A DNA stretch of 64,000 nt from Pelagibacterales bacterium SAG-MED47 (GTDB taxonomy: Bacteria > Pseudomonadota > Alphaproteobacteria > Pelagibacterales > Pelagibacteraceae): contig JACWEO010000004.1 in assembly GCA_014653355.1 (NCBI GenBank), positions 1 through 64,000 of the forward strand. The letters are read 5' to 3'. Shown here piece by piece: positions 1-64,000 of the stretch. A model generated the notes under the pieces. That model worked only from the letters and a program-made list of their open reading frames with translations, was not told the origin of the DNA and ran no database searches. Each line of letters starts with the position of its first letter. The stretch's first letter is position 1. A program made the position numbers and the translations under genes.

Positions 1-1
1 A

Positions 2-382
2 AAAAGAATTCAAAGAAAAAAGAAATATTTTCCTGGATATGTCTTAATAAAAAGTGAGATGGATAATAGCATTTACCATATGATTAAAAATATAAAGAGA
101 GTTAGTGGTTTTCTAGGCTCTAAAGGTATACCTGTTCCTGTTTCAGATAAAGAAATAGAAAAGATCTTAGGCCAAATAAAAGATGGTGTAGCGCAGCCAA
201 AATCTGGTATAGAGTACAGTGTTGGTGAAAAAGTTCAAGTGGTTGATGGACCTTTTGCTTCATTTAGTGGTATGGTCGAAGACATAGATGAAGAAAAGTC
301 TAGACTTAAGGTTTCTGTTTCAATATTTGGAAGACCAACACCAGTAGATTTAGAATATAACCAAGTTGAGAAAGTAAGTTAA
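2..382 (+). CDS. nusG: Transcription termination/antitermination factor NusG (5' end outside window)
   Basis: The open frame runs in from the left edge, so the N-terminal part is missing; an ATG at 59 is internal. The residues just before it ([10 protein letters not shown]) match the NusG N-terminal (NGN) domain, and the C-terminal KOW domain is seen around [23 protein letters not shown]-type sequence. NusG binds the RNA polymerase clamp and couples it to Rho or to ribosomal protein S10. It is followed with a one-base stop/start overlap by rplK, the usual nusG-rplK order. secE and tuf would be expected just upstream, out of view. Confidence 0.95.
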
Positions 383-813
383 TGGCTGCAAAAAAAGAAA
401 TTAGTGGATTTATAAAATTACAAATTAAAGGTGGTCAAGCCAATCCAGCTCCACCTGTTGGACCTGCGTTGGGTCAACGAGGTGTTAATATTATGGAGTT
501 TTGTAAAGCGTTTAATGATAAAACTAAATCTTTAGCAGGTAAACCTGTTCCAGTTGAGATAACAGTTTATAAAGATAAAAAATTTGATTTTAAAATAAAA
601 TCCCCTCCAGCATCTTTTTTTATTAGAGAAGCAGCAAAATTAAAAAGTGGCTCTAAAGAACCTGGAAGAAATATTGTTGCTTCTATTACAAAAAAACAAG
701 CAGAAGAAATTGCAAAACAAAAAATGAATGATCTAAATGCTATTGATTTAGAACAAGCTATAAAAATTATTGCTGGTTCAGCAAGATCAATGGGTATTGA
801 GGTAAAAGAGTAA
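382..813 (+). CDS. rplK: 50S ribosomal protein L11
   Basis: A 143-residue protein of the normal L11 length. The N-terminal domain carries the conserved proline-rich helix segment [17 protein letters not shown], and the C-terminal RNA-binding domain ends in [15 protein letters not shown]11 forms the GTPase-associated centre with 23S rRNA and is needed for ribosome-linked activation of stringent response enzymes, one of which lies in this window at 56732. Its ATG overlaps the nusG stop and its stop overlaps the rplA ATG, so the three are translationally linked. Confidence 0.98.
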
Positions 814-1502
814 TGTCTTCAAAAAGATTTAAAAAATTGCCAGAAAATACTTCTAGCTTGCCAGCAGAAGTAATAAATAAATTACTTATTGAAGTTAAAA
901 AAAATTGCACAACTAAATTTGATGAGTCAGTTGATTTGAATATACAAATTAATAATAAACAAAAAAAAAGTGAAATAAATATTAGAACAGTTGTAAATCT
1001 TCCTGGTGGAACTGGTAAAAAGGTTAAAGTAGCTGTAGTTTGTGAGGAAGCTAAACTTTCAGAAGCAAAATCTTCAGGAGCAGATATTGTTGGTGGGGAT
1101 GACTTTATTGAAAAGATTAAAAATGGAGAAATAAACTTTGAAAAATTAATTTGCACTCCTACTATGATGATTAAACTTTCTAAGCTTGGAAAAGTATTAG
1201 GTCCAAAAGGCCTTATGCCAAATCCAAAGCTAGGATCTGTTACTGATGATCTAAATAAAGCTATTACCGATGCTAAATCTGGACAGGCAGAAATAAGAAA
1301 TGACAAAGATGGAAATATTGGTGTTAGTATTGGTAAAAAATCTTTTAATGATGATTTGTTAATAAAGAATTACAATGCAATATTGGAAACTCTTGAAAAA
1401 GAAAAGTCTAACAATATAGTAAAAGGAGACTTGATTAGATCTGCATTTATAACTTCAACTATGGGCGTTTCGTACAAACTAAAATTAGGAAAAAGTATTT
1501 AA
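813..1502 (+). CDS. rplA: 50S ribosomal protein L1
   Basis: A 229-residue L1 protein with the family signature LGKVLGPKGLMPNPK in the middle domain. L1 forms the mobile L1 stalk that handles the exiting tRNA, and in many bacteria it represses the L11-L1 mRNA by binding near the L11 start. I could not examine that site, because the L11 start lies inside the nusG frame and no leader is present. Only 5 bases separate this gene from rplJ. Confidence 0.98.
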   Translation: MSSKRFKKLPENTSSLPAEVINKLLIEVKKNCTTKFDESVDLNIQINNKQKKSEINIRTVVNLPGGTGKKVKVAVVCEEAKLSEAKSSGADIVGGDDFIEKIKNGEINFEKLICTPTMMIKLSKLGKVLGPKGLMPNPKLGSVTDDLNKAITDAKSGQAEIRNDKDGNIGVSIGKKSFNDDLLIKNYNAILETLEKEKSNNIVKGDLIRSAFITSTMGVSYKLKLGKSI

Positions 1503-1507
1503 ATTTT

Positions 1508-2029
1508 ATGATGAACAAAGAACAAAAAAAAAATTATATCACTGAAATGACTGCTCAATTTGAAAACAGTAAAGCAGTTATGGTTACTCACTATCAAGGA
1601 TTGACAATGCCACAACTTGATGAATTAAGGTCTAAAATGAGAGAACATGGAATAGTTTTTAAGATAACAAAAAACAGAATTACAAAATTGGCCATTGAAA
1701 AAACTAAGTGTAAGGATCTGTCCTCTTTATTTTCAGGTCCTACAGCAGTAGCATTTGGAAAAGATGCAATTATGTCTGCAAGAATTTTATCTAAATTTGC
1801 AAAGGACAACGAGAACTTGAAATTAATTGGTGGAATAATGGATAATGAACTTTTAGACCAAGCGGGGGTTCAAAATGTAGCAAATCTACCGACACTAGAC
1901 GAGGCTAGAGCTAATATTGTGGCAATTTTGAATGCTTCAGGGTCTAAATTAGTGAGTATTTTACTTGCACGTTCGAAAAAAATGAGTAATTTACCGGAAG
2001 AAATTTCTGAAACACAACCTAAAGAGTAG
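1508..2029 (+). CDS. rplJ: 50S ribosomal protein L10
   Basis: A 173-residue L10 protein, the base of the L7/L12 stalk. The N-terminal rRNA-binding domain includes GLTMPQLDELRSKMRE and KITKNRITKLA, typical of the family; the C-terminal helix binds L12 dimers. Two ATG codons are adjacent (1508 and 1511), so the start is uncertain by one residue. The five-base gap to rplA leaves no room for the separate structured L10 leader found in many bacteria. Confidence 0.97.
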   Translation: MMNKEQKKNYITEMTAQFENSKAVMVTHYQGLTMPQLDELRSKMREHGIVFKITKNRITKLAIEKTKCKDLSSLFSGPTAVAFGKDAIMSARILSKFAKDNENLKLIGGIMDNELLDQAGVQNVANLPTLDEARANIVAILNASGSKLVSILLARSKKMSNLPEEISETQPKE

Positions 2030-2032
2030 ATT

Positions 2033-2395
2033 ATGCCTGACCTTAATAAGATTATTGATGATTTGTCAAAACTGACTGTTGCTGAAGCAGCAGATCTTTC
2101 AAAACAATTAGAAGAAAAATGGGGAGTAACCCCAATGGCAGCAGCAGCTCCAGCAGCAGCTGGTGCAGCAGCAGCAGAAGATAAGGATGATTTTTCAATC
2201 ATGTTAGTATCTGCTGGTGATAAAAAAATAAATGTAATTAAAGAAGTAAGAGCTGCAACATCTCTTGGTCTTAAAGAAGCTAAAGACTTAGTTGAAGGAG
2301 CACCTAAAGAAGTTAAAGCTGGTGTACCGAAAAAAGAAGCTGAAGAAATTAAAGCTAAGTTAGAAGCTGCCGGCGCAAAAGTAGAACTTAAATAG
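2033..2395 (+). CDS. rplL: 50S ribosomal protein L7/L12
   Basis: A 120-residue acidic stalk protein. An N-terminal dimerisation region (about 1-33) is followed by an alanine-rich hinge (about residues 35-48, repeated GCA codons at 2136-2180) and the C-terminal factor-binding domain with [15 protein letters not shown]12 recruits EF-G, EF-Tu and other GTPases to the ribosome. It is the last gene of the rplKAJL group; a 56-base spacer follows before rpoB, in which I see no clear terminator. Confidence 0.98.
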
Positions 2396-2451
2396 ATTAA
2401 CAAGGATTTTTAAGGTACTGGTTAAGTCTTTAAATCAGTATCAGAATATAG

Positions 2452-5400
2452 ATGCAAATATCTTTTACTGAAAAAAAAAATATTAGAAAGAGTTTTGGGA
2501 AACTTAAAGAAAGCCTATCAATACCAAATCTAATTGAAGTTCAAAAAAATTCTTACAAAGAATTAACAGATTTAAAGACTGAAATTGGTGCAATAACAAA
2601 AGGGTTTGACCGAGTTTTTAAAAGTATTTTTCCTATAGAAGATTTAAATGATAAAGCAACATTAGAATATGTTTCTTATAGGTTAGAGAAACCAAAGTTT
2701 GATGTTGAGGAATGTATAGCCAGAGGTTTAACTTATTCATCAGCACTTAAATGTACATTAAGATTAGTTGTTTATGAAATAGATCAAGAAAAAAATACAA
2801 AAGATATTCTTTCAGCAAAAGAGCAAGAAGTTTACATGGGTGAAGTGCCAATGATGACTAACAGTGGTACATTTATTACTAATGGTGTTCAAAGGGTTGT
2901 TGTAAATCAAATGCACAGAAGTCCTGGAGTTTTTTTTGACCACGATAAAGGAAAAACACATGCAAGTGGTAAATTATTATTTAATTGCAGAGTAATACCA
3001 AATAGAGGTTCATGGTTAGACTTTGAATATGATATTAAAGATCTATTATATTTTAAAATAGATAGAAAGAAAAAAATTTTAGCCTCATCTTTGCTACTAG
3101 CTTTAGGTTTTAGTAAGTCAGAAATAGTAAATGAATTTTATGATAAAGAAGTTTACGGTTTCGACTCAAAATCACAAAAATGGAAAACTAAATTTAATCC
3201 TAATAATTATAAAGCAAAAAACTTTTCGGAGGAAGTTATAGATTTTAAAACTGGTAAAACTGTTATTAAATTAGGTGAAAAAATTAACTATTTGAATGCT
3301 AAAAAACTTGCTGACAATGGACTGAAAGATATTCTAGTTTCTACAGACTCTTTATTTGGAAAGTTTTTACATAAAGATGTAAAAATTAATGATGAGGAGG
3401 ATGGAACTTTTAATATTGGTATTGAGCTCAATGAAACAATTATACAAAAAATATTAGATGCTAAAATCTTTTCGATTGAAATATCAGTTACCAACTCAAT
3501 AAATAAAGGACCATATTTATTAACAACAATTTTAAATGATAAAAATAATAGTAAAGATGAAGCTATTACTGAAATCTACAAAATGCTTAGACCAGGTGAA
3601 CCACCAACTATTGAAATAGCATCACAAATTTTTAGTAATTTATTTTTTAGCTCTGAGCGTTACGATTTATCAGATGTGGGCCGCGTAAAAATGAATTCGA
3701 GGTTAAATTTAGAATGTTCTGACAAGATAACTATTCTAAGAAACGACGATATCATCTCAATTATTCATAAAATGCTTGACCTTAGAGATGGTAAAGATGA
3801 AGTAGATGATATTGATCACTTAGGAAATAGACGAGTAAGGTCAGTAGGCGAATTAGTTGAAAATCAGGCACGTATTGGAGTTTATAGAATGGAGAGAGCC
3901 ATTAAAGAAAAAATGACCACTCTTGATGTTGAGTCTACAATGCCACAAGATTTGATAAACGCCAAACCTTTGACAGTATCTTTGAAGGATTTTTTCGCTA
4001 GTTCTCAATTGTCTCAATTTATGGATCAAACAAATCCTTTATCTGAGATTACTCACAAAAGAAGAGTTTCAGCTTTAGGGCCAGGTGGATTGACCCGAGA
4101 AAGAGCAGGTTTTGAAGTTAGAGATGTCCACCCAACTCATTATGGTAGAATTTGTCCAATAGAAACCCCTGAAGGACCCAACATTGGTTTAATAAATAGT
4201 TTATCTACATACGCGAAAATAAATAAATATGGTTTTATTGAAAGTCCATATAAAAGAGTAAATAATGGAGTTGTTCAAGACAATGTTGAATATTTGTCTG
4301 CAATGGAAGAAACAAAATTTACCATTGCTCAAGCAAATACAAAGTTAGATAAAAATGGTAAAATTATTGAGGAACTTGTTTCTTGTAGACAAAATTTAAA
4401 TTTCCTTTTATCAAAACCAGAAACTATTGACTATATTGATGTATCTCCAAAACAATTAGTATCTGTAGCTGCATCATTAATTCCATTCCTCGAAAATGAT
4501 GATGCCAACAGAGCATTGATGGGCTCGAACATGATGAGACAAGCAGTACCTCTACTAAAGCCTGAGTCACCTCTAGTTGGAACTGGTATTGAAAGTGATG
4601 TTGCTTTAGACTCAGGTGTTACTATTGTTGCAAAAAGAGATGGAATTGTTGATAAAATTGATGGAAAGAGAATAGTTATTAAAGTTACAGAAGACATAGA
4701 TTTTACTAAATCTGGTGTAGATATTTATAATTTACAAAAATTTAAACGTTCTAACCAAAACACTTGTATAAATCAACGACCATTAGTTAGAGTTGGAGAT
4801 AAAGTAAAGTTCGGTGATATAATTGCAGACGGGCCGTCGACAAAATTAGGTGAACTTGCATTAGGAAAAAATGTTACTGTAGCTTTTATGCCATGGCAAG
4901 GATACAATTTTGAAGACTCCATTCTTATTTCTGAAAGATGTGTAACAGATGATGTTTTTACATCTGTTCATATTGTTGAGTATGAGATAATGGCAAGAGA
5001 TACTAAGCTAGGAGAAGAAGAAATTACCAGGGATATACCAAATGTAAATGAAGAAGCTTTAAAAAATTTAGATGAGTCTGGAGTAGTATATATAGGTGCT
5101 GAAGTTAATGCGGGAGATATTTTAGTGGGAAAAGTTACACCTAAAGGAGACTCTGCCTCTGGACCAGAAGAAAAATTGTTGAGGTCAATTTTTGGTGAAA
5201 AAGCTATAGATGTTACTGATACTTCGTTGAGGATGTCAAGAGGAAGCAGTGGCACTGTTGTTGACGTAAGAGTTTTTAATAGACATGGAATAGAGAAAGA
5301 TGAGAGATCGATTACAATCGAAAGAGCTGAAATTGAGCAAGTACAACAGGATAAAATTGTTGAAGAAGAAATTTTAGAAAGAAGTATAAAGCAAAGAGCT

Positions 5401-6540
5401 GCCCAGATCTTATCAGGTTTAACTTTATCTAATAAAATTAAAGACGTTGACTTAAATGCAAAATTAGATTTCGAAACAATTAATAATTTAAACATAACAG
5501 ATGTATTCAAAATATCAGTTGGAAAAGACAAGCAAGACTCCGATTTAATCCAACTTAAAGATCAATATAACAAAGCAAAACAAGATATAACTGAACGATT
5601 TGAAGACAAAGTTCTCAAGATAAGAAGTGGAGACGATTTATTACCTAGTGTAATGAAAATGGTTAAAGTTTTTGTTGCAATAAAAAGAAGATTAAGACCA
5701 GGTGATAAGATGTCAGGTAGGCATGGTAATAAAGGGGTTGTTAGTAAAATAGTGCCCGTTGAAGATATGCCTTACAGAGAGGATGGAAGACCAGTTGATA
5801 TTGTTCTTAACCCATTAGGAGTTCCTAGTAGGATGAATGTTGGTCAAATTTTAGAGACGCATCTTGGATGGGCATGTAAAGAATTTGGTGAAGAAGTAAA
5901 AAAATTAGTTAATGAAAATAATAAAAAAATAGAAAAAACAGAAAAAATATCTAATTTTTTAAAGTCAGTTTATGGTACTGAGATATTTAATGAAAAAGTT
6001 GATAAATTAAGTAAATCTGAATTTAGAGATTTGTGTGAAAATCTACAAGATGGTATTGCGATATCAACACCAGTTTTTGATGGTGCAAAAGAAAAGGATG
6101 TTACTAATATGCTTGAATTAGCTAAATTACCAAATTCTGGTCAAACTTACTTGTGGGATGGAAGAACAGGAGAAAAATTTGATAGACCTGTAACTGTAGG
6201 AATAATTTATATGCTTAAACTTCATCACCTTGTAGAGGATAAGATTCATGCAAGATCTACTGGCCCCTACAGCTTAGTTACTCAGCAACCTTTAGGAGGT
6301 AAGGCACAACTAGGGGGACAAAGATTCGGAGAAATGGAGGTTTGGGCATTAGAGGCATATGGTGCTTCATATACTCTTCAAGAAATTTTGACTGTAAAAT
6401 CTGATGATGTTGCTGGAAGAGTTAAAGTTTATGAAACAATTGTTAAAGGGGAAGAGAATTTTGAGTCTGGAATTCCAGAGTCATTTAACGTATTAGTTAA
6501 AGAAATTAAGTCTTTAGCATTAAATGTAGAACTAACATAA
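2452..6540 (+). CDS. rpoB: DNA-directed RNA polymerase subunit beta
   Basis: A 1362-residue beta subunit. The rifampicin-pocket region is at about 517-542 ([20 protein letters not shown]); H535 and S540 occupy the positions of E. coli H526 and S531, so the pocket looks wild type. Further conserved blocks are [18 protein letters not shown] and [16 protein letters not shown] near the active site. It forms the catalytic core with beta' encoded 2 bases downstream. It lies in the same orientation as rplL and is probably read from the ribosomal promoter upstream. Confidence 0.99.
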
Positions 6541-6542
6541 GT

Positions 6543-9500
6543 ATGAAAAAAGAATTAACAGACCTATTTAAAAATTCAGAAATTTCTGAAGCTCAAAATT
6601 TTAGTAGTATAAAGATATCTTTAGCAAGTCCTGAAAAAATTAAATCTTGGACATATGGAGAAATAAAGAAACCTGAAACCATTAATTATAGAACCTTTAG
6701 ACCAGAAAAAGATGGTTTATTTTGTGCAAGGATATTTGGCCCAATAAAAGATTATGAGTGTTTGTGTGGTAAATATAAACGAATGAAATTTAGAGGTATA
6801 ATCTGTGAAAAGTGTGGTGTTGAAGTAACTAAATCAAATGTTCGTAGAGAAAGAATGGGCCATATAAATCTTGCAACACCAGTTGCTCACATATGGTTTT
6901 TAAAATCTCTGCCAAGTAGAATAGCCCTAGCTGTTGATATGAAGCTCAAAGAAATTGAAAGAGTTCTTTATTTTGAAAATTTTATTGTCATTGAACCTGG
7001 TTTAACTGGACTTAAGAAGAATCAACTTTTAAATGAAGAGGAACTTGCAAAATATCAAGATGAATTTGGGGAAGAGGCATTTACTGCTGGAATTGGTGCA
7101 GAGGCAGTCTTAGAAATGCTCAAAGGTTTAGATTTGGAGTTAGAAAGAAAAAATTTATCGAGTTACATCAAGGAGACTAAATCTAAAGTTAATGAGGAAA
7201 GAGCAATAAAGAGATTAAAGTTAATTGAGTCGTTTATTGATACAGGTCAAAAACCAGAATGGATGATTATGACAGTTGTTCCTGTTATACCGCCTGAATT
7301 AAGACCTTTGGTACCTTTAGATGGAGGAAGATTTGCAACATCTGACTTAAATGATCTTTATAGAAGAGTTATTAATAGAAATAATAGATTAAAAAGATTA
7401 ATGGATCTTAAAGCTCCAGACATAATAGTTCGAAATGAAAAGCGGATGCTACAAGAATCGGTTGATGCATTATTTGATAATGGGAGAAGAGGCAGGGTAA
7501 TTACAGGCACAGGTAAAAGACCGTTAAAATCTTTAGCAGAAATGCTAAAAGGTAAACAAGGAAGATTCAGACAAAATTTATTAGGTAAAAGAGTTGACTA
7601 CTCTGGCCGTTCAGTAATTGTGGTTGGGCCTGATCTAAAATTGCATGAATGTGGTTTACCAAAAAAAATGGCCTTAGAATTGTTTAAACCTTTTTTATAC
7701 GCTAGATTAAATAAACTAGGGCTAGCATCAACAATTAAACAGGCTAAAAAATTAGTTGAAAAAGAAACTAATGCAGTTTGGGATGCTTTGGAACTTATAG
7801 TAAGAGAGCATCCGGTGTTATTAAATAGAGCACCAACACTACATAGATTAGGAGTTCAAGCATTTGAACCTAAATTAATTGAGGGTGATGCCATCGAATT
7901 ACATCCATTAACATGTGCTGCTTTTAACGCTGACTTTGATGGTGATCAAATGGCAGTCCATGTTCCTTTGAGTTTAGAAGCACAATTAGAGGCAAGAATA
8001 TTAATGTTATCTACAAATAATATTTTATCTCCATCAAATGGTAAACCAATAATTGTACCAAGTCAGGATATGATATTAGGTATTTATTATCTTTCACAAG
8101 AGCTAGCCACTGATAAACCTTCAGGGTATTTTTTGGATGCTGATCAAATCGAATATGCTTTATCCTCAGGTCAAATAAAAGTTCATAGTACAATTATTTC
8201 AAGATTTGAAACTAAAGATGAAAATGGTAATAAAAAATTTGAGAAATATACATCAACCGCAGGAAGATTTTTATTAGCAAATTTACTGCCTCAAAACTTT
8301 AATATAAAATTTTCATTAATCGACAGATTATTACCTAAAAAAACTGTTTCTGAAATAATAGATATAGTTTTTAGATTTTGTGGACAAAAAACTACAGTTA
8401 TTTTTTGTGATAAACTTAAAGATTTAGGTTTCAAACACGCATTTAAAGCTGGTATTTCATTTGGTAAAGACGATTTAGTAATCCCTTCAAACAAAACTCA
8501 ATTAATTGATGATACTAAAAAATTAATTGCTGATTATGAAACTCAATATGCAGAGGGTTTAATTACAAGAGGTGAAAAATACAATAAAGTAGTTGATGCT
8601 TGGTCAAAATGTACAGATAAAGTAGCAGGTGAAATGATGAAGGGTATCTCTGCTACAGAGAAAACATCTGAAGGATTAAAAATAAATTCAGTATTTATGA
8701 TGGCGGATAGTGGTGCGAGAGGTTCTGCAGCACAAATGAAACAATTAGCTGGTATGAGAGGATTAATTGCAAAACCCTCAGGAGAGATCATTGAAAGCCC
8801 AATAACTTCAAATTTTAAAGAAGGATTGACGGCTCTTGAATACTTTAACTCTACTCACGGCGCAAGAAAAGGATTAGCTGATACAGCACTTAAGACAGCA
8901 AGCTCAGGATATCTTACAAGAAGACTTTGTGATGTAGCACAAGATTTAACAATAACAAAAAAAGAATGTGATTGTAAAAATCCAGGATTTATAGAACTTT
9001 CTGAAATTTTAGAAGGTGGAAATGTTGTTGTAAGTTTATCAGAAAGAGCTTTAGGAAGAATTACATTTGATGAAGTAAAAAATCCTATTACAGGGGATAT
9101 TGTTATCAAAAAATCTACTATGATTGATGAAGCTGGATGTGATTTGATTGATGCTGCTGGGGTAAAGTCAATTAAAGTTTATTCAGTAATGACTTGTGGA
9201 AGTAAAGAGGGTGTTTGTGCAACTTCTTATGGAAGAGATTTGTCCAGAGGAAAAATGGTTCATGTTGGAGAAGCAATTGGTATGATTTCAGCTCAATCAA
9301 TTGGTGAACCAGGAACCCAACTAACTATGAGAACGTTCCACGTTGGAGGAACAGCTTCAGTAAAACAGGATTCTCAAATAGTCAGTAAAAGTGAAGGTAT
9401 TCTTAAAATATTAAATTCTAATATTTTAGAGGACTCAAAGAAAAATTTAATTGTTATGGGCAGAAATACCCAACTTTCAATAGAAGATGATAATGGAGTG

Positions 9501-10712
9501 CAGATAGCAGTTTATAAGGTAGCTTATGGATCTAAATTATTTTTTAATAATGGTGATAAAATTAAAGCAAATACTAAAATTTGCGAGTGGGATCCTTATA
9601 CAACACCAGTAATTGCAGAAAAGAGTGGTATAGCAAGTTTTGTTGATTTAATTGATGGTGTTTCTATTCAGGAAACTACTGATGATGCTACAGGTATATC
9701 TTCTAAATCAGTAGTTGACTGGAGAGCTCAATCAAAAAGTTCTGATTTAAAACCTAGAATTACTTTAAGAGATGAAAAAGGAAATGTTATTAAAAAAGCT
9801 GATGATAATGAAGCTAGATATTATTTAGTTCCAGATTCAATTTTATCAATTAAAGATGGTCAAAAAGTTTATGCTGGTGATGTAATTGCAAGACTACCAA
9901 AAGAAACAACTAAAACAAAAGATATTACTGGAGGTTTACCTAGAGTTGCAGAATTGTTTGAAGCTAGAAAAGCTAAAGATAGTGCTATTATTGCAGAAAA
10001 TGATGGACAGGTAGTTTTTGGCAAGGAAGTTAGGGGTAAGCAAAAAGTTTCTATTGTACCTGAAGATGGAAATGAACCTTCAAATTATTTAATTCCTAAA
10101 GGAAAACATATTAACTTTAATCAGGGAGAAAAAATTAAGAAAGGTGAGTATTTATTGGATGGTCAACCTTTGCCTCATGATATTTTAAGAATTATGGGTA
10201 TTAAAGATCTAACTGAATATTTCGTCAATCAAGTTCAAGAAGTTTATAGACTACAAGGTGTAATCATAAATGATAAACATATAGAAACAATTTTAAGACA
10301 AATGCTTAAAAAAGTTGAGGTCAAATCATCTGGAGACTCAAGTTATTTACCTGGTGAAATAATTGATAGGATTAAGTTCGATTTAAATAATGAAAAACTT
10401 GTCTTAGATGGAAAAAAACCCGCAATTGGTGAAAGAGTTTTAATGGGTATTACAAAGGCTTCGTTGCAAACAGAGTCGTTTATATCAGCAGCCTCATTCC
10501 AAGAAACCACTCGAGTACTGACTGATGCTGCGATAAAAGGAAAAGTTGATCCATTAGACGGACTAAAAGAAAATGTTATAGTAGGTCGATTAGTTCCAGC
10601 TGGGACAGGTAATATAAAGAATAAGTGGAATAAAAAAGCTCTTGAAGATGATAATAAATTCTTGTCCGACCAAGAAAAGGTAGAGTCATCAGAAACCCAG
10701 GCAAATCAATAG
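6543..10712 (+). CDS. rpoC: DNA-directed RNA polymerase subunit beta'
   Basis: A 1389-residue beta' subunit. The N-terminal zinc finger is complete (C73, C75, C88, C91). The catalytic magnesium loop NADFDGDQM has D464, D466 and D468. The second zinc site is unusual: C809, C885 and C892 are present, but the position of the last cysteine in the normal VCxxC motif is S895 (codon TCT); a neighbouring C811 might substitute. Trigger-loop and bridge-helix regions look normal. It directly follows rpoB and is followed by the longest spacer in the window. Confidence 0.99.
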
Positions 10713-10874
10713 AAATAGAACAATAGTTTTTTAGTTTTAGTTTGACAAAGTCAAATTATTAAGTAATTTGGCGATGTTTTTGGTTGGAATGTAGTACTAA
10801 CTGAATGTACTAAACGCTGCCACAAATAACCTGTCAGTTATTTCATCAAAAATAAAAAAATAATTAAAATATAT
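10713..10874 (+). promoter_or_regulatory. rpoC-rpsL intergenic leader with nested inverted repeats
   Basis: This 162-base spacer is the longest non-coding stretch in the window. It holds four inverted repeats: A, 10738-10746 with 10750-10758 (9 pairs, one G-U, 3-base loop); B, 10752-10758 with 10764-10770 (7 perfect pairs); C, 10792-10797 with 10807-10812 (6 pairs); D, 10824-10830 with 10837-10843 (7 pairs). A and B share 10752-10758 and cannot form together. No T-run follows any of them, so none looks like a classical intrinsic terminator. A TTGACA box at 10742 lacks a convincing -10 partner. It may be a leader controlling S12-S7-EF-G; that role is inferred. Confidence 0.45.
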
Positions 10875-11246
10875 ATGCCGACTATTAACCAATTATTAAA
10901 AAAAAAAAGAGTTAAACAAATTACAAGGAATAAGGTTCCTGCGCTTGAAAAACAGCCTTTAAAAAGAGGAGTCTGCGTAAAAGTTTATACCACGACACCA
11001 AAAAAACCTAATTCAGCTCTTAGAAAAGTCGCAAGAGTAAGATTGTCTAATGGATTTGAAGTTACGGCCTATATACCAGGAGAAGGCCATAATCTTCAAG
11101 AACACTCTGTTGTATTAATTAGAGGCGGAAGAGTTAAAGATTTACCTGGTGTTCGTTATCACATTTTAAGAGGTAATCTAGACACTCAAGGAGTTGCTAA
11201 TAGAAAAAAAAGAAGGTCACTTTACGGTACTAAAAAAGGTAAATAA
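10875..11246 (+). CDS. rpsL: 30S ribosomal protein S12
   Basis: A 123-residue S12, normal length. The decoding-centre segment [19 protein letters not shown] is intact, with the lysine whose change gives streptomycin resistance in other bacteria apparently wild type. The start is preceded by a pure A/T stretch without a Shine-Dalgarno-like purine block, unlike most genes here. It begins the rpsL-rpsG-fusA (str) group after the structured leader. Confidence 0.98.
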
Positions 11247-11248
11247 TA

Positions 11249-11719
11249 ATGTCTAGAAAGAAAACTCAACCAAAAAAAAATGTTGTGCCAGATCCAAAAT
11301 TCAATTCAACAATTATTCCAAAATTAATCAATAATATAATGTATGATGGAAAAAGAGGTATTGCTGCTAAAATAGTTTATGATGCTATCGAAAAAATAAA
11401 AACTAAATCTAAAGATGAACCAATTAATATTTTCAATGAAGCAATTAATAATATTAAACCAACAGTCGAAGTAAGATCAAGGAGAGTAGGTGGTGCAACT
11501 TACCAGGTTCCAGTTGAAGTAAAAAGTAAAAGAGCACAGGCTCTTGCTATAAGATGGCTCGTAGAGTCCGCAAGAAAAAGAAAAGATAAACATATGTCAG
11601 ATAAAATATTTAATGAATTGTATGATGCATACGAAAAAAAAGGTGCTGCAGTTAAAAAAAGAGAGGATGTACATAAAATGGCCGAGTCTAATAAGGCTTT
11701 TGCACATTTTAGGTGGTAA
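11249..11719 (+). CDS. rpsG: 30S ribosomal protein S7
   Basis: A 156-residue S7, the primary binder of the 16S 3' major domain. Conserved blocks include [19 protein letters not shown] and [10 protein letters not shown], and the C-terminus ends in NKAFAHFRW. In E. coli S7 represses its own operon by binding the mRNA; here the spacer to rpsL is only 2 bases, so any S7 target would have to lie elsewhere, for example in the leader before rpsL. Confidence 0.98.
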
Positions 11720-11724
11720 AAATT

Positions 11725-13803
11725 ATGTCAAGAACACACTCTTTAGATAAGTATAGAAACATTGGTATCATGGCTCATATTGATGCTGGAAAAACTACTA
11801 CTACAGAAAGAATTTTATATTACACAGGAAAAAGTCATAAGATTGGAGAAGTTCATGATGGTGCAGCTACTATGGATTGGATGGAACAAGAACAAGAAAG
11901 AGGGATAACAATTACTTCTGCAGCAACCACTTGTTTTTGGCAGGATCATAGAATTAATATTATTGATACCCCAGGCCATGTGGATTTTACAATTGAAGTT
12001 GAAAGATCACTTAAAGTTTTAGATGGTGCTGTAGCTGTTTTTGACGGTGTTGCTGGTGTAGAGCCTCAATCAGAAACAGTTTGGAGACAAGCAGATAAGT
12101 ACAAAGTTCCAAGAATATGTTTTGTTAACAAGTTAGACAGAACTGGAGCTGATTTTTTTAGATGTGTGGACATGATTAGAGATAGGTTAGGAGCCAAACC
12201 ACTGGTGATACAAGTACCAATTGGAATTGAAGCTTCATTAACCGGTGTTGTTGATTTAGTGAAAATGAAAGCTCAGGTTTGGAAAAATGAGGCTTTAGGG
12301 GCAGAGTGGGAATATAAAGAAATACCAGATGATTTAAAAGAAATTACCCAAAAATATAGAACAGAGCTTATAGAAACTGCTGTTGAACAAGATGAAAAAT
12401 TAATGGAGGCTTATTTAAATGGAGAAGATATTAAAGAGGAGGATCTAATTAAATGTATCAGAAAAGGGACTTTAAATTTCAATTTTGTCCCAGTTTTAAC
12501 TGGTTCTGCATTTAAAAATAAAGGTGTTCAACCATTATTGGATGCAGTAATCAATTACTTACCTAGCCCAATAGATATTGGATCAATCAAGGGATCTAAA
12601 CCAGGTTCCGAAGAAGAAATTGATATGAAATTTGAGGATGGAGCAGGTTTTTCAGCACTAGCATTTAAAGTAGCTAATGACCCATTTGTAGGTTCTTTAA
12701 CATTTATAAGGGTTTATTCTGGAACAATTAAAACTGGTACTGGAATTTTTAATTCATCAAAAGAAAAAGAGGAAAGAGTTGGAAGAATGTTGCTGATGCA
12801 CGCTAATTCAAGAGAAGATATTAAAGAAGCTAATGCTGGAGATATAGTGGCGCTAGCTGGATTAAAGTATACTATAACAGGCCATACACTTTGTGATGAA
12901 GAAAATCCTGTATTATTAGAGCCAATGGAATTTCCTGATCCAGTTATTGAAATCGCTGTTGAACCAAAAACAAAAGCTGATCAAGAAAAAATGGGAGAAG
13001 CACTAGGAAGACTAGCAAAAGAAGATCCTTCTTTCAGAGTAACATCCGATGAGGAGTCAGGTCAAACTATTATCAAGGGTATGGGAGAATTACACTTAGA
13101 TATAATCGTAGATAGAATGAAAAGAGAATTTAAAGTTGAAGCTAATGTCGGAGCGCCCCAAGTTGCATATAGAGAAACAATCCAAACTTCTTCTGAAGTT
13201 GAATATATTCACAAAAAACAAAGTGGTGGTGCAGGTCAATTTGCTAAAGTTAAGTTATTAGTTGAGCCTCAAGAGCCAGGCAAAGGTCGGGATGTTGAAA
13301 GTAAAATTAAAGGTGGAGCGATTCCAAAAGAATTTATCCCTGGAGTAGAAAAAGGTATTGAGACAGTTTCAGATGGGGGTATTTTAGCAGGTTTTCCATT
13401 GATAGATTATAAAGTTACTATTTTAGATGGACTTCATCATGATGTTGACTCAAGCGTGTTAGCATTTGAACTAGCTAGTAGAGCTTGTTTTAAAGAAGCA
13501 TGTACTAAAGGTGGATTAAAATTATTAGAGCCAGTTATGAGAGTAGAAGTAGTTACACCAGAAGATTATATGGGTGACGTAATAGGTGATTTAAATAGTC
13601 GAAGAGGTCAAATAAGCACACAAGAACAAAGAGGAAATGCAACAGTTATAACTGCAATGGTTCCTCTAGCAAATATGTTTGGTTATATAAATAATTTAAG
13701 ATCAATGTCACAAGGAAGAGCCCAGTATTCAATGTTTTTTGATCATTACTCAAAAGTGCCTCAAAATGTTCAAGATGAAGTAACAAAAAAGATTGCAGGA
13801 TAA
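11725..13803 (+). CDS. fusA: Elongation factor G
   Basis: A 692-residue translocation GTPase. I start it at the ATG at 11725 ([14 protein letters not shown]) rather than at an in-frame GTG at 11713 inside rpsG. G-domain motifs are the P-loop AHIDAGKTT (residues 17-25), DTPGHVDF and NKLD; domains II to V follow, with [10 protein letters not shown] and LSxRRGQI-type blocks. The next gene is rpsJ, 1 base after the stop; tuf, which commonly sits here, is missing. Confidence 0.98.
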
Positions 13804-13804
13804 A

Positions 13805-14113
13805 ATGGATAAACAGAATATTAGAATAAAACTCAGAGCTTACGACAATAAAATATTAGATGCCTCAACAGAAGAAATAGTAAATACAGTAAAGAGAACT
13901 GGGGCAACTATAAAGGGACCTATACCTTTACCAACCAGAATTGAAAGATATACTGTTTTAAAATCACCTCATATAGACAAAAAAAGTAGAGAACAGTTTG
14001 AAACAAGAACCCATAAAAGATTAATAGACATAATTGAACCAACACCCCAGACTGTGGAAGCTTTAATGAAATTAGATTTAGCTTCAGGTGTAGATGTGGA
14101 GATTAAAATTTAA
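13805..14113 (+). CDS. rpsJ: 30S ribosomal protein S10
   Basis: A 102-residue S10. The ATG at 13805 gives the normal N-terminus ([16 protein letters not shown]); an upstream in-frame TTG at 13793 lies inside fusA and is rejected. Conserved [17 protein letters not shown] and [15 protein letters not shown] are present. S10 also binds NusG in antitermination. It heads the S10 cluster, but with only one base after fusA it has no promoter region of its own. Confidence 0.98.
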
Positions 14114-14115
14114 TT

Positions 14116-14826
14116 ATGAGTGAAATTGCTTTAATTGGAAAAAAAATAGGTATGACTAGAGAATTTTACAAAACTGGTCAAGCGATACCAGTAACCATTA
14201 TTAAAATGGAAAAAGCAAGAGTAATTGATGTCATTAATGAGGAAAAAAGAGGATATAAAGCAGTTCAGCTTGGATATGGAAAAATAAAAAATTCAAAATT
14301 AACCAAAGCGATGAAAGGCTATTTTTCAAAAAAAAACACTGAGGCAAAAAAAAGATTGAAAGAATACAGGGTTTCTAACATAGAAAATTATAAACAAGGT
14401 AATGAGTTTGGTCTTGAAATTTTTAAAGATATTAAATTTGTAGATACGAAGTCAAAAACTATAGGTAAAGGTTTTGCTGGAGCGATGAAAAGACATAATT
14501 TTGGTGGTTTAAGAGCATCCCATGGAGTTTCAGTTTCTCATAGATCTCACGGATCAACTGGTCAAAGACAGGACCCAGGTAAAGTTTTTAAAGGAAAAAA
14601 AATGGCTGGACACATGGGAGACAAATTAAGAACGATGCAAAATATTGAGATTATTAAAACTGATTTAGAAAATGAGCTGCTTTATTTAAAAGGTTCAATA
14701 CCAGGGTCAAAAAATTCTGAAATAATTGTTAAAGGTTCAGTTAAAAATATAAAGAAAATGACAATTGGTGAAAAAATAAAAGCTGCAGAAGAAGCTAAAA
14801 AAACACCAGATAAGAAGAAAAAATAA
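14116..14826 (+). CDS. rplC: 50S ribosomal protein L3
   Basis: A 236-residue L3. The conserved peptidyl-transferase-side loop contains HNFGGLRASHGVSVSHRSHGS and the glutamine-containing STGQRQDPGKVFKGKKMAGHMG. The sequence is longer than the roughly 210 residues of E. coli because of a lysine-rich C-terminal tail (KAAEEAKKTPDKKKK), similar to tails of other alphaproteobacterial L3 proteins. It overlaps the rplD start by one base. Confidence 0.97.
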   Translation: MSEIALIGKKIGMTREFYKTGQAIPVTIIKMEKARVIDVINEEKRGYKAVQLGYGKIKNSKLTKAMKGYFSKKNTEAKKRLKEYRVSNIENYKQGNEFGLEIFKDIKFVDTKSKTIGKGFAGAMKRHNFGGLRASHGVSVSHRSHGSTGQRQDPGKVFKGKKMAGHMGDKLRTMQNIEIIKTDLENELLYLKGSIPGSKNSEIIVKGSVKNIKKMTIGEKIKAAEEAKKTPDKKKK

Positions 14827-15449
14827 TGAAAATTGAAAAATTAAGTTTAAATGGAAAAAATAGCTCAATTGAAGTTTTAGATAAAATTTTTTCTACAAAA
14901 ATAAATAATAAATTAGTAAGTAATGTTCTTTACAAAACTAACGCTAACTATAAAGGAAGACGCGCTAAAACTAAACAACAGAATGAAGTGTCGGGTCCAA
15001 CTTCTAAAATTTATGCACAAAAAGGAACTGGTAATGCAAGACACGCAAGTAGAAAAGCTCCAATCTTTGTGGGCGGTGGTGTAGCACATGGTCCAAAAGG
15101 TCAGTCAGCTTATAAAAAAAGAAAACTAAATAAAAGTGAAAAAAAGCAAAGTATTGCATCTTTAATTAGTGAGAAGATTAAGAATAAAAATTTACTAGTA
15201 TTTAATGATTTTAATACTGAAATAAAAAAAACAAAAGAAATGAATCTTATCGTTAAAAAATTTCAAATCTCTAATTCACTTATTATCTTAGATAAACAAT
15301 CTAAAAATAAGATTGAAAAATCTATTAGAAACATTCCAAATATTAAAACTACTGACATTAATCATTTTAGTGCTTTCGATATTGTTAAATTTAAAAAAGT
15401 AGTATTCACTGAAAGTTCAATTAAAGAATTAGAGAAAAGGTATTCATAA
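14826..15449 (+). CDS. rplD: 50S ribosomal protein L4
   Basis: A 207-residue L4. The exit-tunnel loop is recognisable by GPTSKIYAQKGTGNARHASRKAPIFVGGG, split here over about residues 56-85, a region tied to macrolide binding in other bacteria. In E. coli L4 autoregulates the S10 operon through its leader; here the genes upstream abut without any leader, so that control is probably absent. ATG overlaps the rplC stop. Confidence 0.97.
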   Translation: MKIEKLSLNGKNSSIEVLDKIFSTKINNKLVSNVLYKTNANYKGRRAKTKQQNEVSGPTSKIYAQKGTGNARHASRKAPIFVGGGVAHGPKGQSAYKKRKLNKSEKKQSIASLISEKIKNKNLLVFNDFNTEIKKTKEMNLIVKKFQISNSLIILDKQSKNKIEKSIRNIPNIKTTDINHFSAFDIVKFKKVVFTESSIKELEKRYS

Positions 15450-15742
15450 TGAAAAAGTTACATTTATATGATAAAATTATTAATCCTTTAGTTACTGAAA
15501 AATCGACCAATTTATCTGAACAAAATAAAATTATTTTTAAAGTACCTAAATCAGCTAATAAAAAAAATTTAAAAAATAATATAGAAAAAATTTTTAAGGT
15601 TAATGTGATTAAAATAAATATAATTAATAAACAAAACAGAACAAAATTAACCAGAGGGAAAAAAGTAAAAGTTTCTGGTTTTAAAAAAGCAATAATAACT
15701 CTTAAAAAAGGTCAAAGTATAGACCTCACAACTGGAATTTAA
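15449..15742 (+). CDS. rplW: 50S ribosomal protein L23
   Basis: A 97-residue L23, a tunnel-exit protein that contacts trigger factor and SRP. The N-terminus INPLVTEKSTNL and the basic loop INIINKQNRTKLTRGKKVKVSGFKK match the family. It is extremely lysine- and asparagine-rich, reflecting the A+T-rich genome. It sits in the standard L3-L4-L23-L2 order. Confidence 0.96.
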   Translation: MKKLHLYDKIINPLVTEKSTNLSEQNKIIFKVPKSANKKNLKNNIEKIFKVNVIKINIINKQNRTKLTRGKKVKVSGFKKAIITLKKGQSIDLTTGI

Positions 15743-15743
15743 A

Positions 15744-16583
15744 ATGGCATTAAAAACTTTTAAACCATATACAAAATCTACGAGAGGTACAATTCTTGTT
15801 GATAGAACTGGTCTTTGGAAAGGAAAACCTTTTAAATCGCTGGTCTCACCAAAAAATTCGATGAAAGGTAGAAATAATAATGGACACATTACTTCCATTA
15901 ATAGATCTGGCGGCCATAAAAAAATGTATAGACATATTGATTTTTATAGAAAAAAATTTGATATGCAAGCAACTGTAGAAAGAATTGAATATGATCCAAA
16001 CAGATCTTGTTACATAATGTTAGTCAAATTTGATGATAGTTCTCATGCTTATTATTTAGCTCCACAAAAAATTAAGATTGGAGACAAAATTGAAAATGGA
16101 GAAAAAAAAGAAATTAAAATTGGAAATTGTATGCCATTACAAGATATTCCTGTTGGAATAGATATTCATAATGTAGAAATTCATCCTGGTGCAGGAGGAA
16201 AAATCGCTAGATCAGCTGGAACATCAGTCACAATTAGTGGTTTAGATGGTAATTATAGTTTAATAAAACTATCATCTGGAGAAGTAAGAAAAATTGACTC
16301 ACGATCCTTAGCAACTATTGGGGTTTTAAGTAACCCTGATCAAAAGAATATAAAAATTGGGAAAGCTGGACGATCAAGATGGCTTGGTAGAAAACCTCAT
16401 ACTAGAGGAGTGGTAAAAAACCCGGTTGATCACCCTCATGGAGGAGGTGAAGGTAAGTCTGCTGGTGGTAGACATCCAGTCTCTCCTACTGGTCAATCAG
16501 CTAAAGGATTAAAAACAAGAGACAATAAGAGAACTGATAAATTTATAGTTAGAAGACGGAACAAAAGGAAGGATACAAAATAA
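15744..16583 (+). CDS. rplB: 50S ribosomal protein L2
   Basis: A 279-residue L2, needed for subunit association and peptidyl transferase assembly. The hallmark C-terminal motif around [18 protein letters not shown] includes the functionally critical histidine. N-terminal [19 protein letters not shown] and central [15 protein letters not shown] blocks are conserved. Two bases separate it from rplW and its stop overlaps the rpsS start. Confidence 0.98.
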
Positions 16584-16882
16584 TGGCAAGAGCTATTTGG
16601 AAAGGACCTTTTGTTGAGGAAAGTTTAATGAAAAAGGTGGACAAGTATAAAAATGATCCAAAAAAAATACCTATTAAAACATGGTCAAGAAAATCTACGA
16701 TTATTCCAGATTTTGTGGGAGTTAGTTTTTTGATTTATAACGGTAAAAAGTTTATACCAATAACTATTTCTGAGGATATGGTTGGCCATAAATTAGGAGA
16801 ATTTGCGCCCACTAGAAGTTTTTTTGGACATACTCCTGCAGATAAAAAAGCTAAACCGGCTGAAGCAGAGGTTAAAAAATAG
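16583..16882 (+). CDS. rpsS: 30S ribosomal protein S19
   Basis: A 99-residue S19 with the conserved [19 protein letters not shown] block near the C-terminus and [13 protein letters not shown] in the middle. It forms a complex with S13 (encoded at 24445) in the head of the small subunit. The standard L2-S19-L22 order is kept. Confidence 0.98.
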
Positions 16883-16884
16883 AT

Positions 16885-17283
16885 ATGAGAAAAAAAAATA
16901 AGATTGATAGTAAAAAAGATAAAACTGTACGGTCTATAAATAATAATATTAGATCAAGCGTTAGAAAAATAAATCCTATACTTAAAGAGATAGTTGGAAA
17001 AAAAGTTGAAGTTGCTATAAGAGATTTACAGTTTTCTGAAAAAAGAATATCTAATGATATTAAAAAAACAATAAATTCTGCTGTAGCCAATGCTGAAAAC
17101 AATTTTCAATATGATATTGATAAATTGTTTGTAAAAGAAGCTTATTGTGGAAAAAAAATTACAATGAAAAGATTTAGACCAAGGGCAAAAGGTAGAGCAG
17201 CGCCAATTTTAAAACCTTATTCTAGTGTTACTATAATCTTATCTGAAACAAAAAAAATGGAGAGACATGGGACAAAAAGTTAA
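16885..17283 (+). CDS. rplV: 50S ribosomal protein L22
   Basis: A 132-residue L22, somewhat longer than the roughly 110 residues of E. coli because of a basic N-terminal extension ([18 protein letters not shown]...). The core is recognised from [18 protein letters not shown] and the tunnel hairpin [19 protein letters not shown]. The last 17 bases overlap the start of rpsC. Confidence 0.95.
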
Positions 17284-17947
17284 TCCAGTTGGTTTTAGAT
17301 TAGGTGTGAACAGAGGCTGGGACTCTGTTTGGTTTGCAAGAAAAAAAGATTTTGGTAATTATCTTATTGAAGATTTTAAAATACGAGAGTTTATAAAAAA
17401 AAATGTAATAAATTCTGGTGTTTCAAAAGTTATGATTGAGAGAACATCAAACAAATGTTACGTTACAATATATACATCAAGACCTGGTTTTGTTATTGGA
17501 AAAAAAGGAAGTGATATTGATAAAATAAAGAATAATCTATCTAAATTAACCTCAAATGAAGTAGCTTTAAATATAAAAGAAGTAAAAAAACCTGAAACAA
17601 ACGCCTATTTGGTTGCTGAAAATATAGCTCAACAATTGGTAAAAAGAATTTCATATAGAAGAGCGATGAAAAGAGCTATGCAATCTTGCTTAAGGTTGGG
17701 TGCTAAAGGTATAAAGGTGTCAATAAGTGGCAGATTAGGTGGAAATGAAATTGCTAGAACTGAATGGTTAAGAGATGGAAGTATCCCATCTCATACTTTG
17801 AGAGCTGATATTGATTATGCCGAGGCTGAGGCTTTAACAACTTACGGAATAATAGGAATTAAAGTTTGGATTTACAAAGGAGAGGTTTTTGCAAAAGAAT
17901 TTAGTCAGGAAACTAATAAAATTTTAACAAAAGAGGGAAAAGAATAA
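17267..17947 (+). CDS. rpsC: 30S ribosomal protein S3
   Basis: A 226-residue S3. The N-terminus [20 protein letters not shown] is typical, the KH domain holds the [11 protein letters not shown]-type GxxG loop, and the C-terminal domain has [14 protein letters not shown]. The start lies 17 bases inside rplV and is supported by the invariant N-terminal sequence. S3 helps form the mRNA entry channel. Confidence 0.98.
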
Positions 17948-17948
17948 A

Positions 17949-18359
17949 ATGCTTCAACCAGTAAGAACTAAATGGCGAAAAGCTCACAAAGGTAGAATTC
18001 ATGGGACTGCATCCAGAGCTAATTTTATAAATTATGGGTCATATGCTTTAAAAGCATTAACACCTGACAGAGTAACAGGAAAACAAATTGAAGCTGCAAG
18101 AGTAGCTCTTACAAGGCATATGAAAAGACAAGGAAGAGTTTGGACAAGAGTTTTTCCTAATATCCCGGTATCAAAAAAACCCATTGAAGTTCGTATGGGT
18201 AAAGGTAAGGGGTCACCAGAATATTATGCATGTAGAGTTAAACCAGGGAGAATTTTATTTGAAGTTGATGGTGTATCAGAAGAAATTGCTAAAGAAGCAT
18301 TATACAAAGCCTCAGCCAAACTACCTATTAAAACAAAAACTATTAAGAGGTTTTCTTAA
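17949..18359 (+). CDS. rplP: 50S ribosomal protein L16
   Basis: A 136-residue L16. Blocks [40 protein letters not shown] and [20 protein letters not shown] are family hallmarks. L16 lies near the peptidyl transferase centre and A-site tRNA. Only one base separates its stop from the rpmC ATG. Confidence 0.98.
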
Positions 18360-18360
18360 A

Positions 18361-18552
18361 ATGAAAAAAAAAGAAATTAAAAAATTATCAAAAGATGAAG
18401 TTTTAAAGAATATTGATCGATTTAAAAAAGATTTATTCAATTTTAGATTTCAAAAAATAAATTCACAAATAACTAATCCCGCTAAAATAAATGAAACAAA
18501 AAAAACAATTGCAAGATTGAAAACAACTTTAAAAGGAAAATTGAATGCCTAA
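18361..18552 (+). CDS. rpmC: 50S ribosomal protein L29
   Basis: A 63-residue L29 starting at the ATG at 18361 ([14 protein letters not shown]), directly after the rplP stop. An open frame extends upstream into rplP but has no family similarity. The [19 protein letters not shown] helix-turn and the second helix [13 protein letters not shown] are characteristic. Its last 8 bases overlap rpsQ. It binds at the tunnel exit next to L23. Confidence 0.93.
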
Positions 18553-18781
18553 AAAAATTTTACGAGGTATAGTAGTTAGTGATAAACCAAATAAAACAAT
18601 AACTGTAATGGTTGAGAGGAAATACTCCCATCCTTTATTAAAAAAAGTAGTTAAAGTAAGAAAAAAATATAATGCTCATGATGAAAATAATAAATTTAAG
18701 ACTGGTGATAAGGTTTCAATAATTGAAAGTAAACCGTTTTCTAAAAACAAAAAATTTCAAGTAATGGAGACCTCAAATTAA
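18545..18781 (+). CDS. rpsQ: 30S ribosomal protein S17
   Basis: A 78-residue S17, an OB-fold primary 16S binder. Conserved [20 protein letters not shown] and [15 protein letters not shown] are visible. The start overlaps rpmC by 8 bases and the stop overlaps the rplN ATG, so translation of L29, S17 and L14 is probably coupled. Confidence 0.96.
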
Positions 18782-19149
18782 TGATACAAGTTCAGACAGA
18801 ATTGCAAGTTGCAGATAATACTGGTGCAAAAAAAATTGAATGTATAAAAGTTTTGGGAGGGTCAAAAAGAAGATACGCAAGCATTGGGGACACAATAGTA
18901 ATATCTGTTAAAGAAGCCATTCCTAAAGGAAAAGTTAAAAAGGGTTCTGTTCATAAAGCTGTTGTTGTAAGAGTAAAAAAAGGAATTCATAGGGATGATG
19001 GTTCAAAAGTCAGATTTGATAATAATGCAGCAGTATTAGTTGATGATAAGGGTGAACCTGTTGGTACAAGAATTTTTGGACCAGTAACAAGAGAATTAAG
19101 AAACAAAGGGCAAATGAAAATTATTTCATTAGCTCCAGAGGTACTTTAA
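18781..19149 (+). CDS. rplN: 50S ribosomal protein L14
   Basis: A 122-residue L14 of normal length. The family signature is clear in [37 protein letters not shown] and [16 protein letters not shown] sequence ([13 protein letters not shown]). L14 contacts the small subunit and is the docking point for the RsfS silencing factor in bacteria that have it. Confidence 0.98.
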
Positions 19150-19397
19150 TGATCAAAAAAGGTTTAAAAGTTGTTGTTATGATAGGAAAAGATAAAAAGA
19201 AAGAAGGTGAAGTTATAGAAATAGACAGGTCTAATAATAGAGCAAAAGTAAAAGATATTAATATGGTAAAAAAACACGTTAAAACTACCAAAGAAAAAAA
19301 AGGCGGAATTATTTCTAAAGAGAATTTTATTAATATCTCAAATCTTAAAATTTTAGAGGAAAAAAAACAAAATAAAAAAAGTGAGATCAAAAAATAA
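19149..19397 (+). CDS. rplX: 50S ribosomal protein L24
   Basis: An 82-residue L24, shorter than the roughly 100-105 residues of most proteobacteria. The KOW motif ([20 protein letters not shown]) and NMVKKHVKT segment are present; the C-terminal part is reduced and replaced by a lysine-rich tail. L24 is an early assembly initiator. Position between L14 and L5 and overlaps at both ends support the call. Confidence 0.94.
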
Positions 19398-19951
19398 TGA
19401 CACCGAGACTTAAAGAAATTTTTTATAAAGAAATTCAACCAGCTTTGAAGACTCAATTTGGTCTAAAAAATCTAAATATGAGTCCTAAAATTGAAAAAAT
19501 TGTTTTGAATATGGGACTTGGACTTGATGGGAATGATTCTAAAATCTTAAAATCCTGTGAAGAAGATCTAGCTAAAATTACTGGACAAAAACCAGTGGTA
19601 ACTAAGTTTAAAAAGTCAGTAGCAAATTTTAAAACTCGTCAGGGTTCAAATGCTGGATTGAAAGTAACACTTAGGAAAAATAGAATGTATGAATTTTTAG
19701 ACAGACTAGTTAATATTGCTTTACCAAGAATTAAAGATTTTAGAGGTCTATCTCCAAAAGGATTTGATAAATTTGGTAATTATACTTTTGGTATTAAAGA
19801 ACATATTATTTTTCCAGAAGTAAGCTTTGACAGAGCGGATAAAGTAAGAGGAATGGATATAATAATTAAGATATCATCAGATAATAAGGAACATAGTTTA
19901 GCATTATTGGAGAAACTAAACTTTCCGTTTATTAATAAAGGAGTAAATTAA
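19397..19951 (+). CDS. rplE: 50S ribosomal protein L5
   Basis: A 184-residue L5, a 5S rRNA-binding protein. Conserved blocks are KIEKIVLNMGLG, TGQKPVVTKFKKSVANFKTRQG and FGIKEHIIFPEV. In the ribosome it contacts S13 and P-site tRNA. It lies in the normal L24-L5-S14 order with a 2-base spacer to rpsN. Confidence 0.98.
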   Translation: MTPRLKEIFYKEIQPALKTQFGLKNLNMSPKIEKIVLNMGLGLDGNDSKILKSCEEDLAKITGQKPVVTKFKKSVANFKTRQGSNAGLKVTLRKNRMYEFLDRLVNIALPRIKDFRGLSPKGFDKFGNYTFGIKEHIIFPEVSFDRADKVRGMDIIIKISSDNKEHSLALLEKLNFPFINKGVN

Positions 19952-19953
19952 AT

Positions 19954-20259
19954 ATGGCTAAGTTAAGTTCAATCAATAAAAATAATAAAAGAATTAAACT
20001 TTCAAATCAGTATTATAAAAAAAGAAAACAATTGAAGGACATAGTAATGAATAAGAAACTTTCATTTGAGGAAAGATTTAAAGCACAACAAAAATTATCT
20101 AAATTACCTAGAAATTCATCAAAGATTAGAGTTATGAATAGGTGTCAAATAACAGGAAGACCACATGGTGTATATAGAAAACTTAAGATATCTAGAATAG
20201 CATTAAGACAACTTGGTTTACAAGGTAAGATACCAGGTTTGGTAAAATCAAGTTGGTAG
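19954..20259 (+). CDS. rpsN: 30S ribosomal protein S14 (zinc-free type)
   Basis: A 101-residue S14. The C-terminal block NRCQITGRPHGVYRKLKISRIALRQ is diagnostic. The protein is the long form without the two CxxC pairs of zinc-binding S14, having only a single cysteine. The C-terminus GKIPGLVKSSW is conserved. It is followed by a 10-base spacer with AAAGGAAA acting as ribosome binding site for rpsH. Confidence 0.97.
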   Translation: MAKLSSINKNNKRIKLSNQYYKKRKQLKDIVMNKKLSFEERFKAQQKLSKLPRNSSKIRVMNRCQITGRPHGVYRKLKISRIALRQLGLQGKIPGLVKSSW

Positions 20260-20269
20260 AAAGGAAATT

Positions 20270-20665
20270 ATGAGTTTAAGTGACCCAATAGGAGATATGA
20301 TAGCCAGAGTAAAAAACGCTCAATCAAGAAATCACAAAATGGTAAATCTTCCATCCTCAAATTTTAAAATGAAAATTGCAGACATTTTAAAAAATGAGGG
20401 GTTTATAAAAGATTTTAAGGTAAATTCTGAAAATAATAAACCAATTCTATCTTTGGAGCTGAAATATCACTCAGGCAATCCGGTAATTAATGCATTTGAG
20501 AGAGTGTCTAAACCAGGAAGAAGAATTTTTTCAAGTGCTGATGGTCTTCCAAAAATTAATAATGGTCTGGGCATTGCTATTATATCAACTCCAAAAGGTG
20601 TAATGACAGATATAGATGCAAGAAAACAGAGAGTTGGTGGTGAGATAATTTGTAAGGTATTTTAA
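20270..20665 (+). CDS. rpsH: 30S ribosomal protein S8
   Basis: A 131-residue S8. The N-terminus SDPIGDMIARVKNAQ and C-terminus STPKGVMTDIDARKQRVGGEIICKVF are characteristic. S8 organises the central domain of 16S rRNA, and in E. coli it represses the spc operon at L5. I did not find an obvious copy of the S8 rRNA site between L24 and L5, since those genes overlap. Confidence 0.98.
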   Translation: MSLSDPIGDMIARVKNAQSRNHKMVNLPSSNFKMKIADILKNEGFIKDFKVNSENNKPILSLELKYHSGNPVINAFERVSKPGRRIFSSADGLPKINNGLGIAIISTPKGVMTDIDARKQRVGGEIICKVF

Positions 20666-21204
20666 TGTCTAAAATTGGTAAAATAAATATTTCAATCCCA
20701 GAGAAAGTAAAAGTTGCTTTAGCAGGAACTATTTTAAATATTGAAGGACCACTTGGCAAAAAATCATTAAAGATTGATTTAGAAATTTTTAATTTAGATA
20801 TTAAAGATGGAAAAGAAATATCTATTGCACCAAAAAAAATTGACCAAAATACCAAAAGATTATGGGGTATGAACAGAAGTTTAATCAATAATGCTGTAAT
20901 CGGTTCAAGCAAAGGATATGAAAAAACTCTTGAATTAATAGGTGTTGGTTATAGAGCAGCACTGAAAGGAAATATATTAAATCTTCAGCTCGGTTACAGC
21001 CATGATATAGATTTTGATATTCCTGAAGGTATAAAAATAACAGTTGAAAAACAAACAACATTAAAAATTACTGGATCTGACAAACAGCAGGTTGGTGCAA
21101 TTGCATCTAAGTTAAAAACTTTGAGAAAAATAGAACCATATAAAGGTAAAGGGATACGTGAAAAAGGCCAATATGTGCTTAAAAAAGAAGGAAAGAAAAA
21201 ATAA
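20665..21204 (+). CDS. rplF: 50S ribosomal protein L6
   Basis: A 179-residue L6 with two similar domains. The C-terminal signature [18 protein letters not shown] and [16 protein letters not shown]-type sequence ([19 protein letters not shown]) are clear. L6 sits at the factor-binding site beside the sarcin-ricin loop. ATG overlaps the rpsH stop and the stop overlaps the rplR start. Confidence 0.98.
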
Positions 21205-21560
21205 TGAAATTAAATACAAGTAAAAGAAAGAAATTTAGGGTATCAAACAAATTAAAAAGATTTGCACCTAGAGAAAGATTTAGATTATCTATTTCAAGAA
21301 CTTCAAAAAATATTTTTGCGCAGATAATTGATGACAGTAAAAATATGACCCTTTTGTCTGCCTCCTCTATAGAAAAAGATATTAAATCTGGAGTGAAAGT
21401 TAATAAAACTGAACTTTCAAAGATTGTCGCAGAAAAACTTGCAAAAAAAGCTAGTGAAAAAAAGATAAAGAAGATTTATTTTGATAGAGGTATATACAAG
21501 TATCATGGAAGAGTAAAGATTTTTGCTGAAACTTTACGTAAAAATGGAATGGAATTTTAA
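21204..21560 (+). CDS. rplR: 50S ribosomal protein L18
   Basis: A 118-residue L18, a 5S rRNA binder. Recognised by [20 protein letters not shown] and the C-terminal [24 protein letters not shown] block. The N-terminus is very basic. It keeps the standard L6-L18-S5 order. Confidence 0.97.
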
Positions 21561-21562
21561 TC

Positions 21563-22081
21563 ATGGATAAGAATAGAGATAAAAAAACTGATGACATTTT
21601 AGAAAAATTAGTTCACATAAACAGAATTACAAAAGTTGTTAAAGGTGGGCGTAGATTTGGCTTTTCAGCTTTGGTTGTAGTTGGAAACCAAGCAGGTAAA
21701 ATTGGTATAGCACATGCAAAAGCTAAACAAGTTCCAGACGCAATTAAAAAAGCAAACGAGATGGCTAGACAAAAATTAATACATATACCTCTAAGAGAGG
21801 GAAGAACCATTCATCATGATGTTAAAGCTAAAGATGGTTCAGGAAAAATAATATTAAGAGCTGCTTCTAAAGGAACTGGTATTATTGCAGGTGGACCGGT
21901 TAGAGCTGTATGTGAGGTTTTAGGAGTAAGAGATATTGTTGCAAAATCTATGGGAACATCAAATGCTCACAATGTTATTAGAGCGACAATGAAAGCATTA
22001 CTAAAACAAAATTCTCCTAAACAAATATCTAGCATTAGAAACAAAAAGATTTCTGAAATAATCGAAAAAAGAGGACAATGA
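21563..22081 (+). CDS. rpsE: 30S ribosomal protein S5
   Basis: A 172-residue S5. Signature [21 protein letters not shown] spans the dsRNA-binding domain, and the C-terminal domain includes [21 protein letters not shown]. The stop overlaps the rplO ATG by four bases. In most bacteria rpmD (L30) lies between these two; here nothing does. Confidence 0.98.
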
Positions 22082-22530
22082 TTAAACTTAATAATAGAAT
22101 AAAATTAAACAAATCTAAAATGCGAGTTGGAAGAGGTATTGGTTCTGGTAAAGGTAAAACTTCTGGTAGAGGTGTAAAAGGTCAAAAGTCTAGATCAGGT
22201 GTAGCTATTAAGAGTTTTGAAGGTGGTCAAATGCCTTTATATAGAAGATTACCTAAGAGAGGATTTAATCCAATCACTAAGAAAAATATAGCAATTTTAA
22301 ATTTAGAAAAGATACAATCTCACATAGATAAAAAAAATATAAAAACAAGTGAAATAATTAATTCAAATTTGTTAAAAAAATTAAAATTAATTGACCAGGG
22401 AGCAATTAAATTGAAAATTTTAGGAACTGGAGAAATAAAAGATAAAATAAATATTGAGGCTGATTTAGCTTCTAAATCAGCAGTAGAGAAGCTAGAAAAA
22501 ATTGGTGGATCTATTCAATTAAAAAAATAG
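22078..22530 (+). CDS. rplO: 50S ribosomal protein L15
   Basis: A 150-residue L15. The glycine/arginine-rich N-terminus ([21 protein letters not shown]) that threads through 23S rRNA and the [17 protein letters not shown] block are conserved. It starts inside the last four bases of rpsE and is followed by secY after 8 bases. Confidence 0.97.
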
Positions 22531-22538
22531 TAGATTAA

Positions 22539-23819
22539 ATGAGTGCCTCATCATCCAGTAATGATTTAAGAAATAGAATACTTTTTACTATTCTTATTCT
22601 TTCAGTTTATCGATTTGGAACATTTGTACCATTACCAGGTATAGACCCTGAACAATTAAAAATTATGATGGAAGGTAATCAAAAAGGATTACTAGGTATG
22701 TTTAATGTATTTGCTGGTGGAGCTGTGAGTAGAATGGCGATATTTGCCTTAGGAATAATGCCTTATATTTCTTCATCAATCATAGTACAACTTTTAACAG
22801 GTGTTTCTGATTATTTTAAAAATTTAAAATCTCAAGGTGAAACTGGAAGATCAAAAATTACACAAATTACGCGTTACGGAACAGTTTTATTGGCAACAGT
22901 CCAAGGTTATGGACTTTCAGTAGGTCTGGAGTCATCGCCTAATTTAGTAATTAATCCAGGTTTTTTTTTTAAAATTTCAACTGTAACAACAATTGTAGCT
23001 GGTACAATTTTTTTAATGTGGCTAGGTGAGCAAATCACTCAAAGAGGTATAGGTAATGGAATATCCTTAATAATTTTTGCGGGCATTGTAGCAGAAATAC
23101 CAAGAGCGCTGGTTACTACAATAGAATTAGGAAGAACTGGTGCAGTTTCTACAATAATGATTTTAGCAATTTTTATTTTACTTATACTTGTAATACTTTT
23201 TATAGTTTTTATGGAGAGGGCATTAAGAAAAATATTAATTAATTATCCAAAGAGGCAAATGGGAAATAAAATGTACGGAGGAGAGTCTTCACATTTACCC
23301 CTAAAAATAAATCAAGCTGGTGTTATACCAGCAATTTTTGCATCAGCTTTACTATTATTACCAGTAACTTTTTCAAATTTTAATTTTTCTGATAATGAAA
23401 CTTTTCTAAATATAAGCTCTTATTTTACTCAAGGGCAACCTTTGTACATGTTATTATATGCATCTGGAATAATATTTTTTACTTTCTTTTACACTTCAAT
23501 TACTTTTAATCCAACAGAAACTGCAGATAATTTGAGAAAATATGGTGGTTTTATTCCTGGAATAAGACCTGGTGAGAGTACTGCTCTTTATATTGAAAAT
23601 ATTCTAACAAAGTTGACAACTATTGGAGCAATGTATTTAACTTTAGTTTGCTTAATGCCAGAATTTTTAATAGCAAATTATCCTATACCTTTTTACTTAG
23701 GTGGAACATCTATATTAATTGTTGTCGTTGTAGCAATTGATACAGTTACACAAATTCAAACAAGATTAATGAGTTCTCAATACGAACAATTAATTAAAAA
23801 AACAAAATTTGGTAGATAA
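22539..23819 (+). CDS. secY: Protein translocase subunit SecY
   Basis: A 426-residue inner-membrane channel with ten predicted transmembrane segments. Recognised by RFGTFVPLPGIDPEQL at the N-terminus, MPYISSSIIVQLLTG, the cytoplasmic QMGNKMYGG region and FNPTETADNLRKYGGFIPGIRPG. It forms the translocon with SecE and SecG. Its place after rplO is the usual spc-operon end. The next gene, adk, starts 6 bases downstream. Confidence 0.98.
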   Translation: MSASSSSNDLRNRILFTILILSVYRFGTFVPLPGIDPEQLKIMMEGNQKGLLGMFNVFAGGAVSRMAIFALGIMPYISSSIIVQLLTGVSDYFKNLKSQGETGRSKITQITRYGTVLLATVQGYGLSVGLESSPNLVINPGFFFKISTVTTIVAGTIFLMWLGEQITQRGIGNGISLIIFAGIVAEIPRALVTTIELGRTGAVSTIMILAIFILLILVILFIVFMERALRKILINYPKRQMGNKMYGGESSHLPLKINQAGVIPAIFASALLLLPVTFSNFNFSDNETFLNISSYFTQGQPLYMLLYASGIIFFTFFYTSITFNPTETADNLRKYGGFIPGIRPGESTALYIENILTKLTTIGAMYLTLVCLMPEFLIANYPIPFYLGGTSILIVVVVAIDTVTQIQTRLMSSQYEQLIKKTKFGR

Positions 23820-23825
23820 AAGAAA

Positions 23826-24389
23826 GTGAATTTAATTTTATTTGGACCTCCAGGTGCTGGAAAAGGTACTCAAGCTAGATATTTAGTAAAAAAATTGGAT
23901 AGTTTTCAAATATCAACCGGCGATATGTTAAGAGATGAAATAAAAAAAGATACAGAAATAGGTAAAAAAATAATTACCGACATGAATGAAGGAAAATTTG
24001 TTAACGATGAAATAGTTAATAAGCTTATAGAAAATGTTATTTTTGATTCTCAAAAAAAAAATAAACTAATATTTGATGGATATCCTAGATCATTAAGTCA
24101 GGCTAAAAATTTGGATTTATTGCTAAAAAAATCAGACCAGAAAATAAATTATATTTTCTTTTTAAACGTAAACAAAGAAACAATAATTAAAAGAATTGAA
24201 AAAAGAAAAATCCTAGAAGAAAGACGAGATGACGTTTCAAATACTATTTTAAAAAGATATGATACCTATATGCAAACAACGAAACCTGTCTTAGATTTCT
24301 ACTCTAAAAATCCAAATTTTTATGAATTAGACGGATCTTTAGAAATTGAACAAATTACCTTAAAAATAGATGATATTATTAATGTTTAA
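23826..24389 (+). CDS. adk: Adenylate kinase (short LID form)
   Basis: A 187-residue enzyme converting ATP + AMP to two ADP. The P-loop GPPGAGKGTQ is at residues 7-16, with the AMP-binding QISTGDMLRDE, FDGYPRSLSQA and the LID-side ERRDDVSNTILKRYDTY block. It is about 30 residues shorter than the E. coli enzyme because the LID domain is the short kind with no zinc cysteines. It uses a GTG start, supported by the family N-terminus. secY-adk-rpsM is a common alphaproteobacterial order. Confidence 0.96.
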   Translation: MNLILFGPPGAGKGTQARYLVKKLDSFQISTGDMLRDEIKKDTEIGKKIITDMNEGKFVNDEIVNKLIENVIFDSQKKNKLIFDGYPRSLSQAKNLDLLLKKSDQKINYIFFLNVNKETIIKRIEKRKILEERRDDVSNTILKRYDTYMQTTKPVLDFYSKNPNFYELDGSLEIEQITLKIDDIINV

Positions 24390-24393
24390 GCCG

Positions 24394-24421
24394 TTGACTT
24401 TAAAAGCTCTTCTTATATAAA
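24394..24421 (+). promoter_or_regulatory. Candidate sigma70 promoter for rpsM-rpsK-rpoA-rplQ
   Basis: TTGACT at 24394-24399 and TATAAA at 24416-24421 are separated by 16 bases, close to the sigma70 consensus. A start near 24428 would give a leader of about 17 bases before the rpsM ATG at 24445. The same stretch carries an inverted repeat (24405-24411 with 24420-24426, 7 pairs including one G-U), so read-through RNA from adk could fold over the -10 region. Both are seen directly; function is inferred. Confidence 0.55.
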
Positions 24422-24444
24422 GGGCTAAAAATTATCACTCATAT

Positions 24445-24828
24445 ATGGCTCGTATTGCAGGTATAAATATTCCACAAAATAAACTGGTTCATGTTGGTCT
24501 CACTTATATTTATGGAATTGGTGATAATTTTTCTGACAAGATATGTAAAGCCCTAAAATTTCCAAAGAATAAAAGAGTGAATGATCTTACAGATGATGAA
24601 ATTTTAAAAATTAGAGAGTTCATTGATCAAAACTTTAAAGTGGAAGGTGATTTAAGAAGAGACTATTCTTTAAGTATAAAAAGATTAATAGACTTGGCCT
24701 GTTATAGAGGATCGAGACATAGAAAAAAACTACCTGTTAGAGGTCAAAGAACAAGATGTAACGCAAGAACGAGAAAAGGTAAAGCTATTGCTATAGCTGG
24801 AAAAAAATTAACTCCATTAAAAAAATAA
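24445..24828 (+). CDS. rpsM: 30S ribosomal protein S13
   Basis: A 127-residue S13. The N-terminus [25 protein letters not shown] and the C-terminal [28 protein letters not shown]-type block are diagnostic (given here in parts). S13 bridges to L5 and contacts P-site tRNA. It starts the alpha cluster, with its own candidate promoter in the 55-base spacer after adk. Confidence 0.98.
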
Positions 24829-24830
24829 TT

Positions 24831-25280
24831 ATGGCTAAAGTAGATAAAGTTGATAATAAGGATCAAAAATTAGAAAAGTCCCCAAAAAAAAATAATAAAA
24901 GTTCTTATTCAAAGAAAAAAAAAATAAAAAAAAATATTCTTAATGGTATTGCATACGTACAATCAACATTCAATAATACAATAATTTCAATTGCAGATAC
25001 AAATGGTAATGTTGTATCTTGGGCATCTGCCGGTCAAAAAGGATTCAAGGGTTCAAGAAAATCTACTCCATATGCTGCACAGATCGCTGCTGACTCTGCA
25101 GCGTCTAAAGCTTTAGAATATGGAATGAAAACTTTGTCTGTAGAGGTCAAAGGTCCAGGTTCTGGTAGAGAAACCGCATTAAGAGCATTACAGGCAAGAG
25201 GTTTTAAAATTTTGTCAATTAAAGACACTACACCAATGCCTCATAATGGAACAAGACCACCAAAAAAAAGGAGAGTTTAA
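24831..25280 (+). CDS. rpsK: 30S ribosomal protein S11 with basic N-terminal extension
   Basis: A 149-residue S11, about 20 residues longer than usual. The extra part is an N-terminal lysine-rich stretch (about residues 1-35: [18 protein letters not shown] and a run of lysines), after which the normal core begins ([21 protein letters not shown]). The C-terminus [18 protein letters not shown] is conserved. The extension matches tails seen on other ribosomal proteins in this window (L3, L22, L17). Confidence 0.96.
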
Positions 25281-26308
25281 TGGAAATAGAGAATGTCAAT
25301 GTTAAAAATTGGAAATCACTTATTAAACCAGGAAAACTTGATGTTAAAATTAGTGAAGATTTAACTCAAGCAATAATTGTTGCTGAACCACTGGAAAAAG
25401 GATACGGTTTAACATTAGGTAACTCATTAAGAAGAATTTTATTGTCCTCTATTAGAGGAGCAGCAGTTACCTCTATACAAATAGATGGTGTATTACACGA
25501 ATTTACTTCAATCAAAGGTGTAAGGGAAGATGTAACAGATATAGTTTTAAATGTTAAGTCTTTGGCTTTAAAATGTAATTCTGAAGGTACAAAAAAATTA
25601 GTTTTAGATGCTAAGGGACCTGGTGAAATAAAAGCTTCTGATATAAATCCAATTACAGATGTTGAAATATTAAATCCAGATTTAGTTATCTGTAATTTAG
25701 ATGAAAAAACAAATTTTCATATGGAAATGAATGTAAATACAGGTAAAGGTTATGTACCTGCTGATCTAAACAAACCAGAAGAACCACCTTTAGGACTTAT
25801 TGCAATTGACTCATTATATAGCCCTGTAAAAAAAGTTTCATATTCTGTAAGTACTGCTAGAGAAGGAAAAGCTCTTGATTATGATAAATTAACTATGGAA
25901 GTAGAAACTGATGGTTCTATTTCAGCAGAGGATGCAGTTGCATATTCAGCAAGAATATTCCAAGACCAATTAAAAATGTTTATCAATTTTGATGAACCTG
26001 TGGAGGTACCAGCAAAAGAAGTTTCTACAGAACCCGAGTTTAACAAAAATTTATTAAGAAAAGTAGATGAACTAGAACTTTCGGTAAGGTCAATGAATTG
26101 TCTCAAAAATGATAATATTATTTACATAGGTGATCTTGTTCAAAAGTCAGAAGGAGAGATGCTTAGAACACCAAATTTTGGAAGGAAATCGTTAAATGAA
26201 ATAAAAGAAGTTTTAACTGGTATGTCTTTATATTTAGGTATGGAAATACCTAACTGGCCACCTGAAAATATAGCCGAAATGTCAAAAAAACTTGAGGAAG
26301 CCATCTAA
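25280..26308 (+). CDS. rpoA: DNA-directed RNA polymerase subunit alpha
   Basis: A 342-residue alpha subunit. The N-terminal dimerisation/assembly domain has [20 protein letters not shown]; a flexible linker is followed by the C-terminal domain (about 265-330) with [16 protein letters not shown] and [12 protein letters not shown], which contacts UP elements and activators. rpsD, found in the alpha operon of enterobacteria, is absent here, as is normal in alphaproteobacteria. Stop and start codons overlap with both neighbours. Confidence 0.98.
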
Positions 26309-26751
26309 TGAGACATGGAATGGCAAATAAAAAGTTAAATAGGACTTCTGAGCATAGAAAAGCACTTTTAAAGAATATGTTAAATTCTTTAATAAAATAT
26401 GAACAGATCAAAACAACTTTGCCAAAAGCGAAATTTTTAAAACCTCAAGCAGAGAAAATAATAACTCTAGGTAAAAAAGACACTTTGCAAACATCAAAAA
26501 TGTTAATATCAAAACTTCAGAACACAAAATCAGCAAATAAAGTAAAAAAAACTTTGTCAAAAAGATATGAAAAAAGAATTGGAGGATATACTAGAATTAT
26601 AAAAGCAGGCTTTAGGTATGGAGATAATGCACCAATGGCTATAATTGAACTTGTAGACAGAGATATAGAAGCAAAGAAAATAGATAAAAAAAAAAAAGAT
26701 ACAGTCAAAGAAACTCCTAAAGCTGAAGAAAAGCAACAGGCAACAGCATAA
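26308..26751 (+). CDS. rplQ: 50S ribosomal protein L17
   Basis: A 147-residue L17. The N-terminus [20 protein letters not shown] is the family hallmark, followed by RxGDNAPMAIIELVD-like sequence (RYGDNAPMAIIELVDRD). A charged Lys/Glu-rich tail of about 30 residues extends beyond the E. coli core. It closes the ribosomal block, with the pseudouridine synthase starting 10 bases later. Confidence 0.97.
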   Translation: MRHGMANKKLNRTSEHRKALLKNMLNSLIKYEQIKTTLPKAKFLKPQAEKIITLGKKDTLQTSKMLISKLQNTKSANKVKKTLSKRYEKRIGGYTRIIKAGFRYGDNAPMAIIELVDRDIEAKKIDKKKKDTVKETPKAEEKQQATA

Positions 26752-26761
26752 TTTTTAGATA

Positions 26762-27679
26762 ATGAAAAAGACCTATACCGTTGATTCAACGTGTAATCAC
26801 ATGCGTGTTGACAGATGGATCAGAAATACCATAGGTAAAGTTCCTCAAAGTTTAATTGAAAAAAATTTAAGATCAGGAAAAATAAAGTTAAATAAAAAAA
26901 AAATTAAAAGTTCACATAAAATAAATACTAATGACAAAATAGATTTGTTTAACCTTAATTTTAAAGAAAAAATAATACAAAAAAAAAAAAGGTTCGAACC
27001 AACTAAAGAAGTCTTAAAGTCAAATGAAGATCAAATTATTGATAATAATGATGATTTTATTGTTTTAAATAAAAACTCTGGTATTTCTGTGCAAGGTGGA
27101 ACAAAATCAAAAAAAAATCTTATCGATATATTTACAAAAAGTAAAATTTTTGAGGGTAACAAACCTTTTTCAGTTCATAGGCTAGATAAAGAAACCTCTG
27201 GAGTTTTTATATTAGCAAAAAAAAGAGAGAGCGCACAATTATTAACATCATTATTTAGATTACGTAAAGTTCATAAAACTTATTTAGCTATTTGTCATGG
27301 TGAATTTGAAAAGAATTCAGGTGAATGGAATGATGATTTAATTAGATATGATGGAAAAAAAAAAATAGTAGAAAATGCGAAAACTTTCTTTAAGGTAATT
27401 GATAAAAATTCCCAAGCGAGTTTAATAGAATTAAGACCAATTACTGGGCGAAAACATCAATTAAGAAAACAATTATTTGCAATAAATCAACCAATCTTTG
27501 GAGATACAAAATATAAATTACTTAATTTTAATAAGGGGGTTAATAAAAATTTAATGCTTCACTCATATCAGATTAAATTTATGATCAAAGATGTCAAACA
27601 CACATACACAGCAATGATGCCTGATTATTTCAAAAAATTATTAAAGATAAAACGCCTTAATTTTTCAAATTTAAAATAA
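26762..27679 (+). CDS. rluC: Large-subunit rRNA pseudouridine synthase, RluC/RluD family
   Basis: A 305-residue enzyme that would isomerise specific uridines of 23S rRNA. An N-terminal S4-like RNA-binding domain (about 14-60) is followed by the RluA-type catalytic domain with [10 protein letters not shown]142 is the predicted catalytic aspartate. [15 protein letters not shown] supports the RluC/D/A group. A 12-base A run at 26979-26990 lies in the coding sequence. Being downstream of rplQ fits a ribosome-maturation role. The 3' end overlaps the convergent lipB by 23 bases. Which uridines are modified cannot be told, so RluC is a best guess. Confidence 0.85.
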
Positions 27680-28277
27680 AATTTTCTATTATTTTATCAC
27701 CTAAACTTCGGTAATTTTGTTTTTTTATTTCAGATAAATTAGTTATTCCCTTATTTCTTATACCACAGGGAATTATTACTTTATATTTCTTTAAATCATT
27801 ATTAATATTTATAGAAAAACCATGGTATGCAATCCATTTGCTAACCCTCACACCTATTGCACCTACTTTTTTAATTTGTGATTTATTCTTATACCATATT
27901 CCAATATTTTTTTTATCAGCAAATGTATCTATCTTATAATGTTTAAGAGTATCAATAATAGTTTTTTCAATTAATGAAATAAATTTTCTTATATCTCTAT
28001 TTCTCTTCTTTAGATCGATAACAAAATAACATATTAATTGGCCAGGTCCATGATAGGTTATTTTTCCACCTCTATTTGTTTCGAAGACTCTTATAGACTT
28101 ATCTAATATTTCATCTTTATGATAAGATGTCCCTCCAGTATAAATATGATCGTGTTCTAAAATCCAAATAAGCTCTTTAGAGTATTTTTCACTAATATCT
28201 AATAATCTTGTCTCCATGAGTTTAATAGCATCAGTATATTTTACAGGTTTTCTTGACTTTTTGATCTCTATATTCAT
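27657..28277 (-). CDS. lipB: Octanoyl-[acyl carrier protein]:protein octanoyltransferase
   Basis: A 206-residue LipB, which moves the octanoyl group from ACP to lipoyl domains of 2-oxoacid dehydrogenases and the glycine cleavage H protein. Recognised by the motif [20 protein letters not shown], the lysine-containing [10 protein letters not shown] and the catalytic C171 in [14 protein letters not shown]. It is convergent with the pseudouridine synthase, overlapping 23 bases at the 3' ends, and divergent from mgtE across a 60-base spacer. Confidence 0.95.
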
Positions 28278-28337
28278 TTAAAAATTGTAATCTCTCTATT
28301 ATGTATTAAAAGTTCCGACTGAATAATAGGAGTATTT

Positions 28338-29711
28338 ATGACTTTAATTAAAAAAATCAAAGACAAAAAAGTCAATTTTGAATTTAATAAAGAGTACATA
28401 AAGGTTGTTACTGATAAAATTGCGTCAAATGATGCATTATTTATAACAAATTCTTTTAAAGAAATGCACCCAGCAGATGCTGCTGATATTATTGAACATC
28501 TAGGTGAAACTGATAGAGAAAACCTAATTAAGTTAAATAACTTTAAAATCGATCCTGAGGTCTTTATTGAGTTAAATGAGTCAGTTCAAACAGAAATTAT
28601 AAAATATCTTTCGTCAGATGCAATAGTAAGAATACTTAAAAACCTTGAGTCAGATGATGCGATTGCAATTCTAGAGAATGTAGAAGAAAAAGATAAAAAC
28701 TCAATTTTAGGCGCACTACCTCCAAAAGATCGTTTTGCTCTACTAGAAGGTTTAAGTTATCCAGAAGATAGTGCGGCAAGGATAATGCAAAGAGAATTTA
28801 CAGCAATTCCAAGTAATTGGTCTGTTGGACAAACTATAGATTATTTAAGAGAAAATAAAGATTTGCCTGAACAATTCTTAGAGATTTATATTGTGGATGA
28901 GAATTTTAAACCTATAGGAACGGTCCCTTCATCAAAAGTTTTAAGAAACCCAAGAGAATCAAAAATGTTATCAATTATGGAAGACTCAAGATTTTTAGTT
29001 CCAGTTGACATGGATCAGGAAGAAGTTGGTAATTTATTCGAAAACTATAATTTAAATTCAGCATGTGTAGTTGATAAAAATAATAAATTGGTTGGAATGA
29101 TTACCTCTGATGATATTTTAACTGTATTGAAAGAAGAAGCAGAGGAAGATGTCTTAAGACTGGCCGGCGTGGGTGATGAAGAAATTACGGATGGAGTCTT
29201 TACTAAAACAAAAAGAAGATTTAATTGGCTATTATTAAATCTTTTTACAGCATTCTTGGCGACTTATTGTATAAGTTTGTTTGGTGCAACCATTAAACAG
29301 ATGGTTGTTTTAGCTTTTTTAATGCCCATTGTTGCTTCAATGGGTGGTAATGCTGGAATGCAGACACTTGCGGTTACAGTTAGAACTTTAGCAACAAATG
29401 ATTTAACTAAGAATAATTTTAATCAAAATATTTTTAAAGAATTTAATATAGGTATATTAAATGGAATCATTTTTGCAATTATCAGTGCTTTAATTGTTCA
29501 ACTATGGTTTCAAGATAATATTCTCTCATTAATTATATCTATCTCAATGATAATGACCATGGTGGTTGCTGGATTATTTGGAATTTTAGTACCAGTTACT
29601 TTAAATAAGATGAATATAGATCCTGCTATCGCGTCAAGTGTTTTTGTGACTACGATTACGGATGTAATTGGGTTTGTTTCATTTTTAGGTGTTGGTGCTT
29701 ATTTTTTATAA
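28338..29711 (+). CDS. mgtE: Magnesium transporter MgtE
   Basis: A 457-residue Mg2+ channel/transporter. The N-terminal MgtE domain (about 25-130, with MHPADAADIIEHL) is followed by paired CBS domains (about 135-260) and a five-helix membrane domain (about 290-457) containing the conserved MPIVASMGGNAGMQTLAV pore segment. Cytoplasmic domains sense Mg2+ and gate the pore in characterised members. A clear ribosome binding site AGGAG lies 5 bases before the ATG, stronger than most genes here. Confidence 0.96.
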   Translation: MTLIKKIKDKKVNFEFNKEYIKVVTDKIASNDALFITNSFKEMHPADAADIIEHLGETDRENLIKLNNFKIDPEVFIELNESVQTEIIKYLSSDAIVRILKNLESDDAIAILENVEEKDKNSILGALPPKDRFALLEGLSYPEDSAARIMQREFTAIPSNWSVGQTIDYLRENKDLPEQFLEIYIVDENFKPIGTVPSSKVLRNPRESKMLSIMEDSRFLVPVDMDQEEVGNLFENYNLNSACVVDKNNKLVGMITSDDILTVLKEEAEEDVLRLAGVGDEEITDGVFTKTKRRFNWLLLNLFTAFLATYCISLFGATIKQMVVLAFLMPIVASMGGNAGMQTLAVTVRTLATNDLTKNNFNQNIFKEFNIGILNGIIFAIISALIVQLWFQDNILSLIISISMIMTMVVAGLFGILVPVTLNKMNIDPAIASSVFVTTITDVIGFVSFLGVGAYFL

Positions 29712-29714
29712 ATT

Positions 29715-30527
29715 TCAAAAATTATCTATTAATCTTATATTGTTTAAATAGTAAGCAATAAATATTTTAGAGTTTTTTACTTTGTTTGAAATCTTTAAAT
29801 TATATTTGTTACGGTTTTCAAGGTACTCGATTTTTACATTAAATAATTTATTCAATTCTTTTTTTTTTAGAGCAATCAATTGATTTATATTTTTACTATT
29901 AAATAGACTTTTTTTAAAAAGAATTAAGTTTGTCGTTAATTTAGATGCAATATTTAACTCTGATTTTTTAAGTAGTAAATTTCTAGATGAGAGCGCAAGA
30001 TTTTTTTTATTTCTGACTGTTTTACATTGAATTATCTTGGTATTATAATTTTTAGTTACATATTTCTTTATTAGATAGAGTTGCTGAAAATCTTTCTCAC
30101 CCATAAATATTTTATTTGGTTTAATCATTTTTGTTAAGCGCTCCATAACATCAATAACACCCTCAAAATGTCCTTTTCGATATTTTGCACATAAAATTTT
30201 GTCTTTATTGAAAAGCTTAATTTTTTTTTTATTTCTATATCTATAAATTTCCTCTTCTTTTGGGAGATAAATAAAATTTACTTTAAGTTTCTTTAAAATT
30301 AAAAGGTCTTTTTTTGTATTTCTTGGATATTTTTTGTAATCTTTTTTATTATTAAATTGCTTGGGATTAACAAATATACTTACTAAAGTTTTGTTACATT
30401 CTCTTAAAGACCTTTTAATAAGAGATATATGACCACTATGAAGACCCCCCATAGTTGGTACAAATCCAATATTTGAGGTAGCATATAATGCCTCATTTAA
30501 ATCAATATTGTTAAGTAAAATTTTCAT
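29715..30527 (-). CDS. panC: Pantothenate synthetase
   Basis: A 270-residue enzyme from the ATG at 30527 (MKILLNNIDL); an in-frame start 30 bases upstream is less likely because the family N-terminus begins here. It joins pantoate and beta-alanine using ATP to make vitamin B5. HxGH motif at residues 30-33 (HSGH) and the second nucleotide-binding motif ALSSRN are visible, as is FMGEKDFQQLYLI. No panB or other pathway gene is adjacent. It is convergent with mgtE (3-base gap) and divergent from galU (34 bases). Confidence 0.93.
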   Translation of the reverse strand: MKILLNNIDLNEALYATSNIGFVPTMGGLHSGHISLIKRSLRECNKTLVSIFVNPKQFNNKKDYKKYPRNTKKDLLILKKLKVNFIYLPKEEEIYRYRNKKKIKLFNKDKILCAKYRKGHFEGVIDVMERLTKMIKPNKIFMGEKDFQQLYLIKKYVTKNYNTKIIQCKTVRNKKNLALSSRNLLLKKSELNIASKLTTNLILFKKSLFNSKNINQLIALKKKELNKLFNVKIEYLENRNKYNLKISNKVKNSKIFIAYYLNNIRLIDNF

Positions 30528-30561
30528 TTGTATAAAACATTTTAATAAGTAAAACATTTAA

Positions 30562-31377
30562 ATGATTAAACAAGCAATTATTCCACTAGCGGGACTGGGA
30601 ACCAGATTATTACCATTAACGAGTGTTTTTCCAAAAGAACTTCTACCAATAAATGGCAAACCAGGGATAGAATATATTTTAGACGAATGTATTGAAGCAG
30701 GGATTAAAGAAGTTGTTTTTATAATCTCAAAAAAAAAAAAATCAGTTAAAAATTATTTTTACAATGATTCTTTTTATAAGAAAATAATAAAAAAAAAAAA
30801 AGACTCTAGAATTATTAAAGAATATAAAAAAATTTTAAAATACAAAAAAATGATCAAATTTGTTTATCAAAATAAACCCTTAGGTACAGGAGATGCTGTT
30901 TTAAAAACAAGAAAATATATTAAGGGTAATTTTTTTTTAATGTTGCTACCAGATGATCTAATAATAAAGCATAACTGTTCTAAATCAATGATTAAAATTC
31001 ATAACCAACACAAATCTTCTGTCATGGCTAGCATGAATGTAAATAAAAAAACTGTTTCGAGATGGGGTATTTATAAATTAGGAAAAAAAATAAATAAAAC
31101 AAATTATTTTATTAATGATGTAGTTGAAAAACCAGCTTTAACAAATGCCCCTTCAAATAAAGCAGTTATAGGCAGATATATATTACCAAAAATTATTTTT
31201 TCAAAATTATTAAATCAAAAGCCAGGCAAAGGTGGTGAAATTCACATTACAGATGCTATTCGGTCTTTAATTAATGAAAATAAAAAATTTGTAGCCCATA
31301 GCTTTTCAGGAAAATATTTAGATTGTGGAAGTATGAGTGGATATATAAAGTCAGCTATAGAGATATCTAAATTATGA
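30562..31377 (+). CDS. galU: UTP-glucose-1-phosphate uridylyltransferase
   Basis: A 271-residue nucleotidyltransferase making UDP-glucose from UTP and glucose-1-phosphate. The N-terminal signature AGLGTRLLPLTSVFPKELLP with KPGIEYILDE, and LPDDLI and VVEKP further on, place it in the GalU family. Two runs of 13 A (30729-30741 and 30789-30801) lie inside the gene without breaking the frame. The stop overlaps the start of the UDP-glucose dehydrogenase gene, so the two are a biosynthetic pair. Confidence 0.94.
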   Translation: MIKQAIIPLAGLGTRLLPLTSVFPKELLPINGKPGIEYILDECIEAGIKEVVFIISKKKKSVKNYFYNDSFYKKIIKKKKDSRIIKEYKKILKYKKMIKFVYQNKPLGTGDAVLKTRKYIKGNFFLMLLPDDLIIKHNCSKSMIKIHNQHKSSVMASMNVNKKTVSRWGIYKLGKKINKTNYFINDVVEKPALTNAPSNKAVIGRYILPKIIFSKLLNQKPGKGGEIHITDAIRSLINENKKFVAHSFSGKYLDCGSMSGYIKSAIEISKL

Positions 31378-32672
31378 AATTATGTATGATAGGTACGGGT
31401 TATGTTGGTCTCGTAAGTGGGGTTTGTTTTTCTGATTTAGGGAATACAGTTTATTGTGTTGACAGTGATAAAAATAAAATTGACTCTTTAAATAAAGGAA
31501 TAATCCCAATTTATGAACCTGGTCTAGAGGAAATATTAAAAAGGAATTATAAAGCAAAAAGGTTATTATTTACCCATAATTTAAAAAAAGCTGTTTCAAA
31601 CTCAGACATTATATTCATTTGTGTTGGAACCCCCACAATTAAAAATACTAATTCTGCAGATTTAAGATACGTTTATGCAGTTGCCAATCAATTAAAAAAG
31701 ATAATATCAAAATATAAAATAGTAATTACTAAGTCTACAGTTCCAGTTACAACTGGGGATAAAATTGAAAAAATTTTAAAAAGATTAAAAAGTAAGAAAT
31801 TAGTTGATGTTGTATCTAATCCTGAATTTTTAAGAGAAGGTGAAGCAATAAGAGATTTTATTTACCCTGATAGAGTTGTAATTGGTACTGATAGTAAAAA
31901 AGCAAATAAAATATTAAAGTCCTTGTATTTACCAATAATCAAAAAGACTAGTAGATACTTTAGTACATCAAGAAGAGGAGCTGAGATGATTAAATATGCC
32001 TCTAATGCTTTTTTAGCAACCAAAATTTCATATGTTAATGAGTTAGCAAATCTTTGTGAAAAAACAGGAGTTGATATTAAAGATGTTTCTTTTGGGATGG
32101 GCTTGGATGAGAGGATTGGTGGGAGATTTTTAAGAGCTGGACCTGCGTATGGAGGCTCTTGTTTTCCAAAAGATACAAAAGCTTTAATCAATACTGCTAA
32201 TAAATTTAATACTGACCTATCAATTGTTAAAAGCGTTGTTAAATCAAATGAAAAAAGAAAATTACTATTAACTCATAGAGTAGATAAGATGCTAAATAAA
32301 AAAATAAATAATAAGATTATCACTTTTTTAGGTGTAACTTTTAAACCTAATACAGATGATATGCGCGAAACGTCAAGTATACCAATGATGAAATTTTTGA
32401 GTAAAAAAAATTGTGAAATTAGATATTTTGACCCTTCTGGTGAAAAAAAAGAACTTAAAAAAATCAAAAATGTTAAATTTTGTAAAAATATTTCGTTAGC
32501 ATGTTTAAAGAGTGATCTTATTATAATTCACACTGAATGGAATGTTTTTAAATTGTTGAATTTTAAAAAATTAGTTAAAAAAAATAATTTTTCAATCTAT
32601 GACATGAGAAATATTTATTCTCCATACAAAATGAAACAAATGAAGATAAAATATTATAGCGTAGGTAGATAA
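31374..32672 (+). CDS. ugd: UDP-glucose 6-dehydrogenase
   Basis: A 432-residue NAD-dependent enzyme oxidising UDP-glucose to UDP-glucuronate. The N-terminal Rossmann motif GTGYVGLVSGVCFSDLG, central VSNPEFLREGEAIRDF, and the catalytic cysteine C263 in YGGSCFPKDTKAL match the UDPGDH family. The C-terminal domain has GVTFKPNTDDMRETSS. It overlaps galU by four bases. UDP-glucuronate would feed surface polysaccharide or glucuronosyl lipid synthesis; no glycosyltransferase is nearby. Confidence 0.95.
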   Translation: MKLCMIGTGYVGLVSGVCFSDLGNTVYCVDSDKNKIDSLNKGIIPIYEPGLEEILKRNYKAKRLLFTHNLKKAVSNSDIIFICVGTPTIKNTNSADLRYVYAVANQLKKIISKYKIVITKSTVPVTTGDKIEKILKRLKSKKLVDVVSNPEFLREGEAIRDFIYPDRVVIGTDSKKANKILKSLYLPIIKKTSRYFSTSRRGAEMIKYASNAFLATKISYVNELANLCEKTGVDIKDVSFGMGLDERIGGRFLRAGPAYGGSCFPKDTKALINTANKFNTDLSIVKSVVKSNEKRKLLLTHRVDKMLNKKINNKIITFLGVTFKPNTDDMRETSSIPMMKFLSKKNCEIRYFDPSGEKKELKKIKNVKFCKNISLACLKSDLIIIHTEWNVFKLLNFKKLVKKNNFSIYDMRNIYSPYKMKQMKIKYYSVGR

Positions 32673-32674
32673 TT

Positions 32675-33136
32675 TCAATTCAATTCAAAGATAGCATCAA
32701 CTTCAACTGAAACACCAAGAGGCAAACTATTAGAACTAACAGCAGCTCTAGCATGCATACCAGAATTACCAAATACTGCTGCTATCAAATCTGATGCGCC
32801 ATTAATTACTTTTGGTTGATCAGTATATTCGTCTGTAGAGTTAACAAATCCAGTTAATTTTACACACGATTTAACTTTTGATAAATCATTATCACAAGTC
32901 TTTTTAACTTGTGCAATAATACTTAACGCACATCTTTTAGCAGCATTATAACCTGCTTCAGTATCTAAATCGTTTCCAACTTTACCCTTAATCAGTTGGC
33001 CATTTTCATCAATAGAAATTTGACCTGATACAAACAACATCTTTCCTATAACTTTTGTAGCAACATAATTTCCAACTGGTGGTTTTGCTTCAGGAAGTTT
33101 TATATTAAGTTCTTTTATTTTATCATCAAAATTCAT
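32675..33136 (-). CDS. RidA/YjgF family protein (divergent subgroup)
   Basis: A 153-residue protein of the RidA (YjgF/YER057c/UK114) superfamily. VIGKMLFVSGQISIDENGQ and the C-terminal HARAAVSSNSLPLGVSVEVDAIFE are visible; the arginine of the HARAAV segment matches the substrate-carboxylate-binding arginine of deaminating RidA. It is longer than canonical RidA (about 130 residues), as in the subgroup whose members start with an extra helix. RidA removes reactive enamine/imine products of amino acid enzymes, but the substrate here is unknown. Its start overlaps the topA stop. Confidence 0.85.
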   Translation of the reverse strand: MNFDDKIKELNIKLPEAKPPVGNYVATKVIGKMLFVSGQISIDENGQLIKGKVGNDLDTEAGYNAAKRCALSIIAQVKKTCDNDLSKVKSCVKLTGFVNSTDEYTDQPKVINGASDLIAAVFGNSGMHARAAVSSNSLPLGVSVEVDAIFELN

Positions 33137-35739
33137 TTTGATTTCCTTTTTTTGAATTTCTTAGTTTTATCGTATTCTTTTCTTTTCTCAATTAATATTA
33201 AAGCTTCTTCCATTGTTAATTCAGTAGGGTCTTTTTCCTCAGGTATAGTTGCATTAAGCGATTTGTACTTAATATAAGGACCGTATTGACCTTTCATAAC
33301 TCTTACAGGTTTTTTATCCTCAGGATGTTCTCCCAAATCTTTTATTATTGATGAAGACATTCGACCAGGTTTAGCTTCAGCTATTAAAGTAATTGCTCTA
33401 TTCAAACCTATAGAAAATATGTCCTCTACATTTTCTATTCTTGCAGATTTATTTTCACATTTTAAATAAGGACCAAATCTTCCTGTGTTTAATGTAATTT
33501 CTTTTTGATTATCAGGATTAATACCTAAAGATTTAGGTAATGAACATAAGAATTGAGCTTTTTCTAAATCAATATTTTTCAACTCTAAGCCTTTAGGAAT
33601 TGAAACATTTTTTAAAAGTTCATTAACATCTGATTTAGATTTTTTAGTTTTTTTCTTTTTCTTAGTAGCTTTTTCAACCTCAATATCAGTGGGGATTTTT
33701 TCGTACTGAAGATAAGGCCCAAATCTTCCATTCTTTAAATATATATCATTTCCATTATCATGTTTTCCAATTAACTTTGGCTCAGATAATTGTGCTTGAG
33801 CTGCAGCTTTTGCTTTTGATAAAGGTCGTGTAAATTTACATTCAGGGTAATTTGAACATCCTATAAAAGCACCACCTCTGAAGCTATTTTTCAGACTTAA
33901 GGTACCTCCATCAGGATTTTTACAACTTTCATTATATAATTTACAATTTCTGTCGACTTTTCCCTCCTTATTCTTACTAAACACTAAATCTCCTAAACTA
34001 TCATTAAGCATGTCTAAAACTTCTCTAGTTCTTATTTCTTTTACTTCTGTTACGTTATTATTGAAATCTTTCCAGAAGAGCTCTAAAACTTTTATCCAGC
34101 TTTCTTTACCTGATGTAATCTCGTCAAGTTGATCCTCTAATCCTGCTGTAAAATTATAATCTACATATTTTGAAAACAATTTTTCTAAAAAGGCAGAGAT
34201 TAATTTGCCTCTATCTGTTGGAAAAAATCTCTTATTTAATATTTCTGCATACCCTCTATTTGCAATAGTAGAAATGATACTTGCATAAGTAGATGGTCTT
34301 CCAATACCTAGTTCCTCTAGTTTTTTTACTAAACTTGCCTCTGAGTATCTTGGTGGAGGTTGCGTATAATGTTGTTCGTCCAGTAATGCGTCGATATTAA
34401 CAAGACCTTTAGAGACAGTTGGCAAAATATTTTCATCATCATCTTTACTTTGATTATTATAAATTTTCAAAAATCCATCAAATTTGATGACAGACCCGCT
34501 AGCCTTACAAATAGTATCATTATTGTCTGAAGTTATGGTAATAGTATTTCTATCAAACTTAGCTGACTCCATTTGAGAAGATAAAGCTCTACTCCAAATA
34601 AGGTCATATAGTTTATTTTGATCTGTACTTAAATATTTTCTAATACTTTGGGGTGTTCTAATAATATCTGTAGGTCTTATCGCTTCGTGAGCTTCTTGAG
34701 CATTTTTGGCTTTTTTACCAGAATAATTTAAAGCACTTTTAGGTAAATATTCACGACCAATTTCTTTTTGAATATACTCTCTAAAAGCTGAAACTGCATC
34801 TTTGGATAAATTAGTTCCATCAGTCCTCATATAAGTGATCAAACCAATCGTTTCACCTTCTATCTCTATACCTTGATAAAGTTTTTGTGCAATTTGCATT
34901 GTTCTAGATGCACCAAAACCTAATCTACTTGATGCAGTTTGCTGAAGAGTAGATGTAGTGAATGGTCCAGATGGATTTCTATTAACAATTTTACTTGAGA
35001 TATCTGTAATACTAAATTTTTTTATATTTATACTTGATATAGCTTTATTTATTTCATCTTTATTTCTAAATGAAAATTTTTCAATTTTATTATTATCTAA
35101 TTGACTGATACTTGCCGTAATTTTTTGATTATTTTGATCTTTAAAGTCTACACTTAAAGTCCAAAACTCATCTGGTTTAAATGACTCAATTTCATGTTCT
35201 CTCTCAGTAATCAATTTTAAAGCAACAGATTGAACTCTTCCTGCAGATTTTGACCCTGGGAGCTTTGTCCAAAGTATTGGTGAAATATTAAAACCAACTA
35301 AGTAATCTAAAGCTCTTCTAGCCATATAAGCATCAACTAGATGAGGCTCAATTTGTCTTGGGTTCTCAATTCCTTGTATTACAGCTTTTTTAGTTATCTC
35401 ATTGAATACAACTCTTTCAATTTCTTTATCTTTTAGAAGTTTTTTTTCATTTAAATATTCTTTTACGTGCCAAGCAATAGCTTCCCCCTCACGATCAGGG
35501 TCGGTAGCTAATATAATCTTAGATGAATCTTTTGCTGCATCAGTTATTTCTTTAAGATATTTTTTTGAAAAACTATCAACTTCCCACTCCATCTTAAAAT
35601 CCTGATCTGGATCAACAGAACCGTTTTTAGAAGGTAAGTCTCTTATGTGACCGTAACTTGCTAAAACTTTATAATTATCACCTAAATATTTATTGATAGT
35701 TTTTGCTTTAGCAGGACTTTCTACAATGACCAAATTCAT
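33133..35739 (-). CDS. topA: DNA topoisomerase I
   Basis: An 868-residue type IA topoisomerase that relaxes negative supercoils. The TOPRIM domain is at the N-terminus (MNLVIVESPAKAKTI; ATDPDREGEAIAWH at about 78-91). The catalytic tyrosine is Y303 in GLITYMRTDG. The C-terminal region has one zinc-ribbon-like cysteine cluster (CKLYNESCKN and IGCSNYPEC) followed by three repeats with the G-R/Q-x-G-P-Y motif. In other alphaproteobacteria dprA commonly sits between plsY and topA; it is not here. Confidence 0.97.
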   Translation of the reverse strand: MNLVIVESPAKAKTINKYLGDNYKVLASYGHIRDLPSKNGSVDPDQDFKMEWEVDSFSKKYLKEITDAAKDSSKIILATDPDREGEAIAWHVKEYLNEKKLLKDKEIERVVFNEITKKAVIQGIENPRQIEPHLVDAYMARRALDYLVGFNISPILWTKLPGSKSAGRVQSVALKLITEREHEIESFKPDEFWTLSVDFKDQNNQKITASISQLDNNKIEKFSFRNKDEINKAISSINIKKFSITDISSKIVNRNPSGPFTTSTLQQTASSRLGFGASRTMQIAQKLYQGIEIEGETIGLITYMRTDGTNLSKDAVSAFREYIQKEIGREYLPKSALNYSGKKAKNAQEAHEAIRPTDIIRTPQSIRKYLSTDQNKLYDLIWSRALSSQMESAKFDRNTITITSDNNDTICKASGSVIKFDGFLKIYNNQSKDDDENILPTVSKGLVNIDALLDEQHYTQPPPRYSEASLVKKLEELGIGRPSTYASIISTIANRGYAEILNKRFFPTDRGKLISAFLEKLFSKYVDYNFTAGLEDQLDEITSGKESWIKVLELFWKDFNNNVTEVKEIRTREVLDMLNDSLGDLVFSKNKEGKVDRNCKLYNESCKNPDGGTLSLKNSFRGGAFIGCSNYPECKFTRPLSKAKAAAQAQLSEPKLIGKHDNGNDIYLKNGRFGPYLQYEKIPTDIEVEKATKKKKKTKKSKSDVNELLKNVSIPKGLELKNIDLEKAQFLCSLPKSLGINPDNQKEITLNTGRFGPYLKCENKSARIENVEDIFSIGLNRAITLIAEAKPGRMSSSIIKDLGEHPEDKKPVRVMKGQYGPYIKYKSLNATIPEEKDPTELTMEEALILIEKRKEYDKTKKFKKRKSK

Positions 35740-35775
35740 AAACTACAAACTACTCAAAAGACTTAGATAGTCAAT

Positions 35776-36354
35776 TTAATAAATTTTTGTCTTAGTTTCT
35801 TCTTTATTTATCAATCTTTTAATATTTTCTCTATGGGTAAAAAATATAAGAACAAACATAATTGTAAAAAATATTACTTGATCAAATTGAGTTAAAATTA
35901 ATAGATATATTGGTATAGAGGCTGATCCGATTAAAGATGAAAGGGAGGAAAATTTTGAAATAAAAAAAGTTACAAACCAAGATAAAATAAAAATGATCCC
36001 AAAATAAAAATTAATAGCAAACAAAATTCCAAGATATGTAGCAACACCTTTGCCACCCTTAAACTTAAGCCAAATTGGAAATACATGGCCTAAAAAAGTA
36101 CACAATGATGCAATGTATAAAAAATCTTGATAAAAAATTTTTACATAAATTACTGGAACTGTTGCTTTTAAAATATCTAATATCAATGTTGAATAACCGA
36201 TAATTTTATTCCCAGTTCTTAGAGCGTTAGTGGCTCCAATATTACCTGAACCAATTTCTCTGATATCTTTTTTTAAGAAAATTTTTATAAGTATAAAACC
36301 AAATGGTATTGAGCCCATAAAGTAAGAAAGTATACCTATTAAAAAAACATCCAT
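35776..36354 (-). CDS. plsY: Glycerol-3-phosphate acyltransferase PlsY
   Basis: A 192-residue inner-membrane enzyme that transfers the acyl group of acyl-phosphate to glycerol-3-phosphate, the first step of phospholipid synthesis. The three conserved loops are seen: GSGNIGATNALRTG, LKFKGGKGVATYLG and FxHRENIKRL-type sequence (FTHRENIKRL). Several hydrophobic membrane segments fill the rest. It follows the dihydroorotase-like gene by one base, the normal alphaproteobacterial order. Confidence 0.95.
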   Translation of the reverse strand: MDVFLIGILSYFMGSIPFGFILIKIFLKKDIREIGSGNIGATNALRTGNKIIGYSTLILDILKATVPVIYVKIFYQDFLYIASLCTFLGHVFPIWLKFKGGKGVATYLGILFAINFYFGIIFILSWFVTFFISKFSSLSSLIGSASIPIYLLILTQFDQVIFFTIMFVLIFFTHRENIKRLINKEETKTKIY

Positions 36355-36355
36355 A

Positions 36356-37642
36356 TTATAGCTTAAATAATTCTTTACCTTTTACAAATGTATTTGTAAC
36401 TTTTCCTTGAAGCTTTTTATCCTCAATTGAAGTATTTTTTGATTTTGAAACCAATTTATCTTTTTTTACAATCCAAGGTTTTTCAATATCAACTATACAA
36501 AGATCAGCATCATTTCCAATTGATAAATTACCCTTATCTATCCTAAGTATTTTTGCAGGATTTGATGTGAGAGCTTTAACAATAGTCTCAAGTTTGAGTG
36601 ATCCATTATGAAATAATTCTAAACTTAAAGATAACAAGGTTTCTATTCCTGATGCACCAGTAGCAGCTTGTGCGAATGTTAATCTTTTTGATTCTTCATC
36701 TTCAGGTTTGTGATCAGAAACAATAACATCAATTAAATCATCTTTTAATCCTTGTACTAAGGCTAATCTATCCTCTTCTCTTCTTAATGGTGGGGATAAT
36801 TTTAAAAAAGTTCTAAAATCTCCAATATCATTTTCATTTAAAGATAAGTTATTTACAGAAACTCCTGATGTAAATTTAACCATTTCTTTTCTATATTTAA
36901 TTACTTCAATAGATTTTTCAGATGATAATTGAGATATGTGATATCTGCATTTAACTTTTTCTAATAAAGTCAAATCTCTTTCTATCAAAATTCTCTCTGC
37001 AATTTCCGGTATCCCTGATAATCCTAACTTAGATGCTATAATTCCAGAATTTATCATACCATTCTTTGCAAGTTCATAATCTTCAGCATGTTGCATTATT
37101 AAACACCCCAAGTCTTTTGCAGAGTTCATGATTCTCGACATCAATCTAGGATTTTGTATTGTTTTAATACCATCTGTGAAAGCAATTATTCCTTTACTTT
37201 GTAAAAGACCAAATTCTGTCATGTTTGTCCCTTCAACATTTTTTGTTAGGGAGGCGCATGGAAAAATGTTAATTTTTGATTTATCCCTTCCCCTTCTTTT
37301 TAAAAAATCAACTATTGATACATTATCAATAATTGGATCTGTGTTAGGCATTGTTACTACAGATGTAACACCACCAGATAAGGCAGCATTACTTAAAGTT
37401 CTAAAATTTTCCTTGTATTCATATCCAGGTTCTCCAACAAAAACTCTCATATCAACTAATCCTGGAAAAATGTATTTGCCCTTTAAATCTATAGGTTTTT
37501 CTCTACTCGGTAGATTATTTGTATTTACTTTTTTTCCTATAGCTTCAATTTTACCATCTTCACTTATAATTAATCCTCCAATTTCATTTATAGAGTTATG
37601 TGGGTCAACTATATTTGCATTTATAAAATATTGTTTTTTCAT
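36356..37642 (-). CDS. pyrC: Dihydroorotase-family protein lacking the HxH metal motif
   Basis: A 428-residue amidohydrolase of the class found after pyrB in alphaproteobacteria. Later conserved residues remain: a histidine in MQHAEDYELAKNG, another in RYHISQLSSE and the aspartate of IVSDHKPED. However, the first metal-binding motif DxHxH is D64-M-R-V-F68, with R66 and F68 replacing both histidines. Either this is a non-catalytic partner of aspartate carbamoyltransferase, like pseudomonad PyrC'/PyrX, or it binds metal differently. It begins one base after pyrB, arguing for a shared complex or operon. The symbol reflects the family, not proven activity. Confidence 0.85.
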   Translation of the reverse strand: MKKQYFINANIVDPHNSINEIGGLIISEDGKIEAIGKKVNTNNLPSREKPIDLKGKYIFPGLVDMRVFVGEPGYEYKENFRTLSNAALSGGVTSVVTMPNTDPIIDNVSIVDFLKRRGRDKSKINIFPCASLTKNVEGTNMTEFGLLQSKGIIAFTDGIKTIQNPRLMSRIMNSAKDLGCLIMQHAEDYELAKNGMINSGIIASKLGLSGIPEIAERILIERDLTLLEKVKCRYHISQLSSEKSIEVIKYRKEMVKFTSGVSVNNLSLNENDIGDFRTFLKLSPPLRREEDRLALVQGLKDDLIDVIVSDHKPEDEESKRLTFAQAATGASGIETLLSLSLELFHNGSLKLETIVKALTSNPAKILRIDKGNLSIGNDADLCIVDIEKPWIVKKDKLVSKSKNTSIEDKKLQGKVTNTFVKGKELFKL

Positions 37643-38584
37643 TTATGTACAAAATATCTTTAAACAGGCCATTCTTACAGCTACACCTAGTTCAACTTGT
37701 TCTTTAATTACACTTTTGTTTATATCATCTGCCAGTATAGTATCTATTTCTATACCTCTATTCATTGGCCCAGGATGCATAATTAATGCATCAGACTTGG
37801 CATATTCTAATTTGTCTGGAGTTAATCCATAATATTCATAGTATTCTCTATTTGATGAAAGGTATGAACTTGTCATTCTTTCATTTTGCAATCTTAACAT
37901 CATTACGATATCACAATCTTTCAAACCTTTTTTCATGTTAGTAAAAGTATTCACACCAAACTTTTCAATTTCTTTTGGCATTAAATTTGTCGGAGCTATT
38001 ATATTCACTTCAGCTCCTAACATATTAAGTAAATAAATATTTGATCTAGCGACTCTAGAATGTAGTATGTCTCCACATATAGCAACTCTCAAACCTTCAA
38101 TTTTATTTTTACGAGTGATGATTGTTAGAGCATCTAATAAAGCTTGAGTGGGGTGTTCCCTTCTTCCATCCCCAGCATTTAAAACTGCACAATTAACTTT
38201 TTGGGAGAGTAAGTTACATGCCCCAGAGTCTTGATGCCTAACAACAATAATATCTGGATGCATAGCATTTAAAGTCATTGCTGTATCAATTAATGTTTCA
38301 CCTTTTTTAATTGCAGAATTACTAATATTCATAGACATAACATCTGCACCTAGTCTCTTACCCGCTAATTCAAATGAACTTTGTGTTCTTGTAGAAGGCT
38401 CAAAGAATAAATTGATTTGAGTCTTTCCTCTCAATACATCGATTTTTTTATTTTTACTTTGGTTAACTTTTATAAAAGAGTGTGCTACATCAAGAATGTG
38501 ATTTACATCATTTATTGATAAATCTTGAATACCTAACAAGTGTTTTTGAGATATTTTAATAGCTTTGTTTGAATTAATTGCCAT
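37643..38584 (-). CDS. pyrB: Aspartate carbamoyltransferase catalytic chain
   Basis: A 313-residue enzyme joining carbamoyl phosphate and aspartate, the committed step of pyrimidine synthesis. The carbamoyl phosphate motif [20 protein letters not shown] and the [12 protein letters not shown] and [12 protein letters not shown] blocks are clear. I prefer the ATG at 38584 (MAINSNK) over an in-frame TTG 9 bases upstream. No regulatory chain (pyrI) is present; the dihydroorotase homologue follows directly. Confidence 0.97.
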
Positions 38585-38626
38585 TAAAACCAACTCTATA
38601 GCTATAAACCACTACAATATCAAGTA

Positions 38627-39082
38627 TTAATTATTCAAAAAATCTATTGCCCCTTGCAATATAAAAGCAGCAGCATTTTCATCAATTTTCTTTTCTCTTT
38701 TACTTATATTTATATCTAATTGACTGGAAAGATTAAAAGCTCCAACTGTTGATAATCTTTCATCCCATAAGCAAATTGGTATATTGATGTTTTTTTCAAT
38801 ATTCTTAGAAGTATCTTCAACAGATTGTACTGATCTACCAGATGAACCATCCATATTTAGAGGATTTCCAATAATGATTCCTTTTACAGCATTTTCACTA
38901 ATGATCATTTTTAGTTCATCTATTAACGCTCCTAAAGAATTTCTATTAATTGTTTTTAATGGTGTGGCGATTAATTGTTTTTCATCACAAATAGATACAC
39001 CAATTCTTTTAGAACCAAGGTCTAAACCTATTAATCTACACTTATCTGAGTATAATTTTTTAAATTCTTCTAAAGTGATCAT
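38627..39082 (-). CDS. ruvX: RuvX/YqgF RNase H-fold nuclease
   Basis: A 151-residue protein of the RuvX (YqgF) family, implicated in pre-16S rRNA 5' end maturation and, by fold, Holliday-junction cleavage. RNase H-fold motifs are IGLDLGSKRIGVSICD with the first acidic residue, IIIGNPLNMDGSSG, and the DERLST motif with a catalytic aspartate/glutamate pair. It is divergent from gatC across 50 bases and upstream of pyrB on the same strand. Confidence 0.93.
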   Translation of the reverse strand: MITLEEFKKLYSDKCRLIGLDLGSKRIGVSICDEKQLIATPLKTINRNSLGALIDELKMIISENAVKGIIIGNPLNMDGSSGRSVQSVEDTSKNIEKNINIPICLWDERLSTVGAFNLSSQLDINISKREKKIDENAAAFILQGAIDFLNN

Positions 39083-39132
39083 ATTGTATATTCTAAACTT
39101 AAGTGGTAGTTTTCGTCATATTTAAATAGCAT

Positions 39133-39420
39133 ATGAGTATAGATCTTAAAACAATAAAACATATTTCTAAATTATCAAGGATTTCAGTTGATGAAAAAAA
39201 AGCAGATAAATTAGCTGGCGACTTAAATTCAATTTTTGACTTTATTGAAAAGCTTAATGAATTAAAAACAGACAATGTCGAGCCATTAACCTCTGTAGCA
39301 GAAACTTCATTAAAATTAAGAATTGACGAGGTCAAAAGTAAGAATATTAGAGAACAAATTGTTAAAAATTCTCCTCAAGACAATGAGGATTATTTTGTTG
39401 TGCCAAAGGTGATAGAATAA
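39133..39420 (+). CDS. gatC: Asp-tRNA(Asn)/Glu-tRNA(Gln) amidotransferase subunit C
   Basis: A 95-residue GatC, a small clamp that wraps around GatA and GatB. ISKLSRISVDEKKADKLAGDLNSIFDFIEKL and the C-terminal DNEDYFVVPKVIE block are typical. It begins the complete gatCAB unit, with stop/start overlap to gatA. The presence of the trimer implies that Gln-tRNA and/or Asn-tRNA are made by transamidation. Confidence 0.95.
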   Translation: MSIDLKTIKHISKLSRISVDEKKADKLAGDLNSIFDFIEKLNELKTDNVEPLTSVAETSLKLRIDEVKSKNIREQIVKNSPQDNEDYFVVPKVIE

Positions 39421-40877
39421 TGTCGGATATAACTAAACAATCTTTAACTCAATTAGTTGAAAATATTAAGAATAAAAAACTATCTTCAACAGATATTACT
39501 AAAGCATTTATTGAGCGATCAGAAAAATCTAAAGAATTAAATTCTTATATTACTGATGACTTTACTTCAGCTTTAGAAAAAGCAAAAAAATTTGATCAAA
39601 AACCTAATTTAAACTTAAAATTACCTGGTGTTCCAATGGCAGTAAAAGATTTGTTTTGCACAAAAAATATTAAAACAACTGCTGGTAGTAAAATTCTAAG
39701 TAACTTTGTACCTACATATGAGTCGACAGTTACTGAAAATATTTGGAATGAAGGAGCAATACTTCTGGGTAAGTTAAATTGTGATGAATTTGCAATGGGC
39801 TCTTCAAATGAAACTAGTTTCTTTGGTAATGTACAAAATCCTATTGATGAAAATTTAGTACCAGGTGGTTCATCTGGTGGATCTGCTTCTGCGGTGGCTG
39901 GACAATTAACACCAATTACAATTGGTACTGATACTGGAGGATCAATAAGACAACCAGCTTCATTTACAGGAATTGTTGGTTTAAAACCTACATACGGAAG
40001 TTGTTCGCGTTATGGAATCGTTGCTTTCGCATCATCATTAGATCAAGCAGGACCAATGGCCCAAAATGTTAGAGACTGTGCTTTACTTCAAGAAGTAATC
40101 AGTACTTACGACACAAAAGACTCTACTTCAATAGACTTTAAAAGAAAACAATACAGTAAAGAACTAACAAATAATATTAAAGGAAAAAAAATTGGGATAC
40201 CTAAAGAATATAGAATTGATGGCATGCCAAAAGAAATTGAGGATCTTTGGCAAAAAGGAGTTCAGTATGTCAAAGATTGTGGTGCAGAAACCATTGATAT
40301 TTCACTTCCTCATACAAGTTATGCTTTACCAACTTATTATATAGTTGCTCCAGCTGAAGCATCTTCTAATCTCGCGAGATATGACGGTGTTAAGTATGGA
40401 TTTAGAGCTCAAGGTGAAAACTTAATTGATATGTATGAAAAAACTAGATCAGAGGGTTTTGGTGCTGAGGTACAAAGAAGAATTATGATTGGAACTTATG
40501 TTTTATCATCTGGTTATTATGATGCTTACTATCTTAAAGCTCAAAAGGTAAGAAATCTTATTAAAAATGATTTTGATGAGGCATATAAAAAAGTCGATGC
40601 AATTTTAACACCTTCGACACCTAGTTCAGCATTCAAAATAGGTGAAAAAACTAACGACCCAGTTTCAATGTATCTTAATGATATATTCACTGTTCCAGTC
40701 AATTTAGCAGGTCTTCCAGGCATATCAATTCCTGCAGGCCATGACTCTAAAGGTTATCCTCTTGGTTTACAAATAATTGGTAAAGCTTTTGATGAACAAA
40801 ATATATTAAATATTGCTTATGCAATGGAAGAGAAGATTGATTTTAAAAATAAAATTACTGATTGGTGGATTAAGTGA
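39420..40877 (+). CDS. gatA: Glutamyl-tRNA(Gln) amidotransferase subunit A
   Basis: A 485-residue amidase-signature enzyme that releases ammonia from glutamine for GatB. The Ser-cisSer-Lys triad is visible as K76 (PMAVKDLFC), S151 (PGGSSGGSA) and S175 ([10 protein letters not shown]). The C-terminal [10 protein letters not shown] segment is typical. Four-base overlap with gatB. Confidence 0.98.
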
Positions 40878-42349
40878 GTAAAAATAGTTCAGAATATTTG
40901 ATAAATCGAAAAGATAAACAATATGAAGTTGTAATTGGTTTAGAGGTTCATGCCCAAGTATTATCTGAGTCCAAATTATTTTCTACTTCAGCTACTAAAT
41001 TTGGAGCTGAACCAAATACCCAAGTAAGTTTAGTTGATGCAGCATTTCCTGGCATGCTACCTGTTATAAATGAATTTTGTGTTAAACAAGCTATTAAAAC
41101 TGGTATTGGACTTAATGCAAAAATAAATAATCGTTCAGTATTCGATAGAAAAAATTATTTTTATGCTGATTTACCTCAAGGATATCAGATTTCTCAATTT
41201 AAAGATCCTATAGTTGGTGAGGGTAAAGTAATCTTAGATATGCCAGATGGTCAAAAAGAAGTGGGTATAGAAAGGTTGCATTTAGAGCAAGATGCAGGAA
41301 AAAGTATTCATGACCTTGATCCACAAAATACCTTTGTAGATTTAAATAGATCGGGTGTAGCATTAATGGAAATAGTAAGTAAACCAGACCTTAGATCTCC
41401 AGATGAAGTTAGTGTGTATATTAAAAAGTTAAGATCAATTATGCAATATCTAGGTACATGTGATGGAAATATGCAAGAAGGATCGTTAAGAGCAGATGTT
41501 AATATTTCTGTAAGAGCAAAAGGCTCAAAAGAATTTGGAACAAGATGTGAAATTAAAAATGTAAACTCTATCAAGTTTATGCAAATGGCAATTGAATATG
41601 AAGCAAATAGACAAGTTAATTTGATAGAAGAAGGTAAATTGATAGATCAAGAAACAAGACTATTTGATACTAAAAAAAATGAGACGAGATCAATGAGATC
41701 AAAAGAAGACGCACATGATTATAGATATTTTCCAGATCCTGATTTATTACCTTTAGAAGTTTCTGATGAATTTATTGATGAACTTAAAAAAGATATTCCA
41801 GAATTGCCAGATGTTAAAAAGAAAAGATTTATTGATAAATTTAAATTGTCACCATATGAAGCAACAATTTTAGTCTCAGATATCAACATAGCAAAGTATT
41901 TTGAAGAAGTGGTAGCTAAAATGGGTAAAAACAAAGATATTAAATTAGCAGTTAACTGGATTACAGGGGAATTATTTGCTGTTTTAAATAAAAAAAACTT
42001 GGAAATTTCTCAAAGTCCAGTAAGTGCAAAGAATTTGGCTATACTGATTAATTTAATAAAGAACGGAACAATTTCAGGAAAAATAGCGAAGACTGTATTT
42101 GAATTGATGTTAGAAGGAGATAAGGATCCCCAAAAAATAGTTGAGGAAAAAGGATTAAAACAACAAAGTGATCCTAAAACTATAGAGGCTTTAATTGATA
42201 AAATAATTAATGATAATAGAGAAAAAGCCATAGAATATAAACAAGGTAAAGAAAAATTGTTTGGTTTTTTTGTTGGACAAACAATGAAGGCCTCTGGTGG
42301 TAAAGCCAACCCTCAATTGATTAATGAGATCTTAAAAAAAAAATTATAA
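40874..42349 (+). CDS. gatB: Aspartyl/glutamyl-tRNA(Asn/Gln) amidotransferase subunit B
   Basis: A 491-residue GatB, which phosphorylates the misacylated Glu-tRNA(Gln) or Asp-tRNA(Asn) and amidates it. [45 protein letters not shown] and [17 protein letters not shown] are hallmarks; the C-terminal YqeY-like domain ends in [20 protein letters not shown]. It uses a GTG start inside the gatA end, supported by the family N-terminus shortly after. Confidence 0.97.
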
Positions 42350-42353
42350 GGTT

Positions 42354-43004
42354 ATGGGGTCTGACCTTAACATCACTAAACAATTACAAGACTATATTTT
42401 AAAACACGGTTTAAAACTTCACCCAATCCAGAAAGAAATAATAAATTATAATTTGAAATTAGGAGATATTAAAAGAATGCAAATATCTATTTCACAATGC
42501 CAATTTCTTCATCTAATTATAAAAGTTTCAAAGATTAAAAAAGTACTTGAGATTGGAACCTTTACTGGTCTAAGTACATTGTCTATGGCCTTGGCCTTAC
42601 CTGATAATGGCAAAATAATCGCCTTAGATAAAGATGAACAGACTAATAAAATTGCTGTTGATTTTTTTAAAAGATCTCATCACGATCATAAAATCAAAAC
42701 AATTATTAAACCAGCTTTAGAAACTTTAATTAAGATTAGAAAAGAAAAGTTTGATTTAGTTTTTATTGATGCCGATAAGATGAATTATAAAAAATATTAT
42801 CAAATTTCTTTAGAATTATTGAATAATGGAGGTTTAATTATAATTGATAATGTATTATGGCATGGGGAAGTAGTTGATAAGAATATAAATGATAAATACA
42901 CAAAAAATATAAGAGAACTAAATGATTTTATATCCAAAGATAAAAGAGTTGAAAAAGTAATAATTCCTTTTGGTGATGGAATGACAGTATGTAGAAAGAT
43001 TTAA
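42354..43004 (+). CDS. Class I SAM-dependent O-methyltransferase (caffeoyl-CoA OMT-like)
   Basis: A 216-residue soluble enzyme with the SAM-binding motif EIGTFTGLSTLSMALALP (about 62-80), the acidic ribose-binding end IIALDKDE, and metal/substrate-region motifs LVFIDADKMNYKKYY and LIIIDNVLWHGEV. These match the bacterial cation-dependent O-methyltransferase group (COG4122 type). The methyl acceptor cannot be told. It overlaps trhO by one base and follows gatB by 4 bases. Confidence 0.85.
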   Translation: MGSDLNITKQLQDYILKHGLKLHPIQKEIINYNLKLGDIKRMQISISQCQFLHLIIKVSKIKKVLEIGTFTGLSTLSMALALPDNGKIIALDKDEQTNKIAVDFFKRSHHDHKIKTIIKPALETLIKIRKEKFDLVFIDADKMNYKKYYQISLELLNNGGLIIIDNVLWHGEVVDKNINDKYTKNIRELNDFISKDKRVEKVIIPFGDGMTVCRKI

Positions 43005-43912
43005 TGTTTACAGTATTTGGTTTTTATAAATTTCAAAAAATTAATAATTTAAGGAGAAATCAAAAATTTTTAAATAATATCTTAATTGATAATAATATAT
43101 ATGGTTCAATTATAATATCCAAAGAAGGTTTAAATGGATCCATATCTGGAAAAAATAGTGATATCAAAAATTCTATCATCAAATTAAAAAAAATTCTTGC
43201 AGTTAAAAATTTTGATAATTTTAATAATTCGAAAAGTAATTTTAATCCTTTTCATAAATCTAAAGTAAAAATAAAAAAAGAACTTGTCCCTATGAATCTA
43301 AAGATATCTAAAAAAATTAAAAAAAAAAATAGTCATATTGAACCAAAAAAATGGAATAAATTGATCAATAATAAAAAAACATTTTTGTTAGATGTTAGAA
43401 AGCCTTTTGAAAATAAGGTTGGATCTTTTAAAAGATCAGTAAATCCAAATATTAATAATTTTAGAGATTTCCCAAAATACTTAAAAAAATTAAAAAAGGA
43501 TCAGCCAATAGCTTTATTTTGCACTGGTGGGATTAGGTGTGAAAAAGCCTCTGTATATTTAGAAAAAAAAGGTTTTAAGAATATTTATCAATTAAAAGGT
43601 GGAATTCTAAATTATTTAAAAAAGATTAAACAAAAAAGCAGTTTATGGAAAGGTGAATGTTTTGTATTTGACAATAGAGTAAGTTTGAAACATGGCTTAA
43701 TTCGAGGTACACATTCGATTTGTAGTGGATGCAGGGAGCCAATCTCAATTAAAGATAAAAGATCTAAAATGTATGAAGAGGGTGTATCATGTCCAAATTG
43801 TTATTATAAACTCTCAAAAAATCAAAAATCTCGTTTTAGAATGAGACAAAGTCAGGTATACAAAGCAAAAAAATCTAGAAAAAAATATTTTTTTAAAAAA
43901 GAATTTAATTAA
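43004..43912 (+). CDS. trhO: tRNA uridine(34) hydroxylase, rhodanese family (TrhO/YceA-like)
   Basis: A 302-residue protein with an N-terminal acylphosphatase-like region, a central rhodanese domain (about 115-215; LLDVRKPFENKVGSFKRS) with active-site cysteine in LFCTGGIRCEKAS, and a C-terminal cysteine-rich tail (SGCREPIS; SCPNCYYKLS) preserved in the family. Characterised members hydroxylate U34 of tRNAs using O2. ATG overlaps the methyltransferase stop; both may act on RNA, but that is only suggested by position. Confidence 0.88.
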   Translation: MFTVFGFYKFQKINNLRRNQKFLNNILIDNNIYGSIIISKEGLNGSISGKNSDIKNSIIKLKKILAVKNFDNFNNSKSNFNPFHKSKVKIKKELVPMNLKISKKIKKKNSHIEPKKWNKLINNKKTFLLDVRKPFENKVGSFKRSVNPNINNFRDFPKYLKKLKKDQPIALFCTGGIRCEKASVYLEKKGFKNIYQLKGGILNYLKKIKQKSSLWKGECFVFDNRVSLKHGLIRGTHSICSGCREPISIKDKRSKMYEEGVSCPNCYYKLSKNQKSRFRMRQSQVYKAKKSRKKYFFKKEFN

Positions 43913-43920
43913 AGGTAATT

Positions 43921-45291
43921 TTGTCTCAATCTTATAAGCTTACTAAAGATCCAATCTGGTTGCTACTCAGAAGAGTTACAATACCTGCGAGCGTTGGATC
44001 ATTGTTTCAAACTTTTTACAATTTAGTCGACACATGGTTTGCGGGTAAAATTTCTGCCGAAGCAATAGGTGCAATTGCTAAATCGTTTCCTATTTATTTT
44101 ACAATCATAGCTGTAGGAGTTGGTATTGGTGCAGCAACGAATTCTTTAATAGGTAATTCTATTGGTGAAAAGAAAGAAAAAGTAGCTTCTCTATATATTG
44201 CTCAATCTTTAATCTTCTCACTAGTGATTTCAATTTTAGTTACTTTATTTGGTCTAAATGTATCAAATTACCTTTTAACTGTTATGGGTTCAGATTTAGA
44301 AGGGATAATATTAACAAGAAAGTATTTGGATATAATATTTTATGGGACCTTTATTGTTTTAATACAAATATCTTTAAATGGAACATTAAATGCTCAAGGA
44401 GACACAAAAAGTTACAGGAACGTTTTAATTTTTAGTTTCTTTTTAAATATATTCTTAAATCCTTTATTTATTTGGGGATATGGGTTTATACCAGGATTTG
44501 GAATTTCAGGACTTGCTATTGCAACTGTTATTTCACAATTAATTGGAACAATTTACCTAGCATATAAAGTCAGTGATTGTAAAATTAGAAAATATCTAAA
44601 ATTAGTATGTTTTATACCTAAATTTGAGTTTCAAAAGTCCCTCACAACTCAAGCGGTGCCCGTGATGTTCAGTATGTTGTTTATAGGTGTAGGAATTTTT
44701 AATATTTTATATTTTATTGGAAAATTTGGTGATTTAGCAACTGCAGGCTATGGTGCAGCTCTAAGAATTGAACAAGTTATGTTGCTTCCAGTTATAGGAT
44801 TGAATACTGCTGTACTTTCTATAGGGGGACAAAACTTTGGAGCTAAAGCTTATGACCGTATAAGAGAACTTTATACAAAAGCTTTATTTTTTGGTTCATC
44901 TTTTATGATGTTGGCTGGTGTTATAATTTTTTTTGGTGCAGAATTTTTTGTTTCTCAATTTACAAACAATGAAATAGCTATTAAACATGGAATAATTTAC
45001 CTTAAGATAGCAGCATTGATAGGGCCTATATACCCAGTTTTTTTTATTACAACTGCTGTATTTCAGGCAGTAAAAAAACCTATTTATAGTCTTTATATGA
45101 GTATATTGAGGTTGACAGCATTTCCTTTTTTAAGTCTTTGGTATGTAATAAATATTAGAGGAGGCGATTATGAGGATATTTTTTATACAATTCTGGTAAC
45201 TAATTGGATAATGGGTATCGCGGTTTTATTATTTATAGGTTATTTTTTAAATTATGTTTTTAAACAAAAAAAAACTCTTTTTAGTTATTAG
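43921..45291 (+). CDS. MATE family multidrug/metabolite exporter
   Basis: A 456-residue inner-membrane protein with about twelve hydrophobic segments in two similar halves. PASVGSLFQTFYNLVDTWFAGK in helix 1 and GLNTAVLSIGGQNFGAK in the second half are typical MATE sequences. It uses a TTG start, preceded by AAAGGTAA. Substrate unknown; members export cationic compounds by Na+ or H+ antiport. The last 38 bases are read in another frame as the signal peptide of the next gene. Confidence 0.9.
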   Translation: MSQSYKLTKDPIWLLLRRVTIPASVGSLFQTFYNLVDTWFAGKISAEAIGAIAKSFPIYFTIIAVGVGIGAATNSLIGNSIGEKKEKVASLYIAQSLIFSLVISILVTLFGLNVSNYLLTVMGSDLEGIILTRKYLDIIFYGTFIVLIQISLNGTLNAQGDTKSYRNVLIFSFFLNIFLNPLFIWGYGFIPGFGISGLAIATVISQLIGTIYLAYKVSDCKIRKYLKLVCFIPKFEFQKSLTTQAVPVMFSMLFIGVGIFNILYFIGKFGDLATAGYGAALRIEQVMLLPVIGLNTAVLSIGGQNFGAKAYDRIRELYTKALFFGSSFMMLAGVIIFFGAEFFVSQFTNNEIAIKHGIIYLKIAALIGPIYPVFFITTAVFQAVKKPIYSLYMSILRLTAFPFLSLWYVINIRGGDYEDIFYTILVTNWIMGIAVLLFIGYFLNYVFKQKKTLFSY

Positions 45292-45775
45292 TATCTGCTT
45301 AACATTCTTTTTTCTTGCATATAATGATGTTAAATCCCAAGAGATAGAGATTATTGAAGGAAAGTCCGTGGTTATTGATGGTGACACGATCAAGATTGGT
45401 AGCGAAAAAATAAGATTTTCAGGAATTGATGCGCCTGAAAGTTATTATAAAGGAAAAGAGCAAATATGCTTGAAGCAAGATGTAAAAATTTCTTGTGGTA
45501 AATTATCAAAGGAATTTTTAATTCAAAAAATAAACAATCAAAAAGTAAAGTGTGAAATAGAACCTAAGCCTGACACATATAAACGAAAATTAGGTGAATG
45601 TTTTATAAATAACAAAAGTTTGTCACATCTTTTAGTCAAGAATGGATATGCATTTGATTATCCAAGATATTCAAAAAAAAAGTATGCAAGAGATCAAGAA
45701 TATGCAAGAGAAAACAAACTAGGTCTTTGGGACATGAAATTTGAATTTCCTTGGGATTTTCGAAAGAATAATTAG
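45254..45775 (+). CDS. Secreted staphylococcal nuclease-like (SNase/thermonuclease) protein
   Basis: A 173-residue protein with an N-terminal signal peptide or anchor (MFLNKKKLFLVISICLTFFF) followed by an SNase domain: VVIDGDTIKIGSEKIRFSGIDAPES includes the first conserved aspartate and arginine, KRKLGECFINNKSLSHLLVKNGYA the second part. Family members hydrolyse DNA/RNA with Ca2+; a periplasmic role in nucleic acid scavenging is plausible. It overlaps the MATE gene by 38 bases; the signal peptide in this frame argues the overlap is real. Confidence 0.87.
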   Translation: MFLNKKKLFLVISICLTFFFLAYNDVKSQEIEIIEGKSVVIDGDTIKIGSEKIRFSGIDAPESYYKGKEQICLKQDVKISCGKLSKEFLIQKINNQKVKCEIEPKPDTYKRKLGECFINNKSLSHLLVKNGYAFDYPRYSKKKYARDQEYARENKLGLWDMKFEFPWDFRKNN

Positions 45776-45804
45776 TATATTCAATAAAATTGTAGATATT
45801 TAAA

Positions 45805-46536
45805 CTAATCTTTATTTAATTTTTTTTCTAATTTTCTCACAAGATATGAGACTATTAATATTAATATTAAATATTCAAGTATTAAAAAGGTATAAATTTC
45901 TAATGGTCTATAGGTTGTAACAACCAACTCATTAGCTTTCCTTGTTAAGTCTCCAATACCAATAATAGATACTAATGAGGACATCTTTAAGACATAAACA
46001 AATTGATTCCCAATAGCTGGTAAAATATTCTTGATTGCTTGAGGGAGAATTACCAAACGTAATTTTCTGAAAAAACTTAGCCCCAATGAACTTCCAGCTT
46101 CCCACTGAGATTTTTTAATTGAATTTATGCCAGCTCTGAAGATTTCAGCTTGAAAGGCACTTTCACTTATTGATAGAGCAATAATACCAGATACAAAAGG
46201 ACTAAAACTTATACCCGTCATAATAGGCAAACCATAATAAATCCACAAGATTAATACTAAAAGAGGAATTGCTCTTACTATTTCAACATATCCGATATTT
46301 ATATAAGTTAAAAATTTATTTTTTGCTAAAGAAGGAACGGCTACAATAAAACCAATAACCATTGAAATAATTATTGAAACAATTGAAATATAAACTGTTG
46401 TAGTTAGTCCACTTACCAAAAATTTGAGGTTAGTTAATCCTTCAACATTATTTGGAGATAGAATTAACCAATTAAGCTCACCTTTACCACATGAGGCAAG
46501 AGGTAGAGTCAGAAGTAGAAAAAATAAATTTTTCAC
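45805..46536 (-). CDS. Amino acid ABC transporter permease with lipoprotein-type N-terminus
   Basis: A 243-residue inner-membrane permease of the polar amino acid (HisM/GlnP) family: TTVYISIVSIIISMVIGF, the EAA loop region EAGSSLGLSFFRKLRLVILPQAIKN, and about five membrane segments. Unusually it starts with MKNLFFLLLTLPLASC, a good lipoprotein signal with lipobox L-A-S-C and C16 as the candidate lipidated residue. No ATPase or second permease is nearby. It follows a family 3 binding protein by 40 bases on the same strand. Confidence 0.88.
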   Translation of the reverse strand: MKNLFFLLLTLPLASCGKGELNWLILSPNNVEGLTNLKFLVSGLTTTVYISIVSIIISMVIGFIVAVPSLAKNKFLTYINIGYVEIVRAIPLLVLILWIYYGLPIMTGISFSPFVSGIIALSISESAFQAEIFRAGINSIKKSQWEAGSSLGLSFFRKLRLVILPQAIKNILPAIGNQFVYVLKMSSLVSIIGIGDLTRKANELVVTTYRPLEIYTFLILEYLILILIVSYLVRKLEKKLNKD

Positions 46537-46576
46537 TCCCTGATTTATAAAGAATTAATAATTAATTACTAATTGA

Positions 46577-47344
46577 TTATAAACTTTTTAGATTATATTT
46601 TGCTAATAACTTAGTAAAGAAGCCCGACGATTTTTTGTTTTTTATCCAGTCATTAACATAACTGTTCCATTTATTATCACCTTTAGGAACCATCATTGCT
46701 AAAAATGCTGGATTTTTTCCACCATCTGGAACAATTGCCAACTGGGGGTATTTAATAACCAATTTATTTGCCTCTGTTGAACTTGTGATATTTCCATCAG
46801 CTCTACCTGCTAGGACTTCTTGGAAATCTCTTGCTGGTGCTTCAATTGAGTTTAATTTTGACTTCGGAAAAAATTCTTTTGCTTTTTCTTCTTGAGAGGT
46901 ACCAAGTGTAGTTGCAATTGTCACCTTTGAATTATTAAGTGAGTCCCATGTTGGAAATTTTTTTAAGTTCTTTTTGAGAACTAGTGGCACAGTAGCGTAT
47001 TTGTAATATGTATCCGTGAAACCAGCTACCTCAGCTCTTTTTGGTGTTTTTGTAACACTAGTTGAGATATCATATCTTTCAGATGTAATTCCTGACACAA
47101 TAGTTTTCCATTCTGCAGGCACAAACTCAATTTTAACACCCATATCTTTTGCTAATTCATTCATTACATCAATATCAAAACCTTTGTATTTGTTGGTCGC
47201 TGGATCTTTCATTGTCATTGGATCCCAGTCTCCAGTTGTTCCAACTTTTAAAACACCTGAAGATTTGATTCTATCAAGGTTTGAATCTGCGTTTGAAGTT
47301 AAGGGTAAAAATGCAAATAGTACTAATATTAATAATTTTTTCAT
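46577..47344 (-). CDS. Periplasmic solute-binding protein, family 3 (amino acid type)
   Basis: A 255-residue binding protein with signal peptide ([19 protein letters not shown]) and mature start near residue 20. The SBP family 3 signature [20 protein letters not shown] and [16 protein letters not shown] region are clear. The sequence also resembles the PheC (cyclohexadienyl dehydratase) branch of the family, so an enzymatic role cannot be excluded. It lies 34 bases after soxG in the same direction and before a permease, so the most likely task is uptake of an amino acid or methylated glycine derivative. Confidence 0.85.
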
Positions 47345-47378
47345 TCATCTTAATAGCTGATTTGAAAAAAAATTGTGA

Positions 47379-47942
47379 CTATAATCTTGACGCAGCGTCG
47401 TTCATCCAAGAAAACAAATGCTCTGAAAAAGAACGTCTAACGAATAGATTTACTGTATTTTTATCCTGATTATGAACAATAATATCAATTTTTCCAAGAA
47501 TTGTTTGAGTAGTGGCACCTTTTTTATTTTTAAAATTATTGAAATTGAACGGTGATCCAGTTTGAAACAATTCATAGATCTTATTGCCTTTAAGATTAAT
47601 CATTACAAATTGATCTGTGACATCTGTGACCGCACCAAGATTAATTTTAGAAATGTTATTTTGTAACAACTTTTCTGTTTCATAATCATTCAAATCCTTA
47701 TTCATTGTATCATTTGAAAAAATCATCCATTCATCGGGGCTTAGCCAAAGAGCTGTTAATTTATCACTTTGAGTTGATGTATTTGATTCAGTTGGTAAAA
47801 GAATATTTAAAGATTTACCAACAGCAGAAATAAATTCTCTTTTTTTACCTCTTACAATCAATTTCATGATTGGACTTATCTCTTTCATTTGCAAATCTTG
47901 AATAAATGCTTCTTTAGGAAGTGCAGGAGTGTAATTAAGCAT
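47379..47942 (-). CDS. soxG: Sarcosine oxidase gamma subunit
   Basis: A 187-residue protein related to the GcvT/folate-binding fold, with ALWLSPDEWMIFSND and DVTDQFVMINLKGNKIYELFQTG matching SoxG. In heterotetrameric sarcosine oxidase the gamma subunit completes the structure next to alpha. It overlaps the soxA end by 8 bases and is the last of soxBDAG in canonical order. Confidence 0.93.
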   Translation of the reverse strand: MLNYTPALPKEAFIQDLQMKEISPIMKLIVRGKKREFISAVGKSLNILLPTESNTSTQSDKLTALWLSPDEWMIFSNDTMNKDLNDYETEKLLQNNISKINLGAVTDVTDQFVMINLKGNKIYELFQTGSPFNFNNFKNKKGATTQTILGKIDIIVHNQDKNTVNLFVRRSFSEHLFSWMNDAASRL

Positions 47943-50940
47943 TTAATTTTTTATTCTCCTTATCAAGAAAAACGGGATCAGAAATTGTTACATTGATTGA
48001 TTTATTTTCCATTGGAATCATTAATTTTTTACCCATCATATTTTTTCCACCTCTAACAACAGCAAGTGCAATAGATTTTTTAAGATTAGGACTGAAATAA
48101 CTTGAAGTAACATGACCTAACATTTCAACTGGGAACTTTTTAACATCGGCAACAATTTGTGATCCTTCTTCTAAAACATCTTCAGGATTATCTGTTAATA
48201 AGCCAACTAATTGTTTTCTATCTTCTCTAATTGTATCTGATCTATACAAAGATCTTTTACCTATAAAATCATATTTCTTTTTACTCACTATCCAATCCAT
48301 TTGTAAATCTACTGGTGTCATAGTTCCATCAGTATCTTGTCCAACAATTATAAAACCTTTTTCTGCTCTAAGTAAATGCATAGTCTCAGTTCCATAAGGT
48401 GTTATATTAAAATCTTTTCCTGCTTCCATACATTTTTCCCAAACAGATTTCGCATAGTTAGCTTGAACATTAATTTCATAACTAAGTTCGCCTGTAAAAC
48501 TTATTCTCATAACCCTACAATTAATCTTACCGATTTTTGCATTCTTAAAGGACATATGTGGAAAGTTTTCATCTGAAAAATCTAAATCATCAATGACTGT
48601 AGAAACAATTTTTTTACTATTAGGTCCACAGACACTTATAGTTGCAAAATGATCAGTTACAGATGTTAAGTATACATCAAGTTCAGGCCATTCAGTTTGC
48701 AAGTAATCTTCTAATTTACTCAAAACATTAGCAGCTCCACCAGTTGTTGTTGTCATAATATAATGATTTTCGCCTAATCGAGTTGTTACCCCATCATCAT
48801 AGACCATTCCGTCTTCATTAAGCATTAAACCATAACGACATTTACCAATAGCCAGTTTTGACCACGCATTAGTGTAAACACGATTTAAAAATTCAGAAGC
48901 ATCTGTTCCTTGAATATCAATTTTTCCAAGTGTTGAAGCATCTAAAATTCCAGCACTATCCCTTGCCGCTTTACTTTCTCTTTGAACAGCTTGATACATA
49001 TCTTCATTATTTCTTAGATAATACCAAGCTCTCTTCCATTGACCTACATTCTCAAACTCAGCATTATTTTTAACGTGCCATTCGTGTATTGGAGTTTTTC
49101 TAAATATATCAAAATATTCACCAACATTTCTTCCAACTATAGTGCCAAATGTTAGTGGAGTGTAAGGTGGCCTAAATGTTGTAGTACCGTGTTCTCCCAT
49201 TTTGGTCCCAGCAGTTTCAGATATAATACCTAGTGCATGCATGTTACCAAGCTTACCTTGATCAGTACCCATACCAGTTGTTGTGTATCTTTTAACATGT
49301 TCAATGGATCTAAAACCTTCTCGTAAAGCAAGTTTTATGTCTTTTGCAGTTGCATCATTTTGATAATCAACAAAAGACTTAGTTTTTCCTAAAACTTTAT
49401 CTGATGGTATTAACCAAATGTTTCGTTTAGACCCATTTTCAGAAGATAAAACTTCAATATTTTCATATTCTGTTTTTTTAATATTCAAGAATTCTTTTAA
49501 TGTTTTTGGAACATTAATCAAAATATCCTTTAAAGATAAATCACCACTACAACTACCAACACTTATTTGGTCTGAGGGGTAAGTGTTTGGAATAAATACT
49601 TGATCCTCTTCTCTAAATTTTAGTTTACCACCAGATTGTGTAAATAGATGAACTGCAGGTGTCCATCCACCTGAAATTCCTAAACAATCACATGATAAAT
49701 TGATTTTTGAACCAACAACTTTTTGTCCATCTTTAGAAAGTCTCATTATAGATACTTTGTTAATTTTCTTGTAGCCCGATGTATTAACAACAGTAAAACC
49801 TTTATAAATCTTAATATTATTTTTTTCTACTTCATAAACTAATTTAGAGTCTACCTCTTCTCTATTATCAATTATAGCTTCGATTTTTATTCCTTTTTGG
49901 AACAAACTAATAGCAGTTTCATAAGCACTATCATTATTTGTTAAAAGAATATTTTTCTCACCACAAGCAACCCCAAATAAATCAGCATATCTTTTAATTG
50001 CAGATGAAAGTAAAATTCCAGGACGATCGTTATTATCAAATACTAAAGGTCTCTCAATAGATCCAGTAGCACATATCACTTTTTTAGCCCTTATCTTTAA
50101 AAGCTTATGTCTTGTCTTATTTTTTCTCTGTTCAATCGGTAAATGATCAGTGATATTTTCTCTAGCTAATAAAAAATTATAACCATGATAAGCAGCAACA
50201 CTTGTTCTGGTTTTAATTTCTAAATTTTCTAATTTTTTGATTTCATTGATTTCTTTTTCCAACCAAGATCCAGAATTTTGATTATTAATTTTAAAGTTTT
50301 CAGAATTTTGATAAATAGTGGACCCACCTAGGTTTGACTTCTCATCAACCATAAGTGTTTGTAGGCCACTTTTTGCTGCTGTTTTTGCAGCCATTATTCC
50401 TGCAATACCAGATCCAATTACCAGAACATCACAATGAATATATTTATGCTCATATATATCTGGATCTGGTTTAGTAGGTGATTTTCCTAAACCAGCTGAT
50501 TTTCTAATAAAATATTCATATTTTTCCCAGAAACTAGCGGGCCACATAAAAGTTTTATAATAAAAACCAGCAGGTAATAATGGTGATAAAAAATTATTTA
50601 TCCCTCCAATATCAAAATTTACATTTGGCCAACAATTTTGACTTGATGCCTCCAAACCTTCATAAATTTCAACCTCAGTTGCTCTTACATTTGGTTCAGT
50701 TCTTGATGAATTCTTATGAAGCTGTACTATGGCATTAGGTTCTTCTGAACCAGCTGTCATAATACCTCTTGGTCTATGGTATTTAAAACTTCTGGCTACC
50801 AAATGAACATCATTTGCTAGAAGGGCTGAGGCTAGGGTGTCACCCTGAAATCCATGATAAGTTTTACCATTAAATTTAAATGAAATTCTGTAGGTTTCAT
50901 CGATCACTTTTCCAGTTTTAACTCTTAAATTTTTTGTCAT
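47935..50940 (-). CDS. soxA: Sarcosine oxidase alpha subunit
   Basis: A 1001-residue subunit. The N-terminal ferredoxin-like region (GKTYHGFQGDTLASALLAND), the NAD-binding FAD/NAD fold (DVLVIGSGIAGIMAAKTAA) and a C-terminal aminomethyltransferase-like folate domain (GIDASTLG-like start: AGILDASTLGKIDIQG) appear in that order. The complex oxidises sarcosine to glycine and delivers the methyl carbon to tetrahydrofolate as 5,10-methylene-THF with H2O2 formation. Four bases separate it from soxD. Confidence 0.96.
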   Translation of the reverse strand: MTKNLRVKTGKVIDETYRISFKFNGKTYHGFQGDTLASALLANDVHLVARSFKYHRPRGIMTAGSEEPNAIVQLHKNSSRTEPNVRATEVEIYEGLEASSQNCWPNVNFDIGGINNFLSPLLPAGFYYKTFMWPASFWEKYEYFIRKSAGLGKSPTKPDPDIYEHKYIHCDVLVIGSGIAGIMAAKTAAKSGLQTLMVDEKSNLGGSTIYQNSENFKINNQNSGSWLEKEINEIKKLENLEIKTRTSVAAYHGYNFLLARENITDHLPIEQRKNKTRHKLLKIRAKKVICATGSIERPLVFDNNDRPGILLSSAIKRYADLFGVACGEKNILLTNNDSAYETAISLFQKGIKIEAIIDNREEVDSKLVYEVEKNNIKIYKGFTVVNTSGYKKINKVSIMRLSKDGQKVVGSKINLSCDCLGISGGWTPAVHLFTQSGGKLKFREEDQVFIPNTYPSDQISVGSCSGDLSLKDILINVPKTLKEFLNIKKTEYENIEVLSSENGSKRNIWLIPSDKVLGKTKSFVDYQNDATAKDIKLALREGFRSIEHVKRYTTTGMGTDQGKLGNMHALGIISETAGTKMGEHGTTTFRPPYTPLTFGTIVGRNVGEYFDIFRKTPIHEWHVKNNAEFENVGQWKRAWYYLRNNEDMYQAVQRESKAARDSAGILDASTLGKIDIQGTDASEFLNRVYTNAWSKLAIGKCRYGLMLNEDGMVYDDGVTTRLGENHYIMTTTTGGAANVLSKLEDYLQTEWPELDVYLTSVTDHFATISVCGPNSKKIVSTVIDDLDFSDENFPHMSFKNAKIGKINCRVMRISFTGELSYEINVQANYAKSVWEKCMEAGKDFNITPYGTETMHLLRAEKGFIIVGQDTDGTMTPVDLQMDWIVSKKKYDFIGKRSLYRSDTIREDRKQLVGLLTDNPEDVLEEGSQIVADVKKFPVEMLGHVTSSYFSPNLKKSIALAVVRGGKNMMGKKLMIPMENKSINVTISDPVFLDKENKKLNA

Positions 50941-50943
50941 TAC

Positions 50944-51219
50944 TTAATTAGTTGGTGGTTTTTCATCTATTTTATAAACAGCTTTAATTTTATCATTTGA
51001 AGTATCGCGTACTACATTAAACCACTTTCTACATCCATGAATGTGGTTCCATCTTTCGAATTGTATTCCCTTAATATTCTTTCTCATAAACAAATATTCT
51101 GCCCACTCGTCATCACTCAATTCTGTTGGTTGTTTTGGTCTTATAATATGAGCTTCGCCACCAGCTTTAAATTCACTTTGCTCACGCTCACCACAAAAAG
51201 GACAATCAATTAGAAACAT
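50944..51219 (-). CDS. soxD: Sarcosine oxidase delta subunit
   Basis: A 91-residue zinc-binding subunit. The metal ligands are visible as C6 and C9 (DCPFCGERE) with H59 and C63 in WNHIHGCRKWFNVVRD, the family pattern. It stabilises the alpha-beta core. Overlaps soxB by one base. Confidence 0.95.
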   Translation of the reverse strand: MFLIDCPFCGEREQSEFKAGGEAHIIRPKQPTELSDDEWAEYLFMRKNIKGIQFERWNHIHGCRKWFNVVRDTSNDKIKAVYKIDEKPPTN

Positions 51220-52472
51220 TAATGAGCCACTGCTGCTGCACCATGTTCATCAACAAGGTCACCACTTACAAATCTATTCAAATTAAACGCCGCATTAAGT
51301 TTATGTGGCTCATCATTTGCTATTGTGTGGGCAAACAGATCTCCTGAGCCAGGAGTTGCTTTGAAACCCCCAGTTCCCCATCCACAATTAAAATACAAAC
51401 CTTTAATAGAAGTTTTGCTAACAATTGGGCTTGCATCAGGACAAATATCAACAATTCCACCCCATTGTCTCAACATTCTCATTCGACTAAATATTGGATA
51501 TAACTCAAGTATTGCATTTAAAGTACCTTCAACTATTTCATGACTTCCTTTTTGAGAATATGAAACATAATCGTCTGTGCCAGCACCAATAACTAGTTCT
51601 CCTTTATCAGATTGACTTACATAAGCGTGTACAGCATTGGACATAACCACCGTATCAATGACTGGCTTGACAGGTTCAGAAACTAAGGCTTGAAGAGGTT
51701 TACTTTCTAGAGGTAGTTTTAATCCTGCCATATTAGCAATTACACTTGAATGACCAGCTGCTACTACTCCTATTTTGTATGTTTTAATAAATCCTTTAGT
51801 TGTTTCTATACCTTCAACTCTATCACCATTTCTTTTTATAGCTTTTACTTCACAATTTTGAATTATATCAACACCCATTTCATCTGCACCTCTGGCATAT
51901 CCCCACGCAACTGCATCATGTCTAGCTGTTCCGGCTCTTCTTTGTAATGTTCCACCTAATACTGGATATCGAATATCTGGAGAAGTATTTATAATGGGAC
52001 AAAATTTTTTAACTTCTTTTGTATTTAAATATTCTGCATCAATTCCATTCAATCTATTGGCATGAGTTCTTCTTTTTAAGTCCCTTACATCTTGAAGATT
52101 ATGAGCAAGGTTCATGACACCTCTTTGACTGAACATTACATTATAATTTAATTCCTGTGATAAACCTTCCCAAATTTTTAATGCATGGTTATAAAGACCA
52201 GCACTAGCATCCCATAAATAATTTGATCTTATTATAGTTGTATTTCTTCCAGTGTTTCCTCCACCGATCCAACCTTTTTCTACAACAGCAATATTTTTCA
52301 TATTATGTTTTTTGGCTAAATAATATGCCGTTGCAAGACCGTGTCCTCCACCACCAACAATTACAGCATCATATTCTTTTTTAGGTGTAGGGTCTTTCCA
52401 AGCTTTTCCCCAGTTTTCATGATAAGAGAAAGCATTCTTTATTAGTGAAAATATTGAGTATCTATTTTTCAT
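51219..52472 (-). CDS. soxB: Sarcosine oxidase beta subunit
   Basis: A 417-residue flavoprotein of the DAO family. The dinucleotide-binding motif [19 protein letters not shown] spans about residues 35-53, and H184 in [15 protein letters not shown] sits where covalent FMN attaches in characterised heterotetrameric enzymes. The C-terminal [14 protein letters not shown] is the second flavin contact. It is the first gene of the sox unit; 64 bases separate it from a divergent tRNA gene, with an inverted repeat just ahead of its ATG. Confidence 0.96.
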
Positions 52473-52478
52473 TATTAA

Positions 52479-52510
52479 TGAATAATTACTTTATTAATAT
52501 TGATTATTCA
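52479..52510. promoter_or_regulatory. Inverted repeat between soxB and tRNA-Ser (possible operator)
   Basis: An 8-base perfect inverted repeat, arms at 52479-52486 (TGAATAAT) and 52503-52510 (ATTATTCA), centres 24 bases apart, lies 7-38 bases upstream of the soxB ATG and just before a -10-like TACAAT (52512-52517) for the divergent tRNA. The spacing of roughly two helical turns would suit a dimeric regulator. Arms are A/T-dominated, so chance is a real alternative. Confidence 0.25.
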
Positions 52511-52511
52511 A

Positions 52512-52517
52512 TACAAT
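52512..52517 (+). promoter_or_regulatory. -10-like box for tRNA-Ser
   Basis: TACAAT, one base off the sigma70 -10 consensus, ends 19 bases before the tRNA 5' end. No good -35 box is visible 16-18 bases upstream (only T-rich sequence). Position and match make it the best candidate start for tRNA transcription. Confidence 0.35.
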
Positions 52518-52536
52518 CGAAAGCGACAAATTTCTT

Positions 52537-52628
52537 GGAAGAGTGGGTGAGAGGCTTAAACCAGTCGTTTGCTAAATGACCGTGCGAGGAAACTTGTACC
52601 GAGGGTTCGAATCCCTCCTCTTCCGCCA
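52537..52628 (+). tRNA. tRNA-Ser (anticodon GCU)
   Basis: A class II tRNA. The acceptor stem GGAAGAG pairs fully with CTCTTCC (52618-52624), followed by discriminator G and an encoded CCA (52626-52628). The anticodon stem GTCGT/ATGAC has a single G-T pair and encloses loop TTGCTAA with anticodon GCT at 52571-52573, reading AGC/AGU serine codons. The long variable arm follows, then the T arm GAGGG-TTCGAAT-CCCTC. I see no duplicated 3' end nearby that would indicate an integrated element. Confidence 0.97.
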
Positions 52629-52632
52629 TATT

Positions 52633-54840
52633 TTAAAATAGAGGGTTATTTTTGAAAAAATCTTTCATAGGGATTGGTTTTTGTTCAAGTATATATCTAT
52701 ATACATTATAGTTCTCTAAAACTCTCTGAACGTAATTTCTTGTTTCTTTGAATTTGATTAGTTCAATCCAATCAACATAATTAGTTTGATTTTTTTGAGG
52801 ATCTTTATTTATTTTTTTCCAATATCTTACACGTTTTGGACCAGCATTATAAGCTGCTATTGCAAAAGGGTATGCACCTTCATATTCAAGAATTAAACCT
52901 GCAATATAATGTGAACCTAAATTGATATTATATTCTGGATCAGTGGTTAATCTAGATTTTGAATAAGGAAGTTTTGCCTGTTTAGCAACCAACTTAGCAG
53001 TATAAGGCATCAATTGCATCAAACCTTTTGCACCTGCATGACTATTAGCACTTAAATCAAATTCACTTTCTTGTCGTATAATAGATAAAATCAATGCACT
53101 CTCAGGAATTTTTCTTCCATTAATATATTTAGGAGTATTTATAATTGGATAATTATACTTATTGTGAAATCTTTTTTCGTATGAAGCAATCTTTGCAACT
53201 TGAATCGCAAAGTCAAAACGTTCAATATTAGTCGCAAGCTCTGCTGCTAAAATTTCACTTCCACTATCGACATTGTCGTTTGCTAAATGTCTAAGTATAT
53301 GTTTTGTATATTTATCTTCATCAAGTTCATTTAATAGATAGATTACTTTAACAATTTCTTTTTTAAAAAAATAATCTCGATATTCTTTTTTAACTTTTAT
53401 ATCTTTTGTTAGTTCAAATTTCCCATTGGGATCTAACTCTCTAAATGCCAGTTGACCATAATAAGTTGTCAAATAACTCGCTGCTTCATTAAACCATTTA
53501 GTTGATAATTCATTATAGCCTAATTTTTTATAAGATCTTCCTAACCAGTATGCCCCTCTGGCAACACTAATTGGATATCCAACATTGTTATAAAAATTTT
53601 CAAAGTGATCTTTGGCTAATAATGGATCATTTAAGAAACTTAAAGCAATCCAACCACTCATCCATTCTGCAGCAGCAAATTCTGGACCTTCAGTCATAGC
53701 GTGGTTACTAGAAATTTTATAAGCTAATTCATATTTTTTTTTGTAGATTAAAGATCTTGAGATAATTTCTCTTTCCTTCCACCATTTATCTGGTCTTACT
53801 AAATAATCTTTAGTATTTTTTATTTTTAATAAAATTTCAACAGAACTATCAACTCGACCTCTTTTTCTTCTCCATTTTAATCTGTCATAATTTAATCCAG
53901 AGTCATCTTTAAATTTAGCTGGCACTTTGGATATCGCATTATCAACACCATAAGATTTACTCATTAATAATTGTCTTGCATTATATAAAAGTTCGTAGTC
54001 TTTTGGTAAATACCTTAGCATTCGCTTCAGATCCCAATATTTATTATTCCAAGCAAGATAGTCTGCTCTTTTTACATAGTCATTTGCATCAAGATACTTT
54101 TTAAATTTTTTCCTATAAAATCTTAATTCTGATTTAGTGAGCTCCGCGGTTATCCAACCTTCTTTTATTAGCTGTATGCCTTTTTCTTTATTTCCTGTTA
54201 AAGTATAACTTTCACCAAGTATCATTCTGCCAAATCCACTTAACGGCTCAGTGGATTCATACCAATCAATAATTTTTTTTGGAGAAATTTTATCAGTTGA
54301 TAGTTTATGTTCTGCCAAATATTTAACACGACCAATTCTTGGATAATCCTCATTTTTGTCAATGAAAGTTTTATAATCATAATAAGAAGCTTGATTTCCT
54401 TTTCTTAATAGATGTCTCCACTGAATGAAATTGTAAATTGATTTATCTTTAGCTTTTTTTGAAGTTCTTAAAGCATCAGTCCATTTAGCTCTTTTCATCT
54501 CAGAAATAGCTTTTTTGGCTAAATTAAAGTCTTTTTTTTTATAGTATTTTGATATTTTTATATCTTTAACTTTTTCAGTTCCTGCAATTAAGGGTTTTTT
54601 TTTGGGTAAAATAAAACTGTTTTTATTTTTTTTCTCAACAATAACTTTTTCCTCTATTACTTTTTTTTCAGTTAGTTCTCTTGGTTTTGGTAGTGGTTTT
54701 AATACATCTATTAGTAACTTTTTTTGTGTTTCCTCTTTAGTTTGTATTGGTTTTTTTAATGGGACTATCTCAGATAAGGCAACACCCGCATACCCAGTCA
54801 GATTAAATAAAAGTATAAAAAATAAGATTTTTTTTGACAT
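52633..54840 (-). CDS. slt: Soluble lytic murein transglycosylase
   Basis: A 735-residue periplasmic enzyme, started at the ATG at 54840 (MSKKILFFILLFNLTGYAGVA, a signal peptide) rather than the upstream 54861 start. A proline/lysine-rich stretch follows, then a long alpha-helical superhelix region, and a C-terminal SLT domain with catalytic glutamate in IIRQESEFDLSANSHAGAKG and the LMQLMPYTAKLVA and AYNAGPKRVRYW blocks. It cleaves peptidoglycan glycan strands forming 1,6-anhydro ends. Divergent from dapA, a conserved alphaproteobacterial neighbour pair. Confidence 0.95.
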   Translation of the reverse strand: MSKKILFFILLFNLTGYAGVALSEIVPLKKPIQTKEETQKKLLIDVLKPLPKPRELTEKKVIEEKVIVEKKNKNSFILPKKKPLIAGTEKVKDIKISKYYKKKDFNLAKKAISEMKRAKWTDALRTSKKAKDKSIYNFIQWRHLLRKGNQASYYDYKTFIDKNEDYPRIGRVKYLAEHKLSTDKISPKKIIDWYESTEPLSGFGRMILGESYTLTGNKEKGIQLIKEGWITAELTKSELRFYRKKFKKYLDANDYVKRADYLAWNNKYWDLKRMLRYLPKDYELLYNARQLLMSKSYGVDNAISKVPAKFKDDSGLNYDRLKWRRKRGRVDSSVEILLKIKNTKDYLVRPDKWWKEREIISRSLIYKKKYELAYKISSNHAMTEGPEFAAAEWMSGWIALSFLNDPLLAKDHFENFYNNVGYPISVARGAYWLGRSYKKLGYNELSTKWFNEAASYLTTYYGQLAFRELDPNGKFELTKDIKVKKEYRDYFFKKEIVKVIYLLNELDEDKYTKHILRHLANDNVDSGSEILAAELATNIERFDFAIQVAKIASYEKRFHNKYNYPIINTPKYINGRKIPESALILSIIRQESEFDLSANSHAGAKGLMQLMPYTAKLVAKQAKLPYSKSRLTTDPEYNINLGSHYIAGLILEYEGAYPFAIAAYNAGPKRVRYWKKINKDPQKNQTNYVDWIELIKFKETRNYVQRVLENYNVYRYILEQKPIPMKDFFKNNPLF

Positions 54841-54882
54841 AATCTTTACTATATGAATCAATAATCTATGTTATAAGTATTT

Positions 54883-55764
54883 ATGTTTAAAGGATCAAAT
54901 GTTGCTTTAGTTACTCCGTTTAAAAATGATAAACTTGATGACGAAACTTATATCAAGTTAATACATTTTCACATAAAAAATGGTACAAATGGTTTAGTAC
55001 CGGCTGGAACAACGGGAGAATCTCCAACATTAAGCCACAATGAACATGAAAGAGTTATTGAGCTCTGTGTGAAAGAAAGTGCAGGAAAATTACCTGTATT
55101 TGCAGGAACAGGATCAAATTCTACAGAAGAAGCTATATCTTTAACTTCTCACGCTGAAAAAATAGGTGCTAATGGAGCACTTGTTGTTACTCCCTATTAT
55201 AATAAACCAACCCAAGAAGGTTTGTATCAACATTATAAATCAATTAATGATAAATGTGGAATTCCTATAATAATTTATAATATTCCAGGTAGATCAGTTA
55301 TAGACATGTCAGTTGACACAATGGCAAGATTATATGAGCTTAAAAATATTATAGGAGTCAAAGATGCTACTGGTGATTTGAATAGAGTTGATCAAACTTT
55401 AAAAAAGCTGGGTAAAGATTTTATGCAATTGACTGGTAACGATGATAACGCATTGGAATTTAATAAAAGAGGAGGTATTGGAGCGATAAGTGTTACAGCA
55501 AATATTGCACCAAAACTATGTTCAGAATTTCAGAAACTTTCAATTATAAGCGATGAAAAATCAATCTCTGAAGCAAAAAGACTTGATAAGATTTTACAGC
55601 CTGTGCATCATTCGATGTTTATAGAAAGCAATCCAAGTCCAGTAAAATATGCTGCTAAATTACTAGATCTCTGTGATGATGAGGTAAGACTACCGTTAGT
55701 TAAAATAACCGATCCTACTAAAGAAATAGTTAAAAAAGCACTTCTGTCTGCAAAATTAATTTAA
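54883..55764 (+). CDS. dapA: 4-hydroxy-tetrahydrodipicolinate synthase
   Basis: A 293-residue TIM-barrel aldolase condensing pyruvate and aspartate semialdehyde for lysine and diaminopimelate synthesis. Schiff-base lysine K160 ([10 protein letters not shown]), catalytic Y132 (IIYNIPGRS) and T44-T45 ([10 protein letters not shown]) are in place. It heads the run dapA-smpB-folK-rsh; the stop overlaps smpB. Confidence 0.97.
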
Positions 55765-56234
55765 TGAACAAAAAGACCAATTCTGGTTTGAAAATTATTT
55801 GTCTAAATCGCAAAGCAAGTTTTAATTATTTTTTTGAAGATTTATTAGAGGCTGGAATTGTTCTTAAAGGGTCTGAAATTAAATCTATTCGAGATGGTAA
55901 AGTAAATATTGCTGATTCTTATGCGATTGAAAAAAATGGTGAAATAATTTTAATAAATTCACATATTTCATCATATAAACAAGCAAGCTACTCAAATCAT
56001 AATCCAACAGATGAAAGAAAACTTCTATTAAATAAAAGAGAAATAAATAAGCTTATAGGAAAAATGCAAAGAGATGGATTTACTATAGTACCTACAAAAA
56101 TCTACTTTAAAAAAGGAAAAGCTAAAGTAGAGCTAGCAGTTGCAAAAGGTAAAAAACAATACGACAAGAGAGCAACAAAAAAAAATAGAGACTGGAGTCG
56201 AGAGAGGGCAAGATATGTCAGAAAATCCAGTTAA
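55764..56234 (+). CDS. smpB: SsrA-binding protein SmpB
   Basis: A 156-residue tmRNA partner for ribosome rescue. Conserved [22 protein letters not shown]-type core ([26 protein letters not shown] in parts), and the basic C-terminal tail [21 protein letters not shown] needed for tmRNA function. The last 20 bases overlap the start of folK. The ssrA gene itself is not in this window. Confidence 0.97.
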
Positions 56235-56712
56235 ACCAATCTATTTGGGAATAGGTTCGAATTTAGGAAATAAAAAGAGAAATATTGAAAAGACAAAATC
56301 AAACTTATTAAAAAATAATATCAATATATTAGAATGTTCAAGTTATTATGAAAGTTTATCTTGGCCTAACCCTAAAAATCCAAAATTTTTAAATATAGTA
56401 ATTAAGATTAAAACTCATTTAACACCCTTAAAACTAATTAAAAAATGCAAAGAAATTGAAACTAGATTAGGTAGAAAAAAAATGTCAAAAAATTCACCTC
56501 GCGTTTGTGATATAGATATTATCGACTTTAAAAATCAAAGAATGGAAAATGACTTAATTTTACCACATCCAAGAATGCATAACCGTAATTTTGTTCTTTT
56601 GCCTCTTTTCGAGATAGATAAAGATTGGAAACATCCTGTTTTAAAACTTAATATAAAAAAACTAATATCATCATTATCAAATAGTGACATTAGGTCTATT
56701 AAACAAATCTAA
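56215..56712 (+). CDS. folK: 6-hydroxymethyl-7,8-dihydropterin pyrophosphokinase
   Basis: A 165-residue enzyme of folate synthesis, started at the ATG at 56215 ([26 protein letters not shown]). The signature IGSNLGNK at the N-terminus, [16 protein letters not shown], and the metal-binding [10 protein letters not shown] block with paired aspartates are clear. [19 protein letters not shown] ends the family core. Overlaps smpB by 20 bases. Only 19 bases separate it from the RSH gene, where rpoZ would commonly be. Confidence 0.94.
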
Positions 56713-56731
56713 ATAGATGCTATAATAAATT

Positions 56732-58477
56732 ATGTTAAATTCTGAAGAATTAATAAATAAAGTTAAAGGATATAATAAGTTTTTAAATCCAGAGAAACTT
56801 AATAAAGCCTATGATTTTGCTGTTAAAGCTCATAGTAATCAAAAAAGAGCATCTGGTGATCCTTATTCAGTTCACCCAATAGAAGTTGCTAATATTTTAA
56901 CTGATTTAAAATTAGATAGCGCAACAATTACAACAGGTCTTTTACATGACACAATTGAAGACACTTATGCGACATATGAAACTATAAAAGGTGAGTTTGG
57001 ATCTGAAGTTGCAGATTTAGTTGATGGTGTTACAAAAATATCAGTATTAGAAAATACTGCTTCAGCTAATTCAAAAGCTGAAAATTTTAGAAAATTAATA
57101 TTGGCTACTTCAAAAGATATTAGAGTATTATTAGTTAAAATTGCTGATCGATTACATAATATGAGAACAATTAAAGCTATTGATAAAGAAGACAAAAGAA
57201 AAAGAATTGCTCAAGAAACAATGGAAATTTATGCTCCATTAGCAGACAGAATGGGAATGCACAGAATAAGAGATGAACTGGAGGACTTGTCTTTTGAAAT
57301 TCTTAATCATGAAGGCAGATCATTAATCCAAAAAAGGCTTGAAGAAATTAAATTGGATAAAAAAGATATTTTTGAAAGTCTATCATCTGAATTTAATCAG
57401 CTGTTGATTGAAAATAATATTAATTCAAAAATATATGGGAGAGAAAAAACTCCTTTTTCTATATGGAGAAAAGTTCAAAAGAAAAGAGTTTCATTAGAGC
57501 AAATTACCGATATTATTGGTTTTAGAATTATAGTCGATGATACTGATAATTGTTATAAATCTTTAGGAATAATTCACAAAGCATATAATTGTATTCCTGG
57601 AAAATTTAAAGATTATATTTCTTCTGCAAAAATAAATGGATATAAATCAATTCATACTTCAGTAATTGGTTCATACAAAAAACCTGTTGAAATCCAAATC
57701 AGAACAAAACAAATGCATGAATTTGCTGAAAGAGGTATAGCATCACATTGGCAGTATAAATCCTCAGAAAAGTTTAATTCACTAACATGGAAAGAGTATG
57801 ATTGGTTGAAGGATCTTGTTGAAATTATTGAAAAGAATGAAAATCCTGAACACTCATATGAATATACTAAACTTCAAATGTTTCAGGAAAATGTTTTTTG
57901 TTTTACTCCTAAAGGATCTGTAATTAAATTACCTAAAGATGCTACAGCTATTGATTTTGCTTATGCTGTTCACACTAAAATAGGTGATACAGCTATTGGA
58001 TGTGAAATTAATGGTAATAAAAGTGAATTACAATCTATATTAAGAAATGGTGATAGAGTAAATATCACTACATCAAAAAATCAATCTCCTTCTTTGCATT
58101 GGATACCAACAACTAAAACAGGTAAAGCGAGAGCCGCTATTAGGAGGTATTGGCATGATAGGGGAGAGAAAAAAGAAGAAAGAATCAAAAAATATAATAC
58201 TACATTGTGGATTTCTTTACCTGATAAACCAGGTCAACTTGGAAATGTAAGTTCTTTAATTGGTCAACATAAACTAAATATCTCCAATCTTGAGATGACA
58301 GGTAAAAACCCTAATTATATTAATTTTAAGTTCCAATTAATAATTAGAGATTTAAAAAATTTTACTAATTTTATTGCAGAGCTTAAACAAAAAGGTATAA
58401 AATTTAAGATAATAAGACACGAAGATAAAAGAAATGCTTTCACCCAAAAAATCCTTAGATATTTTAAGAAAAACTAA
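56732..58477 (+). CDS. rsh: Bifunctional (p)ppGpp synthetase/hydrolase (compact RelA/SpoT homologue)
   Basis: A 581-residue RSH protein. The HD hydrolase domain has H34, H48, H72-D73 and E76-D77 intact; the synthetase domain has GREKTPFSIWRK, GFRIIVDD, GYKSIHTSVIG and EIQIRTKQMHEFAERGIASHW; the TGS domain begins near 388 (VFCFTPKGSVIKLP). An ACT domain starts near 490. Only about 40 residues join TGS and ACT, whereas SpoT-type proteins usually have about 170 with helical and zinc-finger/coiled regions. Catalysis of both making and degrading (p)ppGpp looks possible; ribosome sensing may be altered. Overlaps pyrE by 44 bases. Confidence 0.93.
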   Translation: MLNSEELINKVKGYNKFLNPEKLNKAYDFAVKAHSNQKRASGDPYSVHPIEVANILTDLKLDSATITTGLLHDTIEDTYATYETIKGEFGSEVADLVDGVTKISVLENTASANSKAENFRKLILATSKDIRVLLVKIADRLHNMRTIKAIDKEDKRKRIAQETMEIYAPLADRMGMHRIRDELEDLSFEILNHEGRSLIQKRLEEIKLDKKDIFESLSSEFNQLLIENNINSKIYGREKTPFSIWRKVQKKRVSLEQITDIIGFRIIVDDTDNCYKSLGIIHKAYNCIPGKFKDYISSAKINGYKSIHTSVIGSYKKPVEIQIRTKQMHEFAERGIASHWQYKSSEKFNSLTWKEYDWLKDLVEIIEKNENPEHSYEYTKLQMFQENVFCFTPKGSVIKLPKDATAIDFAYAVHTKIGDTAIGCEINGNKSELQSILRNGDRVNITTSKNQSPSLHWIPTTKTGKARAAIRRYWHDRGEKKEERIKKYNTTLWISLPDKPGQLGNVSSLIGQHKLNISNLEMTGKNPNYINFKFQLIIRDLKNFTNFIAELKQKGIKFKIIRHEDKRNAFTQKILRYFKKN

Positions 58478-59021
58478 TGCTTTGTTAGAGGGCCATTTTG
58501 TTCTATCTTCTGGTTTACATTCTTCAAAATACATTCAGTGTGCAAAATTATTAAGTTTTCCTCACTTAGCTGATAAAATATGTAAATCATTTGCCAATAA
58601 AGTTAAAAAAAGATTTAATAAAATTGATTTAATATTGGCTCCTGCGATGGGAGGAATAATAATTGGCTATGAAATAGGAAAAATTTTAAAAAAAGAAACA
58701 ATATTTTGTGAGAGGGTAAAAGGTAAATTTACTTTAAGACGTGGATTTAGTATCAAAAAGCACTCAAGAGTTTTAATAATAGAAGATGTTATCACAACCG
58801 GTAAGTCTAGTCTGGAGTGTGCCAAACTTATAAAAAAAAAGAAAGCTAAGCTTTTAGGATTTGCTTCTTTGATAGACAGGTCTTCTAAAAAATCTTTGAA
58901 AATTAAAACAAAAATTATCTCACAATTGAAAATAAATGTGCCTACGTATAAAAAAAATCAATTACCAAAAGATTTAGTATCAATGGTCGTTACCAAACCT
59001 GGAAGTAGATTTATTAAGTGA
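58434..59021 (+). CDS. pyrE: Orotate phosphoribosyltransferase
   Basis: A 195-residue enzyme transferring PRPP ribose-phosphate to orotate. The PRPP-binding motif VLIIEDVITTGKSSLE and the N-terminal LLEGHFVLSSGLHSSKYIQC are typical. The start lies 44 bases inside the RSH gene; the helix preceding LLEGHF is needed by the family, so the overlap appears genuine. It complements pyrB and the pyrC homologue on the other side of the window. Followed by pdxJ with a GTGA overlap. Confidence 0.94.
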   Translation: MLSPKKSLDILRKTNALLEGHFVLSSGLHSSKYIQCAKLLSFPHLADKICKSFANKVKKRFNKIDLILAPAMGGIIIGYEIGKILKKETIFCERVKGKFTLRRGFSIKKHSRVLIIEDVITTGKSSLECAKLIKKKKAKLLGFASLIDRSSKKSLKIKTKIISQLKINVPTYKKNQLPKDLVSMVVTKPGSRFIK

Positions 59022-59740
59022 AACGTTTAGGTGTAAATATTGATCATATAGCAACAATTAGAAATGCACGTGGTGAAAACCATCCTGATCCAATTTTTGC
59101 TGCAAAATTTGTTAAAAAATCAGGGGCCGATTCAATTACTATTCATTTAAGAGAAGACAGAAGACACATCAACGATAACGATGCAAAACAAATATGCTCA
59201 ATAAACAAACTTTTAGTGAATCTAGAAATTTCAACTAATTATAAGATGGTTAAATCTGCGATTAGATTAAAGCCAAATTTTGTTTGTTTTGTTCCTGAAA
59301 ACAGAAAAGAAATTACCACTGAAGGAGGTTTAAATTTAAAAAAAAATAAAATTAAGCTTAAAAAAATAATATCTCTATTCAAAAAAAAAAAAATTAGAAC
59401 AAGTTTATTTATAAATCCTTCTTTAAATGATATTAAAATTTCAAAAGAATTGAAATCCGATTGTATTGAGATTCATACTGGACGCCTCTCAAATTTGGTT
59501 AAATCAAATAAAAATTATGCTAATGAATTAAAAAAAATAATTAAATGCTCATCATTAGCTCATAAGTTAGGTCTTGAGGTACATGCAGGTCATGGCCTAG
59601 ATTACAAAACCACAAAATTATTGACAAAAATTAAAGAAATTAAAGAATTTAATATTGGCCATTATCTAGTAGGAGAATCTTTATTTTATGGTCTTCCAAA
59701 GATTATAAAAAATTTTAAAAGAATAATTAATAGGAAATAA
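59018..59740 (+). CDS. pdxJ: Pyridoxine 5'-phosphate synthase
   Basis: A 240-residue TIM-barrel enzyme forming pyridoxine phosphate from deoxyxylulose phosphate and 3-amino-2-oxopropyl phosphate. The N-terminus VNIDHIATIRNARGENHPDP, SITIHLREDRRHI and EVHAGHGLDYKT are diagnostic, and NIGHYLVGESLF ends the barrel. GTG start overlaps the pyrE stop. pdxJ-acpS-lepB-rnc is a standard alphaproteobacterial run. Confidence 0.97.
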   Translation: MKRLGVNIDHIATIRNARGENHPDPIFAAKFVKKSGADSITIHLREDRRHINDNDAKQICSINKLLVNLEISTNYKMVKSAIRLKPNFVCFVPENRKEITTEGGLNLKKNKIKLKKIISLFKKKKIRTSLFINPSLNDIKISKELKSDCIEIHTGRLSNLVKSNKNYANELKKIIKCSSLAHKLGLEVHAGHGLDYKTTKLLTKIKEIKEFNIGHYLVGESLFYGLPKIIKNFKRIINRK

Positions 59741-59741
59741 T

Positions 59742-60128
59742 ATGCGTGTATTAGGTATTGGTATTGATGTTATTCAAAATAATAGAATAAAGACATTAAT
59801 TAAGAACAAAAACTTTATTTCCAGAACTTATGGAAAAATAGAAATTACATTGTCTCAAAAAAAAAAGAATAAAATAAATTTTTTTGCTAAAAGATTTGCT
59901 GCTAAAGAGGCATTTGCAAAGTCTATTGGTACAGGTTTAAGAAATAATTTAAATTTAAAGGATATTCAAATTTTGAACGATAAAATAGGCAAGCCTTATT
60001 ACCAAAAATCAAAAAAAATAAATGATATTATCAATAAAAAATTTGGAGTTAAAAGCTACGATTTGTTTCTTTCAATTTCAGATGAAAAGGATTATTCAAT
60101 AGCATTTACTATCTTACAAACAAAATAA
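59742..60128 (+). CDS. acpS: Holo-[acyl-carrier-protein] synthase
   Basis: A 128-residue enzyme that attaches the CoA 4'-phosphopantetheine arm to acyl carrier protein. The N-terminal GIGIDVIQNNRIK with Mg2+-binding D9 and the RFAAKEAFAKSIGTG block with the second acidic ligand are present. Its stop overlaps the lepB ATG. Confidence 0.95.
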   Translation: MRVLGIGIDVIQNNRIKTLIKNKNFISRTYGKIEITLSQKKKNKINFFAKRFAAKEAFAKSIGTGLRNNLNLKDIQILNDKIGKPYYQKSKKINDIINKKFGVKSYDLFLSISDEKDYSIAFTILQTK

Positions 60129-60862
60129 TGTTAAATAAAAATTTTTTTTTAGAAAATATTAAAACTTTATTTTATGCACTGATTATTGCAGTAATCATTA
60201 GATCGTTATTTATTCAACCATTTTACATACCTTCCTCTTCAATGGAACCAAATTTGCTTGTTGGTGATCGTCTTTTTGTAAGTAAATATTCATATGGGTA
60301 TAGCAAACATTCATTTCCTTTCAGCCCATCAATCTTTAATGGCAGAATATTTCCATCCGAGCCGAAAAGAGGAGATGTAGTGGTATTTAAAACTCCAACT
60401 GATAATCGAACTGACTATATTAAAAGACTAATTGGTTTACCAGGAGATCAAATCCAGTTTATAGATTCTAATCTATACATTAACAATATTGAGGTTTTAA
60501 AATCGAGAATATCAAAAAAGGATAAAATTTATTGTGGAGTGAAAAGTATCAATGTTTTTACATTTGAAGAAATGTTACCAAATAATAAAAAACATAAAAC
60601 AGTTTATTTGAAAGATTTTACATTTCAGAATTCAGACCCATATGAAGTTCCATCAGATCATTATTTTTTTTTAGGAGATAACAGAGATTGTTCAAAAGAT
60701 AGTAGATTTTTGACAAGTGTTGGATATGTGCACAAAGATAATTTAGTAGGAAAAGCTCGATTCATTTTCTTTTCTTCTGATAGGTCAATAGGAAGTATAT
60801 TTTCGTTTTGGAAATGGAACAAGTCTATAAGATTTGATAGATTTTTTAAAAAAATTAATTAA
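60128..60862 (+). CDS. lepB: Signal peptidase I
   Basis: A 244-residue membrane protease. One N-terminal membrane segment (about 12-30) precedes the catalytic serine S38 in IPSSSMEPNL and the general base K99 in DYIKRLIGLPGD; the box FFLGDNRDCSKDSR is intact. It releases exported proteins such as the binding protein, nuclease and transglycosylase of this window. Stop overlaps the rnc start. Confidence 0.97.
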   Translation: MLNKNFFLENIKTLFYALIIAVIIRSLFIQPFYIPSSSMEPNLLVGDRLFVSKYSYGYSKHSFPFSPSIFNGRIFPSEPKRGDVVVFKTPTDNRTDYIKRLIGLPGDQIQFIDSNLYINNIEVLKSRISKKDKIYCGVKSINVFTFEEMLPNNKKHKTVYLKDFTFQNSDPYEVPSDHYFFLGDNRDCSKDSRFLTSVGYVHKDNLVGKARFIFFSSDRSIGSIFSFWKWNKSIRFDRFFKKIN

Positions 60863-61530
60863 TGAAAATTAATTACATTAACCTTGAGAAAAAAATAAAG
60901 ATTGATTTTAAAGATAAAGAATTATTAATCAAATCACTTACTCATAAAAGTTATAATAATCAGCATAATAATGAAAAGGTTGAATTTTTAGGAGATCGCG
61001 TATTAGGCCTAATTATAGCAAAAAAACTCTTAGAAATTTACCCAAATGAAAAGGAAGGAATTTTAGATAAAAAATTTGCATCTTTGGTAAATAAGAAAAC
61101 TTGTTTAGAGATTGCAAAAAAAATTGATTTACAGAAATATATTTTAACTCTTAATAATAAAAAAAAGAAAAATACGATTGAGGATAAAGTTTTGGCTGAT
61201 AGTTGTGAGGCATTAATTGGTGCGATATATCTTGATAAAGGATTACATATTGTTGAAAAAGTAATATTAAATTTATGGTCAAGTCATATTAAAAGTAGCG
61301 TGGTTACCCAAATAGATCCAAAAACAAAACTTCAAGAGTTTTCATTAAAAATATTTAAGAAATTACCAATATATAAAGTAATTTCAAATACAGGCCCTAA
61401 GCATAAACCTCTTTTTAAAGTTGGTGTAAAATTAGTTAACACTAAATTTTATACAGCTGAGGGTAAATCAAAAAAAGATGCAGAACAAAATGCTGCAATT
61501 ATCTGTTTAGAAAAAATTAATCAATCATGA
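60862..61530 (+). CDS. rnc: Ribonuclease III
   Basis: A 222-residue double-strand RNA nuclease for rRNA processing. The catalytic domain has EFLGDRVLGL with E41 and D45, and D113 and E116 in LADSCEALIGAIYLDKG. A C-terminal double-strand RNA-binding domain (about 150-222) has GEGKSKKDAEQNAA-like sequence. The last four bases overlap recO; era, usually next in this string, is missing. Confidence 0.97.
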   Translation: MKINYINLEKKIKIDFKDKELLIKSLTHKSYNNQHNNEKVEFLGDRVLGLIIAKKLLEIYPNEKEGILDKKFASLVNKKTCLEIAKKIDLQKYILTLNNKKKKNTIEDKVLADSCEALIGAIYLDKGLHIVEKVILNLWSSHIKSSVVTQIDPKTKLQEFSLKIFKKLPIYKVISNTGPKHKPLFKVGVKLVNTKFYTAEGKSKKDAEQNAAIICLEKINQS

Positions 61531-62204
61531 CTTGGGACGATATAGGATTTTTATTATCCAAGAGTAGATATAATGAAAATTCACTTATAGTAGAAATCTA
61601 CACTAAAGAACATGGTAAGGTCCCAGGCATCATTTTTGGAGGAACTTCAAAAAAAATTAAAAACTACCTACAAATAGGAAATAAGCTATATGTTAGTTAT
61701 AACTCCAAAACTGAAAATAGAATTGGATATTTCAAAATTGAAATACAAAGGGCATTTTCACCAAGTTATTTTGATAATCCAAAAAAATTGTCTTGTATAA
61801 GTTCTGCAATGAGCTTAATAAAAATATTGACTGCAGAGTCACAAAAAAATCTTGATATCTTCTACTTATTAGAAAAATTTTATTTTTTATTAGAAAGTGT
61901 CGATTGGATAAAAGATTATATTTTTTGGGAACTAGAATTATTAAAAACTTCTGGTTTTGACTTAGAACTAAAAAATTTAGTTGAAAAAAAAATTTTTAAT
62001 AACCAGGTTAAATATGTCTCCAAATCATCAGAGAAAAAGATTATTCCGAATTTTTTAATAGATAATGAAGTAAATTCTGTTGATATTTTAATTTTGCTAG
62101 ATGGTTTAAAATTTGTTGGAGATTATTTAGAAAAAACTATTTTAAAACCAAATAATTTGAGTCAACCAATTAGTAGATCACATTTTATAAACACACTAAA
62201 ATAA
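61527..62204 (+). CDS. recO: DNA repair protein RecO
   Basis: A 225-residue RecO, which with RecR loads RecA at gaps. The N-terminal OB-fold (GFLLSKSRYNENSLIVEIYTKEHG and VPGIIFGG) is recognisable; the C-terminal helical region is poorly conserved and has no zinc-binding cysteine cluster. The gene abuts the convergent hemB with no spacer: the stop codons meet at 62204/62205. Confidence 0.9.
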   Translation: MTWDDIGFLLSKSRYNENSLIVEIYTKEHGKVPGIIFGGTSKKIKNYLQIGNKLYVSYNSKTENRIGYFKIEIQRAFSPSYFDNPKKLSCISSAMSLIKILTAESQKNLDIFYLLEKFYFLLESVDWIKDYIFWELELLKTSGFDLELKNLVEKKIFNNQVKYVSKSSEKKIIPNFLIDNEVNSVDILILLDGLKFVGDYLEKTILKPNNLSQPISRSHFINTLK

Positions 62205-62212
62205 TTATTTTA
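62197..62212. repeat. 16-base perfect palindrome across the recO/hemB stop codons
   Basis: TAAAATAATTATTTTA reads the same on both strands and is centred exactly between the recO stop (62202-62204) and the hemB stop (62205-62207). It is all A/T and has no loop, so a stable hairpin is doubtful. It supplies a T run to transcripts from both sides. It may be chance from two facing TAA codons in A/T-rich DNA. Confidence 0.4.
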
Positions 62213-63194
62213 ATATTTTATCCAATCTATCTGCATAGTAACTTACAATTGCATTTGCTCCAGCTCTCTTAAAAGCAATTAAAGTCTCTAAAATAATACT
62301 TTTATCAATAAATCCTTTATTTATCCCATTTGATAATAAACTGTATTCCCCAGAAACTTGATAAGCAATCACTGGAATTTTAAAATTTTCTTTTACTGTT
62401 TTAATGATGTCTATATATGGAAGCCCAGGTTTTACCATCACCATGTCTGCACCTTCTTTTATATCTAAAGCTACTTCTCTTAAAGCTTCATTATTATTTC
62501 TAAAATCCATTTGATAATTTTTTTTATTTCCCTTTAAAAGACCTTTTGAACCTACTGCATCTCGAAAAGGACCATAATAACTTGAAGCATATTTTACAGC
62601 ATAGGAAAGAATCTGAACCATTTGGAATTTATTTTTATCCAGAGTTTTTCTGATTTCCCCAACTCTACCATCCATCATATCTGACGGAGCAAGTACATCA
62701 CAACCCATCTCTGCTTGTAGGAGAGATTGATTGATTAAAACTTTTATTGTTTCATCATTCAAGACGTATCCAGATTTTAACAATCCATCATGACCATGTA
62801 ATGTATAAGGATCCAATGCCACATCACACATAATCCCAATTTCATTTTTATATTTTTTTTTGATTAATTGTATAGCTCTACAAACTAAATTGTTTTCATT
62901 TAATGCTTCTGTGCCTTTAAAATCTTTTTTCTTTTTCTCTGTGTTGGGAAATAAAGCAATCATAGGTAGCTTATTTTTTATTGCTTTATCAACCAATGAG
63001 CTTAGTTTATCCAATGTATATCTGTATACATCAGGCATTGATTTAATAGGTTGTTTTTTATTTTTCCCTTCAATCAAAAAAATTGGTAATATGAAGTCAC
63101 TTGGGCTTAAATTATTTTCTTCAATTAATCTTCTTGACCAATCATTTTTTCGACTCCGTCTTAGTCTTAAACTTGGATATTTTCCTGTTATCAT
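62205..63194 (-). CDS. hemB: Delta-aminolevulinic acid dehydratase (porphobilinogen synthase)
   Basis: A 329-residue enzyme condensing two ALA molecules for haem. ATG at 63194 (MITGKYPSLRLRR) is preferred to a TTG 6 bases upstream. Schiff-base lysines lie in FRDAVGSKGLLKG and MVMVKPGLPYID. The segment CDVALDPYTLHGHDG lacks the cysteine trio of zinc-dependent enzymes, placing it in the Mg2+/K+-type group common in alphaproteobacteria. Confidence 0.96.
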   Translation of the reverse strand: MITGKYPSLRLRRSRKNDWSRRLIEENNLSPSDFILPIFLIEGKNKKQPIKSMPDVYRYTLDKLSSLVDKAIKNKLPMIALFPNTEKKKKDFKGTEALNENNLVCRAIQLIKKKYKNEIGIMCDVALDPYTLHGHDGLLKSGYVLNDETIKVLINQSLLQAEMGCDVLAPSDMMDGRVGEIRKTLDKNKFQMVQILSYAVKYASSYYGPFRDAVGSKGLLKGNKKNYQMDFRNNNEALREVALDIKEGADMVMVKPGLPYIDIIKTVKENFKIPVIAYQVSGEYSLLSNGINKGFIDKSIILETLIAFKRAGANAIVSYYADRLDKILK

Positions 63195-63224
63195 GTTCAA
63201 ATATATTTAAAAAATGCGACAAAT

Positions 63225-63242
63225 GTTATATATAAATATAAC
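63225..63242. promoter_or_regulatory. TATA-rich inverted repeat between hemB and the hydroxylase gene
   Basis: GTTATAT (63225-63231) and ATATAAC (63236-63242) form a 7-base inverted repeat with a 4-base loop in the 72-base divergent spacer, about 25 bases before the downstream ATG. It contains TATAAA at 63231-63236, a possible -10 box. It could be an operator or a promoter, or simply A/T-rich sequence. Confidence 0.25.
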
Positions 63243-63266
63243 TTAAAAAAGATATTAAACAATCAT

Positions 63267-63857
63267 ATGAATTTAAATTTTGATGATTTTCAAAAACAAG
63301 ATGTCAAATTTGACATTAAAGAACTAAAAAAAGGCTACGAAGAGATACTAAGGATGCAAAATTTTTCTGGTATTGAAGGAGTTTCAAATTTTAGTGCAAT
63401 ATCTTTAACACAAGTGCCCGGTGACCCAAATTCAATTAAAGGAAACAAAGCTAGAGGAGTATTTTGGACTAAACCTAATTCTTCAGGTAAAGAAGTTATT
63501 AGAGATCAAATGATTGATGAAGCTGCATACTCAGAATTTATTGATGATTATAAAGAGACCTACTTTAAGGAAGTTTATGATGCTTTATCCTCAAAGTATA
63601 AATTGGGAAGGGTTCGTATTCTATTAAAAGAACCAAGGTCAACTTTAAGTTGGCACAGAGATCCAGAGCCAAGACTACATATACCAATAATTACAAATCC
63701 AGGGGCAATAATGGTTGTTGAAAATATTGCAAAACATATGCCCGCTGATGGATCAGTGTGGATTACAAATAATACGAAATATCACAATGCATTTAATGGG
63801 GGTGAAGAAAATAGAATTCATTTAGTTGCTTGTGTTTTAGATTATAAATTTAATTAA
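63267..63857 (+). CDS. Aspartyl/asparaginyl beta-hydroxylase-like Fe(II)/2-oxoglutarate dioxygenase
   Basis: A 196-residue protein with the double-stranded beta-helix dioxygenase motif: H130-x-D132 in SWHRDPEPRLHIPI, H173 in KYHNAFNGG, and R183 as candidate 2-oxoglutarate binder in ENRIHLVACVLD. This pattern matches the Asp_Arg_Hydrox family. Substrates in the family vary (proteins, free amino acids, lipids), so none is assigned. No signal peptide, hence cytoplasmic. It lies directly before rpiB, 1 base apart. Confidence 0.75.
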   Translation: MNLNFDDFQKQDVKFDIKELKKGYEEILRMQNFSGIEGVSNFSAISLTQVPGDPNSIKGNKARGVFWTKPNSSGKEVIRDQMIDEAAYSEFIDDYKETYFKEVYDALSSKYKLGRVRILLKEPRSTLSWHRDPEPRLHIPIITNPGAIMVVENIAKHMPADGSVWITNNTKYHNAFNGGEENRIHLVACVLDYKFN

Positions 63858-63858
63858 C

Positions 63859-64000
63859 TTGAAAAAAATATTTATTTCGTCGGACCATGCTGGGTATAAT
63901 TTAAAGGAACAAATTAAAAAAAATTTTTCTAAAAAAATTAAATTTCACGACTTAGGGACAGAAAGTTCAAAAAAATCAGTAAACTATCCTTTTTATGCTC
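63859..64000 (+). CDS. rpiB: Ribose-5-phosphate isomerase B (3' end outside window)
   Basis: A frame open to the window edge, starting at TTG (63859): KKIFISSDHAGYNLKEQIKK and HDLGTESSKKSVNYPFYA are typical of the N-terminal RpiB/LacAB fold, in which the SSDHAG segment holds the phosphate-contacting aspartate and histidine. It interconverts ribose-5-phosphate and ribulose-5-phosphate. Only the first 47 residues are visible. Confidence 0.9.
   Translation, partial: MKKIFISSDHAGYNLKEQIKKNFSKKIKFHDLGTESSKKSVNYPFYA

Follow-up and report, generated by a model that had tools for sequence, protein, structure and literature searches.

The rpoC-rpsL spacer and its promoter

The window (the whole stretch of DNA analysed here, 64,000 nt from Pelagibacterales bacterium SAG-MED47) carries the genes rpoC, rpsL, rpsG and EF-G in this order. 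As the initial annotation had noted, 162 nt separate the stop codon of rpoC (10712) from the ATG of rpsL (10875). The genes and the elements placed in the first part of the spacer are as follows.

6543-10712, + strand: rpoC (RNA polymerase beta'), the open reading frame upstream of the spacer; TIGR02386, 1695 bits (cut-off 963.5)
10738-10770, + strand: hairpins A and B of the initial annotation, overlapping the promoter and probably absent from RNA made from it
10742-10747, + strand: putative -35 element TTGACA, with TTGAC conserved among relatives
10764-10769, + strand: putative -10 element TAATTT, 16 nt from the -35 element, placed by comparison
10776, + strand: probable transcription start (+/- 2 nt), placed by promoter geometry, 7 nt past the -10 element
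10875-11246, + strand: rpsL (S12), the first gene after the leader; TIGR00981, 214.8 bits (cut-off 112.95)
11249-11719, + strand: rpsG (S7), separated from rpsL by 2 nt; TIGR01029, 221.5 bits

Of 147 Pelagibacterales loci, 146 have a spacer of 129-192 nt between rpoC and rpsL; the end of rpoC is missing from the remaining one. The folding energy of positions 10713-10900 is ordinary (z -1.05; 25 of 200 shuffled sequences fold at least equally well). The absence of a T tract after the stems, also remarked on earlier, was confirmed by a search for terminator-like sites, which found 0 where 0.4 were expected. In a sister family (f2; L130-L138, L240-L245) purine-rich, GGAG-like sites stand before rpsL, and the window's family is without them.

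The case for a promoter in the window is a comparative one; a generic promoter scan of the window did not call the TTGACA/TAATTT pair. TTGAC is present in all 147 Pelagibacterales spacers and lies at most 75 nt upstream of stem P2 (described below) in 211 of 212 loci, mostly at 51-53 nt. A hexamer at 16-nt spacing fits TATAAT in at least three of six positions in 210 of 211 loci, and TATAAT-like hexamers are far rarer at spacings of 15, 17 and 18 than at 16. In many relatives the -10 element reads TATTTT, TATTAT or TATTAA. The window's own TTGAC begins at 10742, 50 nt before the start of P2 at 10792 and within the class-wide range of 50-59 nt. Given the placement of TTGACA at 10742-10747 and TAATTT at 10764-10769, transcription would start near 10776. 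From this conservation we infer a sigma-70-type promoter in the spacer, with the rpsL mRNA starting right after it. The discriminator (10770-10776 in the window, and its counterparts in relatives) is G/C-rich within A/T-rich DNA (GGCGAT, GCGCA); a G/C-rich stretch between the -10 element and the start is a trait of stringently controlled promoters.

The initial annotation had read the spacer as a switchable leader in which hairpins A and B exclude each other. Their arms do pair as described, in 9 of 9 positions for A (89% complementary) and 7 of 7 for B with G-U allowed, and both hairpins are able to form in the window's sequence. However, they lie across the -35 and -10 elements, upstream of the probable start, and their pairing drifts: among 87 distinct promoter segments of the same genus, at least 8 of 9 pairs of A are kept in 26, at least 6 of 7 pairs of B in 29, and A and B jointly in 24. 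Mean pairing is 5.75 of 9 for A and 4.56 of 7 for B, with slid controls lower (at most 4.05 and 3.93). Conservation among SAR11 relatives, which that annotation had itself named as the test of A and B, came out against them. A switch between A and B in RNA is rejected on the promoter overlap and the drift in pairing, and we give this reading of the leader next to no chance.

RF01823 and the fold of the leader

A structured, conserved leader does precede rpsL, as had been proposed, with a structure other than the one drawn at the time. The Rfam search that the initial annotation had called for returned a single strong match, to RF01823 ('rspL'), and a comparison of 47 leaders of the window's genus by RNAalifold yielded the core hairpin, which consists of stem X, an internal loop and stem P2.

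10768-10856, + strand: match to RF01823, 102 bits (gathering threshold 37), E 1.5e-18
10778-10851, + strand: Rfam helices P1 (10778-10783/10846-10851 and 10786-10791/10839-10844) and P3 (10816-10819/10835-10838), a fold competing with X and P2
10781-10786, + strand: 5' strand of stem X, UGGUUG, from RNAalifold on the 47 genus leaders; covaries class-wide
10787-10791, + strand: 5' side of the internal loop, GAAUG, whose last G is invariant class-wide
10792-10797, + strand: 5' strand of P2, UAGUAC (stem-loop C of the initial annotation); covaries in the genus leaders
10807-10812, + strand: 3' strand of P2, GUACUA, pairing with 10792-10797
10813-10816, + strand: 3' side of the internal loop, AACG; class-wide [A/G]ACG
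10817-10822, + strand: 3' strand of stem X, CUGCCA, with U10785 and U10818 mismatched
10824-10830/10837-10843, + strand: hairpin D, kept in sequence and without covariation

The first ~8 positions of the RF01823 match are promoter and discriminator. Within the genus, 66 of 101 genomes have a match to the family, including 16 of the 17 most complete ones; within the order the figure is 155 of 248, all of them in one of its nine genera. The other genera have an rpoC-rpsL spacer of similar length despite the lack of an RF01823 match. When 20 alphaproteobacterial loci that bear the core, including loci from these other genera of the order, were searched against Rfam, no match was obtained. A divergent clade of the window's own genus (L122-L126) has both rpsL and the leader and is missed by RF01823; its stem X is UGGUUG/CGACCA, without the U/U mismatch.

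RF01823 is the SAR11 "rpsL motif". In the passages of Meyer et al. 2009 (PMC2704228) devoted to it, its occurrence is limited to Cand. P. ubique and marine metagenomes; it is considered there a likely regulator of ribosomal protein genes, its partner being left open. The window carries the same RNA at the same locus, with an identical P2. The fold given in those passages, however, includes P1 and P3, whereas in our analysis X replaces part of P1, and P1 and P3 show no covariation in the genus (0 of 16 pairs with both-sided changes among the 47 leaders). RNAalifold on these leaders returned X (10781-10784 and 10786 with 10817 and 10819-10822) and P2, not the Rfam P1 and P3. Both-sided changes occur in 4 of the 6 pairs of P2; X is almost invariant within the genus and hence does not covary there. 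Besides Meyer et al., our search of the literature on rpsL leaders returned only PMC2965389, and nothing on RF01823.

Comparison among six genera (g1, the window's own, to g6) gave mixed results for the two folds. In a swap test, X was supported in g5 (5.60 with its own partner against 3.80 with partners from other genera) and g6 (5.83 against 2.55) and slightly in g2-g4; in g1 its own partner did worse (3.67 against 6.40). The U/U mismatch in X is fixed in the window's genus, and the same position (11/73) is also U/U in 12 of 47 distinct leaders from other alphaproteobacteria. The pairs of P1 and P3 are formed in 86.1% and 93.1% of cells, and the duplex energy of P1 is better than that with swapped partners in all six genera; an advantage over shuffled downstream sequence is clear for g5, g6 and the single g2 alone. 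Of the further stem-loops C and D that had been proposed, both exist: C is the covarying P2, while D has a covariation score of 0.123 against 0.120 in shuffled alignments, though it is paired in 83.7% of cells. The combination of X, P2 and D (-12.9 kcal/mol) and a long P1 (full-leader minimum free energy -15.2) are mutually exclusive. The idea of alternative folds, lost for A and B, survives in this form.

A separate observation concerns other genera of the order, in which the 5' strand of P2 is also complementary to another stretch, a little way upstream of the start codon. It is seen in g5 (L098-L115), g6 (L116-L117 and L210-L227) and g3 (L128-L129 and L230-L237); in L114, for example, AAGUAAGG would pair with CCUUACUU. 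The mean z is about -2 in g3, g5 and g6 and -1.6 in g4, with no such signal in g1 (0.04). Such a strand could make the leader bistable; the window's genus is without it, and we regard it as a lead, not a result.

The core across Alphaproteobacteria and its copies before rpsJ

A covariance model, R1, was built from nine alphaproteobacteria outside the order and three members of the order's other family; neither R1 nor a further model, R2, contains any sequence from the window's family. At an E-value of 0.001, R1 matched 60 of 387 genomes of the class, always once per genome and spread over 43 of 263 genera, and with these strict filters gave no match in the other 327 genomes. Each of the best 30 of the 60 matches is followed, on the same strand and at a distance of 65-199 nt, by rpsL; among the next seven loci checked six have rpsL downstream and one (L299) has rpsJ. 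In a sample of the phylum whose share outside the class is not stated, 8 of 397 genomes matched, all of them Alphaproteobacteria.

Stem X, invariant in the genus, does vary across the class. In an enlarged alignment without the window's family, all six pairs show both-sided changes, and the covariation of X is 0.555, compared with 0.207 +/- 0.019 for shuffled alignments and at most 0.184 for slid ones. Alignments A3 and A4 were fitted to the model, A4 without the window and without a likely spurious second hit that A3 contains (L270, 1688-1725); in A2 the covariation of X is partly circular, because its 12 sequences were picked for showing the core. This selection bias of A2-A4 is avoided in a pairing test on loci chosen without X, that is, by scanning named genomes for a pure sequence pattern in which X is not used. 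The scan gave 119 loci, of which 83 precede rpsL and 19 precede rpsJ; 6 are close to contig ends and 11 lie at other places. TTGAC stands at the expected distance in 80 of the 83 rpsL loci, 19 of the 19 rpsJ loci, 5 of the 6 at contig ends and 0 of the 11 others. X forms 4.94 of 6 pairs in the pattern loci against 4.02 with swapped partners (0 of 5000 permutations), and eight chance loci have X scores of 1 to 4. The letters at the internal loop and the base of P2 (G, UA and UA-[A/G]-A-C) are invariant or nearly so in 41 rows. A further alignment, A5, was made without row L020 and, on purpose, without the divergent clade L122-L126.

Outside the order, 38 of 39 loci have a TTGAC-type box at a distance of 50-59 nt upstream of P2, the sequence being masked there in the other one, so that promoter, spacing and hairpin travel together. 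The core is not SAR11-specific: judged by these comparisons, promoter, spacing and hairpin appear to have been inherited across much of Alphaproteobacteria. Whereas the motif passages of Meyer et al. 2009 confine it to SAR11 and metagenomes, here the core extends across other Alphaproteobacteria. RF01823 is a known family that reaches far beyond its published range, and both the fold and the limits given for it call for revision.

The window's own membership was approached with both models. The only match that R1 reported in the 64-kb window is 10779-10828, with an E-value of 0.24 that is not significant alone. With filters off, R2 placed the same segment best of 10 (14.4 bits, E 0.15, again not significant alone), followed by one of 10.4 bits (E 2). 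R2 reported 4 of 25 other loci of the window's family, all from the same genus, and most other genera of the family were missed by R1 and R2. The window has stem X, the internal loop and P2 with G-UA/UA-[A/G]AC; it deviates in a 5-nt 5' loop, which is of a 4-nt type in the class, and in the one U/U mismatch in X. Its leader is likely homologous to the class-wide core, in view of the rank and position of the match, the promoter spacing, and the shared pattern and invariant letters.

In L305, L308, L310 and 16 more of the pattern loci, the promoter-leader unit is found between tuf and rpsJ (S10). The end of EF-Tu was seen upstream of the unit in 18 of these 19, the last contig being too short. 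All 11 rpsJ loci with titles shown belong to Azospirillum, and A. halopraeferens carries both copies, one before rpsL (L342) and one before rpsJ (L305). Outside Azospirillum, the core before rpsJ was found in one other family, in genome G691 (L299, 1360-1435). The rpsJ copies suggest one regulator for the str and S10 operons.

A ribosomal protein as candidate ligand

The reading that we consider rather probable is that the spacer holds a sigma-70-type promoter followed by an alphaproteobacterial leader of X, loop and P2, which most likely binds a ribosomal protein of its own operon, with S7 as the first candidate. The core is a conserved, covarying RNA upstream of a ribosomal protein gene, as is expected of an autoregulatory leader. 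The 20 ribosomal leaders of Eckert and Weinberg 2020 (PMC7247131) are elements of the same kind, found in the same way; the passages of that paper that were searched contain no S12/rpsL leader. On the preferred reading, the rpsL mRNA would form stem X, internal loop and P2 within its first ~50 nt, a ribosomal protein from the same operon would bind the core with the conserved letters, as is usual for such leaders, and free protein would reduce the output of rpsL together with its co-transcribed genes. We infer that in SAR11 such binding would act on translation, because no terminator is present. There, X, P2 and D may exchange with the long P1. The 3' strand of P1 stops ~20 nt short of the AUG, and a strand so near the start codon would make a translational switch possible.

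Control by a ribosomal protein, for which the initial annotation had named S12 and S7, stays the leading idea, with S7 now placed first. The S7 feedback target in the E. coli str operon lies in the spacer between rpsL and rpsG, whereas the 2-nt gap in the window has no room for such a site; S7 is favoured on this precedent, which Meyer et al. 2009 also cite, and on the loss of the rpsL-rpsG site. Candidate ligand, operon and feedback logic would be shared by the two systems; searching the str region of E. coli with R1 gave no hit, the top score being 8.7 bits. With filters off, the best match of R1 to the 16S and 23S of two SAR11 genomes (L290, L292) scored 9.5 bits (E 0.61), the rRNA matches being weak and mostly stem-only, and the SAR11 16S locus contained none of the motif strings taken for the S7 site of 16S. 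These searches thus gave no sign that the core mimics 16S or 23S. Many known ribosomal leaders are also without visible rRNA mimicry.

The evidence bears on several other readings. A different ligand, for example S12 or S10 (NusE), would link the str and S10 operons, and the units before rpsJ in Azospirillum, the two copies in A. halopraeferens and the copy in G691 speak for it; most copies, however, stand before rpsL only, and the E. coli str precedent points to S7, so that we consider another ligand possible but doubtful. The hairpin lies within a few nucleotides of the probable 5' end and no rRNA mimic was found, as would also suit a passive cap that guards the mRNA from decay or keeps the transcript start accessible to ribosomes, with no ligand at all. 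Yet the sequence conservation at the loop and the base of P2 exceeds what a protective stem needs, while the sequences of the stems vary, and we hold such a cap to be unlikely.

Transcription attenuation has been proposed for other bacterial rpsL leaders: the pertinent passages of Naville and Gautheret 2010 (PMC2965389) describe rpsL-leader attenuators, including those of Rickettsia, and their authors state that the Pelagibacter element fails their criteria. Those leaders share gene and position with the window's but end in terminators. Terminator-like sites between core and rpsL do occur in 6 of 39 other alphaproteobacteria, with 0.3 expected from shuffles, but 33 of the 39 have none and neither does the window; attenuation is rejected for SAR11 on the latter result and seems to us quite improbable as an account of the leader. 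The tight promoter spacing in all lineages would also fit a DNA element in the initially transcribed region of the promoter, without any RNA structure. Both strands of X and of P2 carry compensatory changes, which makes this very improbable.

Altogether, an orphan motif of one ocean clade becomes a class-wide motif, and its published fold is corrected. We tentatively entertain a wider picture, possible though hardly secure: an ancient leader, which arose together with its promoter, would allow one ribosomal protein to set the output of the alphaproteobacterial str and S10 operons, and RF01823 would be its SAR11 branch. Where the cluster was split, lineages would have copied the whole unit before rpsJ, and some SAR11 genera would have evolved a P2-competing strand that makes the leader bistable. 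Since the leader occurs in culturable genera (Azospirillum, Sphingosinicella, Zavarzinia), the ligand question of Meyer et al. is open to genetics there, unlike in SAR11. The copies before rpsJ point to a single signal acting on two ribosomal operons, and it may be that the promoter-leader unit is a control point of ribosome production that these bacteria have long shared.
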